Positions 1 to 64,000 of a DNA stretch of 64,000 nt are shown here, in pieces; the stretch's first letter is position 1; the number at the start of each line of letters is the position of its first letter. The notes under the pieces were generated by a model that saw nothing but the letters and a program-made list of their open reading frames with translations, did no database searches and was not told the origin of the DNA. Made by a program: the position numbers and the translations under genes. Location of the stretch: assembly GCF_012568645.1 (NCBI RefSeq), contig NZ_CP046192.1:187981-251980 (forward strand), written 5' to 3'. Source of the stretch: Enterobacteriaceae endosymbiont of Donacia simplex. Lineage in GTDB: Bacteria > Pseudomonadota > Gammaproteobacteria > Enterobacterales > Enterobacteriaceae.

Positions 1-138
1 TAAAATTAAATTATATCCTTCTTCTTTTAAAGCTTTGCATGCTTGTGTTCCTGAATAATCAAATTCACAAGCTTGACCAATAACAATTGGTCCTGAACCT
101 AAAATCATAATATTTTTTATATCAGTACGTTTTGGCAT
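1..138 (-). CDS. carB: Carbamoyl-phosphate synthase large subunit, N-terminal fragment (cut by window edge)
   Basis: Only the first 46 codons are in the window; the rest lies beyond base 1. The peptide begins [20 protein letters not shown] and continues with [17 protein letters not shown], the conserved start of the CarB first ATP-grasp half. CarB makes carbamoyl phosphate from bicarbonate, two ATP and ammonia delivered by CarA, for arginine and pyrimidine synthesis. The ATG is one base after the carA stop, so the two are cotranscribed and probably translationally coupled. The gene is partial because of the window boundary; nothing suggests a pseudogene. Confidence 0.95.
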
Positions 139-139
139 T

Positions 140-1297
140 TTATAATCTCTTATATTTTTTTTTACAATATATTTGAATTAATTTTATAAAATAATCAAAT
201 AAAATAGATGCATCATGTGGACCAGGACTAGCTTCAGGATGTCCTTGAAAACCAAAAACAGGTTTATTAATCAAACGAATTCCTTGTATAGTATTATCAA
301 ATAAAGATTTATGTGTGATTTCTATATTTTTAGGAATATTCTTTTTATCAATAGTAAAACCATGATTTTGAGTAGTAATTAATACTTTATTATTTTGTAA
401 ATCTTTAACAGGATGATTACTTCCATGATGACCAATATCCATTTTTTTAATTTTTGCTCCACTTGCAATTGCTAATATTTGATGACCAAAACAAACACCA
501 AAAATTGGAATATTTGTTGTTAAAATTTTTTTTACTGTATTTATTATAGAAAAACAAGGAGTAGGGTCTCCTGGACCATTAGATAAAAAAATACCATCAG
601 GATTTAATAAAATTATATTTTCATAACTAGTAAAAGCTGATACAACAGTAATTTTACATTTTCTATCTATAAACATTTTTAAAATACTTGTTTTTACACC
701 AAAATCTAATATTATAATATGCATAGAAAATTTATAATGTTTAATTACTTTAATATTTTTATTACCTTTAATCCAAGAATAATTTTTTTTTGTTGTAATA
801 TCTTTAATTAAATTTAATCCTTGTAGTCCATTATACTTATTAATTTTTTTAATAATATTTTCATAATTAAAATATTTTTTGGTAACAATTAATGCTATTT
901 TTTTAATTTTTTTATTACGTATTAATCTAGTTAAATATCGAGTATCTATCCCTTCAATAGCAACAATATTATTTTTTTTAAGAAATACATCTAAATTTTC
1001 AGTACTACGATAGTTACTTGATATTTTTGATAAATTATTAATAATAATTCCTTTTAAATAAATTTTTGATGATTCATTATCTTCTAAATTTGTACCTACA
1101 TTACCAATATGTGGATATGTAAAAGTTACAATTTGTTTATAATAAGAAGGATCAGTAATTATTTCTTGATAACCAGTAATAGCTGTGTTAAATACTATTT
1201 CTCCTATAACTATTCCATTAACTCCCACAGATTTTCCAAAAATTTTAGTTCCATCTTCCATTAATACTATGGCTTTATTATTCAATTCATACTCCAT
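140..1297 (-). CDS. carA: Carbamoyl-phosphate synthase small (glutamine amidotransferase) subunit
   Basis: This subunit hydrolyses glutamine and channels ammonia to CarB in the cytoplasm. At 385 residues it is close to the E. coli protein (382). The N-terminal half is the CarA-specific domain ([18 protein letters not shown] around residues 36-53). The C-terminal half is a class I glutamine amidotransferase with the catalytic triad visible: Cys269 in GVCFGHQ and His353/Glu355 in [12 protein letters not shown], at the same numbers as in E. coli. It lies directly upstream of carB. The gap before it (1298-1476) shows no recognisable pyrimidine or arginine operator, so the usual PepA/ArgR/PurR control is probably lost. 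Confidence 0.98.
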
Positions 1298-1476
1298 AAT
1301 TTATATAAAATACATTAAAATAATTATGTATTATTTATATATTTATATTATTTTATTATATAAATATTCTATATGAGAATTTTATATAATAAAATAAAAT
1401 TTATAATTAAATAATAATTTTTTTAAAATAAAAAAAATCACTTATTATTAATTTTAAATAAGATTTAAAATAAATT

Positions 1477-1503
1477 ACTCTCTTTATTTAATAAAAAGAG
1501 AGT
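1477..1503 (-). terminator. Hairpin downstream of ilvC
   Basis: A perfect 9-bp inverted repeat (ACTCTCTTT at 1477-1485 and AAAGAGAGT at 1495-1503, 9-base loop) starts 8 bases after the ilvC stop on the minus strand. The U-rich tail is poor, so it may be a terminator or an mRNA 3'-end stabiliser. Confidence 0.5.
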
Positions 1504-1510
1504 AACTCTT

Positions 1511-2998
1511 TTATTTTTTAATATTAGTTAAAGATTTCATATGAATCATGTAATTTCTTAAAATATAACCTACTTTTTCAATAGGATGATTTCTAATATT
1601 ATAATCTAAATCACGTAAATATTTATTGTTAATAAATTTATTTTTTATTTTTACAATACCTAAGTCTTCTGATGTAAGATTATTGATAAAATTTTTTAAT
1701 AACGGGATAGCATTATTAGAAAATAAATAACTACCATATTCAGCTGTATTTGATATTACTTTATTCATTTCATATAATTTTTTTCTTGCAATAGTATTAG
1801 CTATTAAAGGTAATTCATGTAATGATTCATAATATGCTGATGCAGCAGATATACCAGATTCTATCATTAATTCAAATGATAATTCAATACTACTTTTAAT
1901 AATAGCAATCATTATAATTCCTTTATCAAAATATTCCTGTTCTTCTATATTATTATTTTTAATATTTTTAGTATTTTCAAAATTATTATTTTTGTATATT
2001 TTTCTCCATTTTATTAAATTAATATTATTATTCTTCCAATCTTCCATAAGTTCTTTAGCAAATTTACCTGAAATTATATTATCAATATGTAATGTAAATA
2101 AAGGTTTTAATTTTTTTTTTAAAATTAATGATAATTCATAAGCACGTATTTTACTAATATTATTTAATCTATCCATCATTAAACTAATTCCTCCCTGTTT
2201 TAAAGATTCTGTAATATATTCCCACCCAAATTGAATTAATTGTGAAGCATATAATGGATCAATATTTAATTTTAATAATTTATCAAATAATAAAATAGAT
2301 GTTGTTTGTAACATACCACATAATACTGTTTGTTCTCCCATTAAATCTGATTTTACCTCAGCAGAAAAAGATGATTCTAATACACCAGCTTTATGACTTC
2401 CAATTGAAAAAGCCCATGATTTAGCTATATTAAATCCATTAATATTATAATTTTTACTATTTTGATGAACAGCTATTAAAGCTGGTACACCAAAATTTCT
2501 TGTAAATTCTTCTCTTACTTCAGTACCAGGACATTTAGGAGCTACCATAATTACAGTAATATCTTTAGGGATATTTTCTCCCTCTTCAATAATATTAAAA
2601 CCATGAGAATATCCTAATGTAGCTCCTTTTTTTATTAAATATTTAATATTTTGTAAAACATTATGATGGTTATTATCAGGAGTTAAATTAATTATTAAAT
2701 CTGCCTCAGGTATTAATTCCTTATAAGAACCAATACGAAAATTATTTTTATATGCTCTTTGCCAAGATAAATTTTTATTTTTTATAGATTCTTTTTTTAA
2801 TGCATAGGAAATATTTAGTCCAGAATCTCTCATATTTAATCCTTGATTTAATCCTTGAGATCCACAACCTATAATAACAATATTTTTATTTTTTAAATAT
2901 TTTATACCTTCTATAAATTCTTCAAATCTCATTAATCTACATTTTTGTAAATTTTTTAATTTTTTACGAAAATTTAAATTATTAAAATAATTATTCAT
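1511..2998 (-). CDS. ilvC: Ketol-acid reductoisomerase (class II, long form)
   Basis: It converts acetolactate and acetohydroxybutyrate to the dihydroxy acids of valine and isoleucine synthesis, using NADPH and Mg2+. The 495 residues match the long enterobacterial class II enzyme (491), which carries a duplicated C-terminal domain. Visible markers are the Rossmann loop [20 protein letters not shown] (about residues 40-59), [16 protein letters not shown], the first metal-binding helix [12 protein letters not shown] and the second-half motif [16 protein letters not shown]. An AAGGA ribosome site precedes the ATG. In E. coli ilvC is driven divergently by IlvY; ilvY is absent and ilvC here follows ilvD on the same strand. 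Confidence 0.98.
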
Positions 2999-3056
2999 TT
3001 AGTAATCCTTTATTATAATAAAAATAAAAATAATATTTAATTAGTTTAATAAATAT

Positions 3057-3077
3057 TTTGATAAAAAATTTATCAAA
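3057..3077. repeat. Dyad in the ilvD-ilvC spacer
   Basis: Perfect 9-bp arms (TTTGATAAA and TTTATCAAA) flank a 3-base AAA loop, 59-79 bases upstream of the ilvC start. It could be a transcript hairpin or an operator-like dyad. ilvY, the usual ilvC regulator, is not in this window. Confidence 0.4.
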
Positions 3078-3208
3078 TCTGAATAAATATTATTTTATTA
3101 TTGAATTAAGAAACTGATATATATTTTATATTAAAGTTATTTTCTTATTGTTGTAACATATAATTAATTTTTTGATAAAAAAATATTTTATTTTAAAGTT
3201 TAAATTTT

Positions 3209-3240
3209 AATAATCTTTTTTTAATAAAAAAGAGTTTATT
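3209..3240 (-). terminator. Possible weak terminator after ilvD
   Basis: An imperfect A/T-only hairpin (CTTTTTT opposite AAAAAAG, with outer AATAA/TTATT pairing) sits just past the ilvD stop. In sequence this A+T-rich it could arise by chance. Confidence 0.3.
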
Positions 3241-3246
3241 ATTAAT

Positions 3247-5103
3247 TTAATTTAATTTATCTTTATCTCTTACTGCTCCTTTATCAGCACTAGTAACTAA
3301 ACAAGCATATGCTTTAAGTGCAAAAGAAATTTTTCTTTTTCTTTTTAATAAAGGTGTATATGCTAAATTACCTCTGTTTTTTTCTTCATTTCTTCTATTA
3401 TTTAATTCATAAGATGAAATATCTAAATTTATAGATCTTTTTGGAATATTAATGTTAATAATATCTCCATTTTTGACTAAAGCTATAGTTCCTTTACTTG
3501 CAGCTTCAGGAGAAATATGACCTATAGATAATCCAGAAGTACCTCCAGAAAATCTTCCATCAGTAATTAAAGCACAAGTATTATTTAATTTCATTGATTT
3601 TAAATAAGATGTAGGATATAACATTTCTTGCATACCTGGACCTCCTTTAGGTCCCTCATATCTTATTATAATAACATCTCCAGGAAAAATTTTTTTATTT
3701 AAAATTGCATGTACTGCTGATTCTTGACTATCAAATACTTTTGCTTTTCCTTTAAAAATGAGTAGTTTTTTATTTACACTAGCAGTTTTTACAACACATC
3801 CATCTTTAGAAAGATTACCATATAAAACTGCTAATCCTCCATCTTTACTAAATGCATATTTATATGAACGTATACAACCTTTTTCCCGATTAATATCTAA
3901 ATTATCCCACATTTTATTTTGCGAAAAAGGATATATTGTTTTTATATTACCAGGAGCTGATTGATAATAGTTTTTTATTTTTATATTTTTTGTAATTGTT
4001 ATATCATATTTATTAATTGTTTCTTCTATTGTTAAACCTAATATATTTTTAGCATCTTTATTTATTAATCCTATTTTATTTAATTCTCCTAAAATTCCAA
4101 TAACTCCACCTGCTCTATGAAAATCTTCCATATAAAATTTATTTGTACTTGGAGAAATCATACATAACCATGGTGTTTTTTTTGATAATTGATCAATTTT
4201 TTTTAAATTAAATGATACTTTAGTTTCTTGTGATAAAGCTAACATATGTAATATTGTATTTGTTGATCCACCCATTGCAATATCTAACATTGTTGCATTT
4301 TCAAATGCTTTTTGATTAACAATATTTTTTGGTAAAAAATTAATTTTATTTTTTAAATAATATTTTTTTGTAATTTCTACTATTTTATGAGCAGATTTTA
4401 TACATAATTTTTTACGATTAATATGTGTAGATAATAATGATCCGTTTCCAGGTAATGCTAAACCTAAAGCTTCTACTATACAATTCATAGAATTAGCTGT
4501 AAACATTCCAGAACAAGAACCACAAGTAGGACATGCATTTAATTCAATATTTTTTATATATTCTTTTGATTTTTCTGATATTCCCGATTCAACCATAGCA
4601 TCTACTAAATCAATTTTTTTAATTTTTGTAGTTCCTTTTATATTAATTTTACCAGTTTCCATTGGACCACCAGATATAAATACGGTAGGTATATTTAATC
4701 GTAAACTAGCCATTAACATTCCTGGAGTAATTTTATCACAATTAGATATACAAATCATAGAATCAACACAATGTGCATTTATAACATATTCTACAGAATC
4801 AGCAATAAGTTCTCTAGAAGGTAGGGAATATAACATACCATTATGTCCCATAGCAATACCATCATCTATTGCTATAGTATTAAATTCTTTTGGTACTCCT
4901 CCATTCTTTTTGATTTCATTAGCAATAATTTTGCTTAATGTTCGTAAATGTATATGTCCAGGCACAAATTCTGAAAAAGAATTAACTATTGCGATAATAG
5001 GTTTATTAAAATCTTCATCATTCATACCTGTAGCTCTCCAAAGAGCTCTTGATCCAGCCATATTACGGCCTTTTGTTGTAGTAAATGAACGATAATTAGG
5101 CAT
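3247..5103 (-). CDS. ilvD: Dihydroxy-acid dehydratase
   Basis: This Fe-S enzyme dehydrates the dihydroxy acids to the 2-oxo acids of valine and isoleucine. Its 618 residues match E. coli IlvD (616) from [20 protein letters not shown] to the end. The cluster cysteines are present: Cys122 in [10 protein letters not shown] and the CPTCGSC group near residues 191-197. The [14 protein letters not shown] loop (here [11 protein letters not shown]) and [10 protein letters not shown] are also intact. It follows ilvE after 35 bases on the same strand. In E. coli ilvA comes next; here ilvA is missing and a 248-base spacer leads to ilvC. Confidence 0.98.
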
Positions 5104-5138
5104 AATATTATTCTTCTTTTAAAATTAGTATAAAACTA

Positions 5139-6068
5139 TTATTTTTTAATATGATCTAACCAATTCCATTTATCTTTTATTTTTCCTTTAAGTAAATATA
5201 AAAATTCTTTTTGTATATTTTTTGTAATTTCCCCTCTTTTCCCATTATTAATTAATATATTATCTATACTACAAACAGGAGTAATTTCAGCTGCTGTTCC
5301 TGTTAAAAATATTTCATCAGCTAAATATAAAGATTCTCTTAATATTAAACATTCTTTAATTTTGAAATTTAAATTTTTTGCTATTTTTAAAACTGAATCT
5401 CTAGTAATTCCTGGAAGGATAGATGAAGTAATTGGAGGAGTAAATAAAATATTATTTTTAATTTTAAATATATTTTCTCCAGCTCCTTCTGAAACAAAAC
5501 CTAAACTATCTAAAGCGATACCTTCATCGTATCCATTACGACGTGCTTCACTTCCAATTAATAAAGATGATAAATAATTACCACCTGCTTTAGCTAAACT
5601 AGGTATCGTATTAGGTTTCATTCTATTCCAAGAAGATATCATAGTATGAATACCATTTTTTTTTGCATTATTACCAAGATAATTTTTCCATGGAAATGTG
5701 CTAATCATTATATCTGTATAATAATTTTTAGGAGGAGTGATACCTAATCCTACATCTCCTATAAATACTAAAATTCTAATATAAGCCTCATTAAGATTAT
5801 TAATATTAATTAATATATGAACAGCATTCATTATTTCTTTTATAGTAAATTTTAACGGAAAGCGATAAATTTTAGCAGAATTATATAAACGAGTAATATG
5901 ATCTTTATGACGAAAAATAGCAGGTCCTTTATATGATTTGTAACATCTCATTCCTTCAAAAACAGATGTTCCATAATGTAATGCATGAGTCATAACACTA
6001 ATTTTAGCATCTTCCCATTTTATAATATCACCATTTAGCCAAATAAAATTTGCCTTTTTTATAGACAT
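5139..6068 (-). CDS. ilvE: Branched-chain amino-acid aminotransferase
   Basis: This PLP enzyme (fold type IV) performs the last transamination to valine, isoleucine and leucine with glutamate. The 309 residues match the E. coli enzyme. Lys160 in the TIPSLAKAGGNYLSS segment is the PLP-binding lysine, and ALHYGTSVFEGMRCY and LADEIFLTGTAAEITPV are canonical. Its retention matters: several aphid-type symbionts leave this step to host transaminases, while here the symbiont can finish the amino acids itself. It is 45 bases from ilvM in the ilvGMED block. Confidence 0.98.
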   Translation of the reverse strand: MSIKKANFIWLNGDIIKWEDAKISVMTHALHYGTSVFEGMRCYKSYKGPAIFRHKDHITRLYNSAKIYRFPLKFTIKEIMNAVHILININNLNEAYIRILVFIGDVGLGITPPKNYYTDIMISTFPWKNYLGNNAKKNGIHTMISSWNRMKPNTIPSLAKAGGNYLSSLLIGSEARRNGYDEGIALDSLGFVSEGAGENIFKIKNNILFTPPITSSILPGITRDSVLKIAKNLNFKIKECLILRESLYLADEIFLTGTAAEITPVCSIDNILINNGKRGEITKNIQKEFLYLLKGKIKDKWNWLDHIKK

Positions 6069-6113
6069 TATTATATTTCCTTATTATATGTAAAAATAAT
6101 GTTATCATAAAAT

Positions 6114-6347
6114 TTATGATATTATAACTACATCTAATACATCTATTAATTTTTTAATTTGATTAACTAAAAAATTAATAGATTTATAACTTTTTACTAT
6201 TAATTTAAAATTAATATTTTTTAATTTATTTACTACATCAATATTTATTGTTTTAATTAAAAATCCTCTATGACGAATAATTCTTATTATTCTTTCACTA
6301 ATGTCAGGACTAATGTTTGTTTTAATAAATAATTTATATTTTTTCAT
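6114..6347 (-). CDS. ilvM: Acetolactate synthase II regulatory (small) subunit
   Basis: A 77-residue ACT-domain protein (E. coli IlvM has 87). The opening KYKLFIKTNISPDISERIIRIIRHRGFLIKTINID has the ACT beta-alpha pattern of small subunits. It stabilises and activates the IlvG catalytic subunit. Its ATG shares one base with the ilvG stop (TAATG), so translation is coupled and the subunits should be made together. The position between ilvG and ilvE confirms the call, since the sequence alone is poorly conserved. Confidence 0.92.
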   Translation of the reverse strand: MKKYKLFIKTNISPDISERIIRIIRHRGFLIKTINIDVVNKLKNINFKLIVKSYKSINFLVNQIKKLIDVLDVVIIS

Positions 6348-8020
6348 TAATCTTTCTCCATCATATTATCGTTACTATATCCTGGAGGAACTAAGGGCCA
6401 AACATTATCATATTCATTAATAGAAACATGTAATATATAAGATTTATTTATAAAAAAAATTTTTTTTAAACTTTTTTCAACTTCATTTGTACAACTAATA
6501 CTATGTCCTGATATCCCAAAAGATTGAGCTAATTTTATAAAATCTGGATTATCATATAAAGTAGTTTCACTATATCTTTTACTGAAAAAAAGTTGTTGCC
6601 ATTGTCTTACCATACCTAATCTTTTATTATCTAATAATATAATTTTTATAGGTAATTTTTTTCTTTTAATTGTACTTAATTCTTGAATATTCATTATAAA
6701 TGAACCATCTCCTGTAATACATATTACATTGTTATGAGGTTTAGCAATTTGAGCTCCAATAGCAGCAGGTAAGCCAAAACCCATTGTTCCTAATCCAGCA
6801 GAAGTAATAAAATTTTTAGGATTAGAAAAAGTTATATGTTGAGCTACCCACATTTGATGTTGTCCTACATCAGTAGTAATAATAGTATTTTTATTTTTAT
6901 TTTTATTTTTAATATCTGATAAATTTTTAAGTAAAAAAGGAGCGTAAATTTTATTATTTTTTATAAATAAGTTATATTTATAAGAATATTTTTTTTTAAT
7001 TTTTTTTATATAATTTTGCCATTTTAATATATTTTGAGGTATTTCCAATAATGGAATTAAACTATTTAAATTTCCTAATAATTCAACTTGTACTTTACAA
7101 ATTTTATTAATTTCAGCTGGATCTATATCCATATGAATAATATTTGCAGAAGGTGCAAATTTTTTTATATTTCCTGTTACTCTATCATCAAATCTAGCAC
7201 CAATAGCTATTAATAAATCACATTTTTGTACAATATAGTTAGCCGCTTTACTTCCATGCATACCTAACATTCCTAAATAATATGGATCATTATTATCTAT
7301 AGTTCCTAAAGCTTTTAAAGTTACAACTGTAGGTATTTTAGAATTTTTAACAAATTTTCTTAATGTTTTAACTGCATTACCTATATTAACACCACCACCT
7401 ATATATAATATAGGCATATTAGATTTTTTTAATAAGTAATTAGCTTTAATAATTTTTTTTTTTGAAAATTTTAATTTTTCAATAAAAAATTTTTTTTTAT
7501 TTTTTGATTTAATAATTTTTGGTAAATTAGATAATTGTATATCTTTAGGTATATCTATTAATACAGGTCCAGGTCTATTAGATAATGCTATAAAAAATGC
7601 TTTTTGTATTGTTGAAGATAAATCTAGTGATGAAGTAATTAAAAAACTATGTTTAGTACATGATAAAGACATACCTATAATATCAATTTCTTGAAAAGCA
7701 TCAGTACCAATTAATGAAAGTGAAACCTGTCCTGTAATAGCAATAATAGGTACAGAATCTACCATAGCATCAGCAATTCCTGTAATTAAATTAGTAGCAC
7801 CTGGTCCAGAAGTAGCAATACAAACTCCTACTTTTCCAGTTACTCTAGCATATCCAATCGCAGCTATAGCAGCTCCTTGTTCATGCCTACATAAAACATG
7901 TTCAATATTGCCATCATATAATGCATCATAAAGAGGCATAATAGCTCCACCAGGATACCCAAATACTGTTTTAACATTTTGGTTTTTTAATTCTTGAATT
8001 ATACATTGTGCTCCATTCAT
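6347..8020 (-). CDS. ilvG: Acetolactate synthase II catalytic subunit
   Basis: This ThDP enzyme condenses pyruvate with pyruvate (towards valine and leucine) or with 2-oxobutanoate (towards isoleucine). It has 557 residues (E. coli family 548). The catalytic glutamate is Glu47 in [20 protein letters not shown]. The FAD/central domain and the C-terminal ThDP motif [17 protein letters not shown] are present. The frame is intact, unlike the broken ilvG of E. coli K-12. A strong AGAGG ribosome site precedes the ATG. No BCAA-rich leader peptide or attenuator is visible in the 148 bases between it and tRNA-Trp, so attenuation seems lost. Confidence 0.97.
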
Positions 8021-8168
8021 ATTTAAACCTCTTTCATTTTATTAGATAATATGCATAATTCAACGTAATTTATTGAAGTTTTAAAAATATGGTTTTTTTA
8101 TTTTATTTGATATGCTATAAACTTTTAGAAAATTATTTAAATTTTAATATAAAATATATTTATATTTT

Positions 8169-8241
8169 CAGGGGTGGAGGGATTTGAACCCTCAACCATT
8201 GGTTTTGGAGACCAATATTCTACCAATTAAACTACACCCCT
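8169..8241 (-). tRNA. trpT: tRNA-Trp (anticodon CCA)
   Basis: The 73-base gene folds as a cloverleaf: acceptor AGGGGTG/CACCCCT, D-arm with AATTGGTA, anticodon loop CTCCAAA, and T-loop GGTTCAAATCC. It aligns closely with E. coli tRNA-Trp. The discriminator is G and CCA is not encoded, so it must be added after transcription. The CCA anticodon reads UGG only, so it gives no sign of UGA being read as tryptophan. Confidence 0.97.
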
Positions 8242-8259
8242 TTTCATATTAATATAAAA

Positions 8260-8287
8260 AATATATCTAATATTATCTAATAGTAAA
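8260..8287 (-). promoter_or_regulatory. Candidate sigma-70 promoter for tRNA-Trp
   Basis: TTTACT (8282-8287) and TATATT (8260-8265) on the minus strand, 16 bases apart, end 18 bases before the mature tRNA 5' end. The placement is good, but A+T-rich sequence makes chance matches common. Confidence 0.4.
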
Positions 8288-8507
8288 TTATTACTATAAT
8301 TGATTCAATAAAAATTTATATAAATAAATATTTAAATTAATAATATTTTTTATAAACAAGATTAATAAAAAAATTAAATTTTACAAAAATATTTCTAAAA
8401 TTTAATAAAAAATTTTTATTTATTAATTTTTTATATAATATATATGATATATATTATTTATGATATATTTTTTTAATAATATTATTATATTAAATAAAAG
8501 GTAAAAC

Positions 8508-9257
8508 ATGACAGAATGGAGTATTGGCAAAATAAAAAAAATAAAATACTGGACAGAAAATTTATTTAGTATTATTATAAATGCAAAAATTAATAATTTT
8601 TCTGCAGGTCAATTTACCAAATTAGCATTAGATATTAATGGTAAAAAGATACAAAGAGCATATTCTTATATCAATTCCCCAAATAATCAAAATTATGAAT
8701 TTTATATTTCTAATATTAAAAAAGGAAAATTAAGTCCATATTTATATAATTTAAAAATTAATGATAAAATTTTTATTTCTAAAAATTCATCAGGTACTTT
8801 TATTTTAAATAATATTCAATCTTGTAAAAATTTATGGATGTTATCAACAGGTACTGGTATCGGTCCTTATCTTTCAATATTGCAGGATAAAGTTTGTTTT
8901 AAAAAATTTGCAAAAATAATTTTAATACATTCTATTAGATACATAGAAGATTTTAATTATTTAAATTTAGTTAAAAGTATAGAAAAAAATTATTATAATA
9001 AATTAATTGTTCAAATTATTTTAACTAGAAATACTAATATTAATAATTTTTTATATGGTTATATTCCTAATTTAATTAAAAATGGACAACTAGAAAAAAA
9101 AATTGGAATAAAAATTAGTCCTAGAAATAGTCACATAATGTTATGTGGTCATCCAGAAATGATACAACAAACACAAAATTTTTTAGAAAAAAATAGAGGT
9201 TTTTCTAAAAATTTAAAAAATCAAAATGGTAATATAACATCTGAAAGATATTGGTAA
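8508..9257 (+). CDS. fpr: Ferredoxin/flavodoxin-NADP+ reductase
   Basis: This FAD enzyme moves electrons between NADPH and flavodoxin or ferredoxin; in a reduced cell the likely clients are radical-SAM and Fe-S enzymes. The 249 residues align with E. coli Fpr (248). The FAD motif is AGQFTKLALD...RAYSYINSPNN (residues about 33-60), the NADP site is LSTGTGIGPYLSIL, and the C-terminus ends in the aromatic ERYW as in the family. An AAGG ribosome site lies before the ATG. The fpr-tpiA pairing is a compressed remnant of the E. coli neighbourhood. Confidence 0.96.
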   Translation: MTEWSIGKIKKIKYWTENLFSIIINAKINNFSAGQFTKLALDINGKKIQRAYSYINSPNNQNYEFYISNIKKGKLSPYLYNLKINDKIFISKNSSGTFILNNIQSCKNLWMLSTGTGIGPYLSILQDKVCFKKFAKIILIHSIRYIEDFNYLNLVKSIEKNYYNKLIVQIILTRNTNINNFLYGYIPNLIKNGQLEKKIGIKISPRNSHIMLCGHPEMIQQTQNFLEKNRGFSKNLKNQNGNITSERYW

Positions 9258-9283
9258 AATAATTTATTATAGAGAGGATAAAG

Positions 9284-10066
9284 ATGAAAAAATTTTTAAT
9301 TATTGCTAATTGGAAATTAAATGGTAATTTAAAATTTATTAATAAAAATATTAATTTAATTAAAGAAAATATAAATAATTCATTATCTTTTTGTAATTTA
9401 TCTATAGCTCCTCCTTATATTTATATAAATCATATAAAAAATTTTTTAAAAAATACATCTATATCTTTAACAGCACAAGATGTTGATATTCATGTAAAGG
9501 GATCTTTTACGGGTGAAACATCAATTAGTATGTTAAAGGATGTTGGTGTTAAATATATTATAATTGGACATTCCGAAAGAAGATTATATCATAATGAAAA
9601 TAATGATTTAATATCTAAAAAATTTATTTTAATTAAAAATAATGGCTTAATTCCAATTTTATGTTTAGGAGAAACAAAAAAACAAAAAAAACAAAATCAA
9701 ACAGAAAAAGTTTGTATTCAACAAATTAATGATATAATTAAAAATAGTAATATTAATATTTTTAATAACACAATCATAGCTTATGAACCTATTTGGGCTA
9801 TTGGATCAGGAAAAAGCGCTAATATTTATAAAATACAAAAAATTATTTTATTTATAAAAAAATATATATCATCATTAAATGATGAAGTAGCAAAAAATAT
9901 ACATTTTTTATATGGTGGATCTGTTAATTATTCTAACATAGAAACTTTTTTTAAAACAAATAATATTAATGGATTTTTAATAGGCAAAGCATCTTTAGAA
10001 ATAAATAACTTTATATCTTTAGTTAAAAAATCTGAAAAAATAATAAGTCTATTAAATAGACCTTAA
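9284..10066 (+). CDS. tpiA: Triose-phosphate isomerase
   Basis: It interconverts dihydroxyacetone phosphate and glyceraldehyde 3-phosphate in glycolysis. The 260 residues (E. coli 255) form a complete TIM barrel with Lys11 (ANWKLNG), the catalytic His96 (IIIGHSERR) and Glu168 (IAYEPIWAIGSG), and the phosphate-binding YGGSVN loop. A GAGAGGA ribosome site precedes it. Its last 15 bases overlap the end of lysS, which is transcribed towards it, so no separate terminator can lie between them. Confidence 0.98.
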   Translation: MKKFLIIANWKLNGNLKFINKNINLIKENINNSLSFCNLSIAPPYIYINHIKNFLKNTSISLTAQDVDIHVKGSFTGETSISMLKDVGVKYIIIGHSERRLYHNENNDLISKKFILIKNNGLIPILCLGETKKQKKQNQTEKVCIQQINDIIKNSNINIFNNTIIAYEPIWAIGSGKSANIYKIQKIILFIKKYISSLNDEVAKNIHFLYGGSVNYSNIETFFKTNNINGFLIGKASLEINNFISLVKKSEKIISLLNRP

Positions 10067-11572
10067 CATTGGAAATAAAATTACGTCTCTAATTGATTTT
10101 GTATTAGTAAATAACATAATTAGTCTATCTATACCTATACCTAACCCAGCTGTAGGCGGTAATCCATGTTCTAATGCTTCTATATAATCTTGATCATAAA
10201 AATTTTTATTAATGTTTTTATCACTATTTATATCTTTTAAATTTTGTTGTTCTTGAAATCTTTTTTTTTGTTCTTCAGGATCATTAAGTTCAGAAAAACC
10301 ATTAGCTATTTCCATTCCACAAATAAAAAATTCAAATCTATCAGCAAATAAAGGATTTAAATTATTATTTCTTGATAATGGAGAAATTTCAATAGGATAT
10401 TCTGTAATAAATGTTGGTTCTATAATCTTATCTGAAATTTTTACTTCAAAAATTTCAGAAATAATTTTACCTTGACTCCAATTTTTATTTATTTTAACTT
10501 TTAATAAATCAGCAATTTGTATTAATTTTTTAGTATTTTCTAAATTTTCTAAAGAAAAATTAGGATAAAAATATATAATAGATTCTTTCATAGTTAATTT
10601 TTTAAATTTTTTATTTAAATCAAAAATATGATTATTATATTTTAAAAAATAATTTTTAAATATTGTTTTATATATTGTTTTAAACAATTTTTCAAATAAA
10701 ATCATTAAATCTTGATAATCAGAATATGTTATATATAACTCCATCATAGTAAATTCAGGATTATGTTGAGTTGAAATTCCTTCATTTCTAAAATTTCTAT
10801 TAATTTCAAAAATTTTATTAAAACCACCGATTATAAGACGTTTTAAATAAAGTTCAGGAGCAATTCGTAGATATATATTTTTATTATAAGTATTATGATA
10901 TGTTATAAATGGTCTTGCTAAAGCGCCTCCAGGAATATTATGCATCATAGGTGTTTCTACTTCAATAAAATCTTGTTTATGCATAAAATTACGAATATTT
11001 AGTATAATTTGAGATCTTTTTTTAAAAATATTACGTGTTTTTTTATTAACAATTAGATCTAAATATCTTTTTCTATATTTTATCTCTTTATTTTGTAAAC
11101 CATGATATTTATCAGGTAGTGGGCGAATTGCTTTGGTTAATAAATAGATTTTTTGACACAAAATAGATAAAATATTTGTTTTAGTTTTAAAAACATAACC
11201 AATTATACCTACAATATCTCCAAGATCATATTTTGCTAAAAATTTTTTATATTCTTTTAAAGAAATTCCATTTTGAGAAATGTAAATTTGTATTTTTCCA
11301 TGATAGTCTTGAATATTAATAAAAGAAGCTTTACCCATAATTCTTAAATTTACTATACGTCCAGCAATATGAAATAATTTTTTTTTTAGAAAATGATTTT
11401 TATGACCATATTTTTTATATATTTCATTTAATGAAATATTAATTTTAAAATTATTAGGAAAAACTATATTATTATTGTTTCTTAATTCTTTTAATTTTTT
11501 ATGTCGAAATTTTATTTCATTATTATTAATATTTTTAATATTATTATTAAATTTCTTTTTATTTTCAGACAT
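10052..11572 (-). CDS. lysS: Lysyl-tRNA synthetase (class II)
   Basis: It charges tRNA-Lys. The 506 residues match E. coli LysS (505). The N-terminal OB-fold anticodon-binding domain spans about residues 65-150. The class II core holds motif 2 (FRNEGISTQHNPEFTMMELY) and motif 3 (GLGIGIDRLIMLF). It lies 17 bases downstream of prfB on the same strand, the prfB-lysS operon of enterobacteria. The 3' end overlaps tpiA by 15 bases in convergent orientation. Confidence 0.98.
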   Translation of the reverse strand: MSENKKKFNNNIKNINNNEIKFRHKKLKELRNNNNIVFPNNFKINISLNEIYKKYGHKNHFLKKKLFHIAGRIVNLRIMGKASFINIQDYHGKIQIYISQNGISLKEYKKFLAKYDLGDIVGIIGYVFKTKTNILSILCQKIYLLTKAIRPLPDKYHGLQNKEIKYRKRYLDLIVNKKTRNIFKKRSQIILNIRNFMHKQDFIEVETPMMHNIPGGALARPFITYHNTYNKNIYLRIAPELYLKRLIIGGFNKIFEINRNFRNEGISTQHNPEFTMMELYITYSDYQDLMILFEKLFKTIYKTIFKNYFLKYNNHIFDLNKKFKKLTMKESIIYFYPNFSLENLENTKKLIQIADLLKVKINKNWSQGKIISEIFEVKISDKIIEPTFITEYPIEISPLSRNNNLNPLFADRFEFFICGMEIANGFSELNDPEEQKKRFQEQQNLKDINSDKNINKNFYDQDYIEALEHGLPPTAGLGIGIDRLIMLFTNTKSIRDVILFPMLRSI

Positions 11573-11589
11573 AATAAATAATCCTATAT

Positions 11590-12691
11590 TTATAAACCTA
11601 ATTTTAAACTAGCTTGAATAAATTTATCTAAATTACCATCAAGTACTGATTGTATATCATTAATTTCAATTCCTGTTCTTATATCTTTAATTCTTGAGTT
11701 ATCTAATATATAAGAACGTATTTGATACCCCCAACTAATATTAAATTTTTTTTTTTCTATTTTTTTTTGTTTTTTTTGTTTTTTTTTATTTTGTAATTCA
11801 TATAATTTAAATTTTATTTGTTTCATAGCTTGATCTTTATTTTTATGTTGTGATCTATTATTTTGACATTGTGTTACTAATCCAGTTGGAATATGTGTAA
11901 TACGTACAGCAGATTCAGTACGATTTACATGTTGTCCTCCTGCTCCAGAAGACCGATATACATCAATACGTAAATCTTCTAAATTAATAGACATATTAAT
12001 ATTTTCTTGAATTTCTGGATATATAAATGTTGATACAAAAGATGTATGTCTTCTTTTTGATGAATTAAAAGGACTTTTTCTAACTAAACGATGAATACCA
12101 TTTTCAGTACGTAACCATCCAAAAGCATAATGTCCAATAATATGTAATGTGGATGATTTTATTCCTCCTATAATATCTCCAGGAGATTTATTTACTACAT
12201 TTACCTGAAATTTTTTTTTTTCTGCCCATTTTATATACATTCTCATTATTATTTTTGCCCAATCTTGAGAATCTATCCCACCAGATCCAGCCTGTATATC
12301 AATAAAACAATTTTTTCCATCATTTTTTTTTACAAAAATTTTTTTTAATTCTAAAATATTTATTTTATTTTTTATATTAAATAATATTTTTATAGATTCT
12401 TTTAATATTTTTTTATCATTAGTATTAATAGCTAAATTAATTAATTCATTAATATCAATAATTTCTTGATTAATATCATCTAATGATGATAATAAATTTT
12501 CTATATTTGTTTTTTTTTTATTTAAAGAAAGTATATGATAAAAATCATTCCAAATATTAGGATTATTTAGTTTATTTTTTATTATTAATAATTTTTTTTG
12601 ATATTTTGAATAATTAAAGAAACCCCCTAATAAAAATGTTTTTTTTTTTTATTTCTTTTAATTTATTTAGTATTAAATGGATTTCTAACAT
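11590..12691 (-). CDS. prfB: Peptide chain release factor 2, made by programmed +1 frameshift
   Basis: RF2 ends translation at UGA and UAA. The open frame starting at 12246 is not the true start: coding continues upstream. From ATG 12691 the zero frame reads MLEIHLILNKLKEI...IFIRGFL and then meets a stop at 12616-12614. Skipping base 12616 joins it to NYSKYQKKLL...PNIWNDF...FIDIQAGSGG...MRMYIKWAEKKK, which aligns with E. coli RF2 throughout, giving 366 residues (E. coli 365). The SPF anticodon-like tripeptide (RKSPFNS) and the GGQ loop (SSGAGGQHVNRTES) are intact. Two oddities: the frameshift stop is UAA rather than UGA, and an A12 run lies just upstream of it. Confidence 0.95.
12614..12628 (-). 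promoter_or_regulatory. prfB +1 recoding site with UAA stop
   Basis: Read on the minus strand it is AGG GGG TTT CTT TAA. The Shine-Dalgarno-like AGGGGG, 3-base spacing and CUU U slippery codon are the same as in E. coli, where the sequence ends in UGA. Slippage of peptidyl tRNA-Leu from CUU to UUU moves into the frame AAT TAT TCA. UAA can be read by RF1 as well as RF2, which should blunt the RF2-specific feedback. Confidence 0.9.
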
Positions 12692-12812
12692 ATTTTCCTA
12701 ATTTTAAAATTTAAATAAAAATTAATTTTAATTGAATTAAAAATTACATTAAAATTAGTATTAATTTACTTAAAATTAACATGAACAAAAAAATATATAT
12801 TTTAATAAAAAC

Positions 12813-12885
12813 TGGCCCTTGTTGGATTTGAACCAACGACCTAACGATTATGAGTCGTTTGCTCTAACCACTGAGCTAAAGGGCC
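12813..12885 (-). tRNA. ileX: tRNA-Ile2 (anticodon CAU, C34 to be modified to lysidine)
   Basis: A 73-base cloverleaf with acceptor GGCCCTT, D-arm AGCTCAGTGGTTAGAGC, anticodon loop CTCATAA and T-loop GGTTCAAATCC. The anticodon alone could be methionine, but the acceptor, D-arm and anticodon stem (CGACTCATAATCG) follow E. coli tRNA-Ile2 almost base for base and not elongator or initiator tRNA-Met. CCA is not encoded. The enzyme that makes lysidine at C34, TilS, is encoded at 45319-46650. Confidence 0.93.
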
Positions 12886-12900
12886 ATTATCATTTTAATT

Positions 12901-12929
12901 ATTATGTTATATTTTAAAATTTATTTCAA
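12901..12929 (-). promoter_or_regulatory. Candidate promoter for tRNA-Ile2
   Basis: TTGAAA (12924-12929) and CATAAT (12901-12906) on the minus strand with a 17-base spacer lie between the degP stop and the tRNA, 15 bases before its 5' end. Confidence 0.4.
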
Positions 12930-12951
12930 TTAAATTTATATTTTTTTTTAA

Positions 12952-14403
12952 TTAATTAAGTAGATAAAATCTTTCTTCTCCTCTAATAATATATAAGAGA
13001 ATTAATATTGGATGTTGATCTAAAATTTCCTTAACATCTTGTATATTTTTTGTACGTTTCTTATTAATAGATAATATTATATCACCTTTTTTTAAACCTA
13101 TCATTGCTGCTGGAGAATTAGGAATTACTTTTACAACTTTTACTGCATTTTTTTTAAATTTTTTGAAAAAGAAAATTTCTTTTTTTAAAATAATATTATT
13201 TAAATATCCTCCTTCTATTCCATAATACATAATATGTTTTTCAGAATAATTATTACAATAATCATTTAATTTTATATTTATTTTTTTAAAAAAACCTTTT
13301 CTTATAATTCCTAATCGAATAATTGTACCCCTCATTAGGGTACTTATTTTTGCTTTTAATAAAGTAAAACTATGTATTTTTTTACCATTTAATGTAACAA
13401 TAATATCACCAGGTTGTAATTTATTGTTTTTAAATGATTCAGTTTTTCTTATAAAAATACCTTTACTTACATTAGAAGCATGCATAGCTTTAGCTATGTG
13501 AGAATCAAGATCTATTCCATAAATTCCTAAAGAACCTCTTTTAACTTTACCAAATTTAATAAATTGTTTAATTAAATTATTAATAGTATTGCTAGGTATA
13601 GCAAAGCCAATTCCAATATTACCTTCATTAGGAGTTAAAATAGCAGTATTTATTCCAATTAAATCTCCATTTAAATTAACTAATGCACCTCCAGAACTAC
13701 CTCTATTAATTGCAGCATCTGTTTGAATAAAATTTTCAAAATTTTCAATATTAAGCCCTGTTCGTCCTAATCCAGATATAATTCCTGATGTAACAGTTTC
13801 TCCTAAACCATATGGATTACCTATTGCTATAGTATAATCACCAACTTTTAAATTATCAGAATTAGCTATTTTAATACTTTTTAAATTTTCTGTTTTATCT
13901 TTAATTTGTATTAAAGCTATATCTGTTTGTGGATCTTTTCCTATAACTTTAGCTTCATAAGTTTTTCCATTATTTAATTCTACTGAAATATAATTAGCAT
14001 GATCAATAACATGATTATTAGTAATAATAAAACCTTTTTTCGAATTTATAATTACACCAGATCCAATTGAATGAAATTTTTGTTCAAGAATATTATTATT
14101 ATTTCCACAAATAGGAGTATTTTCATATGGGGAACCTTCTTTACATAATGAAAAATTTTTGTTTAAATATTCTTGTATTTTAAAAGGTAATTGAAATTGT
14201 GTTATAAAAGTACTTCCTTGTACATTAATACTAACAACAGAAGGTATTACTTTTAATAATATTTTAGATAAACTTGGTAATGATTGATTACTATATTTTT
14301 TCGTTAAATTTAAAGGTAATAATTTAGCATTAACATTTTTATATGTTATAGTTATTAAACTAATAAAAAAAAGTATACAAAAAATTTTTTTTAATTTTTT
14401 CAT
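12952..14403 (-). CDS. degP: Periplasmic serine protease/chaperone DegP (HtrA)
   Basis: It degrades or holds misfolded envelope proteins. Two starts are possible: ATG 14415 and ATG 14403. The second is preferred because GAGA sits 6 bases before it and it gives a normal signal peptide (MKKLKKIFCILFFISLITIT, cleavage after VNA). From 14403 the protein has 483 residues (E. coli 474). Numbered from 14415, the catalytic triad is His135 (ITNNHVIDHA), Asp165 (DPQTDIALIQ) and Ser241; the usual GNSGG is GSSGG here, which leaves the catalytic serine in place. Two PDZ domains follow, the second with NSPAAMIGLKKGDIILSIN. No sigma-E promoter is recognisable. Confidence 0.96.
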   Translation of the reverse strand: MKKLKKIFCILFFISLITITYKNVNAKLLPLNLTKKYSNQSLPSLSKILLKVIPSVVSINVQGSTFITQFQLPFKIQEYLNKNFSLCKEGSPYENTPICGNNNNILEQKFHSIGSGVIINSKKGFIITNNHVIDHANYISVELNNGKTYEAKVIGKDPQTDIALIQIKDKTENLKSIKIANSDNLKVGDYTIAIGNPYGLGETVTSGIISGLGRTGLNIENFENFIQTDAAINRGSSGGALVNLNGDLIGINTAILTPNEGNIGIGFAIPSNTINNLIKQFIKFGKVKRGSLGIYGIDLDSHIAKAMHASNVSKGIFIRKTESFKNNKLQPGDIIVTLNGKKIHSFTLLKAKISTLMRGTIIRLGIIRKGFFKKINIKLNDYCNNYSEKHIMYYGIEGGYLNNIILKKEIFFFKKFKKNAVKVVKVIPNSPAAMIGLKKGDIILSINKKRTKNIQDVKEILDQHPILILLYIIRGEERFYLLN

Positions 14404-14598
14404 AAAAAATCTCATAATATGATTTATTAAATAAAATTTATATAAAATTAATAAATTTAAATAAATTATTATTAGTAATAATAAATTTATATTAGTATTT
14501 ATAATTTTATATAATTATATGAAGTATTTTGTTAAAATACAAAATATATAATAAATTTACATTTTAAAAAATTTTAAACAATTAAAATATAATAATTT

Positions 14599-14625
14599 TT
14601 TACAAATTATTATACTTAATATAAT
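14599..14625 (+). promoter_or_regulatory. Possible promoter for rpiA
   Basis: TTTACA (14599-14604) and TATAAT (14620-14625) are separated by a short 15-base spacer, 34 bases before the rpiA ATG in the 256-base divergent spacer shared with degP. The -10 is perfect; the spacing is not. Confidence 0.3.
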
Positions 14626-14659
14626 ATAAATCTTATCTTATATAAAGATATAAATATGT

Positions 14660-15331
14660 ATGTTTAATAAATTAAAAAATATTGCAGCTAAATTTGCAAT
14701 AAAATATATTAAAAATAACAATATTATTGGTATTGGTTCAGGAACTACAATATCCCATTTCATTGACATTTTATCTACTGAAAAACATAATATTAAAGGA
14801 ATAGTATCTGCTTCTGAAAATTCTACAAAAAAATTAAAAAAATATAATTTTAATATTTTAAATATTAATGAAATAAAAAAAATTAGTATATATTTTGATA
14901 GTGCTGACGAAATTAATTATAAAATGCAAATGATAAAAGGAGGAGGAGCTGCATTAACTAACGAAAAAATTATATCAAATTTATCAAAAACATTCATCTG
15001 TATTATTGATGAATCTAAATATGTAAAATATTTAGGTATACATCCTGTTCCTATAGAAATTATACCTTTAGCAAAAAATTTTATTATTGAAAAATTATCT
15101 TACATAGGAGCTATTGCAAAACTTCGTATAAATACAATTACAGAACATGGTAATTTAATATTAGATGTATATAATTTAAATTTAGAGAATCCAGTTAAAA
15201 TTGAAAAATATATAAATAATATTCCTGGAATTGTAACAGTTGGTTTATTTACACAAAAATGTGCAGATATAGTAATAATAGGAAATAAAAATTTTACAGT
15301 ATCTGTAATAAATAAAAAAAATAAATTTTAA
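14660..15331 (+). CDS. rpiA: Ribose-5-phosphate isomerase A
   Basis: It interconverts ribose 5-phosphate and ribulose 5-phosphate for nucleotide precursors and the pentose phosphate pathway. The 223 residues (E. coli 219) carry the phosphate-binding GIGSGTTISHFID near residues 25-37, the acidic substrate site DSADEIN and the catalytic MIKGGGAALTNEK loop. It stands alone between degP (divergent) and dapF. Confidence 0.97.
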   Translation: MFNKLKNIAAKFAIKYIKNNNIIGIGSGTTISHFIDILSTEKHNIKGIVSASENSTKKLKKYNFNILNINEIKKISIYFDSADEINYKMQMIKGGGAALTNEKIISNLSKTFICIIDESKYVKYLGIHPVPIEIIPLAKNFIIEKLSYIGAIAKLRINTITEHGNLILDVYNLNLENPVKIEKYINNIPGIVTVGLFTQKCADIVIIGNKNFTVSVINKKNKF

Positions 15332-15386
15332 TATAAATTTATTTTTTTTTTTTGAAAATTTAATTTTATAATTTATAATATTTTAT

Positions 15387-16217
15387 ATGAAAATAAAATT
15401 TACTAAAATGCATGCATTAAGTAACGATTTCGTTATTATAAATAATATTAAAAAAAATTTTGTTTTAAAAAAAAAAATAATACAAAAATTATCTAATAGA
15501 TATTTAGGTATAGGATTTGATCAATTATTATTAGTAGAATTATCATTAAATAAAAATATTGATTTTCATTATAGAATTTTTAATGCTAATGGGAATGAAG
15601 TAGAACAATGTGGTAATGGAGCACGTTGTTTTGCCTTATATTTAAAAATAAAAAAATTAACATTAAAAAATAAAGTATGTGTAAGTACAAAAAATCGCTT
15701 AATATATTTAAAATTTTTGAATAATAACATTATTTCTGTAAATATGGGGGTTCCTTTATTTAATCCTAAAGAAATCCCATTTATTACTAATAGTATTAAA
15801 AATACTTATAAACTTTTTTTTCAAAACAGATTTATTTATTTTAGTATTGTTTCTTTAGGGAATCCACATTGTGTTATTCAAGTTAAAGATATATCTAATA
15901 CTTCAGTATCATTAATAGGTTCATTTTTTGAAAATCATAAATTATTTCCAAAAAAAATTAATGTAGGTTTTATGCAATATTTAAATATTAATAACATTAA
16001 AATAAGAGTTTTTGAAAGAGGAGTAGGAGAAACTAAATCTTGTGGTTCAGGTGCTTGTGCTGCTGCTGCTATAGGAATTCAAAAAAATATTTTATTAAAT
16101 AAAGTGTATGTACATCTCCCTGGAGGGATTATAACCGTTTATTGGAAAGGAAATAATAATAATTTATATATGGAAGGAACTGCTAATTATGTTTATGATG
16201 GTAAAATAATATTATAA
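15387..16217 (+). CDS. dapF: Diaminopimelate epimerase
   Basis: It converts LL- to meso-diaminopimelate, the precursor of lysine and a peptidoglycan crosslinker. The 276 residues (E. coli 274) have both catalytic cysteines, Cys75 (EQCGNGARC) and Cys219 (KSCGSGACAAA), and an intact MHALSNDFVI N-terminus. An A11 run lies within codons near 15467-15477. In E. coli dapF is followed by yigA, xerC and yigB before uvrD; here uvrD begins within a few bases, so those genes have been removed cleanly. Confidence 0.98.
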   Translation: MKIKFTKMHALSNDFVIINNIKKNFVLKKKIIQKLSNRYLGIGFDQLLLVELSLNKNIDFHYRIFNANGNEVEQCGNGARCFALYLKIKKLTLKNKVCVSTKNRLIYLKFLNNNIISVNMGVPLFNPKEIPFITNSIKNTYKLFFQNRFIYFSIVSLGNPHCVIQVKDISNTSVSLIGSFFENHKLFPKKINVGFMQYLNINNIKIRVFERGVGETKSCGSGACAAAAIGIQKNILLNKVYVHLPGGIITVYWKGNNNNLYMEGTANYVYDGKIIL

Positions 16218-16249
16218 TAAATTTTATTTTAATTATGGTATTTCAGTCC

Positions 16250-18439
16250 ATGAAAAACGTCGATTTGTTAAAAAATCTAAATAGTAAACAAAAAGAAGTT
16301 GTATCTGAAATTAGAAAAAATTTATTAATATTAGCTGGAGCTGGTAGTGGTAAAACACTTGTATTAATTCGTAGAATAGCATGGTTAATTTATAAAGAAA
16401 ATTGTTCTCCTAAGTCTATTTTAGCTGTAACTTTTACAAATAAAGCAGCATTAGAATTAAAAAATAGAATTACATTATTAATAAAAAATTATACAAAAAA
16501 TGATATTTGGATAGGAACATTCCATAGTTTTGCTTATTATATATTGAGAATTCATTATATAGAAGCAAAATTAACAAAAAATTTTCAAATTATAGATACT
16601 TTTGATCAAAAAATATTAATTAAAAAAATTTTAAAAAAATTATCTTTACAAGATAAAAATTATTCAATAGATAATATTTTAAAATATATAAATAATTTTA
16701 AAAATAATTTCTTTAACAAAAAAAAAAATGATATTTATGGAAATAATATAAATAATATTCATTTACTTAAAATATATGATGAATATCAAAATTATTGTAA
16801 AATTATAGAAGTTATTGATTTTAATGATTTAATATTATGTTTGTATAAATTATTTTTATATAATCCTCATATATTAAAAATATATCAAAAAAGATTTCAA
16901 AATATTTTAATTGATGAATTTCAGGATACAAACGATATACAATATAAATTTATTTCTTTATTATATAATAAATATTATAATACTAAAATTATTCTTGTTG
17001 GTGATGATGATCAATCAATTTATGGATGGCGAGGTGCACAAATTGAGAATATGAATCTTTTTTTAAAAGATTTTGATAATGTTAAAACAATTTTATTAGA
17101 ACAAAATTATCGTTCTACTTCAAATATTTTAAAAGCTGCAAATAAATTAATTTCTAATAATAATATTAGATTAAAAAAAAAATTATGGACTCAAAAAGAA
17201 GATGGTAAACTTATTTCTATATATTTTGCATTAAATGAATTTGATGAGGCTCAATATATTGCAAAATATATAAATAAAAATTTTATAAATAAAAATATAA
17301 AATTAGATAGTTGTGCAATTCTTTATAGAAATAATGTTCAATCTCGTATTTTAGAAGAAATGATGTTAAAATTTTGTATTCCTTATAAAATTTACGGAGG
17401 AATACGTTTTTTTGAACGTCAAGAAATAAAAGATGTTTTGTCATATTTAAGATTTATATCTAATTATAATGATGATAATTCTTTCGAAAGAATTATAAAT
17501 ATTCCTAAAAGAGGGATTGGAGATAACACAATAAATGTAATAAAACATGTTTCTAAAAAATATTTTTTAACATTATGGAAATCTAGTCTTTATATTTTAA
17601 AAAATAAAAAATATTTAAAAACTACATCATTTAATGCATTAAAAAAATTTATTATATTAATTAAATCTTTAAAAACTAATTTAAAAAATAAATCATTACC
17701 AATAATTATTAAAGAAACTATAAATAGTTCTGGATTATGGACAATGTATAATAAAAGTTGTTTTTCTGAAAAAAATTTTAATAAAATAAATAATCTAAAA
17801 GAATTAATTAATGCTGCTGATTATTTTACAAAAATTTCATTAAAACATACAAATAAATTATGTTCTAAAAATACTTTATTAGTAGATTTTCTTTCACAGA
17901 CATTATTGACAACAGAAGATATTAATTTAAATAAAATAAATAAAAATACTAATAATTATATACAAATGATGACTATTCATGCATCAAAAGGATTAGAATT
18001 TTCTGAAGTATTTATGATAGGGATGGAAGAAGGGATCTTTCCTAATAAAAGTGCTTTTACAAATAATAATATAAATGAAGAAAGACGTCTAGCTTATGTA
18101 GGTATTACCAGAGCAAAAAAAAAATTAACATTAACTTATACAAAAAAACGTTATTTATATGGTAAAGAAATTAATTCTATACCATCAAGATTTATTAATG
18201 AATTACCAGAAAATTGTATCAGAAAAATTAGTTATTTAAAAAAAACTATTTTTTTTAAACCAAATAATATTTTAAATAAAAAAAAATATTTTATAGGCCA
18301 AATAGTGTATCATCAAATTTTTGGTAAAGGAATTATTCTAAAAATAGAAATTATTAAAAATAATAAAAAATTACAAATTAAATTTAATAATACACTAATA
18401 AAATGGATAATGTCTAATTATGTACAATCTTATATATAA
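16250..18439 (+). CDS. uvrD: DNA helicase II (UvrD)
   Basis: A 3'-5' superfamily 1A helicase for nucleotide-excision and mismatch repair. ATG 16235 is also possible, but ATG 16250 aligns exactly with the E. coli start, giving 729 residues (E. coli 720). Seen in order are Walker A (LILAGAGSGKT), motif Ia (AVTFTNKAALEL), motif II (ILIDEFQDTNDIQY), motif III (VGDDDQSIYGWRGAQ), motif IV (LEQNYRST), motif V (MMTIHASKGLEF) and motif VI (RRLAYVGITRAKK). The C-terminal Tudor-like domain (GQIVYHQIFGKGIILKIE) is kept. No clear ribosome site is seen at either start. Confidence 0.96.
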   Translation: MKNVDLLKNLNSKQKEVVSEIRKNLLILAGAGSGKTLVLIRRIAWLIYKENCSPKSILAVTFTNKAALELKNRITLLIKNYTKNDIWIGTFHSFAYYILRIHYIEAKLTKNFQIIDTFDQKILIKKILKKLSLQDKNYSIDNILKYINNFKNNFFNKKKNDIYGNNINNIHLLKIYDEYQNYCKIIEVIDFNDLILCLYKLFLYNPHILKIYQKRFQNILIDEFQDTNDIQYKFISLLYNKYYNTKIILVGDDDQSIYGWRGAQIENMNLFLKDFDNVKTILLEQNYRSTSNILKAANKLISNNNIRLKKKLWTQKEDGKLISIYFALNEFDEAQYIAKYINKNFINKNIKLDSCAILYRNNVQSRILEEMMLKFCIPYKIYGGIRFFERQEIKDVLSYLRFISNYNDDNSFERIINIPKRGIGDNTINVIKHVSKKYFLTLWKSSLYILKNKKYLKTTSFNALKKFIILIKSLKTNLKNKSLPIIIKETINSSGLWTMYNKSCFSEKNFNKINNLKELINAADYFTKISLKHTNKLCSKNTLLVDFLSQTLLTTEDINLNKINKNTNNYIQMMTIHASKGLEFSEVFMIGMEEGIFPNKSAFTNNNINEERRLAYVGITRAKKKLTLTYTKKRYLYGKEINSIPSRFINELPENCIRKISYLKKTIFFKPNNILNKKKYFIGQIVYHQIFGKGIILKIEIIKNNKKLQIKFNNTLIKWIMSNYVQSYI

Positions 18440-18528
18440 AAAAGTAAATATATTTGTAAAATAAAACTTAAAAAATATATATATTTATTTAAATATTAAT
18501 TTAAATAATATCCTAATTAGGAGTTATT

Positions 18529-19485
18529 ATGTTAAATGCGTATAAAATATATAATAAACATTTAATTTATTTAAAGTTAGATAATAATTATAATAATCTT
18601 TTAGATGCAATTTGGATTGATTTAATAAAACCTGAAAGTATTGAAAGAAAAAAAATTTATTGTTTATTAGGACAAAATTTAGCTACTAGACCAGAATTAG
18701 AAGATATAGAAGCATCAGCAAGATTTTTTGAAAATCAAGAAGGATTACATATCCACTCTTTCTTTTTTTATAAAAATAAAGATGAACATGCTGGTACAAC
18801 TACAGTAGCATTTACCATTAAAAATGGTAGATTATATACTTTAAGAGAAAAAGAGTTATCTGCTTTTCGTTTATATAGAATACGTATGCATAAAAATAAT
18901 ATCATGATTTATGGAAATCCTTATGAATTACTATTAGATATATTAGATACTAAAATTGAACAGTTAGCTGATGAAATAGAAAATATATATAGTCATTTAG
19001 AATCTCTTAGTTGTATTATTATGAAAGGACATAAAAATGATCAATTTAATAACGCACTTTCTACTTTAGCTGAATTAGAAGATATTGGTTGGAAAGTAAG
19101 ATTATGTTTAATGGATACACAAAGAGCAGTAAATTTTTTAATGAGAAAAACTAGATTACCAAAAATTCAAATAGAACAAGCTAGAGAAATTTCAAGAGAT
19201 ATTGAATCTCTTTTACCTCACAATGAATCATTATTTCAAAAAGTAAATTTTTTAGTGCAAGCTGCAATGGGTTTTATTAATATAGAACAGAATAGGATCA
19301 TAAAAATTTTTTCATTAGTATCAGTTATTTTTTTACCTCCTACTTTAGTTGCATCTAATTATGGTATGAATTTTTCTATTTTACCAGAATTAAAATGGAA
19401 ATACGGTTATTTATATGCCATTATTATAATGGTAATTTCAGCTTTAGCTCCTTATTTTTATTTTAAAAGAAAAAAATGGTTATAA
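18529..19485 (+). CDS. corA: Magnesium/cobalt transporter CorA
   Basis: An inner-membrane pentameric Mg2+ channel. The 318 residues match E. coli CorA (316) through to the KRKKWL terminus. A large cytoplasmic domain is followed by two C-terminal membrane helices, with the signature YGMNF loop at residues 278-282 between them. A strong AGGAG ribosome site precedes the ATG; it overlaps a short CCTAATTAGG palindrome. No Mg2+ riboswitch is visible in the 89-base upstream gap. It is the only transport protein in the window. Confidence 0.97.
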
Positions 19486-19620
19486 TATAAAAAATATTCT
19501 TTAATTTATATAATTTTAATATTTAAACATAGATGATTATGTAATAAAATATTCATTAAAATTATATAAAATAAAAATAATTTTATTAATAATTAATATT
19601 TTTTTTAAATTTCATTTCAC

Positions 19621-19663
19621 TAGGTGAATTAATTATATTATAATTCACCTATATAATTTTTTT
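19621..19663 (+). terminator. Rho-independent terminator in the corA-sucA spacer
   Basis: A perfect 11-bp stem (TAGGTGAATTA at 19621-19631 and TAATTCACCTA at 19641-19651, 9-base loop) is followed by a T7 run. It is the most G+C-rich structure in the spacer and stands 135 bases after the corA stop. Confidence 0.65.
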
Positions 19664-20218
19664 AAAAAAATTATATATAAAATATAATATATTTATAAAC
19701 AATAAAATATTTTATTTTCATAAAATTTAATATTTTATATTAATATAATAATTAATATAAATAATTATTAATAAACATGATATTTTTATTAAATTTCATA
19801 ATATATTTAATATATTAAAATTATAATTTATTTTATAAAATATATTTGATCAAAATATTTTATTAATAAAAATTTTTTAAAATATAAAATATATTATTAA
19901 TTTATATATTTATAGTTTATTATTACTAATAATTTTATTATATGTAGATAACATGTTAAATTTAAAATTTTTTTATTTACCATTTATTTTCAATAGTAAA
20001 TTAAATAATATTTTTATATTATTTTGAAAATTTTTCTAATAAAATTTAAAAAATATAATTTATTTTTTAAATTTAATATTAATCAATTTAATAAATTAAT
20101 TATTTTAAAAATTTTACAAAAATATTTTTATAAATTATATTTTCATATATTAATATATTGTTTTTTTATATTATTTTAAAATAAAATAAGTATTATTTTA
20201 TTTTAATAAGAGATTATA
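19664..20218. other. Non-coding spacer before sucA
   Basis: Together with 19486-19620 this makes the only gene-free stretch above 300 bases. In E. coli sdhCDAB lies directly before sucA. I find no open frame, tRNA or recognisable protein remnant on either strand; the sequence is nearly pure A+T. The final bases carry an AAGAGA ribosome site for sucA. Eroded sdh DNA is a plausible origin but cannot be shown from the sequence. Confidence 0.5.
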
Positions 20219-22924
20219 ATGAATAATTATTACTTTAAAAAAAATATTTCATATGAAAATATTGTGTATATTGAGAAATTATATCAAAATTTTTTAATAA
20301 ATCCTAATTCTGTAAATAAAAATTGGTATAATATTTTTATAAATTTTCAAAAAAAAAATAAAAATTTAACTCAAAATAATAAATTAAAGAAAAATTTTTT
20401 TTATGAAAAAAAATTTTTAATAGAAAAAATTAATCAATTAATAAATAATTTTAGAGAATTAGGACATTACTATGCAAATATAAATCCGTTAATTTTAAAT
20501 AAAATAAAATTAAATAACATTTTACAATTAGAAAATTATCATTTTAATGAAAAAGATTTACAAAAAGAAATTACATTAAATAATTTTTTTAAAAATAAAA
20601 AAATAATTAGTATTTATAATTTTTTTAAAAAAAAATATTGTGGTTCTATAGGTATAGAATATCATCACTTATTAAATAATGAAAAATATTGGATACAAAA
20701 AAATATAGAATATAAACAAAATAATTTAAATTCAAAAGAAAAAAGAATATTTTTAGAAGAATTAATTGCAGCAGAAATTTTTGAAAAAAATATAGGAAAA
20801 AACTTTCCAGGCGCTAAAAGATTTTCTTTAGAAGGTTGTGATGTTTTAATTCCTTTAATAAAAGAAATAATACGTTATTTAAGTATATTAAAAAATAAAA
20901 CAAAAAAAATAATTTTTGGTATGGCACATAGAGGTAGATTAAATTTTTTAGTAAATATAATGGGTAAAAAAATTAAAGATATAAATAATGAATTTTCAAA
21001 CATTTCTTCAAAAGAAAATAATATAGATGATGTAAAATATCATTTAGGGTATTCTTCTCTTATTGAAATAAATCAACAAAAAATAGAATTACAACTAGCA
21101 TTTAATCCTTCTCATTTAGAAGTTATTAATAGTGTTACGATGGGTATCGCTAGATCTCAAAATGATATTTTAAAAAAAAAAAATATTTATATTTTACCTA
21201 TAAGTATACATGGAGATGCATCTTTTAGTGGTCAAGGAATAGTACAAGAAATTTTAAATTTATCTCAAACTAGAGGATATGGAGTTAATGGTACTATTCA
21301 TATTATTATTAACAACCAAATTGGTTTTACTACATCAAAAATTACTGATATGAGATCTAGCTATTACTGTACTGATATAGCAAAAATGATTCAATGTCCT
21401 ATTTTCCATGTTAATGCTGATGATCTAGAAAATGTTATCTTTATAACAAGATTAGCATTAAATTATAGAAATATCTTTCATAAAGATGTTTTTATTGATT
21501 TAGTTTCATATAGAAGACATGGTCATAATGAAATAGATGATCCATTTATTACACAACCATTAATGTATAATTATATTAAAAATCATAAAAAAATACAAGA
21601 TTTATATTTTAATCAATTATTATCAGAAAATATTATAAATAATCAGAAAAAAATAGATTTATATCAAAAATATCAAAATTTATTTAATAAAAATAAATAT
21701 TTTATAAAAACATCTCATCTTCCTATTAAAAAACAATATAAAAAAAAAATATATAAAAAAATAAAAATTAATAAATTAAAAAAATTACTTTTTAAAATTA
21801 GTCATTTACCTAAAAAATTTAATATTCATCCTAGAGTAAAAAAAATTTATTTAGATAGAATTAGTATGAGTAAAGAAGAAAAAAAATTAGATTGGGGGGC
21901 AGCAGAAAATTTAGCATATGCAAATATTTTAACTCAAGGAATATCTTGTCGTTTATCCGGAGAAGATATTAAAAGAGGTACTTTTTCTCATAGACATGCA
22001 GTTATATATGATCAACAAAGTGGAATTTCATATATACCTTTAAAAAATATTGAATTACAACAAGGTAATTTTTATATTTATAATTCTATTTTATCTGAAG
22101 AAGCAGTTTTAGGTTTTGAATATGGTTATTCTTTAGATAATATTAATTATGTCCTAACAATATGGGAAGCACAATTTGGAGATTTTATTAATGGAGCTCA
22201 AATTATTATAGATCAATTTATTAGTTCTGGAGAAAAAAAATGGAATTATAAGAGTGGATTAATAATTATTCTTCCACATGGACATGAAGGACAAGGTCCA
22301 GAACATTCATCATCAAGAATAGAAAGATTTTTACAATTATGTGCTGAAGAAAATATGAAAATTTGTATTCCTTCTAATGCATCTCAAATCTATTATTTAT
22401 TATGTGAACATGCATTTAATTCTATAAAAAAACCACTTATTATAATTTCTCCAAAATCTCTTCTGAGACATCCATTAGCTTGTTCTTCATTAAAAAATTT
22501 TGTAAATAATTATTTTAAATTAATTATAGATGAAATAGATATACAAATTAATATTAAAGATATTCAATATATTATTTTCTGTTCTGGAAAAATATATTAT
22601 GATTTATTAGAACATAGAAATACTATAAAAAATAATAATATAATTATTATTAGAATAGAACAATTATATCCATTTCCAAAAAAAAATTTACAAAAAATAA
22701 TTAAAAAATATATAACAATAAAAAATTTTTTTTGGTGTCAAGAAGAACCAAAAAACCAAGGAGCATGGATATATATTAAAAACTGTTTTAAAAATCAATT
22801 AAATTGTAATATTAACTATATTGGAAGAAATAAATCTGCTTCCACTGCAACAGGACATTTTAATATTTATAAAAAACAACAACATAAAATAATAAATTCT
22901 ATTTTTAATATTGATACAAAATAA
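20219..22924 (+). CDS. sucA: 2-oxoglutarate dehydrogenase E1 component
   Basis: This ThDP enzyme decarboxylates 2-oxoglutarate and passes the succinyl group to SucB. The 901 residues (E. coli 933) start with the short E2-binding helix region and continue through GMAHRGRLNFLVNIMGK, the ThDP motif HGDASFSGQGIVQE...NNQIGFTT and the C-terminal IWEAQFGDFINGAQIIIDQ and HGHEGQGPEHSSSRIERFLQ. A12 occurs at 21172-21183. sdhCDAB is missing upstream and sucCD downstream, so the complex makes succinyl-CoA outside a full TCA cycle. Confidence 0.97.
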   Translation: MNNYYFKKNISYENIVYIEKLYQNFLINPNSVNKNWYNIFINFQKKNKNLTQNNKLKKNFFYEKKFLIEKINQLINNFRELGHYYANINPLILNKIKLNNILQLENYHFNEKDLQKEITLNNFFKNKKIISIYNFFKKKYCGSIGIEYHHLLNNEKYWIQKNIEYKQNNLNSKEKRIFLEELIAAEIFEKNIGKNFPGAKRFSLEGCDVLIPLIKEIIRYLSILKNKTKKIIFGMAHRGRLNFLVNIMGKKIKDINNEFSNISSKENNIDDVKYHLGYSSLIEINQQKIELQLAFNPSHLEVINSVTMGIARSQNDILKKKNIYILPISIHGDASFSGQGIVQEILNLSQTRGYGVNGTIHIIINNQIGFTTSKITDMRSSYYCTDIAKMIQCPIFHVNADDLENVIFITRLALNYRNIFHKDVFIDLVSYRRHGHNEIDDPFITQPLMYNYIKNHKKIQDLYFNQLLSENIINNQKKIDLYQKYQNLFNKNKYFIKTSHLPIKKQYKKKIYKKIKINKLKKLLFKISHLPKKFNIHPRVKKIYLDRISMSKEEKKLDWGAAENLAYANILTQGISCRLSGEDIKRGTFSHRHAVIYDQQSGISYIPLKNIELQQGNFYIYNSILSEEAVLGFEYGYSLDNINYVLTIWEAQFGDFINGAQIIIDQFISSGEKKWNYKSGLIIILPHGHEGQGPEHSSSRIERFLQLCAEENMKICIPSNASQIYYLLCEHAFNSIKKPLIIISPKSLLRHPLACSSLKNFVNNYFKLIIDEIDIQINIKDIQYIIFCSGKIYYDLLEHRNTIKNNNIIIIRIEQLYPFPKKNLQKIIKKYITIKNFFWCQEEPKNQGAWIYIKNCFKNQLNCNINYIGRNKSASTATGHFNIYKKQQHKIINSIFNIDTK

Positions 22925-22947
22925 AAATTAATTTATAAGGATAAAAA

Positions 22948-24123
22948 ATGGATAATATTAATATTATTGTTCCTGAATTACCTGAATCAATAAATAATGC
23001 AATTATAATTAAATGGTTTAAAAAACCAGGAGAAAAAATAAAAATTGATGATATTCTTCTAGAATTAGAAACAGATAAAGTAGTATTGGAAATACCATCA
23101 ACTATTAATGGTATTTTAGAAAAGATTTTAGTTAAACAAGGAGAAACAGTAAAATCACAACAGATTATTGGTATTTTAAAAAAAGTAAAATTTTTAAAAA
23201 ATACAGAAGATAATAATAAAAATGTTATAAAATATTCAGAATTTTTTAATTCTATTAAAAATCAAAAAAAAATCTTAAAAAAATTAAATAATTTTAGTCC
23301 TTCTATAAGAAGGAACATGAAAAAAAAAAATTTTTCAGTTAAAGAATTAAATAATTTTGATAATAAAATTAATTTAAATTCTGAAAATTTAAATAATATA
23401 AAAAAAAATAAAGAACAATTTTTTAAAAATAATAATTTTGAAAAAAAAAAAATGAGTCCGATAAGAAAATATATTTCTAAAAAATTAATGGATTCTAAAA
23501 ATAATACAGTTATGTTAACAACTTTTAATGAAGTTAATATGAAAAAAATTATTAATATAAAAAATAAATACAAAAACTTCATTTATGAAAATTATAATAT
23601 TAAATTAGGATTTACTTCTTTTCATATTAAAGCTATCACACAAGCATTAAAATCTTTTAAAAAAATTAATGCATTCATTGATGGAGAAAATATTATTTAT
23701 AATAATTATTATAATATAAATATTGCAATTGCAACAGAAAGGGGTTTAATTACACCAATTATTTATAATACAAATAAATTATCATTAATAGATATTGAAA
23801 AAAAAATTAAAAAATTAATTATAAAAAGTAATAAAAATCAATTATCTATTGAAGATTTAGTCAGTGGTACATTTACCATTACTAATGGAGGCGTTTTTGG
23901 TTCTTTAATGTCAACACCTATTATTAATCCACCACAAAGTGCTATATTAGGTATGCATGTTATTAAAGATAGACCTGTTGTTATTAATAATAAAATATGT
24001 ATTATGCCTATGATGTATTTAGCATTATCATATGATCATCGATTAATAGATGGAAAAGATGCCATAGGTTTCCTTATATTAGTAAAAACATTATTAGAAG
24101 ACCCTATAAAATTATTTTTATAA
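22948..24123 (+). CDS. sucB: Dihydrolipoyl succinyltransferase (E2 of 2-oxoglutarate dehydrogenase)
   Basis: It carries the succinyl group on lipoyl-lysine and transfers it to CoA. The 391 residues (E. coli 405) comprise one lipoyl domain with Lys44 ([13 protein letters not shown]), a linker, and the catalytic domain from about residue 168, with His364 and Asp368 in [12 protein letters not shown]. The E3-binding domain is abnormal: helix 1 survives ([19 protein letters not shown], residues 116-134) but the following glycine-rich GTGxxGR loop is replaced by Asn-rich sequence. A11 (23320-23330) and A12 (23441-23452) runs flank this region. It follows sucA after 23 bases. Confidence 0.96.
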
Positions 24124-24247
24124 ATTTTATTTAGTTATTTATTATTAAATTTTTTATTAAAAAATTTGATTTTAACAAAATAATTAAAATATTTATAAAT
24201 TTTTTTAAAAAATATTATAAATATTTTTAAATATATAAGGATTTATA

Positions 24248-25816
24248 ATGTTAAATGTTATTGATTTATCAAGATTACAATTTGCATTAACAGCAATGTA
24301 TCATTTTATATTTGTACCACTAACATTAGGACTTTCTTTTTTATTAGCTATAATGGAAACAATATATATTATATCTAAAAATAGAATATATAGAGATATG
24401 ACCCAATTTTGGGGTAAATTATTTGGAATCAATTTTGCCTTAGGAATAGTAACAGGTATAACCATGGAATTCCAATTTGGAACAAATTGGTCATATTATT
24501 CTCATTATGTAGGAGATATTTTCGGTGCTCCATTAGCTATAGAAGGTTTAGTTGCATTTTTTTTAGAATCAACTTTTGTTGGTTTATTCTTTTTAGGATG
24601 GGATCGTTTAAATAAAAAACAACATTTACTTGTAACATGGTTAGTTGCTATAGGATCTAATCTTTCTGCTATTTGGATTTTAATTGCTAATGGATGGATG
24701 CAAAATCCTATTGCTTCTTCCTTTAATTATCAAAATATGCGAATGGAGATGAATAATTTTTGGAAATTAATTTTTAACCCTATAGCACAAGTAAAATTTG
24801 TTCATACTATAACAGCTGGATATACAACAGGTTCAATATTTATTATTGGAATTAGTGCATATTATCTATTAAATAAAAGAGATATAGAATTTTCTAAAAA
24901 ATCTATAGTTATATCTTCTTGTTTTGGTTTATTTTCTATTCTTTCTGTAATAATATTAGGAGATGAATCAGGTTATCAATTACGAAATACACAAAAAATT
25001 AAATTAGCTGCTATTGAAGCAGAATGGGAAACACAAAAACCACCAGCAGCATTTAATATAATATGTTTACCTAATCAAAAAAAAGAATTAAATAAATATT
25101 CTATAAAAATTCCATATTTACTAGGTATAATTGCTACAAGATCTTTACATATACCAATTTTAGGTATAAAAGATTTAATTAAAAATAACGAATTAAAAAT
25201 TACAAATGGATTAAAAGCATTAATTGCTCTTAAAAAAATAAAAAATAGAAATTTTAAACAAAATAATATAAAAATATTTAATCAAAATAAAAAATATTTA
25301 GGATATGGATTTTTATTTCAACAATACTATAAAGATATTCATAATATAAATAATACACAGATAAAAAAAGTTGCTAAAATGTCAATTCCGATAATTAGTC
25401 CTTTATTTTTTTCTTTTAGAATTATGGTTTTATCCAGTTTAATTTTATTTATCATATTAATATTAGTTTTCTATTATAGTATTATAAAAAATAATATTGA
25501 AAAAAAAAAATATTTATTAAAAATATGTTTATATACAATCCCTTTACCATGGATTGCATCTGAAACAGGATGGTTTATTGCTGAATATGGTAGACAACCA
25601 TGGGCTATAAAAGATATATTACCTACATATATGGCGGGATCTTCTTTACAATTTATAGAAGTACTATTTTCATTAATCATAATTTTTATTTTTTATACAA
25701 TTTTATTAATAATAGAATTATATTTAATGTATAAAATTTCTAGTATAGGTCCAAGTATTTTAAAAACTGGTAAATATTTTTTTGAAAAAAATATTAAAAA
25801 AAAAAAAATTAATTAG
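24248..25816 (+). CDS. cydA: Cytochrome bd ubiquinol oxidase subunit I
   Basis: The haem-bearing subunit of the high-affinity quinol oxidase in the inner membrane. Its 522 residues equal the E. coli length. His19 (AMYHFIFVPL), the GWMQNP segment, the VKFVHT haem-ligand helix (His186 in E. coli) and the GRQPW motif are present. The long Q-loop is retained (GDESGYQLRNTQKIKLAAIEAEWET onward). The 3' end runs through an A13 tract (25796-25808) and stops with TAG. Adjacent sucB is an E. coli order with sucCD and mng genes removed. Confidence 0.98.
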   Translation: MLNVIDLSRLQFALTAMYHFIFVPLTLGLSFLLAIMETIYIISKNRIYRDMTQFWGKLFGINFALGIVTGITMEFQFGTNWSYYSHYVGDIFGAPLAIEGLVAFFLESTFVGLFFLGWDRLNKKQHLLVTWLVAIGSNLSAIWILIANGWMQNPIASSFNYQNMRMEMNNFWKLIFNPIAQVKFVHTITAGYTTGSIFIIGISAYYLLNKRDIEFSKKSIVISSCFGLFSILSVIILGDESGYQLRNTQKIKLAAIEAEWETQKPPAAFNIICLPNQKKELNKYSIKIPYLLGIIATRSLHIPILGIKDLIKNNELKITNGLKALIALKKIKNRNFKQNNIKIFNQNKKYLGYGFLFQQYYKDIHNINNTQIKKVAKMSIPIISPLFFSFRIMVLSSLILFIILILVFYYSIIKNNIEKKKYLLKICLYTIPLPWIASETGWFIAEYGRQPWAIKDILPTYMAGSSLQFIEVLFSLIIIFIFYTILLIIELYLMYKISSIGPSILKTGKYFFEKNIKKKKIN

Positions 25817-25825
25817 GTTATTTTA

Positions 25826-26968
25826 ATGTTAAATTATAAATTTTTATGTTTAATTTGGTCAATAATAATTGGTATATTAATTACAGGATTTATGATTACT
25901 GATGGATTAGATATGGGAGTTGGTATTTTATTATTTATAATAGGTAAAAATAATATTGAACGTAGAATTTTAATAAATACAATTGCTCCTCATTGGGATG
26001 GAAATCAAGTATGGTTAATTACAACTGGAGCGGCATTATTTGCAGCATGGCCTATTGTTTATGCCACTCTATTTTCTCATTTTTATATAGCTATGATATT
26101 ATTATTAGTATCATTATTTTTACGTCCTATAGGTTTTGAATATAGATCTAAAATTAAAAATGAAATATGGCAAAAAACATGTGATATATGTATATCAATA
26201 GGTAGTATAATACCTCCGGCAATAATAGGAATAGCATTAGGTAATATATTAAAAGGTATACCCTTTTATCTTAATAAGTATTATATTATTTATTCTAAAG
26301 AACATTTTTTAAAATTATTTAATTTATCTAGTATAATGATTAGTATTACTACTGTAATTTTAGTTATAAATCATGCTGCTACTTATTTACAAATTAGAAT
26401 AAAAGATCTTATTATCAATCGTAGATTAAATTTACTTTTAAAAGTATCTTCTATATTATTAATAATTTTTTTTATTTTATCATTTACTAATGTTTTATTT
26501 TTTATAAAAGGTTATAAATTTAAAACTCTTGTATGTCAAAAAACAAATATAATTTATAAAACTCATAATATTATATATGAAAAAAAAGCATGGATGAATA
26601 ATTTTCAAAATTTTAAATACTTATATTTATTGCCTTTATTGAGTATAATTTTACCATTTTTAATAATTTTAACATCTATATATAAAAAGAAAATAATAAC
26701 ATTTATTTTTTCTATTTTTACTATTATTAGCATTATATCAACCATAGGTATTATAATGTTTCCTTTTATTATTCCTTCAAATATAAAATATTATCAAAGT
26801 TTAACTATTTGGAATTCTACATCAAGTCAATTAACCTTAAATATAATGTTATATGTAGTAATGATATTTATGCCTATTATTTTAACGTATACTTTTTGGT
26901 GTTATAAAAAAATGTTTTTTTATATTAATAAAGAAGAAATTAAAAAAAAATCTGATTTTTATTATTAA
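25826..26968 (+). CDS. cydB: Cytochrome bd ubiquinol oxidase subunit II
   Basis: The second large membrane subunit of cytochrome bd; 380 residues (E. coli 379). The N-terminus (LIWSIIIGILITGFMITDGLDMGVG) and the motif APHWDGNQVWLITTGAALFAAWP are diagnostic. Eight to nine membrane helices are evident from long Ile/Leu/Phe segments. It starts 9 bases after the cydA stop and is followed by cydX. With no cyo genes here, this may be the main terminal oxidase, though the rest of the genome is unseen. Confidence 0.97.
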   Translation: MLNYKFLCLIWSIIIGILITGFMITDGLDMGVGILLFIIGKNNIERRILINTIAPHWDGNQVWLITTGAALFAAWPIVYATLFSHFYIAMILLLVSLFLRPIGFEYRSKIKNEIWQKTCDICISIGSIIPPAIIGIALGNILKGIPFYLNKYYIIYSKEHFLKLFNLSSIMISITTVILVINHAATYLQIRIKDLIINRRLNLLLKVSSILLIIFFILSFTNVLFFIKGYKFKTLVCQKTNIIYKTHNIIYEKKAWMNNFQNFKYLYLLPLLSIILPFLIILTSIYKKKIITFIFSIFTIISIISTIGIIMFPFIIPSNIKYYQSLTIWNSTSSQLTLNIMLYVVMIFMPIILTYTFWCYKKMFFYINKEEIKKKSDFYY

Positions 26969-27001
26969 AATTATTTTAAATTTAAAAATGGATATAAATT
27001 A

Positions 27002-27091
27002 ATGTGGTACTTAATATGGTTGTTAATGATATTATTTTCATGTAGTCTTACTATTTTAATATCACTAAAAAAAGACTATAAAAAAATATAA
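27002..27091 (+). CDS. cydX: Cytochrome bd small subunit CydX
   Basis: A 29-residue single-helix peptide, MWYLIWLLMILFSCSLTILI followed by SLKKDYKKI. E. coli CydX (37 residues) begins MWYFAWILGTLLACSFG, so the MWYxxW start, one hydrophobic helix and the charged tail match, with a shorter tail here. It lies 33 bases after cydB with a GGA ribosome site. CydX stabilises the haem region of CydAB. Retention of so small an accessory subunit suggests the bd oxidase is under strong selection. Confidence 0.93.
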   Translation: MWYLIWLLMILFSCSLTILISLKKDYKKI

Positions 27092-27265
27092 GAAATAAAT
27101 ATTTTAAAATTATTTATTTTAAAATACCGAAAAAAATAGGTTATATTTTTTTATATAAAAATGTGTTATAATTAATAATATTGAGTTTTTACTTTATATT
27201 TTAAAAATAATATGATCAATAATATCAAATTATTTATTTATATAATAAATATCTATTAAAATTAA

Positions 27266-27293
27266 TTGACTTAAAATGGATTTTTTTTATATT
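27266..27293 (+). promoter_or_regulatory. Candidate sigma-70 promoter for parE
   Basis: TTGACT (27266-27271) and TATATT (27288-27293) with a 16-base spacer lie 31 bases before the parE ATG. This is the best -35/-10 pair seen in the 233-base cydX-parE spacer. Confidence 0.45.
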
Positions 27294-27324
27294 TTAAATA
27301 TAAAATTATTATATACTTAATAAA

Positions 27325-29244
27325 ATGAACCATTTAAATCAATATAATGCTGATTCTATAGAAGTTTTAGAAGGTTTAGATCCTGTAAGACGCAGACCTG
27401 GAATGTATACTGATCTTACTAGACCTAATCATTTAGCTCAAGAAGTAATAGATAATAGTGTAGATGAAGCATTAGCAGGTTATGCTAAAAATATTTTTGT
27501 TACTTTATATAAAGATCAATCATTAGAAGTTATTGATGATGGTAGAGGAATGCCTACTGATATACATTCCCAAGAAGGTATTCCTGCTATTGAACTTATT
27601 TTATGTCGATTACATGCTGGTGGAAAATTTTCTAATAAAAATTATAATTTTTCTGGAGGATTACATGGTGTAGGTATTTCTGTCGTCAATGCTTTATCAA
27701 AAAGATTAGAAGTTAGTATTTTCCATAAAGAAAAAATTTATACAATAATTTTTGAAAATGGATATAAAATACAAAATTTAAATTCTTATAAAAATATAAG
27801 TAGTCAAAAAAATGGAACAAAAATTAGATTTTGGCCAAATGAAAAATTTTTCGAACATCATACTTTTTTAGTTTCTAGTTTAATTAATTTATTAAAAGCA
27901 AAAGCAGTTTTATGTTCAAAATTAACAGTATATTTTACGAATAAGAATACTAAAGACAAGTATTATTGGAATTATAAAAATGGATTATCCGAATATTTAA
28001 TTAATTCATTAGAAAATATTATTACTGTACCTAGTACACCATTTATAGGTAAATATTTTAATGATATTAAACATTTAAACTGGGCATTATTTTGGATTAC
28101 AGGTAATAATCATAATATTATTACTGAAAGTTATGTTAATTTAATTCCTACTACTTATGGAGGTACACATGTAAATGGATTACGTTTAGGATTATTAGAT
28201 GCAATACGTCATTTTTGTAATTTTCATAATTTATTACCTAGAAATATAAAATTATTAGGAGAAGATATTTGGAATCAATGTTCTTATGTTTTATCTATTA
28301 AAATTCAAGATCCTCAATTTACAGGACAAACAAAAGAACGTTTATCTTCTAGACAATGTACTGTATTTGTTGCAAACATAGTAAGAGATGCTTTTATTTT
28401 ATGGTTAAATCAAAATTTTAAAATAGGTACAGTTTTAGTTGATATTTTTATTACAAATGCCCAAAAACGTATTAGAGAATCCAAAAAATTTATAAAAAAA
28501 AAAAATTATAATACAAATTCAATTTTACCTAGTAAATTATCTGATTGTATTATTCATGATAAAAAAAAAACAGAACTTTTTTTAGTAGAAGGTGATTCTG
28601 CGGGTGGATCAGCAAAACAAGCAAGAAATAAAAATTTTCAAGCTGTTATGCCATTAAAAGGAAAAATTTTAAATACGTGGGAAATAAATTCTGAAGAAAT
28701 TTTATCTTCACAAGAAATATATGATATTTCTTTAGCAATAGGAATTTATCCTAATAATGAAGATTTAAAAAAATTAAGATACAATAAAATTTGTATTCTT
28801 GCTGATGCTGATTCAGATGGATTACATATTGCTACTTTATTATGTGCTTTATTTACAAAACATTTTTTACCATTAGTAAAAAAAGGACATATTTATGTTG
28901 CAATGCCTCCTTTATATCGTATAGATATAGGAAAAAAAACTTTTTATGCTTTAGATGAAAATGAAAAAATTAAAATTTTAAAACAAAATTATAATAAAAA
29001 TAATAATCAACAAACAAATGTACAAAGATTTAAAGGATTAGGTGAAATGAATCCAACTCAATTAAGAGAAACAACTTTTAATCCAATTAGTCGCCGATTA
29101 ATACAATTAATAATAAATAATACTGAAAAAGAAATAAAAAAAACATTTTCTATTATGGATATGTTATTAGCAAAAAAAAGAGCAGAAGATCGTCGTAAAT
29201 GGTTACAAAAAAAAGGTGATATTACAACAATAATAAATATTTAG
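27325..29244 (+). CDS. parE: DNA topoisomerase IV subunit B
   Basis: The ATPase subunit of the decatenating type II topoisomerase. Its 639 residues fit ParE (630) and not GyrB (804): there is no GyrB insert, and the start (QYNADSIEVLEGLDPVRRRPGMYTDLTRPNHL) is ParE-like throughout. The GHKL ATPase motifs EVIDNSVDEA, DDGRGMP and GGKFSNKNYNFSGGLHGVG are present, as are the TOPRIM motifs FLVEGDSAGGSAKQARN and DADSDGLHIATLL. A12 lies at 28494-28505. The stop is TAG. The partner parC is not in the window. Confidence 0.97.
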   Translation: MNHLNQYNADSIEVLEGLDPVRRRPGMYTDLTRPNHLAQEVIDNSVDEALAGYAKNIFVTLYKDQSLEVIDDGRGMPTDIHSQEGIPAIELILCRLHAGGKFSNKNYNFSGGLHGVGISVVNALSKRLEVSIFHKEKIYTIIFENGYKIQNLNSYKNISSQKNGTKIRFWPNEKFFEHHTFLVSSLINLLKAKAVLCSKLTVYFTNKNTKDKYYWNYKNGLSEYLINSLENIITVPSTPFIGKYFNDIKHLNWALFWITGNNHNIITESYVNLIPTTYGGTHVNGLRLGLLDAIRHFCNFHNLLPRNIKLLGEDIWNQCSYVLSIKIQDPQFTGQTKERLSSRQCTVFVANIVRDAFILWLNQNFKIGTVLVDIFITNAQKRIRESKKFIKKKNYNTNSILPSKLSDCIIHDKKKTELFLVEGDSAGGSAKQARNKNFQAVMPLKGKILNTWEINSEEILSSQEIYDISLAIGIYPNNEDLKKLRYNKICILADADSDGLHIATLLCALFTKHFLPLVKKGHIYVAMPPLYRIDIGKKTFYALDENEKIKILKQNYNKNNNQQTNVQRFKGLGEMNPTQLRETTFNPISRRLIQLIINNTEKEIKKTFSIMDMLLAKKRAEDRRKWLQKKGDITTIINI

Positions 29245-29366
29245 AAATATAATATTTATAAAACTATAAATAATGTTTTTTTAAAAAATTAATTATAAAA
29301 ATAAAATAAATAAATAAAATTCAAGTATATGTTATTTAATTTCTATTAAAATAAGGAATAATAACC

Positions 29367-32030
29367 ATGTCAGGTAATTATATATTTTATAATGACGTGG
29401 ATCCAATTGAAACAAGTGATTGGATACAATCAATAGATTCTGTAATAAAAGAAGAAGGAATTGAAAGAGCTAAATTTTTATTAAAAAAAACTATAGTACA
29501 TCTTTATAATAAAGGAATTATTTTTGATATAAATGATAACAATTATGTTAATTCTATTTCTAGAGAACAAGATGATATATATCCTGGAAATTTAATTTTA
29601 GAAGAAAAAATAAGATCTTTTATTAGATGGAATGCCATAATGATTGTTTTGAGAGCTTCAAAAAAAAACCTAGATTTAGGTGGTCATATTTCTTCTTATC
29701 AATCATCTTCATATATTTATGAAGTTTGTTTTAATCATTTTTTTAAAGCATCTAATAATACAAATAACGGAGATATTATTTATTTTCAAGGACATATATC
29801 ACCTGGAATATATGCCAGATCATTTTTAGAAGGACGTATAAGTATTGATTATTTAAACAATTTTCGACAAGAAGTATTTGGTAAAGGCTTATCATCATAT
29901 CCACATCCTAAGCTTATGCCTAATTTTTGGCAATTTCCTACTGTATCTATGGGATTAGGAGCAATATCTGCAATATATCAAGCTAAATTTATTAAATATT
30001 TAGAAAATAGAGAATTAAAAAAAAAAACAAATAATAAAATTTTTGCATTTTTAGGTGATGGCGAAATGGATGAACCAGAATCTAAAGGAGTTTTAAATAT
30101 AGCTTCAAGAGAAAAACTTAATAATTTAATTTTTGTAATAAATTGTAATTTACAAAGATTAGATGGTCCTGTATATGGTAATGGTAAAATTATTAATGAG
30201 TTAGCTAATCTTTTTAAAGGATCTGGATGGGAAGTTATTAAAGTTATTTGGGGTGATACTTGGGAAAATTTATTATATAAAGATAAAACTGGTAAATTAA
30301 TTAAATTAATTAATGATACTTTAGATGGGGATTTTCAAAATTTTAATTCTAAAAATGGAGCTTATATTAGAAAAAATTTTTTTGGGAAATTCCCAGAAAC
30401 ATTAAAACTTGTTGAAAATTTAACTGATAGAGAAATAGAATTATTAAATTATGGAGGTCATGACCCTAAAAAAATTTATACAGCTTTTAAAAGAGCTTAT
30501 AAAATTAAAAATAAACCTATAGTAATATTATTTCATACAATAAAAGGTTTTGGTTTAGGTAAAATAGCTGAAAGTAAAAATATTGCACATCAAATTAAAA
30601 AAATTGATATAAATACAATTAAATATATACGTAATAATTTAAATATTCCTATAAATGATGAAGATTTATATAAATTACCTTATATTTCTTTTAAAAAAAA
30701 TTCTTTAGAATATCAATATTTACATAAACAACGTAAAAAATTAGGAGGATATATTCCATTTCGCAGAATAAATTTTACAGAAAAATTAATATTACCTAAA
30801 TTAAAAGATTTTAATTCTTTATTTAAAGAACAATATAAAATATCAACAACAATTGCTTTTGTACGTATATTAAATATTTTACTTAGAAATAAAAATATTA
30901 ATACTAGAATAGTACCAATTATAGCTGATGAAGCTCGTACTTTTGGTATGGAAGGTTTATTTAGACAAATAGGGATATATAATTCAAATGGCTTAAAATA
31001 TACTCCTCAAGATAAATCATTATTAACATATTATAAAGAAGATATTAAAGGACAAATTCTACAAGAGGGTATTAATGAATCTGGAGCTTTTGCATCATGG
31101 TTAGCTGCTGCTACTTCTTATTCAACAAATAATCTTCCCATGATTCCATTTTATATTTATTATTCTATTTTTGGTTTTCAAAGAATTGGAGATTTTTGTT
31201 GGGCTGCTGGAGATCAGCAAGCAAGAGGATTTTTAATTGGAGCTACTTCTGGACGTACTACTTTAAATGGTGAGGGATTACAACATGAAGATGGACATAG
31301 TCATATTTATTCTTTAACAATTCCTAATTGTATCTCATATGATCCTACATATGCATATGAATTAGCCGTTATTATACATGATGGTTTGAAAAGAATGTAT
31401 GAAAAACAAGAAAATATATATTATTATATAACTACTATGAATGAATATTATAATATGCCAGTAATGAATATAAAACATAAATATGGTATTTGTAAGGGAA
31501 TATATAAAATTCTTTCAGTTAAAAATAATAAAAAAAAAATAACTATACAATTATTAGGTTCGGGATCAATTTTAAGAAATATGATTAAAGCTGCTAATAT
31601 ATTATATGATGAATATGATATTAATTCAGATATTTTTAGTGTAACTTCTTTTACTGAAATTGCTAGAGAAGGACAAGACTGTGATCATTGGAATTTATTA
31701 CATCCTTCTGAAAAACGTCGTATTCCTTACATTACCAGTATAATGAAAAATTATCCAACTGTAGCAGCTACAGATTATATGAAACTTTTTGCTGAGCAAA
31801 TTCGTAAATATATACCAACAAATCACTATTTTGTATTAGGAACTGATGGCTATGGCAGATCTGATAGTCGAAAAAATTTACGTAATTTCTTTGAAATTAA
31901 TGAATTATATGTAGTACTTACTGTATTAAATATATTTTTAGATTTAAATTTAATTAGTTTAAAAAAAATTTTACACTTTATTAAAAAATATAAAATTAAT
32001 GTAAATAAAAACAATCCTAGAATTTCATAG
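29367..32030 (+). CDS. aceE: Pyruvate dehydrogenase E1 component
   Basis: The homodimeric ThDP enzyme that decarboxylates pyruvate and acetylates AceF. The 887 residues equal the E. coli length with alignment from DVDPIETSDWIQSIDSVIKEEG to the C-terminus. The ThDP/Mg2+ motif is LGDGEMDEPESKG and continues to INCNLQRLDGPV. The E1-type loops (YFQGHISPG, DEARTFGMEGLFRQIG, AGDQQARGFLIG) are intact. An AAGGA ribosome site precedes the ATG. The pdhR repressor gene normally upstream is absent; parE stands there instead. Confidence 0.98.
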   Translation: MSGNYIFYNDVDPIETSDWIQSIDSVIKEEGIERAKFLLKKTIVHLYNKGIIFDINDNNYVNSISREQDDIYPGNLILEEKIRSFIRWNAIMIVLRASKKNLDLGGHISSYQSSSYIYEVCFNHFFKASNNTNNGDIIYFQGHISPGIYARSFLEGRISIDYLNNFRQEVFGKGLSSYPHPKLMPNFWQFPTVSMGLGAISAIYQAKFIKYLENRELKKKTNNKIFAFLGDGEMDEPESKGVLNIASREKLNNLIFVINCNLQRLDGPVYGNGKIINELANLFKGSGWEVIKVIWGDTWENLLYKDKTGKLIKLINDTLDGDFQNFNSKNGAYIRKNFFGKFPETLKLVENLTDREIELLNYGGHDPKKIYTAFKRAYKIKNKPIVILFHTIKGFGLGKIAESKNIAHQIKKIDINTIKYIRNNLNIPINDEDLYKLPYISFKKNSLEYQYLHKQRKKLGGYIPFRRINFTEKLILPKLKDFNSLFKEQYKISTTIAFVRILNILLRNKNINTRIVPIIADEARTFGMEGLFRQIGIYNSNGLKYTPQDKSLLTYYKEDIKGQILQEGINESGAFASWLAAATSYSTNNLPMIPFYIYYSIFGFQRIGDFCWAAGDQQARGFLIGATSGRTTLNGEGLQHEDGHSHIYSLTIPNCISYDPTYAYELAVIIHDGLKRMYEKQENIYYYITTMNEYYNMPVMNIKHKYGICKGIYKILSVKNNKKKITIQLLGSGSILRNMIKAANILYDEYDINSDIFSVTSFTEIAREGQDCDHWNLLHPSEKRRIPYITSIMKNYPTVAATDYMKLFAEQIRKYIPTNHYFVLGTDGYGRSDSRKNLRNFFEINELYVVLTVLNIFLDLNLISLKKILHFIKKYKINVNKNNPRIS

Positions 32031-32043
32031 AAAAAGAGATAAT

Positions 32044-33516
32044 ATGTATAAAAAAATAATACTTCCTGATACAGGAATAGAGGAGATGAAAATTACTGAT
32101 ATTTTAGTAAAGGAAGGAGACGAAATTTTAAAAGAACAACCTATTATTACAGTAGAAAGTGATAAAACATCTATGGAAATACCTTCTAATCAAAAAGGAA
32201 TAATTAAAAAAATTTTAATATCAATAGGAAATAAAATACATAAAGGAGATGTAATATTAGAAATATTAAATAATGAAAAAAATAATTTAATTAAAAATTC
32301 TAAAAAAATATTAGAGAAAAATCAACTAGAATTAAAAGAATTACTAATTCCTGATATAGGAAATCAAGAAATGAAAGTTTCTAATATTTTAATAGAAGAA
32401 AATAGTACAATAAAAAAAAATCAATCGTTAATAATAATTAATAATAATAATAATAATTTTGAAATAGCTTCTTTATATGAAGGAATAATTAAAAAAATTA
32501 ACGTAAAAATAAATGATATTATACACACTAATAGTGTGTTTATGTATATTTCTTCAAAAAAACAACAAAATTATAAAATAAATACATTTATTAAAAATAA
32601 AAATTTAAGAAAAAATAATATTTTAAATATTCAAAAATATATACATGCTTCACCTATTATACGTAAGATGGCAAGAAAATTAAATATAAATTTATTAAAT
32701 ATAAAAGGAAGTGGTTTAAAAAATAGAATTACCAAAGAAGATTTATTACAATATAATAAAAATAATTTACAAAAAAATTATTTTAAGAAATTTGTATCAA
32801 TTTATGAAAAATTTGGTTCTTGTGAAAAAATTATTTTAAATAATATACAAAAAATTTCTAGTAAAAATTTATCTAATAATTGGAAAAATATTCCTCATGT
32901 CACTCAACATATTGAAACTGATATCACAGAATTAGAAAAATTTAGAATTAAAAAAAATAATGAGTATTATAAAAAACAAAAAAATATTAAATTAACTTTA
33001 CTAAATTTTATAATTAAAGTATGCGCACATGCTTTACATAAATATCCTAATTTTAATGCTTCTTTATCTGATTCTAATGAAAATTTAATAATAAAAAAAT
33101 ATTTTAATATTGGAATAGCTATTAATACAAAACAAGGTTTGTTTGTTCCTGTAATATTTGATGTTTTAAATAAAAATATTAATAATTTATCTGAAATATT
33201 ACGTAATTTAGTAAATAAGGCAAAAAATAATAAATTACATCCTCTTGATATGCAAGGAGGTTGTTTTACAATATCTAATTTAGGACAATTTAAAGGTAGT
33301 TTTTTTACACCTATAATTAATGCTCCAGAAGTAGCAATTTTAGGTGTATCTCAAGCAAATATTAAACCAATATGGGAAAATAATAAATTTATACCAAAAC
33401 TTATGTTACCATTATCATTATCTTATGATCATAGAGTAATTAATGGAGTTGAAGCTATTAATTTTTTAAATTATATTTGTATTTTAATATCTGATATTAG
33501 AAATATATTAATATAG
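32044..33516 (+). CDS. aceF: Dihydrolipoyl acetyltransferase (E2 of pyruvate dehydrogenase), two lipoyl domains, one without lysine
   Basis: It carries acetyl groups on lipoyl-lysine and transfers them to CoA. At 490 residues it is shorter than E. coli AceF (630, three lipoyl domains). Domain 1 (residues 2-78) has Lys41 in VESDKTSMEIPS. Domain 2 (99-172) keeps the fold pattern but has Asn136 where the lysine should be, inside six consecutive Asn codons. The E3-binding domain (199-236) is intact, with ASPIIRKMARKLNINLLNIK and GSGLKNRITKEDL. The catalytic domain follows, with His463 in SYDHRVINGVE, where the usual Asp of DHRxxDG is Asn467. It starts 13 bases after aceE and stops with TAG. Confidence 0.95.
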   Translation: MYKKIILPDTGIEEMKITDILVKEGDEILKEQPIITVESDKTSMEIPSNQKGIIKKILISIGNKIHKGDVILEILNNEKNNLIKNSKKILEKNQLELKELLIPDIGNQEMKVSNILIEENSTIKKNQSLIIINNNNNNFEIASLYEGIIKKINVKINDIIHTNSVFMYISSKKQQNYKINTFIKNKNLRKNNILNIQKYIHASPIIRKMARKLNINLLNIKGSGLKNRITKEDLLQYNKNNLQKNYFKKFVSIYEKFGSCEKIILNNIQKISSKNLSNNWKNIPHVTQHIETDITELEKFRIKKNNEYYKKQKNIKLTLLNFIIKVCAHALHKYPNFNASLSDSNENLIIKKYFNIGIAINTKQGLFVPVIFDVLNKNINNLSEILRNLVNKAKNNKLHPLDMQGGCFTISNLGQFKGSFFTPIINAPEVAILGVSQANIKPIWENNKFIPKLMLPLSLSYDHRVINGVEAINFLNYICILISDIRNILI

Positions 33517-33569
33517 TTTTTTAAAATTAAAATTTAATATTATTAAAGATATCTAATAGGAGTTAATTT

Positions 33570-34982
33570 ATGAAAAATATAATAAAAACACAAGTTGTTG
33601 TAATAGGAGGAGGTCCTGCAGGATATTCTGCAGCTTTTCGTTGTAGTGATTTAGGATTAAAAACAATAATAGTAGAAAATTATCAAAATCTAGGAGGAGT
33701 TTGTTTAAATGTGGGTTGTATTCCATCTAAAACATTATTACATATAGCAAAAATTATTAAAGAAAATAAAAATTTTTTTAATCAAGGAATATTTAATAAT
33801 CAACCAGAAATTAATATAAGTAATATTATTAAGTTTAAACAAAATATTATTAATAAATTAACTAATGGTTTAAATTTTCTTGCTAAAAAACGTAATGTAG
33901 ATGTTATAAATGGTCTTAGTTTTTTTGAAACAGAAAATTGTTTAAATGTTATTAATAAAGATAAGATACAAATTATTTTTGAAAATGCAATTATAGCTAC
34001 TGGTTCACATCCTATAAAATTACCATTTATTCCTTATAAAGATAATAGAATCTGGGATTCTACAGATGCATTACTTTTAAAACAAATTCCTAAAAAAATG
34101 ATGATTTTAGGAAGTGGTATTATTGGTTTAGAAATAGCAACAATATATCAATCTTTTGGTTCTAAAATAGATATAGTTGATATTGCAAATAATTTTTTAT
34201 CAGAAGTTGATGATGATATTATTAATATTTATAAAAAAAATATTAAAAAAAAATTTAATTTTATACTAGGAACAAAAGTTTTATCAATAGATAATAATGA
34301 AGAATTACTCCAAGTACATATGACAAGTGATAATAATAAATCAATATATTCTAAAGAATATAATAATATTCTTATAGCTATAGGGAGAAAACCTAATTCT
34401 CATTATATTAATAAAAAATTTAATAAAATTTCAATTAATGATTTTGGTTTTATTAATGTAGATAGTCAAATGAGAACTAATATCCCTAATATATTTGCAA
34501 TAGGAGATGTTATTGGAAATCCTATGCTTGCACATAAAGGTATACATGAAGGTCATTTAGCTGCAGAAGTTATTGCTGGAAAAAATCATTACTTTGTTCC
34601 TAAAATAATACCATCTATAGCATATACTAATCCAGAAATAGCTTGGGTAGGAATAACAGAAAAATATGCTATAAAAGATAATATAAAATATAAGACTTCT
34701 TCTTTTTCTTGGAATTCATTAGGAAGAGCAGTTTCCTCTAATGAAGAAGATGGATTAACTAAATTAATTATAGAGAAAGATTCTAATAGAATTATAGGTG
34801 GTAGTATTGTTGGTTATAATGCAGGAGAATTATTAGGAGAAATAAGTTTAGCTATTGAAATGGGTTGTGATATAGAAGACATAGCATTAACTATTCATGC
34901 ACATCCAACTTTTTATGAGTCTATTGGAATAGCTGCAGAAATATATACAGGATCAGTAACAGATATTATTAATAATAAATAA
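33570..34982 (+). CDS. lpd: Dihydrolipoamide dehydrogenase (E3)
   Basis: The shared FAD enzyme that reoxidises lipoyl groups of the pyruvate and 2-oxoglutarate complexes, making NADH. The 470 residues (E. coli 474) contain the FAD site VVVIGGGPAGYSAAFRC, the redox disulphide GGVCLNVGCIPSKTLL, the NAD site MILGSGIIGLEIATIY, the second FAD motif NIFAIGDVIGNPMLAHKG and the C-terminal active-site His in HAHPTFYESIG. A GGAG ribosome site precedes it. It ends the aceE-aceF-lpd operon. Confidence 0.98.
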   Translation: MKNIIKTQVVVIGGGPAGYSAAFRCSDLGLKTIIVENYQNLGGVCLNVGCIPSKTLLHIAKIIKENKNFFNQGIFNNQPEINISNIIKFKQNIINKLTNGLNFLAKKRNVDVINGLSFFETENCLNVINKDKIQIIFENAIIATGSHPIKLPFIPYKDNRIWDSTDALLLKQIPKKMMILGSGIIGLEIATIYQSFGSKIDIVDIANNFLSEVDDDIINIYKKNIKKKFNFILGTKVLSIDNNEELLQVHMTSDNNKSIYSKEYNNILIAIGRKPNSHYINKKFNKISINDFGFINVDSQMRTNIPNIFAIGDVIGNPMLAHKGIHEGHLAAEVIAGKNHYFVPKIIPSIAYTNPEIAWVGITEKYAIKDNIKYKTSSFSWNSLGRAVSSNEEDGLTKLIIEKDSNRIIGGSIVGYNAGELLGEISLAIEMGCDIEDIALTIHAHPTFYESIGIAAEIYTGSVTDIINNK

Positions 34983-35026
34983 TTTTTTATAAAAAAAAAT
35001 AAATTTATATTATTATTTTTTATATC

Positions 35027-35056
35027 AAAAAATATTTATTAAAATAAATATTTTTT
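35027..35056. terminator. Perfect dyad between convergent lpd and dapE
   Basis: Arms of 14 bp (AAAAAATATTTATT and its complement) flank a 2-base loop, all A/T. It begins 44 bases after the lpd stop and ends 24 bases before the dapE stop. Each arm ends in a T6 run, so it could work as a bidirectional terminator. Confidence 0.5.
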
Positions 35057-35079
35057 AATTTTTAAATTAATTTTTTTTT

Positions 35080-36237
35080 TTAAAAAAGAAAAATTTTTTT
35101 TATTATTTGATAATAAATTTTATATAAAATATATAAATCATTTATTTTCACACATTCATTAACTTTATGAATAGTTGAATTAATTAAGCCTAATTCAACA
35201 ATTTGTGCTTTTGTTTTTATTATAAAACGTCCATCAGAGGTACCTCCATCATTTATTAAAGTAGGATATACATTATTAATTGAATAAATACTTTTTTTTA
35301 CTATTTCTACTAAATTTTTTTCTATTATATAGTTTTTATTAATACTTAAAAAAGGTAATCCAGATAATTGCCATGTCATTTTATAGTTAATAATATATTT
35401 TTTTATAATATTATTTAAAATTTTTAATATATTTTTATAATATATTTCATTATTAAAACGAAAATTTATATAAATAATAATATTTCCTGGTATTATATTA
35501 TTATTTTCTATATCTGAACTAATTTTTGTTATTTGCATACTAGTTTCTGGAAACAAATCATTTTTTTTACTCCATTTTATTAATAATAATTTATTAAGTA
35601 ATGGTATTATGATGTGAATTGGATTTTTAGCTAATTTATGATATGCAACATGTCCTTGAACACCTATTATTTTTAATTGAATATTTAATGAACCTCTTCT
35701 CCCATTTTTAATATTATCTCCCACAAATTTATTACTTGTAGGTTCTCCTAAAATACAAAAGTTTATTTTTTCTTTTTTTTTTAATAAATTATTAATAACT
35801 TTAATAGTCCCATTTGTTGCTTTTCCTTCTTCATCTGAAGTAATAAGAAAAGCGATACGACCATTATAATTATGATATTTTTTGATAAATTTTTTAGCCG
35901 CAAAAATCATTGCGGCTAAGGAGCCTTTCATATCACAAACACCTCTTCCATATAAAATATCATTATCTAAAATAGCTTTAAAAGGATTAAATATCCATTT
36001 TTTAATATCTCCAGGGGGGACTACATCTGTATGACCAGCAAAAACTAAAGTATTGGTCATAAATTTATTATTATGAACTGCCCAAAAATTATTTGTATCT
36101 TTAATATTCATTAATTGGATATTAAAATCTAATTTTTTTAAAATTTTTATTAAAATATTTTGACATCCTGAATCCATAGGACTAATAGAATGACATTCTA
36201 CGAGTTTTTTCGTTAAATTAATTATTTGTTCTAACAT
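35080..36237 (-). CDS. dapE: Succinyl-diaminopimelate desuccinylase
   Basis: This di-zinc M20 hydrolase removes succinate from N-succinyl-LL-diaminopimelate in lysine and peptidoglycan synthesis. The 385 residues (E. coli 375) show the metal ligands in FAGHTDVVPPGD, GRGVCDMKGS, TSDEEGKATNG (catalytic Glu pair) and ILGEPTS, and the final His in STIHKVNEC. It needs a succinylated substrate and so depends on succinyl-CoA, which SucAB can provide. It stands alone, 25 bases downstream of lon. Confidence 0.97.
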   Translation of the reverse strand: MLEQIINLTKKLVECHSISPMDSGCQNILIKILKKLDFNIQLMNIKDTNNFWAVHNNKFMTNTLVFAGHTDVVPPGDIKKWIFNPFKAILDNDILYGRGVCDMKGSLAAMIFAAKKFIKKYHNYNGRIAFLITSDEEGKATNGTIKVINNLLKKKEKINFCILGEPTSNKFVGDNIKNGRRGSLNIQLKIIGVQGHVAYHKLAKNPIHIIIPLLNKLLLIKWSKKNDLFPETSMQITKISSDIENNNIIPGNIIIYINFRFNNEIYYKNILKILNNIIKKYIINYKMTWQLSGLPFLSINKNYIIEKNLVEIVKKSIYSINNVYPTLINDGGTSDGRFIIKTKAQIVELGLINSTIHKVNECVKINDLYILYKIYYQIIKKIFLF

Positions 36238-36262
36238 ATAATTTTTATTTTAAATTCTAATA

Positions 36263-38596
36263 TTAAAATGGTTTATTTTGTAAAGCTATTAATAATACTT
36301 CTTCAATATTTTTTACTGTTAATATTTTTAAATCTGTAATGATATTTTTTGGTATATCTTCTAAATTTCTTTTATTTTGTTCAGGAATTAAAACAATATT
36401 AATACCACCTCTGTGCGCAGCTAATAATTTTTCTTTTAATCCACCAATAGCTAAAACTTGGCCTCTTAATGTAATTTCTCCGGTCATTGCTACATTTGCT
36501 TTTACAGGATTATTAGTTAAACTAGAAACTAAAGCTGTACACATAGATATACCAGCACTTGGTCCATCTTTTGGTGTAGCCCCTTCAGGGACATGAACAT
36601 GAATATCTATATTTTTATAAAATTCAGTATTAATATTTAATTTTTTTGTTCTTGCTTTTACTACAGTTAAAGCAGTTTGTATTGATTCTTGCATAACTTC
36701 ACCTAGAGAGCCTGTATATGTTAATTTACCTTTACCTGGTATACATACAGTTTCAATAGTTAATAATTCTCCTCCTACTTCTGTCCATGCTAATCCAGTA
36801 ACTTGACCTATTAAATTTTCATTTTCTGCTTTACCATAATCAAATTTTTTTACACCTAAATATTTTTTTAAATTTAAATGATCTATTTTAATAGATTTAA
36901 TATTTTTTTCTATTAAAATAGCTTTAACAGTTTTTCTACATAATGTAGATAATTCTCTTTCTAATCCTCTAACACCAGACTCTCTGGTATAATATCTAAT
37001 TATATCTATAATTGCTCTATTATTGATAATTAATTCTTCTTTTTTTAAAGCATTACGGCTAAATTGTTTAGGTAATAAATATTTTTTTGCTATATTTAAT
37101 TTTTCATCTTCTGTATAACCAGTAATTTTAATAACTTCCATTCTATCTAAAAGAGGTAATGGTATATGTACAGATGAATTTGAAGTTGCTACAAACATAA
37201 CATTTGATAAATCATAATCGATTTCAAGGTAATGATCATTAAAAGCAATATTTTGTTCTGGATCTAAAACTTCTAATAAAGCTGCCGCAGGATCTCCTCT
37301 CATATCATATGAAATTTTATCTATTTCATCTAATAGTAATAATGGGTTTTGTACTTTTACTTTTGCCATTTTTTGAATAATTTTACCAGGCATAGATCCA
37401 ATATATGTTCTACGATGTCCTCTTATTTCTCCTTCATCTCTTATACCACCTAATGCTATTTTAATAAATTTTCTTCCTGTAGCTCTTGCAATAGATTTAC
37501 CTAATGAAGTTTTTCCTACACCAGGAGGTCCTACTAAACATAAAATAGGTCCTCTAATTTTATTAGATCTATTTTGTACAGCTAAATATTCTAAAATATG
37601 TTCTTTTACAGATTCTAAACCAAAATGATCTTGATCTAATATTTTTTTTGCTTTACATAAATTTTTTTTTAACCTGCTTTTTATATTCCATGGAATTTGT
37701 ATCATCCATTCTATATATCCTCTAACAACAGTTGCTTCTGCTGACATAGGAGCCATCATTTTTAATTTTCTTAGTTCGGCAAAAGTTTTTTCTTTTGCTT
37801 CTTTTGGCATTTTTGCTAATTTTATTTTTTTTTTTAAAATTTCATTTTCATCAGGATGTTCATCTATTTCTCCTAATTCTTTTTGAATAGCTTTCATTTG
37901 TTCATTTAAATAATATTCCTTTTGACTTTTTTCCATTTGATTTTTAACTCTATTTCGAATTTTTTTTTCTACTTGTAATAAATCAATTTCTGATTCCATT
38001 AAAGCCATCAAATATTCTAATCTTTTATCTATATTAGACATTTCTAATATTAATTGTTTATTAGATAATTTTAATGGCATATGAGCAGCTATAGTATCTG
38101 CTAATTTAGCAGCATCATGAATATTATTTAATGAACTTAATACTTCTGGAGGAATTTTTTTATTTAATTTTGAATATCCTTCAAATTGATTAATAGCTGT
38201 TCTTATTAAAACTTCTTGTTCTTTTATTTTAAGTATGGGAGAAGATAAATATTCTATTTGTGCTGTAAAATAATTATCATTATCTATTAAATTAATTAAT
38301 TTTGCTCTTTGTAATCCTTCTACTAAAATTTTAACTGTACCATCAGGTAATTTTAACATTTGTAAAACAGAAGTAATTGTTCCAACAGTAAATAAATCTT
38401 TAATACTAGGATTATCATTAGAAGCTTCTTTTTGTGCTACTAACATAACCTTCTTATCATTATTCATAGCAGCTTCTAAACAACGAATAGATTTATTTCT
38501 TCCAATAAATAAAGGTATTACCATATAAGGATATACAACTACATCACGTAATGGTAATACAGGTATTATAATATGTTCTGAATTCTGAGAATTCAT
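36263..38596 (-). CDS. lon: ATP-dependent protease Lon
   Basis: A homohexameric quality-control protease. The 777 residues (E. coli 784) contain the N-terminal substrate domain (IIPVLPLRDVVVYPYMVIPL), coiled-coil linker, AAA+ module with Walker A (GPPGVGKTSLGKSIA) and Walker B (LLLLDEIDK), and the Ser-Lys protease domain with PKDGPSAGISM and the lysine in IGGLKEKLLAAHRGG. A GAGAG ribosome site precedes the ATG. In E. coli order is clpP-clpX-lon; that order is kept here. Confidence 0.98.
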   Translation of the reverse strand: MNSQNSEHIIIPVLPLRDVVVYPYMVIPLFIGRNKSIRCLEAAMNNDKKVMLVAQKEASNDNPSIKDLFTVGTITSVLQMLKLPDGTVKILVEGLQRAKLINLIDNDNYFTAQIEYLSSPILKIKEQEVLIRTAINQFEGYSKLNKKIPPEVLSSLNNIHDAAKLADTIAAHMPLKLSNKQLILEMSNIDKRLEYLMALMESEIDLLQVEKKIRNRVKNQMEKSQKEYYLNEQMKAIQKELGEIDEHPDENEILKKKIKLAKMPKEAKEKTFAELRKLKMMAPMSAEATVVRGYIEWMIQIPWNIKSRLKKNLCKAKKILDQDHFGLESVKEHILEYLAVQNRSNKIRGPILCLVGPPGVGKTSLGKSIARATGRKFIKIALGGIRDEGEIRGHRRTYIGSMPGKIIQKMAKVKVQNPLLLLDEIDKISYDMRGDPAAALLEVLDPEQNIAFNDHYLEIDYDLSNVMFVATSNSSVHIPLPLLDRMEVIKITGYTEDEKLNIAKKYLLPKQFSRNALKKEELIINNRAIIDIIRYYTRESGVRGLERELSTLCRKTVKAILIEKNIKSIKIDHLNLKKYLGVKKFDYGKAENENLIGQVTGLAWTEVGGELLTIETVCIPGKGKLTYTGSLGEVMQESIQTALTVVKARTKKLNINTEFYKNIDIHVHVPEGATPKDGPSAGISMCTALVSSLTNNPVKANVAMTGEITLRGQVLAIGGLKEKLLAAHRGGINIVLIPEQNKRNLEDIPKNIITDLKILTVKNIEEVLLIALQNKPF

Positions 38597-38613
38597 AGAT
38601 TACTCTCTTTTTT

Positions 38614-38622
38614 ATTATAACA
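38614..38622 (-). promoter_or_regulatory. Extended -10 promoter for lon
   Basis: On the minus strand TG-T-TATAAT (38622 to 38614) lies 17 bases before the lon ATG, with no good -35. A heat-shock CCCCAT-type element is not seen, suggesting housekeeping expression. Confidence 0.45.
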
Positions 38623-38681
38623 TGTTAAAAAATATATTTTTATATATAAAAAAATAGTTAATATTATTAAAATAATTAATT

Positions 38682-39935
38682 TTATTTATATTTTATAATA
38701 GGTTCAGATAAATTATTAATAACTTTCTTATCAATTTGAATTTTATCAATATTTTTCTTTGAAGGTATGTCATACATTATATTTAATAATATTTTTTCTA
38801 AAATAGATCTTAATCCTCTAGCTCCAGTATTTAATAAAATTGCTTGTTTAGCAATTTCTTTAATAGCGTTATTATCAAATTCTAATTTAATATTTTCATA
38901 TTCAAATAAAATTTGATATTGTTTTATAAGAGAATTTTTAGGTTTTAATAAAATTTGTGTTAATTTATTTTCATCTAATTTATTTAATGAAACTATAATA
39001 GGTAAACGTCCTATAAATTCTGGTATTAATCCAAATTTTATTAAATCTTCAGGAAGTACTTGATTTAAAAGTTGATCTCTATTTGTAATTTTATTAATAT
39101 TTTTTTTTATTTTTGAATGAAACCCTATATTATTAGAAGTATTAATTCTATTAGAAATAATATCTTCTAGTCCATAAAAAGATCCAGCACAAATAAATAA
39201 AATATTTTTAGTATTTACTTGTATAAAATCTTGTTGTGGGTGTTTACGTCCTCCTTTTGGTGGTATAGAAGCAATTGTACCTTCAATTAACTTTAATAAA
39301 GATTGTTGAACTCCTTCACCTGAAACATCTCGAGTTATAGAAACATTTTCTGATTTTCTTGCAATTTTGTCAATTTCATCAATGTATATTATACCATATT
39401 GTGTTTTTTTTATATCATAACTAGCATTTTGTAATAACTTTTGTATAATATTTTCTACATCTTCTCCTACATATCCTGCTTCTGTTAAAGTAGTGGCATC
39501 TGTAATTACAAATGGTACATTAAGAAAACGTGCTAATGTTTCAGCTAATAATGTTTTTCCACTACCCGTAGGGCCTAATAAAAGAATATTACTTTTTTCA
39601 AGTATATTATTTTTGTTATTGTAATTATTTAATTTTTTATAATGATTATATACAGAAACTGCAAGTATTTTTTTAGCTTGTGATTGACTAATAATATAAT
39701 CATTCAAATAATTAAAAATTTTATGTGGTGTTAGTAATTTAAAATTTTCATTATTAAAAAAATTATTATATTTATTTATATTTTTTTTTTCTAAAATATC
39801 ATTATATAATTTAACACATTTATCACAAATGAAAATTGATCTACCTCCTGAAATTAATTGATTTACTTCATTTTGATTCTTTTTACAAAAAGAACAACAA
39901 AATATTGTATTTAAATTTTCCTTTTTATCTATCAT
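38682..39935 (-). CDS. clpX: ATP-dependent Clp protease ATPase subunit ClpX
   Basis: The AAA+ unfoldase that feeds ClpP. ATG 39947 also opens the frame, but ATG 39935 has a GAGG ribosome site 6 bases upstream and matches the E. coli start (MIDKKENLN), giving 417 residues (E. coli 424). The N-terminal C4 zinc finger is complete (CSFCKKNQ...FICDKCVKL). Walker A is [18 protein letters not shown], Walker [14 protein letters not shown], and the ClpP-contact IGF loop appears as [12 protein letters not shown] nearby. It follows clpP. Confidence 0.96.
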
Positions 39936-39999
39936 TACAAACCTCATTTAAATAAATAAAACAATAAATTTTTTAAAAATATTTTTATAAATTTAAATA

Positions 40000-40632
40000 T
40001 TAACATTTTTTTTTATTAAAAATAATACTATCTACTAATCCATATTCTATTGCTTCTTGAGCAGATAAAAATCTATCTCTATTTGTATCTTTTTCAATAA
40101 TTTCGATAGATTTACCTGTATGTAATGACATAAGTTTATTTATAAAATTTTTAATTCTTAAAATTTCTTGAGTTTGAATTTCAATGTCAGTTACTTGTCC
40201 TTGATAACCTCCTATTGGTTGATGTATCATTACTCTAGCATGAGGTAGGCAAAATCTTTTTTTTTTTTTCCCAGAAGCTAATAAAAAAGCAGCCATGGAA
40301 CATGCTTGTCCTATACAAAGTGTACTAACATCTGAATTTACAAATTGTATTGTATCATAAATAGACATTCCTGATGTAATCACACCTCCTGGACTATTAA
40401 TATAAATAAAAATATCTTTATTTGAATCTTCTGAATCTAAAAATAAAATTTGAGCAACTATTAAATTTGCCATATTATCTTCAATAGGTCCTGTTAAAAA
40501 AATAATACGTTCTTTTAAAAGTCTGGAAAAAATATCATATGATCTTTCACCTCTAGAAGTATTTTCAATGACAATAGGAATTGTATTCATTTGATTTTTT
40601 TCAATATTTTTATTATTTTTTATATATAACAT
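40000..40632 (-). CDS. clpP: ATP-dependent Clp protease proteolytic subunit ClpP
   Basis: The tetradecameric serine peptidase. The 210 residues (E. coli 207) hold the triad Ser112 ([11 protein letters not shown]), His137 (MIHQPIGG) and Asp186 (DTNRDRFL). Between Ser and His lies an A13 mRNA run (40257-40269) coding the KKKK of [12 protein letters not shown], a spot prone to polymerase slippage. In E. coli tig sits between bolA and clpP; here only 43 bases remain, so trigger factor has been deleted from this place. Confidence 0.97.
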
Positions 40633-40675
40633 TATAATCCTTTAATAAAATTTTATAATTTTAGTTTTAAATTTT

Positions 40676-40951
40676 TTATATATTTTTAAATTTTTTCCAC
40701 TCAGATAATGTATAAGTATTTAATGATAATGAATGAATATTTTTAAATTTATTTCCTATAATATGGTATATTAATCTATGACGAGTAATTAGTGATTTAT
40801 TATTAAATAAATTGCTTACAATAATAATTTCAAGATGAGTTATCAAAAAATTATTTTTTTTATTATCATGATTCTGACTAGTATTATTAATTTTTAAATA
40901 TATAGGTTTTAATTTAGATATTATCTTATTTTCTATTCTTTTTATAATCAT
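40676..40951 (-). CDS. bolA: BolA family protein
   Basis: A small protein (91 residues, E. coli BolA 105) that works with monothiol glutaredoxin in Fe-S handling and has been linked to cell-shape control. The start MIIKRIENKIISKLKPIYLKI and the core SLITRHRLIYHIIGNK...HSLSLNTYTLSEWK follow E. coli BolA, including the RHR histidine. The C-terminal tail is shorter. It is the first gene of the bolA-clpP-clpX-lon run. nfuA, another Fe-S gene, lies close by on the other strand. Confidence 0.9.
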   Translation of the reverse strand: MIIKRIENKIISKLKPIYLKINNTSQNHDNKKNNFLITHLEIIIVSNLFNNKSLITRHRLIYHIIGNKFKNIHSLSLNTYTLSEWKKFKNI

Positions 40952-41017
40952 TATTATATATATCCGAAATTTTATTTTTTATAAAAAAAGCATATTTTTT
41001 ACATTACAAATAAAATA

Positions 41018-41803
41018 TTATAAAATATTTTCAATGTTAGACATTACTAACTTTATAATATTAGAATTACCAGCTAACATATTTGAAGAATTTTTATAAT
41101 TATAATGTCCAATAAAATTTGTTATTAATCCTCCTGCTTCTTTTATAATTAATTCGCCAGCAAGTAAATAATTAAAATTTTGTACATTATTATTAATATA
41201 ACAATCAATTTTATTTGCTGCTAAATAAGCTAAATCTAAAGATGTAGAACCACTTATTCTTATTGAAATAAAATTTTTTTTAAATAATTCAAATAAATTA
41301 ATATTTTGTTTTTTAAAAAAAAAATAATTAGTATTTAACGCAAATATTAAAATTTTTTTTTTATATATATCACAACGCAATTTATAACCATTTAATTGAG
41401 CGTTTTGTCCTCTTATTGCAGTAAATAAATCATTTTTTAATGGATCATATATTAAAGAAATTTCTGTTTTTCCTTGTATACAAATAGCTATTGAAATTGA
41501 AAAATGGGGTAATTTTTTTAAAAAATTAATAATTCCATCTATAGGATTAATAATCCATATAGTTTTTTTATATTTAAAAATAAAAAAATTTTCTTTATTT
41601 AAAATAACGATATTTTTAGAATATATATTATAAAATATTTTAGTAATTATATTAATTAAGTTTTTATTAATTTTTTTTATTAAAATATTACTATCATAAT
41701 TATTATTATATATATTTGCATTCTGCATCTCATAATTTTTTATAATAATATTACCAATATTACGTATTATACGTATAGCGATATTAAGCATTGGAGAACG
41801 CAT
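41018..41803 (-). CDS. suhB: SuhB, inositol-monophosphatase fold with metal site lost
   Basis: The 261 residues align without gaps at the ends to E. coli SuhB (267), from MLNIAIRIIRNIGN to GHYNYKNSSNMLAGN. In E. coli it has inositol monophosphatase activity and also acts with NusA in rRNA antitermination. Here four of the five acidic metal ligands are asparagine: Asn46 (E. coli Asp44), Asn69 (Glu67), Asn86 (Asp84, NPIDG for DPLDG) and Asn211 (Asp212, FNY for WDF). Only Asp89 (Asp87) remains. Catalysis should be lost, while the fold, length and frame are preserved. The gene is more likely kept for its ribosomal-RNA role than as an enzyme. Confidence 0.93.
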   Translation of the reverse strand: MRSPMLNIAIRIIRNIGNIIIKNYEMQNANIYNNNYDSNILIKKINKNLINIITKIFYNIYSKNIVILNKENFFIFKYKKTIWIINPIDGIINFLKKLPHFSISIAICIQGKTEISLIYDPLKNDLFTAIRGQNAQLNGYKLRCDIYKKKILIFALNTNYFFFKKQNINLFELFKKNFISIRISGSTSLDLAYLAANKIDCYINNNVQNFNYLLAGELIIKEAGGLITNFIGHYNYKNSSNMLAGNSNIIKLVMSNIENIL

Positions 41804-41973
41804 ATATTATTTCTCATTTATATTCATTCTTATATTTTAAACTAAATAACTAAATAATATTTTTATTTTATAATAAAAAAATAATATTTAAAATATTTAT
41901 TTAAAATATTGTTTTTTTTTAAAAAACATATATTATTTAAATAAATATTTTAAATATTATTTTTTTATTAATT

Positions 41974-42549
41974 ATGTTAAAAATTACAAAATTAGCTCAA
42001 GAATATTTTTTAAAATTATTATCTAAAAAAAAGAAAAATATATGTATTAGAATTTCTGTTTTTATAAAAAATAATATATTTAAAGGTAATATTGCTTTTT
42101 GTGATATAAAAAAAATTAAAAATAATGATATTAAATTAAATTTTAACAAATTAAATATATTTATAGAATTTAATAGTTTAAAATTTCTAGAAAATATTAA
42201 AATAGATATTGTAAAAAAAGAATTATCTAAAAAATTAAAATTTATAGTTTTAAGTAAAAATAATATTACAATTAAACAAAATATACAAAATTTAAAAAAA
42301 GATATTAATAATTTTTTAAAAAATATAATTAATCCTAAATTATTACATCATGGTGGATTTATTATATTAAAAAATATAACAATTAATTATATTTTATTAG
42401 TAGAATTTCATGGTGGTTGTCAAGGATGTTCGATGAGTAATTATACTCTTCAAAATTGGATAAAAAAAGAAATATTATATAATTTTCCAGAAATTAAAGA
42501 AGTACATGATGTTACTTTACATAAAAAAAATGAATTATCTTATTATTAA
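41974..42549 (+). CDS. nfuA: Fe-S biogenesis protein NfuA
   Basis: It receives a [4Fe-4S] cluster and delivers it to client enzymes such as lipoyl synthase and aconitase. The 191 residues equal the E. coli length. The N-terminal A-type-like domain is weakly conserved; the C-terminal Nfu domain has the cluster motif Cys149-x-x-Cys152 (HGGCQGCSMSNYTL) and ends SYY as in E. coli. Clients in this window that carry Fe-S clusters include IlvD, and lipoate-dependent E2 proteins depend on lipoyl synthase. Confidence 0.96.
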   Translation: MLKITKLAQEYFLKLLSKKKKNICIRISVFIKNNIFKGNIAFCDIKKIKNNDIKLNFNKLNIFIEFNSLKFLENIKIDIVKKELSKKLKFIVLSKNNITIKQNIQNLKKDINNFLKNIINPKLLHHGGFIILKNITINYILLVEFHGGCQGCSMSNYTLQNWIKKEILYNFPEIKEVHDVTLHKKNELSYY

Positions 42550-42669
42550 ATAAATAAATATATCATTTTTTATTTAAATATTTTATGATTTTTAAAAATA
42601 TATATTAAGTAATTTAATAATTTAAAAAATATTTATATATTTAAATATTTAAATAAGGAATAAAAATAT

Positions 42670-43560
42670 ATGCCTGTAATAGTTCCTAAAAAATTACCTG
42701 CTATTAATTTTTTAAAAAAAGAAAAAATATTTTTATTAACAAAATCTGAAAAATATAAAAAATATTCAAATAAATTAAAAATACTTTTTTTAAATTTAAT
42801 GTTTAAAAAAATTGAAACAGAAAATCAACTTATTAGATTATTATCAAGTTCTTCTTTATTAATTGATTTATCGTTATTATCTGTACGTGATAATAAATCA
42901 TCCAATAATATATCTATTAATCATATTAATAAGTATTATCTAAATTTAGATCAAATATATAATAAATATTATGATGGTTTAATTATTTCAGGTGCTCCCT
43001 TAGGATTAATTAATTTTACAGATATAAGATTTTGGAAAGAATTTGTAAAAATTATACATTGGGCACAAGAACATGTAAATTCTATTTTATCTATATGTTG
43101 GTCTGTACAAGCAATACTCAATATATTATATAATATTCCAAAAAAGATTAATCAATCAAAATTATTAGGTATATTTAAACATAAAATATTATTAAAAAAA
43201 AATTTTTTAGTACAAGGATTTGATGATTATTTTTTTGTTCCTCATTCTAGATATTCTGATTTTTCTTTAAAATTTATAAAATATTATACTAACTTAAAAA
43301 TTATTTCTTATTCAGAAGAAGCAGGTGTATATATTTTTACGAGTGATAAAAATAAATATATATTTATTACTGGACATCCGGAATATGATGCTTTAACAAT
43401 AAATAAAGAATATTTAAATGATATAAAAAATAATTTAAACGTTCATATACCTTATAATTATTACCCTCAAAATAATAAACAATTAATACCTAAAATTACT
43501 TGGAGAAGTCATGGTAATTTATTATTTTTAAATTGGTTAAATTATTTATTTTATAAATAA
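42670..43560 (+). CDS. metA: Homoserine O-succinyltransferase
   Basis: It commits homoserine to methionine synthesis using succinyl-CoA. The 296 residues (E. coli 309, 13 longer at the C-terminus) have the catalytic Cys143 (SICWSVQAI), His236 and Glu238 (TGHPEYD) and the KKIETENQ segment. Gly112 in SGAPLGL corresponds to the glycine that marks succinyl-CoA rather than acetyl-CoA use. It is therefore a second consumer of SucAB product in this window. An AAGGA ribosome site precedes it. Confidence 0.96.
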   Translation: MPVIVPKKLPAINFLKKEKIFLLTKSEKYKKYSNKLKILFLNLMFKKIETENQLIRLLSSSSLLIDLSLLSVRDNKSSNNISINHINKYYLNLDQIYNKYYDGLIISGAPLGLINFTDIRFWKEFVKIIHWAQEHVNSILSICWSVQAILNILYNIPKKINQSKLLGIFKHKILLKKNFLVQGFDDYFFVPHSRYSDFSLKFIKYYTNLKIISYSEEAGVYIFTSDKNKYIFITGHPEYDALTINKEYLNDIKNNLNVHIPYNYYPQNNKQLIPKITWRSHGNLLFLNWLNYLFYK

Positions 43561-43589
43561 AAAAATATTTAATTTTAAAAGGAGTTTTT

Positions 43590-45344
43590 ATGTTAACTAC
43601 TAAATATTTATTTTTTACATCTAAAAATAAAATATATGATAATAATATTAATAGTTATTTTTTAATGATTAAATCAGGAATGGTAAGAAAATTATCTTCT
43701 GGAATATATACTTGGTTACCTACTGGGTTAAGAGTAATTAATAATTTTAAAAAAATAATACGTTATTTTATGACAGATATAGATGCAATAGAATTATTAT
43801 TACCTATTTTACATCCAAGTAACATATGGGAAAAAAGTGGCCGTATAAATGAATACGGGGAAGAATTATTAAAAGTTTTAGATCGTAAAAAAAGAAATTT
43901 TCTTTTAGCACCTACACATGAAGAAGTTATTACTTATTTAATAAATAATGAAATAAAATCATATAAATCTATACCTATTCATTTATATCAAATACAAACA
44001 AAATTTAGAGATGAAATAAGATCACGTTTAGGTGTTATACGTGCTAAGGAATTTTTAATGAAAGATAGTTATTCTTTTCATATAAATAATTTTTCTTTAA
44101 AAGAAACTTATAATATTGTATTAAAAACTTATAAAAAAATATTTGATTTTATGAATATAAAATATTTAATTGTAAAAGCTGATAATAATATTATTGGTGG
44201 TGATATTTCTCATGAATTTCACATTTTATCTAAAAATGGAGAAAATTCAATTGTTGTATCCAAAGATAAAAAATATATTTCTAATAAAGAATTAAAAGAA
44301 TATTTTTTTTATAAAAAATATAATTTAAATAAAAGAAAATTTCTTACAAGAAAAATACTAATTTTAAAAAATTGTTTAAATTATAAAAAATTAGCTAAAA
44401 TTTGTAATTTATCTATAAAAAATATTATTAAAACAATTATTGTTAAAACATTAGATAAAAAAAATCCTTTTATTGCTTTATTAATTAGAGCAGATTATGA
44501 ATTAAATTTTCATAAAATTAAGAAAATTAATAATAAAATAACAAAAATTTTATCAAATATAGAAGTAGAAAAAATTTTTAAAATAAATATACATTCAATA
44601 GGACCTTTTAATCTAAAAATTCCTATTATAGGAGATTATTCTATAATTAACATGTATAATTTTATTATAGGAGCTAATATTAGATATAAATATTTTATTA
44701 ATACAAATTGGAAGATAAATTTACCTATACCTAATAATATTCAAGATATTCGCTATATAGTTAATAATGATTTAACTCCAGTTAAAAAAAACTTAATAAA
44801 AATTAAACGTAGTATAGAAATAGCTCATATTTTTCAAATTGGTAAAAAATATTCAAAAATAATGAATGCTTATATATATAATAAAAATAAAGTTAAAAAA
44901 TTTATATATATGGGATGTTATGGGATCGGGATATCAAGATTAATTGCAGCTATAATAGAACAAAATTATGATTCAAAAGGTATTATATGGCCAAATCCAT
45001 TTTTAGCTCCTTTTTTAGTAGCTATTATTCCAATTAATATGTATAAATATTCTATGGTTGAAAAATATTCTTTTTTAATTTATAAAAAATTTAAATTGTT
45101 AGGAATAAATATTATTTTTGATAATCGTAATGAAACTCCTGGAGTTATGTTTGCTGATATAGATTTAATTGGAGTACCACATATTATTATTATTAATAAT
45201 AATAATATTATTAATAATAATGTTGAATATAAAAATAGAAAAACAGGATTAAAAAATATTATTTCTATTGATGTAATTGTTGATTTTATTTTTAAGAAAA
45301 TTCAAATAAATAAATTTTTTAACATATTTTATTCCAAAAAATAA
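43590..45344 (+). CDS. proS: Prolyl-tRNA synthetase (bacterial type with editing domain)
   Basis: It charges tRNA-Pro. The 584 residues (E. coli 572) start TTKYLFFTSKN like the E. coli enzyme. Class II motif 1 (LMIKSGMVRKLSSGIYTWLPTG), motif 2 (KFRDEIRSRLGVIRAKEFLMKDSYSFH) and motif 3 (GCYGIGISRLIAAI) are present. The central INS editing domain lies between residues of about 220 and 400 (NIIKTIIVKTLDKKNPFIALLIR). Its 3' end overlaps tilS by 26 bases, convergently. A GGAG ribosome site precedes it. Confidence 0.97.
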   Translation: MLTTKYLFFTSKNKIYDNNINSYFLMIKSGMVRKLSSGIYTWLPTGLRVINNFKKIIRYFMTDIDAIELLLPILHPSNIWEKSGRINEYGEELLKVLDRKKRNFLLAPTHEEVITYLINNEIKSYKSIPIHLYQIQTKFRDEIRSRLGVIRAKEFLMKDSYSFHINNFSLKETYNIVLKTYKKIFDFMNIKYLIVKADNNIIGGDISHEFHILSKNGENSIVVSKDKKYISNKELKEYFFYKKYNLNKRKFLTRKILILKNCLNYKKLAKICNLSIKNIIKTIIVKTLDKKNPFIALLIRADYELNFHKIKKINNKITKILSNIEVEKIFKINIHSIGPFNLKIPIIGDYSIINMYNFIIGANIRYKYFINTNWKINLPIPNNIQDIRYIVNNDLTPVKKNLIKIKRSIEIAHIFQIGKKYSKIMNAYIYNKNKVKKFIYMGCYGIGISRLIAAIIEQNYDSKGIIWPNPFLAPFLVAIIPINMYKYSMVEKYSFLIYKKFKLLGINIIFDNRNETPGVMFADIDLIGVPHIIIINNNNIINNNVEYKNRKTGLKNIISIDVIVDFIFKKIQINKFFNIFYSKK

Positions 45345-46650
45345 AAAAATTATCTTTTTTATATAAAGTTGCTTTTCCTTCTTTAGTTATTAATTTATTT
45401 TCTAGATCAGCAATTAATATATTATTATAAAATAATAATGGAATTTGTTCTCTTTTCCATTTAGGAATAGATAATTTTTTCCATATATCATTTATATTTA
45501 TTAATTTTTTAATATTATTAAAATAAAATTTTTCTGAAATATTAAATTTTATATATATAATTTCATTATATTTAGGTTTTCTAATATATATTGATTCTTT
45601 TTTATAATTAAAATTTATATATAATATTATTAATTTTCCTAATTTATTAGGTAATAAAAGAGGAATATTAAAATTATTCCAAGTTAAAATAAGATTTTTT
45701 AAATAAGGAAAATATTTTATACAAAATAAATAATTTTTATATTTTCGAATAATATATTTTCCTATTTTTACTTGAGGATTATTATTTTTTTTACAACAAA
45801 TAATTTCATTCCATATGATAAGTAATATTTTTCTAGAAGGCATATAATAATATTTATTATATTCTATCCATTTTCTAATAATAAAATTTCTTTTTGAAAT
45901 ACTATAATTAAGTAAAGGTTTAATAAATAGACTATTATCTTTTTGTATTAATTTTATTAATATTGGATTTATTAAATCTGTTAATAATTCTTCTTGTTCT
46001 TTATAATTTTTTATAGCTTTAATAATTGAATTTTTAAAAAAAGGCCATCTATAAGTTAATTTAGGTAAAATAATATGACGTAAAAAATTACGATCATATT
46101 TTATATTTTTATTACTTGAATCTTCTACCCATTTTAATTTTTTTTTTATAGCATAATTAATTATTTTTTTTTTACTTATCTTAAGCAATGGACGAAATAA
46201 TATTATTTTATTAAAAATTTTAATTTTTGATATTCCTGACAAACCTTTTGGACCACTACCCCTTTTTAAAAATAAAAAAAAATTTTCGCATTGATCATCT
46301 AAATGATGAGCAGTTACTAAAATTTCATTTTTTTGAATAATATTTTGAAAAATCTGATATCTTTTTTTTCGTGCACATTTTTCTATGTTACTTTTTGTTT
46401 TAATATTTATATTTTTATAAATAAATGATATGTTCCATTTTTTACATTGTAAAAAACAGTTTTTCATCCAATTATTTGATTCATAGTTTAAATTATGATT
46501 AATATAAATAGCTCTTAATAAAAGAGGATATTTTTTTCTTAATTTAAATAAATTATATAATAATACTGTAGAATCTATTCCACCACTATATGCTATTAGT
46601 ATTTTTTTAAATTTTTTTAATATTAATTGTATTTTTTTTTCTATTAACAT
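45319..46650 (-). CDS. tilS: tRNA-Ile lysidine synthetase
   Basis: It attaches lysine to C34 of tRNA-Ile(CAU) so that it reads AUA and is charged with Ile. The N-terminal PP-loop ATPase motif is IAYSGGIDSTVLLYNL (Ser22-Ser27). The family landmarks HHLDDQCENFFLFLKRGSGPKGLSGI, a rewired substrate-binding part and C-terminal subdomains give 443 residues (E. coli 432). The substrate tRNA is encoded at 12813-12885. AUA is very common in a genome of this composition, so the enzyme is likely essential. It lies 40 bases after dnaE. Confidence 0.95.
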   Translation of the reverse strand: MLIEKKIQLILKKFKKILIAYSGGIDSTVLLYNLFKLRKKYPLLLRAIYINHNLNYESNNWMKNCFLQCKKWNISFIYKNINIKTKSNIEKCARKKRYQIFQNIIQKNEILVTAHHLDDQCENFFLFLKRGSGPKGLSGISKIKIFNKIILFRPLLKISKKKIINYAIKKKLKWVEDSSNKNIKYDRNFLRHIILPKLTYRWPFFKNSIIKAIKNYKEQEELLTDLINPILIKLIQKDNSLFIKPLLNYSISKRNFIIRKWIEYNKYYYMPSRKILLIIWNEIICCKKNNNPQVKIGKYIIRKYKNYLFCIKYFPYLKNLILTWNNFNIPLLLPNKLGKLIILYINFNYKKESIYIRKPKYNEIIYIKFNISEKFYFNNIKKLININDIWKKLSIPKWKREQIPLLFYNNILIADLENKLITKEGKATLYKKDNFFIFWNKIC

Positions 46651-46690
46651 ATTTAAATATTTTTATATTAAAATTTAAATAATAAAATTA

Positions 46691-49600
46691 TTAATTAAAT
46701 TCTAATTTAATATGATTATTATCTAATAAATCAATAAATTTATCAAAATTACTTGTATGTATAGAAATAAAGTAAGATTTAGTAAAATAAATTTTATTTT
46801 TAAAATTTGAATTTTTGTAAAAAAAATATATTTGTATATTTTTTTGATCTTTATTTTTTTTAAAAAATAAAAAACTTTTTAAAAATTTAAAAAAAAGTTT
46901 ATTTTTTAAAATTTTTTTATTTATAAAAATAATATTTATACTATTTAAATATCTTTCTCTATAGGTCATAATATCCATTATATGATTAACATCACATATA
47001 AATAATTTTAATAAATTATTAAAATATAATATTCCATTTATTATTACAATATTGTTTATTGTAATAATATCTTTTCTATTATTTAAAATATCTATTGATA
47101 AATGTATTTCAATAATATTAGAACTATCATCTAAATTAAAAAATAAAAATTTTTGTTTTTTATAGTTATAAAAAGTACGTATATTACTAATAATACCTCC
47201 TATTGCTATTTTTATAGGTAATTTATGATTTTTTTTATATTTTATTAATATATTATGTATATTATCTTTTTTTGTATAAAATAAAATTTCTTTTAAATAT
47301 ATATTTATTGGATGACCTGTTAAATAACAACCTAAAATATTTTTTTCCTTTATAAAAATATCTTTTTTAGTCCACATTAAATTTATATCATTATGAATAT
47401 ATTTTTTATCTTGTAATAATATTTTATTGTCTTTATTAAAAAAATCTATTTGACCTGTTTTTTGTTCGTCTAAATATTTATTAATAATTTTTATAATTTT
47501 TTCTAAATTATTTATTAATAATCCTCTATTAAAATTAAAACAATCTAATGAGCCAGATAATATTAATACTTCTATAATTTTTTTATTTATTTTTTTAAAA
47601 TTTATTTCAGTAAAAAAAGTAAATATGGATTTAAAAAAACCTATTTTTTTTCTAGTGTTAAGTATATTATCAGATTGTTGTTCACCAATACCTCTAATTG
47701 CTCCTAATCCATAGATAATATTGTTATATTTATCAACATGGAATTTATATAAACTATAATTAATATTAGGAGGTAAAACATTAATTTTCATGTTTTTACA
47801 TTCATTAATTAAATGAATAATTTTATTTGTATTATCCATTTCTGATGTTAAAACAGCTGCCATAAATTCTGCAGGATAATATTTTTTTAACCATAAAGTT
47901 TGATAAGATATTAAAGCATATCCAGCTGAATGAGATTTATTAAACCCATAAGAAGCAAATTTTTCTAAATAATCAAAAATTTTCATAGATAAAGTACTAT
48001 TAATTTTTAATTTTTTTGCACCTTTTAAAAAACGTTTTCTTTGTTTTCTCATTTCATTATGTTGTTTTTTACTTATTACTCTCCTTAAAATATCTGCTTC
48101 TCCTAAACTATATCCTGCTAATACTTGAGCTATTTTCATAACTTGTTCTTGATATAAAATAATTCCATATGTAGATTGTAATATTGATTTTAATTTTTTA
48201 TGTTGCCAATTTTTATCAGGATATGAAATAGTTTCTCTACCATGTTTTCGATTAATAAAATTTTCAACCATACCTGATTGTAAAGGTCCTGGTCTAAATA
48301 AGGCTAATAATGCTACTAAATCTTCAAAATTATCTGGTTTTAATTGTTTAATTAATTTTTTAATACCTTGTGATTCTAATTGAAATATACCTGTAGTTTT
48401 TGCAGTTTTTAAAAAATTAAAAATTAATTTATCATTTAATTTTATATTATTAATATTAACTAATTTTTTATTATTTTTAATAGATTTTTTATTAATCATA
48501 TTTACAGCATGATTTATAACAGTTAAAGTTCTCAAACCTAAAAAATCAAATTTAACTAAACCAATATCTTCAATATCATTTTTATCAAATTGAGTAACTA
48601 TATTTTCTCCATTATCATCACAATATATTGTTGTATATTTAATAATATTATTAGGAGCTATAACAATTCCTCCTGCATGTTTACCAATATTTTTTATTGT
48701 TCCTTCTAATTTTAAAGAAGTAAGTACTAGTTCTTTAATATTAATATCTGATTTATATAAATCAGATAATTTTTTATTATTCATAAATGCTTTTTTTAAA
48801 TTAATACCTAAATCAAAAGGAATTAATTTTGAAATACGATTAATAAAATCGTATGGATAACCTAAAACTCTACCTACATCTCTTATTACAGATTTTGCAG
48901 TCATAGTTCCAAATGTTATAATTTGGAATACTGATTCTTGTCCATATATTTTTTTTACATGATTAATTACTAAATCACGTTTTTCCATACAAAAATCAAT
49001 ATCAAAATCTGGCAATGATATTCTTTCTGTATTTAAGAATCTCTCAAAAATTAAATCAAATTTAATAGGATCTAGATTAGTAATATTTAAAACATAAGAT
49101 ACTAAAGAACCAGCACCAGAACCTCTGCCTGGACCTACAGGAATATTATTATTTTTTGCCCATTGAACAAATTCCATAACTATAAGAAAATAACTAGGAA
49201 AACCCATTTTATTAATAATATGTAATTCTTCATCTAATCTTTTTTTATATATTTTTTTTTGTATTTTAAATAAATTTAATTCTGGATATAAATTTTTTAA
49301 TTTTTTTTCTAAACCTATATAAGACTTTTTAATAATATATTGTTCTGGTGTAATATTTTTTTTTATATAAAAATTAGGTAAAAAATGTTTATTAAGTAAT
49401 AAAAAAATATTACACCTTTTAGCGATTTCTACACTATTAGAAAGTGCTTCAGGTATATCTTTAAATAAATAACACATTTCTTTTGTATTTTTTAAAAATT
49501 GTTCTTTACTATAATTAGATTTTTTATAACTTTTATTTAAATTATACCCTTTATTAATTGCTACTCTAATTTCATGTGTATAAAAATCATCTTTATTTAA

Positions 49601-50221
49601 AAAACGTACATTATTTGTAGCTACTACCGGAATAGAAAAATAATTAGACAAATTTAATATTGAACTTATATAAGTTTCTTCATAGATAGAATTAGTTCTA
49701 GTAATTTCTAAATAAAAACAATTATAAAAATATTTTTTAAAAAAATAAATTATTTTTTTGACTAAAAAAATATTTTTTTGTAAGATATATCTACCAATTT
49801 CACCTTGTAAACCGCCAGATAATATAATTAATCCTTTATTATATTTTTGTAATAAATTATAAGTTATAATAGGTCCTAAATTATTATCATATCCATTTTT
49901 ATAAGCATAAAAAATTAATAATTTAATATTTTGTAAACCAGTATTATTCATAGCTAATATAGTTAAAATAGAATATTGATTATATTTAATATTATTTAAA
50001 TTTTTTATTTTAAAATCTACGCCAATTATAGGTTTTAATCCTAATTTATAGGATATTTTATAAAATTTTACTAAACCAAATATATTACTAAGATCAGTAA
50101 TAGCTATTGCTGGCATGTTCAATAATGAACTTTGTTTTACAAGTTGTGTAATTTTAGCAAGACCATCTTTAATAGAATAATCACTATGTACATGTAGATG
50201 AATAAATTTTGGATCAATCAT
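46691..50221 (-). CDS. dnaE: DNA polymerase III alpha subunit
   Basis: The replicative polymerase. A frame start at 50248 overlaps fabZ, but ATG 50221 (MIDPKFIHLHVHSDYS) fits the E. coli start and gives 1176 residues (E. coli 1160). The PHP domain opens the protein. The catalytic aspartates lie in PDFDIDFCMEKRD and in the third-Asp segment LVKFDFLGLRTL. The internal clamp-binding motif QIDFF stands where E. coli has QADMF. The OB and tau-binding C-terminal part is more diverged. lpxA, lpxB and rnhB, which separate fabZ and dnaE in E. coli, are gone. Confidence 0.97.
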   Translation of the reverse strand: MIDPKFIHLHVHSDYSIKDGLAKITQLVKQSSLLNMPAIAITDLSNIFGLVKFYKISYKLGLKPIIGVDFKIKNLNNIKYNQYSILTILAMNNTGLQNIKLLIFYAYKNGYDNNLGPIITYNLLQKYNKGLIILSGGLQGEIGRYILQKNIFLVKKIIYFFKKYFYNCFYLEITRTNSIYEETYISSILNLSNYFSIPVVATNNVRFLNKDDFYTHEIRVAINKGYNLNKSYKKSNYSKEQFLKNTKEMCYLFKDIPEALSNSVEIAKRCNIFLLLNKHFLPNFYIKKNITPEQYIIKKSYIGLEKKLKNLYPELNLFKIQKKIYKKRLDEELHIINKMGFPSYFLIVMEFVQWAKNNNIPVGPGRGSGAGSLVSYVLNITNLDPIKFDLIFERFLNTERISLPDFDIDFCMEKRDLVINHVKKIYGQESVFQIITFGTMTAKSVIRDVGRVLGYPYDFINRISKLIPFDLGINLKKAFMNNKKLSDLYKSDINIKELVLTSLKLEGTIKNIGKHAGGIVIAPNNIIKYTTIYCDDNGENIVTQFDKNDIEDIGLVKFDFLGLRTLTVINHAVNMINKKSIKNNKKLVNINNIKLNDKLIFNFLKTAKTTGIFQLESQGIKKLIKQLKPDNFEDLVALLALFRPGPLQSGMVENFINRKHGRETISYPDKNWQHKKLKSILQSTYGIILYQEQVMKIAQVLAGYSLGEADILRRVISKKQHNEMRKQRKRFLKGAKKLKINSTLSMKIFDYLEKFASYGFNKSHSAGYALISYQTLWLKKYYPAEFMAAVLTSEMDNTNKIIHLINECKNMKINVLPPNINYSLYKFHVDKYNNIIYGLGAIRGIGEQQSDNILNTRKKIGFFKSIFTFFTEINFKKINKKIIEVLILSGSLDCFNFNRGLLINNLEKIIKIINKYLDEQKTGQIDFFNKDNKILLQDKKYIHNDINLMWTKKDIFIKEKNILGCYLTGHPINIYLKEILFYTKKDNIHNILIKYKKNHKLPIKIAIGGIISNIRTFYNYKKQKFLFFNLDDSSNIIEIHLSIDILNNRKDIITINNIVIINGILYFNNLLKLFICDVNHIMDIMTYRERYLNSINIIFINKKILKNKLFFKFLKSFLFFKKNKDQKNIQIYFFYKNSNFKNKIYFTKSYFISIHTSNFDKFIDLLDNNHIKLEFN

Positions 50222-50226
50222 ATTTT

Positions 50227-50667
50227 TTATTTTAAAATTTTCATACACATAATTTTTGATTTACAAATAATTTTGTTATTAATAATTGCTATACTGTTAA
50301 AATAAAATAAAGAATTTTTTTGTTTTTTTAAAGTACTTTTTATTATTATTTGATCTCCAGGAAAAGCAGGTTTTTTAAAACGAGTTTGATCAATACCAAC
50401 AAGATAATAAAGTATTTTTTTTTCTAATTTTTCATTATTTATACTTTTATATATTAAAATACCTGTAGTTTGTATCATAGATTCTAATAATAATACTCCA
50501 GGATAAATTGGATTTTTAGGAAAATGACCTTGAAAATAAGGTTCATTCATAGAAAGATTTTTTATAGCATTTAAAAACTTAAATTTTTTAAATGCTATGA
50601 CTTTATCTACTAAAATAAATGGGTATCTATGTGGTAAAATAGATAAAATTTTATTTATATCTAACAT
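50227..50667 (-). CDS. fabZ: 3-hydroxyacyl-ACP dehydratase FabZ
   Basis: It dehydrates 3-hydroxyacyl-ACP in fatty acid elongation. The 146 residues (E. coli 151) have the hot-dog fold motif HRYPFILVDKV and the catalytic His and Glu in PYFQGHFPKNPIYPGVLLLESM. It normally sits inside the lipid A cluster lpxD-fabZ-lpxA-lpxB. Here it is the only member left: skp lies 38 bases upstream and dnaE 5 bases downstream. Selection has kept the fatty-acid step while the lipid A genes were removed. Confidence 0.96.
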   Translation of the reverse strand: MLDINKILSILPHRYPFILVDKVIAFKKFKFLNAIKNLSMNEPYFQGHFPKNPIYPGVLLLESMIQTTGILIYKSINNEKLEKKILYYLVGIDQTRFKKPAFPGDQIIIKSTLKKQKNSLFYFNSIAIINNKIICKSKIMCMKILK

Positions 50668-50705
50668 ATAATTTTAAAATCATTAATTAATCTAAAATTT
50701 ATTTA

Positions 50706-51224
50706 TTATATAAATAAAATATTATTCTGTTGTATTGCTAAATCAATAACATCATTTGTTATATCTTTAACATTTTTTATATAAGCTATAGTAGAAATAT
50801 CTAAAACAAGATTATAATGTCCTTTTTCTGCAATAATATTAATTAATTTACTTATAAAAAATAACATTTTATTACGTGCTTGTTCTTGTCTCTGATTATT
50901 TTTTTTTGTAAAATATTCTATTTTTTGAAATAATATTTTTTTTTCAGATATAATTTCTTTTTGTATTTCCTCTCTAGCTTTTTTTGATAATTTTTTATTT
51001 TTTAATTTTTTTATTTTAGATAAAAATGATTTTTTCATTTTTTCTATTACTAAAAAATCTGCATGTAATTCTTTTTCTAATTTTTTAGATATTTTTTCTT
51101 TTTGAGGTATTGCATTAAAAATTTTTGCTATATTTATTACTACTATTTTTGAACAACAATAAGCGTTATTAAACGGTAAAATAAATATCATCATTAATAA
51201 TGTTATTTTTAAAAAATATTTCAT
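50706..51224 (-). CDS. skp: Periplasmic chaperone Skp (OmpH)
   Basis: A trimeric periplasmic holdase for outer-membrane proteins. ATG 51242 is the longer alternative; ATG 51224 gives a normal signal peptide (MKYFLKITLLMMIFILPFNN, cleavage near AYC) and 172 residues (E. coli 161). The mature part starts SKIVVINIAKIFNAIPQKEKI, followed by long Lys-rich coiled-coil arms (about residues 60-130) and the returning strand YNLVLDISTIAYIKNVKDIT. It is the usual neighbour of bamA. lpxD, next in E. coli, is missing. Confidence 0.93.
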   Translation of the reverse strand: MKYFLKITLLMMIFILPFNNAYCCSKIVVINIAKIFNAIPQKEKISKKLEKELHADFLVIEKMKKSFLSKIKKLKNKKLSKKAREEIQKEIISEKKILFQKIEYFTKKNNQRQEQARNKMLFFISKLINIIAEKGHYNLVLDISTIAYIKNVKDITNDVIDLAIQQNNILFI

Positions 51225-51265
51225 ATTAAATATATTCCTCATGTTTATTTAAATATTAAATTAAA

Positions 51266-53755
51266 TTACCATTCTTTTGAAAAACTAAATTGAAAAAATT
51301 GAATCTTATCTGTTTTATATGTTTTAAATGGATATGCAAAAGATATAATAATATTTCCAAATGGAGTATGAAATTGTAAAGATAAACCTACTGAAGATCT
51401 TATTTGTGAAAAGATATTAAAATTTGGAATTTTATATAATTTAAATAAATAATTATTTTTCCATGAAGTATCTATTAAATTACCAATATCTAAAAAAATA
51501 GAAGATCTTATTTGTTTAATATAATTATTATCTAAAAATGAAATAGGGAAAATTAATTCATTATTTATATTAAATAAAATATTACCTCCAACTGGATTAT
51601 CCGATAAACAAATAGTTTTTCCATTCTCACAATGATATTTTTTTGAATTATAATAAATTCCTTTAGGACCAATACTATTATTTTTAAAACCTCTAACTGT
51701 ATTAGAACCTCCTAAATAAAAATTTTTATAAAAAGGATATTTACCTCCTAAAAAACCATTACCATAACCAAAATGACTTTTAAATAAAAATATTGGAGAA
51801 TCTTGTAAAAAATTCTTAAATATTTGTAAATTTAAAGGAATATATCTTAAATAATTAAAATTAATTTTATAATTACGATTTTTACTATACCAGGGAATAG
51901 AAAAATATGTATTTAAAGAACTAAAAATACCATTTGATGGAACATTGAAATCATTTAAATTATTATATAAAAAAGTATAATTAATTATAAATTCATCTAA
52001 TAAATAACTATTATATGATTTACTATACATTTTATATCCTATATATCTAAGATAATTCCATAAAGATATTTGTGGTTCAATATTACTAATTTGATTTTGC
52101 ATAAATCCAATACTATTAGTAATTATAAAATTATTATTAATTGGTAATTTTAAAATTCCAAAAACACCTTTATTTTTATTTATATAATTATAAAAAAAGC
52201 TATTATCTTCATCATTTATTGTATTTAAAAATATCTTTATACCCGCATTAATTTTTTTAAAAAAAACATGATTTTTCATTATAAAAAATTCTAAATAAGA
52301 ATGGTAAAAATCTTTACTAAAATTTAGATCTATGTCATAACCAGTACCTATAAAATTATTTTGTTGTAAAACAGTATTAAATCCTAATAAACCACCTTTC
52401 ATCATTCCTAATCCTGATTTTAAAGATCCTTCATTTTTTTCATCAACTTGATATATAATATCTAATGTATGATTTAAATCATTATTTTTATGTAAAAATA
52501 TTTCTACTTTATTAAAGTATCCTAAAGAATATAATCTTTCTCTAGTTTTTTTTATTAATTCAATATTAAGTGGAGTACCTTCTATTTGTAGTAGTTCATT
52601 TCTTAAAATATAATCTTGAGTTAAATTATTTCCTAAAAAATTTATTTTTCTTACATAATATTGTTTATTAGTTTTTATATTAAAAATTATATTTATTTTA
52701 TTATTTTTTTCATCTAAAATTGTTTTTATTATAATTTTAGGATATAAAAATCCATTTTTTCCTAAAACTTTTTTTATTTTATATTTCAATTCAATAATTT
52801 TATTATTTTGATAAATTGAACCAGGAATAATATTAATTATATTTTTTATATATTTAAAATATTTTTTTTGATCAATATTAATTATAATTTTATTATAAAA
52901 AAATTTTTTATTTTCTTCAATTTTAATTACTAAATAAATATTTTTTTTATCAAATGATAAAGTTCGTGTAATATTTTTAATTTTAAAATTTATATATCCT
53001 TTATTCAGATAAAAATTTTTTAAATTATTTAAAATTTTATTAATAAAATTAATTTCATATTTATTTTTTTTTGAAAAAATAAATAAAAAATTATTATTTA
53101 TTTTTAAATAATTTAATAAAAAATTTGTTGTATAAACATTATTACCTATAATATTAATTTGTTTAATTTTTGTAAAATCATCTTCCTTAAAAATTATTAA
53201 AATATTTACTTTATTATTTATATCTTTTACAATTTTTATTTTAATAAAAGAAGAAAACATTGCATATTTTAAAAACACAAATTCTATGTTTTTTCTAAAA
53301 GAAAATAATGCATAATTATTTAATATTTCTCCCTTTTTAATTTTTAATTTATTTAATAAAAAATTAATATCATTATTATTAATTAATTTATTACCTTTAA
53401 TTATTATATTATTAATAATTGGTTTTTCTACAACTTCTACAAAAAAATAATTTTTTTTTTGAAAAACATTAATAATACTAACCATATTAGTATTATATAA
53501 TATATGGATGATATTAGATATTTCTTTTAAAGAAAGACATTTCTTTTTATTTATATATAAAAATCTATTAAGATCTTGTAATTTAATTTTATTAAGACCA
53601 AAAAATATTATATTTTTAATACAATAATTTTTTTTTTTTAAAATATTTGCATAACAAATAATATTTGTATGAAAAATTAATAAAAGAATAAATATATACT
53701 TGAAATATTTAATATTTTTTATAAAAAATCTTTTTTTAAAATTGTTTAAAGTCAT
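51266..53755 (-). CDS. bamA: Outer-membrane protein assembly factor BamA
   Basis: The core of the BAM complex that folds beta-barrel proteins. It has 829 residues (E. coli 810). A signal sequence ends near NIICYA, five POTRA repeats follow (KNIIFFGLNKIK...; SGNxx-type NIIIKGNKLIN; INIIGNNVYTTNFLL; and VRKINFLGNNLTQDYILRNELLQIEG), then the 16-strand barrel with the conserved VRGF in SNTVRGFKNNSIGPKG and the loop cysteines of YHCENGKTICL. The C-terminus is aromatic (FSFSKEW), as needed for insertion. Its start overlaps rseP by 20 bases. T12 lies at 53628-53639. Confidence 0.96.
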   Translation of the reverse strand: MTLNNFKKRFFIKNIKYFKYIFILLLIFHTNIICYANILKKKNYCIKNIIFFGLNKIKLQDLNRFLYINKKKCLSLKEISNIIHILYNTNMVSIINVFQKKNYFFVEVVEKPIINNIIIKGNKLINNNDINFLLNKLKIKKGEILNNYALFSFRKNIEFVFLKYAMFSSFIKIKIVKDINNKVNILIIFKEDDFTKIKQINIIGNNVYTTNFLLNYLKINNNFLFIFSKKNKYEINFINKILNNLKNFYLNKGYINFKIKNITRTLSFDKKNIYLVIKIEENKKFFYNKIIINIDQKKYFKYIKNIINIIPGSIYQNNKIIELKYKIKKVLGKNGFLYPKIIIKTILDEKNNKINIIFNIKTNKQYYVRKINFLGNNLTQDYILRNELLQIEGTPLNIELIKKTRERLYSLGYFNKVEIFLHKNNDLNHTLDIIYQVDEKNEGSLKSGLGMMKGGLLGFNTVLQQNNFIGTGYDIDLNFSKDFYHSYLEFFIMKNHVFFKKINAGIKIFLNTINDEDNSFFYNYINKNKGVFGILKLPINNNFIITNSIGFMQNQISNIEPQISLWNYLRYIGYKMYSKSYNSYLLDEFIINYTFLYNNLNDFNVPSNGIFSSLNTYFSIPWYSKNRNYKINFNYLRYIPLNLQIFKNFLQDSPIFLFKSHFGYGNGFLGGKYPFYKNFYLGGSNTVRGFKNNSIGPKGIYYNSKKYHCENGKTICLSDNPVGGNILFNINNELIFPISFLDNNYIKQIRSSIFLDIGNLIDTSWKNNYLFKLYKIPNFNIFSQIRSSVGLSLQFHTPFGNIIISFAYPFKTYKTDKIQFFQFSFSKEW

Positions 53756-55097
53756 TTATTAATGTAAACCCCATAATTATAATTAAAATAATGATACTAA
53801 TAGTATATATTAGTTGTTTAATTTTATATGACAATTTTTTACCACTAATTTTTTCAAAAATTAAAAATAATAATTGTCCACCATCTAAAATTGGGATAGG
53901 AAATAAATTAATTATACTTAAATTAATATTTATTAAAGCTAAAAACATAAAATAATAAATAAAGTTATTACGAACTAATATACTTGCAATATGACCTATT
54001 GAAAGAGGACCATTCAATTTATAAATATTTTTTTTATTATTTAATAAATAAATAAATGATTTTAAAATTAATTTAATTGATTTTAAAGTTTCATTAATTG
54101 ATTTTTTAAATGATTTTATAAAACTTAATCTATATATACTTTTTGAAGTATCCTTAATATTTATTATTTGTGGTAAAAAACCTAAAAAACCAATATTTTT
54201 TGATTTTCTAAAAGAACTTAAGATTCTAAAATTTATATTTTTTTGATTTCTTTTTATATGTATATTAATAGTTTTATTTGGATGATTATAGATAAATTTT
54301 TGAAAATTATACCAATTAATAAATTTTCTCCCTTCTACACTGATAATTTTATCGCCAATATGTAATTTTGCTTTTTCCGCAGGAGATCCAGGTATTATAT
54401 ATGTAATAGTAGGATTAATTTTTAATCCTTTAGGTAAAATACCTAACATTAATATTAAATTTTTTTCTTTTGAAAATTTTAAAAAATTGTTATTAATATT
54501 TAATTTTTTATTTTTAATAAAATTAGAATTTATTTTATTTATTTCTAAATTTATTTTATGATGTATATTAATATTTCTAATTAATGCTGTATTTAAAAAA
54601 TTCCAATTATTTATATTAATACCATTAATTTTTTTAATTTCAAAATTAGGTTTTAATCCAATTAAATTAGCAATTGAGATATAATTAATTTCATTAATAA
54701 TATTTTTTTTTATAGGTAAACCTATAAAGAAAATAACCCAATAAATTAATATTGCAAAAATAATATTTGCAATTGGTCCTCCTAAAATAACTAATATTTT
54801 TTTTAAAAAATTTATTTCATTAAAAAATAACAATTTAAATTTTTTTATATATTTAATATTATTATTTTGAATACTATCAGGAATTTTAACATAACCACCA
54901 AATGGTATTAATCTTAATATATAATTAGTTCCATATTTATCACGATATTGAAAAATTTTTTTACCAAAACCTAAAGAAAAACATTCTATATAAATATTAA
55001 ATAATCTTGCTATATAAAAATGTCCATATTCATGAACTATAATTAAACTACTTATAGTTATAATAAATATTATTATATCATATAAAATACTAAACAA
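53736..55097 (-). CDS. rseP: Site-2 intramembrane zinc protease RseP
   Basis: A membrane metalloprotease that cleaves the anti-sigma factor RseA and clears signal peptides. The 453 residues (E. coli 450) have the zinc motif HEYGH at residues 22-26 in the first membrane helix, two periplasmic PDZ domains (the second with TYIIPGSPAEKAKLHIGDKIISVEG), and the third-ligand LDG in LFPIPILDGGQLLF. cdsA, which precedes it in E. coli, is missing. Whether rseA/rpoE survive cannot be seen here; remnant-peptide cleaning is an alternative role. Confidence 0.95.
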   Translation of the reverse strand: MFSILYDIIIFIITISSLIIVHEYGHFYIARLFNIYIECFSLGFGKKIFQYRDKYGTNYILRLIPFGGYVKIPDSIQNNNIKYIKKFKLLFFNEINFLKKILVILGGPIANIIFAILIYWVIFFIGLPIKKNIINEINYISIANLIGLKPNFEIKKINGININNWNFLNTALIRNINIHHKINLEINKINSNFIKNKKLNINNNFLKFSKEKNLILMLGILPKGLKINPTITYIIPGSPAEKAKLHIGDKIISVEGRKFINWYNFQKFIYNHPNKTINIHIKRNQKNINFRILSSFRKSKNIGFLGFLPQIINIKDTSKSIYRLSFIKSFKKSINETLKSIKLILKSFIYLLNNKKNIYKLNGPLSIGHIASILVRNNFIYYFMFLALININLSIINLFPIPILDGGQLLFLIFEKISGKKLSYKIKQLIYTISIIILIIIMGFTLINDFKQF

Positions 55098-55229
55098 AAT
55101 TTTAACTCCTAAAATTATTATTAATTAATATAAATAATGTTAAATTAAAATTTATCTGTAAAATAAATTATTTATTTTATTTAAAAAAATTTTTCAAAAA
55201 AAAATTAAATAAATTTTATTAAAATTTAT

Positions 55230-55967
55230 TTAATCTCCACCAAAACGACGATTTCTTTTTGTAAAAGAATTTAATGCTTTTTGAAAATCTTTTTTATTAA
55301 AATCAGGCCATAATTTTTTAGTAAAATATAATTCTGAATATGCAATCTGCCAAATTAAAAAATTACTTATACGGTATTCACCACCTGTCCTTATTACTAA
55401 ATCTACAGGAAAAACATCATTTAAGCAAATATGATTATTTACAATATTTTCATTAATATCTTTAGGATTTAATAATCCTTTATAAACTTTTAAAGCAATT
55501 TTTTTTATACTATTTACAATATCCCAACGACCACCATAATTAGCTGCTATATTTAATAATAATTTATTATTATTTTTTGTTAAATTTTCTGCTTTAATAA
55601 TTGCTTTTTGTAAAGAAAAATTAAATTTATTTTTATTACCAATAATTTTTAAACGTATTTTTTTTTTTTTTAAATTTATTGTTTCAATATCTAAAGTTTT
55701 TTTAAATAAATCCATTAAAAATTTTATTTCATCACTAGACCTTTGCCAATTTTCACTACTAAAAGTATATAAAGTTAATACTTTTATATTATATTTTAAT
55801 GATAAATCAATTATTTTCTTTACCGTTTTTACACCTTCTTTATGACCTAAATAATTTAATTTTTTATTTTTTTTTGCCCATCTTCGATTACCATCCATAA
55901 TTATTGCAATATGATTAGGTTTGATAATAATATTATTTTTTTTTTTACTAATTTTATTTACGTTCAT
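55230..55967 (-). CDS. uppS: Undecaprenyl diphosphate synthase
   Basis: It extends farnesyl diphosphate with eight IPP to the C55 lipid carrier for peptidoglycan. The 245 residues (E. coli 253) have the catalytic Asp25 in AIIMDGNRRWAKK, the TLYTFSSENWQR motif, and DLVIRTGGEYRISNFLIWQ...ELYF near the C-terminus. An A14 mRNA run (55658-55671) codes for KKKK within the protein, the longest homopolymer I found in a gene here. dxr (MEP pathway) upstream and cdsA downstream in E. coli are both absent. Confidence 0.97.
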   Translation of the reverse strand: MNVNKISKKKNNIIIKPNHIAIIMDGNRRWAKKNKKLNYLGHKEGVKTVKKIIDLSLKYNIKVLTLYTFSSENWQRSSDEIKFLMDLFKKTLDIETINLKKKKIRLKIIGNKNKFNFSLQKAIIKAENLTKNNNKLLLNIAANYGGRWDIVNSIKKIALKVYKGLLNPKDINENIVNNHICLNDVFPVDLVIRTGGEYRISNFLIWQIAYSELYFTKKLWPDFNKKDFQKALNSFTKRNRRFGGD

Positions 55968-56046
55968 TTTTAAAAATTTTAATTTTATCTTTTAACTAAA
56001 AAATTAATAATATAAAAAAATTTTATATTTATTTAAAACTAATTAT

Positions 56047-56601
56047 TTAATTAAATAATTCTTTTTCTTTTTTTTTTAAATAATCTTTTATATAATTAAT
56101 ATATAATATTGTTTGTTTTTGAATAAGATTATACAATTTTTTTTCTTGATCTTTACTTATTTGTTTTTTTTTTAAAAAATACTTAATTTTATTATTTGCT
56201 TTTCTACGTATATTTCGAATATTAATTTTATTTAATTCTGCTTCTATTTTTATATTTTTTAAAATTTTTATTTTCCTTAATTCTGTAATAGGAGGAATAC
56301 TTACATAAATACTATAACCTATTATTTTTGTTGTTACATCTAAATTTGAACATACAATACTTTTTTCTATATTTTTTAATATTGTAGAATCAAATGGAGT
56401 TACTTTTAAAGTAGAATAATTTTCTACAATTATAGAAGATATATGATTAATTAATACTGATTTATTATTTATTTTTAAAAAAATATTATTTAATAAATAA
56501 GGAGATAATCTATTTGTCGATAAAATATTAATTTTATTAATAAATATATCTAAACATTTTTGCATACTTTTTTTATTACTATCTACAATACTATTATACA
56601 T
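56047..56601 (-). CDS. frr: Ribosome recycling factor
   Basis: With EF-G it splits post-termination ribosomes. The 184 residues equal the usual length (185). The N-terminal helix ends in NKINILSTNRLSPYLLNNI, with the conserved PFD element (TVTPFD seen as KVTPFDSTILKNIEKSI), and the C-terminal helices are Lys-rich (IRRKANNKIKYFLKKKQISKDQEKK). It follows pyrH after 29 bases in the rpsB-tsf-pyrH-frr run conserved from E. coli. Confidence 0.97.
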   Translation of the reverse strand: MYNSIVDSNKKSMQKCLDIFINKINILSTNRLSPYLLNNIFLKINNKSVLINHISSIIVENYSTLKVTPFDSTILKNIEKSIVCSNLDVTTKIIGYSIYVSIPPITELRKIKILKNIKIEAELNKINIRNIRRKANNKIKYFLKKKQISKDQEKKLYNLIQKQTILYINYIKDYLKKKEKELFN

Positions 56602-56630
56602 ATAAATATCCTTAAATTATATTATTGTAT

Positions 56631-57359
56631 TTAATTATTTTTAATTATTGTTCCTTCCATTTTACCTGTTAAAATTCTATAAAGTGATCCTGGTTTTTGA
56701 ATATTAAAAATATGTATAGGTATATTATAATCACGTGCTAAAATAAAAGCTGTATTATCCATAATTTTAATTTTTTTTTTTATTACATAGTCATAATCTA
56801 TTTTATTAAAAAATTTAGCATCAGAATAATTTACAGGATCTTTAGAATATACTCCATTAACTTTTGTTGCTTTTAATATAGCATTAGCTTCTAATTCAAT
56901 TCCTCTCAAACATGCTGTAGTATCTGTAGTAAATAAGGGATTACCTATTCCTCCTGTTAAAATAATTATATTATTTTTAATTAAATCAATTGCTTGAAAA
57001 GCATTATATCCTTGACATATACCTTGAATTGGGAAAGATGACATTAAATAAACATTGATTAATTTATTTTTAATTGATTGATATAATAATAAACCATTAA
57101 TTATAGTTGATAACATACCAATTTGGTCACCTAATACTCTTTTTAAATTATTATTATCCTTACAATATTTACCTCTAAATAAATTTCCTCCTCCTATAAC
57201 TATAGCTAATTCAATACCTAAGGGTAAAATACTTTTTATTTCTTTTATAAGATAATTTAATAATTTATTATCTACACCAGATAAATTTTTACCTTGTAAA
57301 AATTCTCCACTGATTTTTAATATAATACGATTATAAATTATTTTTGATTTAATATTCAT
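56631..57359 (-). CDS. pyrH: UMP kinase
   Basis: It phosphorylates UMP to UDP and is hexameric, unrelated to eukaryotic UMP/CMP kinases. The 242 residues (E. coli 241) show RIILKISGEFLQGKN, the GGGNLFRGKY nucleotide loop, QAIDLIKNNIIILTGGIGNPLFTTDTTACLRGIEL and KVNGVYSKDP. It connects to carAB at the other end of the window as the committed steps and kinase of pyrimidine supply. Confidence 0.98.
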   Translation of the reverse strand: MNIKSKIIYNRIILKISGEFLQGKNLSGVDNKLLNYLIKEIKSILPLGIELAIVIGGGNLFRGKYCKDNNNLKRVLGDQIGMLSTIINGLLLYQSIKNKLINVYLMSSFPIQGICQGYNAFQAIDLIKNNIIILTGGIGNPLFTTDTTACLRGIELEANAILKATKVNGVYSKDPVNYSDAKFFNKIDYDYVIKKKIKIMDNTAFILARDYNIPIHIFNIQKPGSLYRILTGKMEGTIIKNN

Positions 57360-57419
57360 ATAACACTTATTATATTTTTTCTATAAAATATATTTTATTA
57401 GAATATATAAATAAAACAA

Positions 57420-58226
57420 TTAATTTTTAATAATATTTGTACCTAATTCTAACCATATAAATTTTAAAATTTGCATATTATTTTCATTTAAAAAATGTAG
57501 TACTGTTTTATTATTATCTAATAAAAATTTTTGATTATATAAAGTAATATTATTTATAAATTTTTGTAAACGTCCTTCTATTATTTTTTTTATAATTATT
57601 TTAGATTTATTATGTTGTAACGCAATATTTTTTTGTAATTGATATTCATGATTTATAATATTTTTCGGAATATCTTTTTTACTAATATAATCAGGTTTTA
57701 ACATTGCTATATGCATCGCAATCTGTTTCATTAATAAATTATTATCTAGATTAGATTTAATCATTACACCAATACGATTATTATGATGTATATATTTTCC
57801 TATAAATTTTCCTTTAATATAACTTAAACGATTGATATATATATTTTCCTTTAATATTCCAATTAATTTTATCCTATCTTTATTAAAAATTTTTCTTATT
57901 ATAGATATATTTGTTTGATTATTTGTAAATATATATTTTAAAATTTTATTTCCAAAATTTATAATTTGTATTGATTTTGCTACAAAATCGGTTTGACAAT
58001 TTATTTCTAGTAATATTCCAAAATCTTTAATAAGATAATTTAAAATTACTCCTTCTTTTGTTTGATTGTTAGATTTTTTAATAGATTCTATTTTTTCATA
58101 TTTTCTTATATAATCTATAGCTTGATTAATATTTCCTTTTGTTTCTATTAATGCTTTTTTACATTCAATAATACTAATATTTGTTATATTTCTTAATTTT
58201 TTAATTTTATTAATATTAATTTTCAA
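57420..58226 (-). CDS. tsf: Translation elongation factor Ts
   Basis: The GDP/GTP exchange factor for EF-Tu. The 268 residues (E. coli 283) start with the UBA-like domain (INKIKKLRNITNISIIECKKALIETKGN) and include the EF-Tu contact motif INCQTDFVAKS, where the TDF triple is intact. The dimerisation/core region is more divergent and shorter than in E. coli. It lies 13 bases after rpsB in the same operon. Confidence 0.96.
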   Translation of the reverse strand: MKININKIKKLRNITNISIIECKKALIETKGNINQAIDYIRKYEKIESIKKSNNQTKEGVILNYLIKDFGILLEINCQTDFVAKSIQIINFGNKILKYIFTNNQTNISIIRKIFNKDRIKLIGILKENIYINRLSYIKGKFIGKYIHHNNRIGVMIKSNLDNNLLMKQIAMHIAMLKPDYISKKDIPKNIINHEYQLQKNIALQHNKSKIIIKKIIEGRLQKFINNITLYNQKFLLDNNKTVLHFLNENNMQILKFIWLELGTNIIKN

Positions 58227-58239
58227 TATTATCTCCTAA

Positions 58240-58947
58240 TTAATTTTTTAAATTATTTTTATTATTAATATGTAAATTTTTATTAAAAATAGCTTTAGTC
58301 ACATAGTGTAAATATAATTTTATGGCACGGATAGCATCATCATTAGCAGGTATAACAAAGTTAATTCCTTCAGGATTAGAATTAGTATCTACTACAGCAA
58401 AAATAGGAATATTTAATTTTTTAGCTTCCTTAATAGCAATTTTTTCATGATTTACATCAATAACAAATATTGCATCAGGTAATCCTCCCATATTTTTTAT
58501 ACCACCTAAACTTTTTTCTAAATTTAATAATTCTCTATTCCTTGTTAAAATTTCTTTTTTTATTAATTGTTTAAAAATTCCATTTTTTTTTTGTAATTCT
58601 AATTCTTTTAATTTTTTAATAGACTGTTTTACAGTTTTCCAATTAGTTAACATTCCTCCTAACCAACGATGATTTACAAAAAATTGATTACAATTAATTG
58701 CTGTTTTTTTTATAAGTTCAGATGCTGCTTTTTTAGTCCCAATAAATAAAATTTTTCCTTTACGAGAACTTATTTTTTTTAATTCTTTTAAAGCATTATT
58801 AAACATGATAATAGTTTTATCTAAATTAATAATATGTATGTTATTTTTATATTTAAAAATAAATTTTTTCATTTTTGGATTCCAATAACGAGTTTGATGA
58901 CCAAAATGTGCACCTACTTTAAACATTTTATTAATAGAAATAGACAT
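58240..58947 (-). CDS. rpsB: 30S ribosomal protein S2
   Basis: A small-subunit protein that also anchors S1. The 235 residues (E. coli 241) carry the S2 signatures [24 protein letters not shown] at the start and [29 protein letters not shown] near the end. An AAGGA ribosome site precedes the ATG. The map gene is divergent, as in E. coli. Confidence 0.98.
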
Positions 58948-58980
58948 AGTTTATTTATCCTTATTTTATATATTATAGAA

Positions 58981-59009
58981 ATAATATTATATAATAAATA
59001 TATATACAA
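58981..59009 (-). promoter_or_regulatory. Candidate promoter for the rpsB-tsf-pyrH-frr operon
   Basis: On the minus strand TTGTAT (59009-59004) and TATTAT (58986-58981) are 17 bases apart and end 34 bases before the rpsB ATG. This is the best pair in the 166-base divergent spacer with map. Confidence 0.4.
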
Positions 59010-59113
59010 AAAATTATTTGAGTAATTATCTTAAATATTATTTAAATTTAATTTAATTATTTATAATATAACATTTATTATTATATAATTAATAAATTTA
59101 TAAAAAGAAAATA

Positions 59114-59893
59114 ATGAAAATCATAATTAAAAGTTCTGAAGAAATAAAAAAAATTTATAAATCTTGTCAATTAGCTGTAGATGTATTAGAAATGATTGAA
59201 AAATATGTATTACCTGGAGTTAGTACAGAAGAAATAAATAATATATGTCATAATTATATTACAAAAATTCAAAAAGCTAAACCGGCTACTTTAGGATATA
59301 ATGGATTTCCAAAATCTGTATGTATTTCTAAAAATGATATTGTTTGTCATGGAATTTCAAATAAAAATGATATACTAAAAAATGGTGATATTGTTAATAT
59401 TGATGTAACTATTTTATATAATAATTATTATGGTGATACATCAAAAATGTTTTTTGTTGGTAATAAAATTTCTAAAAAATCTAAGTTATTGTGTTTAACT
59501 ACTCAAAAAAGTTTATATAAAGCAATTAATATTTTAAAACCAGGTATTAGACTATATAAAATCGGAGAAGTAATTCAAAATTATGTAGAATCAAAAAATT
59601 TTTCTGTTGTAAGAAATTACTGTGGACATGGTATAGGTAAAAATTTTCATGAAGATCCTCAAATTTTACATTATAAATCATATGATTATGGTATTTTATT
59701 AAGACCAGGTATGATATTTACGATTGAACCTATGATAAATATAGGACACCATGATGTATATTTAACAAAAGATAATTGGACTGTAAAAACTAAAGATAAA
59801 ACTAATTCGGCTCAATACGAGCATACTGTACTTATTACTAATTTTGGAAGTAAAATTTTAACTTTAAGAAAAGAAGAAAAAATATATTTATAA
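59114..59893 (+). CDS. map: Methionine aminopeptidase (type I)
   Basis: It removes the initiator methionine. The 259 residues (E. coli 264) have the five dimetal ligands in their motifs: Asp in VNIDVTILYNNYYGDTSK (two), His in GHGIGKNFHEDP, and Glu in FTIEPMIN and QYEHTVLIT; the substrate His lies in VCHGISN. A single gene, divergent from rpsB, converging with rpoD across a perfect palindrome. Confidence 0.98.
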   Translation: MKIIIKSSEEIKKIYKSCQLAVDVLEMIEKYVLPGVSTEEINNICHNYITKIQKAKPATLGYNGFPKSVCISKNDIVCHGISNKNDILKNGDIVNIDVTILYNNYYGDTSKMFFVGNKISKKSKLLCLTTQKSLYKAINILKPGIRLYKIGEVIQNYVESKNFSVVRNYCGHGIGKNFHEDPQILHYKSYDYGILLRPGMIFTIEPMINIGHHDVYLTKDNWTVKTKDKTNSAQYEHTVLITNFGSKILTLRKEEKIYL

Positions 59894-59902
59894 ATATATG
59901 AA

Positions 59903-59952
59903 TTTGATATAGTTAAGTAATTAAAAATTTTTAATTACTTAACTATATCAAA
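59903..59952. terminator. Perfect 50-base palindrome between convergent map and rpoD
   Basis: Two 25-base arms are exact reverse complements with no unpaired loop. The left arm begins TTTGATATAGTTAAG and ends in AAAAA at 59927; the right arm begins TTTTTAATTAC at 59928 and ends TATATCAAA. It starts 10 bases after the map stop and ends 15 bases before the rpoD stop. The position suits a bidirectional terminator. It is the longest perfect dyad I found in the window. Confidence 0.75.
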
Positions 59953-59967
59953 ATTTATTATTAATAC

Positions 59968-61770
59968 TTAACTATCTAAAAAACTTTTTAAGATTTCTGA
60001 TCGACTAGGATGTCTTAATTTTCTTAGTGCTTTTGCTTCTATCTGCCTAATTCTTTCTCTAGTTACATCGAATTGTTTACCTACTTCTTCTAAAGTATGA
60101 TCAGAATTCATATCAATACCAAATCTCATTCTTAATACTTTAGCTTCTCTTGGAGTTAAGCTAGATAAAATATTATATGTTGCTGTTTTTAAACTTTCTG
60201 AAGTAGCTGAATCTAATGGTAATTCTAAAGTATTATCTTCTATAAAATCACTTAAATGTGACTCTTCATCATCACCTATAGGTGTTTCCATAGAAATTGG
60301 TTCTTTTGCTATTTTTAAAACTTTTCTAATTTTATCTTCAGGAATAAGCATATATTCAGATAATTCTTCTGGTGTAGGTTCTCTACCTAACTCTTGTAAA
60401 ATTTTTCTAGAAACTCTATTAAGTTTATTTATAGTTTCAATCATATGAACAGGAATTCTTATTGTTCTAGCTTGATCAGCAATAGATCTTGTAATTGCTT
60501 GTCTAATCCACCATGTGGCATATGTAGAAAATTTATAACCTCTTCTATATTCAAATTTATCTACTGCTTTCATCAAACCTATATTTCCTTCTTGTATTAA
60601 ATCAAGAAATTGTAATCCTCTATTTGTATATTTTTTTGCAATAGATATAACTAATCTTAAATTAGCTTCAATCATTTCTTTTTTGGCTTTTTGAGTTTTT
60701 AATTCACCGATAGAAATATTTTTATTAATATTTCTAATTTTTTTTATTGTTAATCCTGTTTCTTTTTCAATATTAATTAATTTTATAATACTTTTATTTA
60801 TTTTATTGAAAAAATTTTCATCATTATGTAAATAATATTTATGTTTTAATTTAAGATGTTTTAATTTTTTTAAAAACATATTTTGATTAGTTTCATTATT
60901 ATAAAATATATATATAAATTTTTTTTTTGATATATTATATTTTTTAGTACATATTTTTAATATATTATATTCTTCTATCCGTATACGAGACATGATAAAA
61001 CGCATTTTAGATACTAAATAATTAAATTCTTTAGATACTAACCGAAATTGTTTAAAAATATCTGTAAGATTTTTTAAATTAATTAAAGATTGATGATGAT
61101 TTCTACCTTTTTTTTTAATAAAAATTGATGTTATGTAATACTGTCTTTTTAATTCTAAAAATTTTTCTTTTGCTAAATTATCATCTATAATATTTCCATT
61201 ATTTTCTGTTTGAATATGATTAGATAATTCTTGATGATTAGGAATAATAATTTTTTCTTTTACATTAGAATTAATAACACCATGTATTAACTCTGATAAA
61301 CGAAGATTACCAGATTGGACTTTATCATATTTTTTTAATAAATATTTAATAGAATTAGGATATTCTGCTATTGAAGATTGTACTTGATTAATACCTTCTT
61401 CTATACGTTTAGCTATATTAATTTCTCCCTCTCTTGTTAGAAGTTCGACAGTACCCATTTCTCTCATATATATACGTACTGGATCTGTAGTTCTTCCCAT
61501 TTCTGATTCTACATTAGATAATACTTGGACTTCATCTTCTGCTTCTGTTAAATTACTTGTATTATTATTTAATATTAAATCATCTTTATCAGGAGCTTCA
61601 TCCATTACTTGAATACCCATATCATTTATTATTTGAATAATATTTTTTATTTGATCAGAACTTACAATATTATCAGGTAAATGATCATTAATTTCTGAAT
61701 AAGTTAAATAACCCTTTTCTTTTCCACGATTTATAAGAAGTTTAAGTTGTGATGTTGAGTTATGATCCAT
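59968..61770 (-). CDS. rpoD: RNA polymerase sigma-70 factor
   Basis: The housekeeping sigma factor. ATG 61809 is possible, but ATG 61770 ([32 protein letters not shown]) aligns with the E. coli start and has GGA upstream, giving 600 residues (E. coli 613). Region 1.1 is kept. Region 1.2 ([22 protein letters not shown]) is nearly unchanged; the acidic non-conserved insert is shortened and has become basic. Regions 2 ([28 protein letters not shown]...[21 protein letters not shown]), 3 and 4 ([32 protein letters not shown]) are essentially as in E. coli, so promoter recognition should be standard. Confidence 0.97.
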
Positions 61771-61911
61771 AAACAGTTCCATACTTTTATTTATTAATAC
61801 TAAATACATTTTAATTAAATAACATTTAAAACAAATTATTTATTAAATAAATAAAATTCTACATATATATTATTAATAATATTTTAAATATATTTTATCA
61901 AATTTTTCAAA

Positions 61912-63642
61912 TTATTTTTTTTGAATTAATATTTTATTTAAAGACCATAATTCTTGTTTTTTTTTATAATTTAATCCTTCTTTTCTATCTAAAGATATTA
62001 GATATTCTATTCTATTTTCTAAAATATTTATTTTTAATTTTTTTATTAAATTAAGAAAAAATTTTTCTATTTTATTATCAGGAATCATATGGTTCCATGT
62101 TACTAAAATTTCAAGAATTTTTTTTAATTTTGTTCCTCTATATTGTTCTAATATTTTAACTGTTGTCATATTTTTATCTTTATAAAAATTAACAAATTTT
62201 ATAAAAAAACATAAACCATCTATATTCGAACTTTTAAAAAATTTTAATTTTGGAACAAATTTCATTAATTTTGGATATTGTAGTAACAAACTTAATAATA
62301 TACGAATAGTAGTTTTTTTAAAATTATTATTTATAATTGTTTTTTTTTTATATTTCATTGGATCATATATATTAATAAAATTAATAATACCTATTTTTTC
62401 TCCTAATTTTTGAATTAAATTTATTTTAAAAAAATAATCAGGAATTAATTTAATATATGATAGAGCCTTATAAATAAAATGAGTTTTTTCCTCACAAGAA
62501 GAAAATAAATTTTTTAAAAATAATTGTTTAAAAAAAAATTTTGAAAATGATAAAGAATTATTAATTCTTTTTTCGAAAAAAATTTTTCCTTCTTTTCTGA
62601 TTAAACTATCTGGATCTTCTTTATTAGGCAAAATCATAAATTTTATTTCTTTATTATTAACTAAATAAGGTAAACTTATTTTTAAAGATTTCCATTGTGC
62701 TTCTATACCTGATTTATCTCCATCATAACAATAAATAATTTTATTTGTTATATTGAATAATTTTTTTATATGATTATGAGTAATAGAAGTTCCTAATACA
62801 GCTACTGCATATTTTATATTAAACTGAAATAAAGTAATTACATCAATATATCCTTCTACTATTAATATTTTTTTTATAATATTATTCTCTTTTTTTGTTT
62901 CATATAATCCATATAATTCATTACTTTTATGAAAAATATAATTTTCTGATGAATTTAAATATTTAGGATTTTGATTTCTTAATACTCTTCCTCCAAAACC
63001 AACTATAAAACCTTTAATATTTTTAATTGGAAATATAACTCTATTATAAAAAATATCATAAAAATTATTATTTTTTTTATTTATTTTTAGAATATCTAAT
63101 TTTTCATGTAAAATTTTTATAGTTTTAGTATTATTTAAAATTTTATTTGTCCAATATAAAGGAGAAAAACCAATAGAAAAATACTTTATAATATATAAAT
63201 TAAATCCTCTATTTAATAAATATTTATAAGCTTTCTTTCCTGAAATATTAAACAAAGAATTTTTATAAAAAATACTTAAATTAAAAATTATTTTATAATA
63301 AATATTATTTTTTTCAGATATTTTTTTTAACGAATTGGATTTATTATCTATAATAGGTATACCAAATGTATTTGATAATGATGTTATACTTTCAAGAAAA
63401 GATAAATTTTCATAATACATAACAAAATCAATAATATTACCATGTACACCACATCCAAAACAATGATATAATTGTTTTTCAGAATTAACTACAAAAGAAG
63501 GATTTTTTTCTAAATGAAAAGGACAAATTCCAAAAAAATTTTTTCCTTTTTTTTTTAATTTAATTTTATTTTTAATTAAATATAAAATATCTGTTTTATC
63601 TAATAAATTATTAATAAATATACGAGATACATATTTAATCAT
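61912..63642 (-). CDS. dnaG: DNA primase
   Basis: It lays RNA primers at the replication fork. The 576 residues (E. coli 581) begin with a zinc-binding domain whose ligands Cys40, His43, Cys61 and Cys64 (GICPFHLEKNPSF...YHCFGCGVHGN) have the E. coli numbers. The catalytic core has the EGYIDVITLFQF TOPRIM motif and YCYDGDKSGIEAQWKSL. The C-terminal DnaB-binding domain is present but diverged. It is the middle gene of the rpsU-dnaG-rpoD operon, order kept. Confidence 0.97.
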   Translation of the reverse strand: MIKYVSRIFINNLLDKTDILYLIKNKIKLKKKGKNFFGICPFHLEKNPSFVVNSEKQLYHCFGCGVHGNIIDFVMYYENLSFLESITSLSNTFGIPIIDNKSNSLKKISEKNNIYYKIIFNLSIFYKNSLFNISGKKAYKYLLNRGFNLYIIKYFSIGFSPLYWTNKILNNTKTIKILHEKLDILKINKKNNNFYDIFYNRVIFPIKNIKGFIVGFGGRVLRNQNPKYLNSSENYIFHKSNELYGLYETKKENNIIKKILIVEGYIDVITLFQFNIKYAVAVLGTSITHNHIKKLFNITNKIIYCYDGDKSGIEAQWKSLKISLPYLVNNKEIKFMILPNKEDPDSLIRKEGKIFFEKRINNSLSFSKFFFKQLFLKNLFSSCEEKTHFIYKALSYIKLIPDYFFKINLIQKLGEKIGIINFINIYDPMKYKKKTIINNNFKKTTIRILLSLLLQYPKLMKFVPKLKFFKSSNIDGLCFFIKFVNFYKDKNMTTVKILEQYRGTKLKKILEILVTWNHMIPDNKIEKFFLNLIKKLKINILENRIEYLISLDRKEGLNYKKKQELWSLNKILIQKK

Positions 63643-63691
63643 AAAAATAATTTTTCATAATTTATTATTTTTTATAATAAATAATAGTTTT

Positions 63692-63907
63692 TTAATATAA
63701 ACGTATTCTTTTAGAATTTTCTCTAGATATTTTTTTAGCATGTCTCTTTATTGCAGAAGCTTTAGCTCTTTTTCTTTCTGTTGTTGGTTTTTCATAAAAT
63801 TCCCTACGTCTTACTTCTGCTAAAATTCCTGCTTTTTCACATGAACGTTTAAAACGTCTCAACGCTAAGTCAAACGGTTCATTATCACGTACTTTTATAA
63901 TAGGCAT
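63692..63907 (-). CDS. rpsU: 30S ribosomal protein S21
   Basis: A 71-residue protein, the same length as in E. coli and almost unchanged ([20 protein letters not shown], then [19 protein letters not shown]). It helps mRNA binding near the anti-Shine-Dalgarno region. Its codons are visibly less A+T-biased than the surroundings. An AGGA ribosome site precedes the ATG. First gene of the rpsU-dnaG-rpoD operon. Confidence 0.98.
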
Positions 63908-63963
63908 AATAATATAAATTTTTCCTGTTGTATATTTATTTAATTTTTAATAATAATTTTTAT

Positions 63964-63969
63964 ATTATA
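63964..63969 (-). promoter_or_regulatory. Possible -10 element for rpsU-dnaG-rpoD
   Basis: A perfect TATAAT on the minus strand lies 56 bases before the rpsU ATG; the -35 (TTTATA at 17 bases) is weak. The last 93 bases of the window otherwise hold nothing recognisable. Confidence 0.3.
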
Positions 63970-64000
63970 GTATATAATATAAAATATATAAATAAGTTTT

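Follow-up and report, generated by a model that had tools for sequence, protein, structure and literature searches.

Why would an obligate symbiont with a 467-kb genome keep an intact gene for a phosphatase whose metal site is largely gone? The question is raised by suhB in the Enterobacteriaceae endosymbiont of Donacia simplex, whose genome consists of two contigs. We analysed a stretch of 64,000 nucleotides of its 461,708-base chromosome (positions 187981-251980; hereafter the window, whose own numbering is used below) and compared the gene across 24 genomes of the genus, the window's genome (G000) included. All belong to obligate symbionts of reed beetles (Donaciinae), an association reported to be 75-100 million years old (PMC12508126).

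The suhB locus and its metal ligands

In the window's list of open reading frames, suhB is an uninterrupted frame of 261 codons between nfuA and bolA. These two neighbours served as rate controls and clpP as a same-genome control; the names nfuA and clpP are ones we presume from the sequences of the frames.

41018..41803, minus strand: suhB, full-length open frame from ATG to TAA, encoding a predicted pseudo-phosphatase of 261 residues
40676..40951, minus strand: bolA, next gene downstream of suhB on the same strand (PF01722, E = 1.8e-20)
41974..42549, plus strand: presumed nfuA, divergent neighbour of suhB, with the motif GCQGC
40000..40632, minus strand: presumed clpP, with the motifs around its active-site residues present

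The product belongs to the Inositol_P superfamily (PF00459: E = 1.2e-31, 110.7 bits, gathering cut-off 27) and is orthologous to E. coli SuhB, as judged by phmmer matches to the PDB chains 2qfl (E = 1.8e-54) and 6ib7 (2.9e-54). The gene is the sole match to this SuhB in its genome, where CysQ was not found. Among the models listed, the protein scores best on the NCBIfam equivalog for inositol-1-monophosphatase, PRK10757, with 210.2 bits under a cut-off of 332. When the Prosite patterns are used as printed in PMC2834668, neither PS00629 nor PS00630 matches any of the 24 genus proteins, the window's included; among 79 named relatives, a set from which L188 was left out, PS00629 matches 79 and PS00630 matches 74.

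The original prediction described the frame and core motifs as intact, and the three motifs that it quoted (LPHFSISIA, RGQNAQLNGY and GELIIKEAGG) are all found in the uninterrupted frame. It further proposed that Asp44, Glu67, Asp84 and Asp212 of E. coli SuhB have each become Asn, with only Asp87 left. The phmmer alignment agrees: E. coli D44 (which we take to be a metal ligand), E67, D84, D87 and D212 stand opposite N46, N69, N86, D89 and N211, one of the five being kept. There is no gap between E. coli positions 44 and 87, and one additional window residue lies near position 212, where the partner depends on the alignment (Y in one MAFFT alignment, N in another) and is non-acidic both ways.

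41666..41668, minus strand: Asn46 (E. coli ligand Asp44), codon AAT; non-acidic in 24 of 24 genus genomes
41597..41599, minus strand: Asn69 (E. coli ligand Glu67), codon AAT; non-acidic in 23 of 24, Asp in G014
41546..41548, minus strand: Asn86 (E. coli ligand Asp84), codon AAT; Asn in 24 of 24 (23 AAT, 1 AAC)
41537..41539, minus strand: Asp89 (E. coli ligand Asp87), the sole ligand kept, codon GAT; Asp in 24 of 24 (23 GAT, 1 GAC)
41258..41260, minus strand: Arg182 (E. coli Arg183), codon AGA; kept in 24 of 24 genus genomes and 43 of 48 small genomes
41171..41173, minus strand: Asn211 (E. coli ligand Asp212), codon AAT; N in 11, Y in 9 and D in 4 of 24
41051..41053, minus strand: Lys251 (E. 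coli Lys251, a NusA AR2 contact according to PMC6614801), codon AAG; K in 22 of 24

In mycobacterial SuhB, Glu83, Asp104, Asp107 and Asp235 (human residues 70, 90, 93 and 220) are reported to coordinate the Mg2+ sites, and mutation of these side chains to cut activity dramatically (PMC2080633); they align with E. coli E67, D84, D87 and D212. The human change D90N is likewise reported to suppress activity, as is a change printed as E. coli D93N (PMC2834668). Further residues have changed in the window protein, namely Glu68, Thr89, Arg184, Glu205 and Trp211 (E. coli numbers), and E68, T89, E205 and W211 are gone throughout the genus.

Each of the 24 genomes carries one match to the window's SuhB, adjoined by bolA in all 24, and none of the 23 genomes readable whole has a broken suhB frame; match rows with an internal stop are frames that end a few codons early, at 258-260 residues. 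Residues at the Asp44 site across the genus are N, Y, H, I, K and L, and the Asp44 and Glu67 sites together drift through N, K, Y, H, I, L, C, S and D. Unlike these, Asn84 and Asp87 (E. coli numbers; window 41537-41548) are invariant in the 24 genomes. The four proteins with Asp at position 212, an alignment-dependent assignment, are those of the Plateumaris symbionts. Most simply, the ligand loss predates the diversification of the genus, throughout which the protein was maintained.

Ligand loss in other genomes and the CysQ control

In the window protein alone the loss is unremarkable, because of the 116 positions that are invariant in the 79 relatives merely 61 are kept and 55 have changed; retention of one ligand or none has P = 0.15, which lies within background divergence. 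A wider comparison was drawn from a family survey (392 genomes searched, 379 with a match to the family profile) and a survey of 49 small genomes of 0.2-1.4 Mb, selected for their size and mostly one per genus, of which 45 matched and which, from their size, are presumably those of symbionts. The 48 small-genome SuhBs considered below comprise 43 from the latter survey together with those of G028, G029, G030, G033 and G000. G141 and G146, where the matches are not SuhB, were excluded, and two same-genus pairs (G062/G207 and G080/G218) are included.

All five ligands are kept in none of these 48 proteins, compared with 79 of the 79 named relatives; in family genomes of 2.0-5.5 Mb the count is 8 of 8. 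Ligand cells are retained in 66 of 240 cases against a mean of 0.637 over the invariant positions (P = 0.0012, shared ancestry ignored), and in the 19 least diverged small-genome SuhBs in 43 of 95 against 0.794 (P = 0.00014, again with shared ancestry ignored). Scoring the ligands across relatives thus reveals a loss that is general in the small genomes examined. The natural separation of two functions that had been proposed for this lineage stands insofar as ligands are lost with frame, profile, selection and Nus partners retained, but the lineage is not special, since one ligand or more is altered in every one of the 48 small-genome SuhBs and in 5 of the 23 genomes with a match from other families of the order. 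These five, with their ligand states in the order 44, 67, 84, 87 and 212, are:

G036 (L347), 5.1 Mb: DKDNE
G044 (L045), 4.6 Mb: TENDE, in a protein above the PRK10757 cut-off
G055 (L355), 5.3 Mb: AEDDD
G038 (L046), 3.5 Mb: EKDDE
G056, 1.7 Mb: STEAA

Because the first four have genomes of 3.5-5.3 Mb, ligand loss is not restricted to small genomes. Among the 19 least diverged small-genome proteins the ligand states differ (AEDDD, DEDNE, DKDND, DENDS, NNDDD and others), which argues for repeated loss, and the sets of losses that share no ligand (AEDDD, DEDNE and DKNDD) imply at least three separate losses if none reverted. A quick tree of 98 SuhB rows needs four changes between intact and lost states, a lower bound from a tree in which 46 of 95 inner branches are left open and a composition bias was flagged; this tree cannot tell convergence from long-branch grouping and so cannot count losses. 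Among the papers listed by our literature search, which covered few subscription journals, none reports SuhB ligand loss in symbionts, and the word suhB is absent from the main text of PMC7289800 and PMC12508126, the two main papers on these symbionts.

A built-in control is provided by 14 small genomes that carry a second, near full-length match to the IMPase family beside SuhB. All 14 paralogues score best on models of CysQ, the 3'(2'),5'-bisphosphate nucleotidase, which like SuhB is of the Inositol_P type; 13 pass the TIGR01331 cut-off, and the one from G138 reaches 224.7 bits against 228.8. CysQ differs from the SuhB of these genomes in having all five ligands in 14 of 14 cases, or 70 of 70 acidic ligand cells kept compared with 25 of 70 in SuhB. 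The two proteins share fold family, genomes and base composition, and only SuhB loses catalytic residues. AT bias and drift alone therefore do not explain the loss in SuhB.

Selection on suhB and retention of its probable Nus partners

The gene suhB is under purifying selection in the genus. Under GY+F3X4, omega is 0.103 for suhB, 0.114 for nfuA, 0.208 for bolA and 0.049 for clpP, and under MG+F3X4 it is 0.196 for suhB and 0.198 for nfuA; of the 24 genomes, 17 contributed clpP to the codon sets and 23 contributed nfuA (some incomplete), and L007, whose start is masked, was excluded from the suhB set. For nine close pairs, NG86 gave suhB values between 0.16 and 0.55. Codon-model estimates for the Plateumaris subset, which play no part in the argument, did not move from 1.000 under F3X4 for either suhB or nfuA and were 0.281 and 0.183, respectively, under F1X4. 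By omega, bolA (window 40676-40951) evolves about twice as fast as suhB. The earlier view that suhB is not a decaying gene is thus supported by frame, PF00459 profile and selection alike.

Forty of the 116 invariant positions are kept in all 24 genus SuhBs, among them Arg183, Glu222, Trp81, Asn91, Tyr117, Asn136 and Arg141. Across the small genomes Arg183 is kept in 43 of 48 proteins and its neighbour Arg184 in 8 of 48. Residues kept throughout the genus, such as Arg183, are candidates for a working surface. An AlphaFold2 model of the window protein is of middling confidence (pLDDT 70.5, pTM 0.76) and weak at residues 26-44, 71-78, 92-98 and 159-167, near the active-site loops. Its top Foldseek match is 6ib8_B, from the complex of E. 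coli SuhB with NusA AR2 (TM 0.80). Because 30 of the 31 relatives in the input alignment had intact ligands, the model indicates compatibility with the fold rather than proof of folding.

The original prediction had asked whether nusA, nusB and nusG are retained. All 24 genus genomes have matches to NusA (with part of it masked in G003), NusB, NusG and Rho. The window's genome keeps NusA with AR2, NusB, NusG and Rho, and has boxA in both rrn leaders. 16S rRNA lies at two places in each genus genome. In the greA-side leader, boxA and boxC are in register with the E. coli leader. Of the leaders read, 19 of 23 on the greA side and 18 of 21 on the murI side contain the exact boxA core, and every one of the 24 genomes has it in one leader or both.

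Across the 49 genomes of the small-genome survey, 42 of the 43 that bear SuhB have an intact NusB frame, compared with 3 of the 6 that lack it (P = 0.004). In G141, a 1.2-Mb genome that keeps NusA, suhB and nusB have each been reduced to a remnant that contains many stops (L361, L358). The NusB frame is intact in the absence of SuhB in G106, G148 (where it falls under the family cut-off) and G178, and in G147 SuhB is accompanied by a NusB frame that is split. G178, with contamination 8, is a counter-example to strict co-retention, having no SuhB match despite NusB and a NusA with both acidic repeats. The splitting of nusB between frames in G147 (L360) and G146 (L359) reflects either decay or assembly error. 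A link between the absence of SuhB and the absence of AR2 was unsupported (P = 0.19).

The comparison gave no support for the AR2 interface as the feature that is kept. Of the AR2 contacts in the window protein, K251 is kept and L254 is Met, and suhB remains constrained in a Donacia clade whose NusA ends before AR2. In the symbionts of D. provostii, D. proxima, D. crassipes and D. cincticornis (G007, G015, G017 and G022; L126, L127, L128 and L120), NusA ends after the first acidic repeat, with no AR-repeat match in NusA of these four. Decayed AR2-like sequence with stops lies downstream of nusA in some members of the clade, whose fifth member, G003, has a masked nusA. Relaxed selection on suhB after the loss of AR2 was considered and rejected, omega being 0.092 in this clade (five sequences, G003 included) compared with 0.102 in AR2-bearing Donacia (nine). 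SuhB is also kept without AR2 in G099, G138, G169, G177, G233 and G308, which have a short NusA. Since AR2 has been lost while SuhB stays constrained, AR2 binding is not the only use of SuhB; on these sequences, the retained function is one that does not need AR2, in line with the RNA-dependent recruitment reported for E. coli. The original prediction had named interface decay or frame loss in relatives with the same changes as evidence against it. The former is seen, as the loss of AR2 in this one clade; the latter is not, in any of the 23 whole genus genomes.

Two further associations with AR2 were tried and discarded. Lys251, which is frequent in small-genome SuhBs and no better conserved than several other lysines, is K or R in 2 of 6 AR2-less against 35 of 42 other proteins (raw Fisher P = 0.019), a difference that is gone after matching for divergence (2 of 6 against 10 of 15, P = 0.33). 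Decay of boxA with AR2 loss was dismissed as well, since the murI-side core is kept in G003, G007, G015, G017 and G022, and the AR2-bearing G006, G008, G011 and G013 are without an exact core in one leader. We also observed, in the AR2-less clade, a greA-side boxC with GGAC for GGGC in G003, G007, G015 and G022 (L160, L164, L172 and L178), and a changed greA-side boxA in G003, G015 and G022.

Explanations for a SuhB without most of its ligands

The window's SuhB is, in our view, probably a pseudo-phosphatase that the symbiont retains for service as a Nus factor. The E. coli protein is reported to contact both the rrn leader RNA and the AR2 domain of NusA, to be recruited through the RNA rather than AR2, to let NusB/E enter the complex and to delay Rho-dependent termination (PMC6614801). 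The growth phenotype of E. coli suhB is reported not to be seen in IMPase-defective mutants (PMC4807359, PMC2834668); Buchnera suhB is described as unconnected to biomass in a metabolic model (PMC2649895); and suhB is listed as ancestrally essential in Enterobacteriaceae, with a footnote for strains missing the threshold (PMC11481867). By this account, SuhB would fold and join the rrn antitermination complex of RNA polymerase, NusA, NusB/E and NusG on boxA/boxC RNA. With the phosphatase no longer needed in the cell, the catalytic pocket would be free to change while the scaffold stays, and the same course may have been followed in the rest of the small family genomes studied here, where suhB persists.

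Drift alone, with GAT turning into AAT everywhere in an AT-rich genome of small population size and the ligand loss meaningless in a decaying protein, would explain the AAT codons at all four lost positions and the fact that the window protein taken singly lies within its background. We find it quite unlikely, because CysQ retains its five ligands in 14 small genomes, SuhB has lost its ligands more often than other invariant residues, a difference that is sharpest in the least diverged genomes, and omega is about 0.10 (0.196 under MG+F3X4) with no broken frame. Moreover, the neighbours ClpX, ClpP and NfuA keep the motifs sought, with one exception, the string RPG, which a search of ClpX did not find, and the codon for Asp87 is still GAT or GAC in 24 of 24 genomes. 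If the pocket has not simply drifted, its Asn-rich form might still bind metal, or might process some other phosphate ester through a different mechanism. The invariance of Asn84 and Asp87 across the genus fits such a changed enzyme, as does the residue that replaces Asp84: of the 39 genomes that have lost this ligand, 30 carry Asn in its place, whereas at twelve further conserved Asp sites Asn accounts for 113 of 295 losses, or 27-62% at the individual sites (Fisher P = 8e-6, with ancestry ignored and two of the twelve sites having only six losses), an excess which implies that the site is not free. It is nevertheless very unlikely indeed that an enzyme persists here, given that the Asp44 and Glu67 sites drift in the genus, that E68, T89, E205 and W211 are lost genus-wide, that different lineages have lost different ligands and that human D90N suppresses activity. 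These symbionts make riboflavin, and a part for SuhB as a phosphatase in that pathway came to mind from the title of PDB 9mmi; it was set aside because the ligands are gone.

A non-catalytic role outside rRNA antitermination, such as binding to the RNA polymerase holoenzyme, as is reported for E. coli SuhB (PMC6614801), would accommodate a SuhB that persists under constraint after NusA has lost AR2. This, too, we judge improbable: boxA and boxC are kept in the rrn leaders and the absence of SuhB accompanies decay of NusB, and since recruitment in E. coli is reported to need the RNA element and not AR2, the loss of AR2 is no argument against a Nus role. A bolder proposal, which we regard as rather doubtful but worth stating, is that the neutralised pocket is itself an adaptation, in which replacement of the acidic ligands, of Asp84 by Asn above all, would have yielded a metal-independent SuhB scaffold. 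The pocket, and perhaps the dimer, would then hold without Mg2+, leaving SuhB always in the state that enters the rRNA transcription complex. This proposal stems from the excess of Asn at the lost Asp84 and from the fixation of Asn84 in 24 of 24 genus genomes, among which the residues at the Asp44 and Glu67 sites vary; we also count in its support the report that dimerisation of mycobacterial SuhB is induced by Mg2+ (PMC2080633).

If SuhB has indeed been kept as a Nus factor after the loss of its enzyme function, the many lineages may show what remains once the enzyme is dispensable, namely a protein kept alongside the machinery of rRNA antitermination. That SuhB activity is dispensable is already known in E. 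coli; the repeated natural separation of the two functions would be new. The small-genome SuhBs are natural candidate separation-of-function alleles with which to test which SuhB surfaces matter, and the patchy loss of AR2, NusB and SuhB offers a way to study rRNA transcription in a minimal cell by comparison. We suggest that, in such genomes, the annotation 'inositol monophosphatase' should not be taken to denote an enzyme.

The closest known system is E. coli SuhB itself (6ib7, 6ib8 and 6tqn), with which the window protein shares about 36% identity, the same fold as predicted by the model (TM about 0.8), Arg183, Asp87, Lys251 and the core motifs, and with whose partners NusA, NusB, NusG, Rho and boxA it occurs in the same genome. 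It differs in that four of the five Mg2+ ligands are replaced, that Glu68, Thr89, Arg184, Glu205 and Trp211 are changed, and that with 261 rather than 267 residues it stops before the E. coli tail. A broader likeness is to the pseudophosphatases STYX and MK-STYX, which have a phosphatase fold without the catalytic residues and are retained for binding. Those proteins have the fold of protein tyrosine phosphatases and act in eukaryotic signalling, whereas SuhB has the IMPase fold, belongs to bacterial transcription and appears to have lost its catalytic residues repeatedly.
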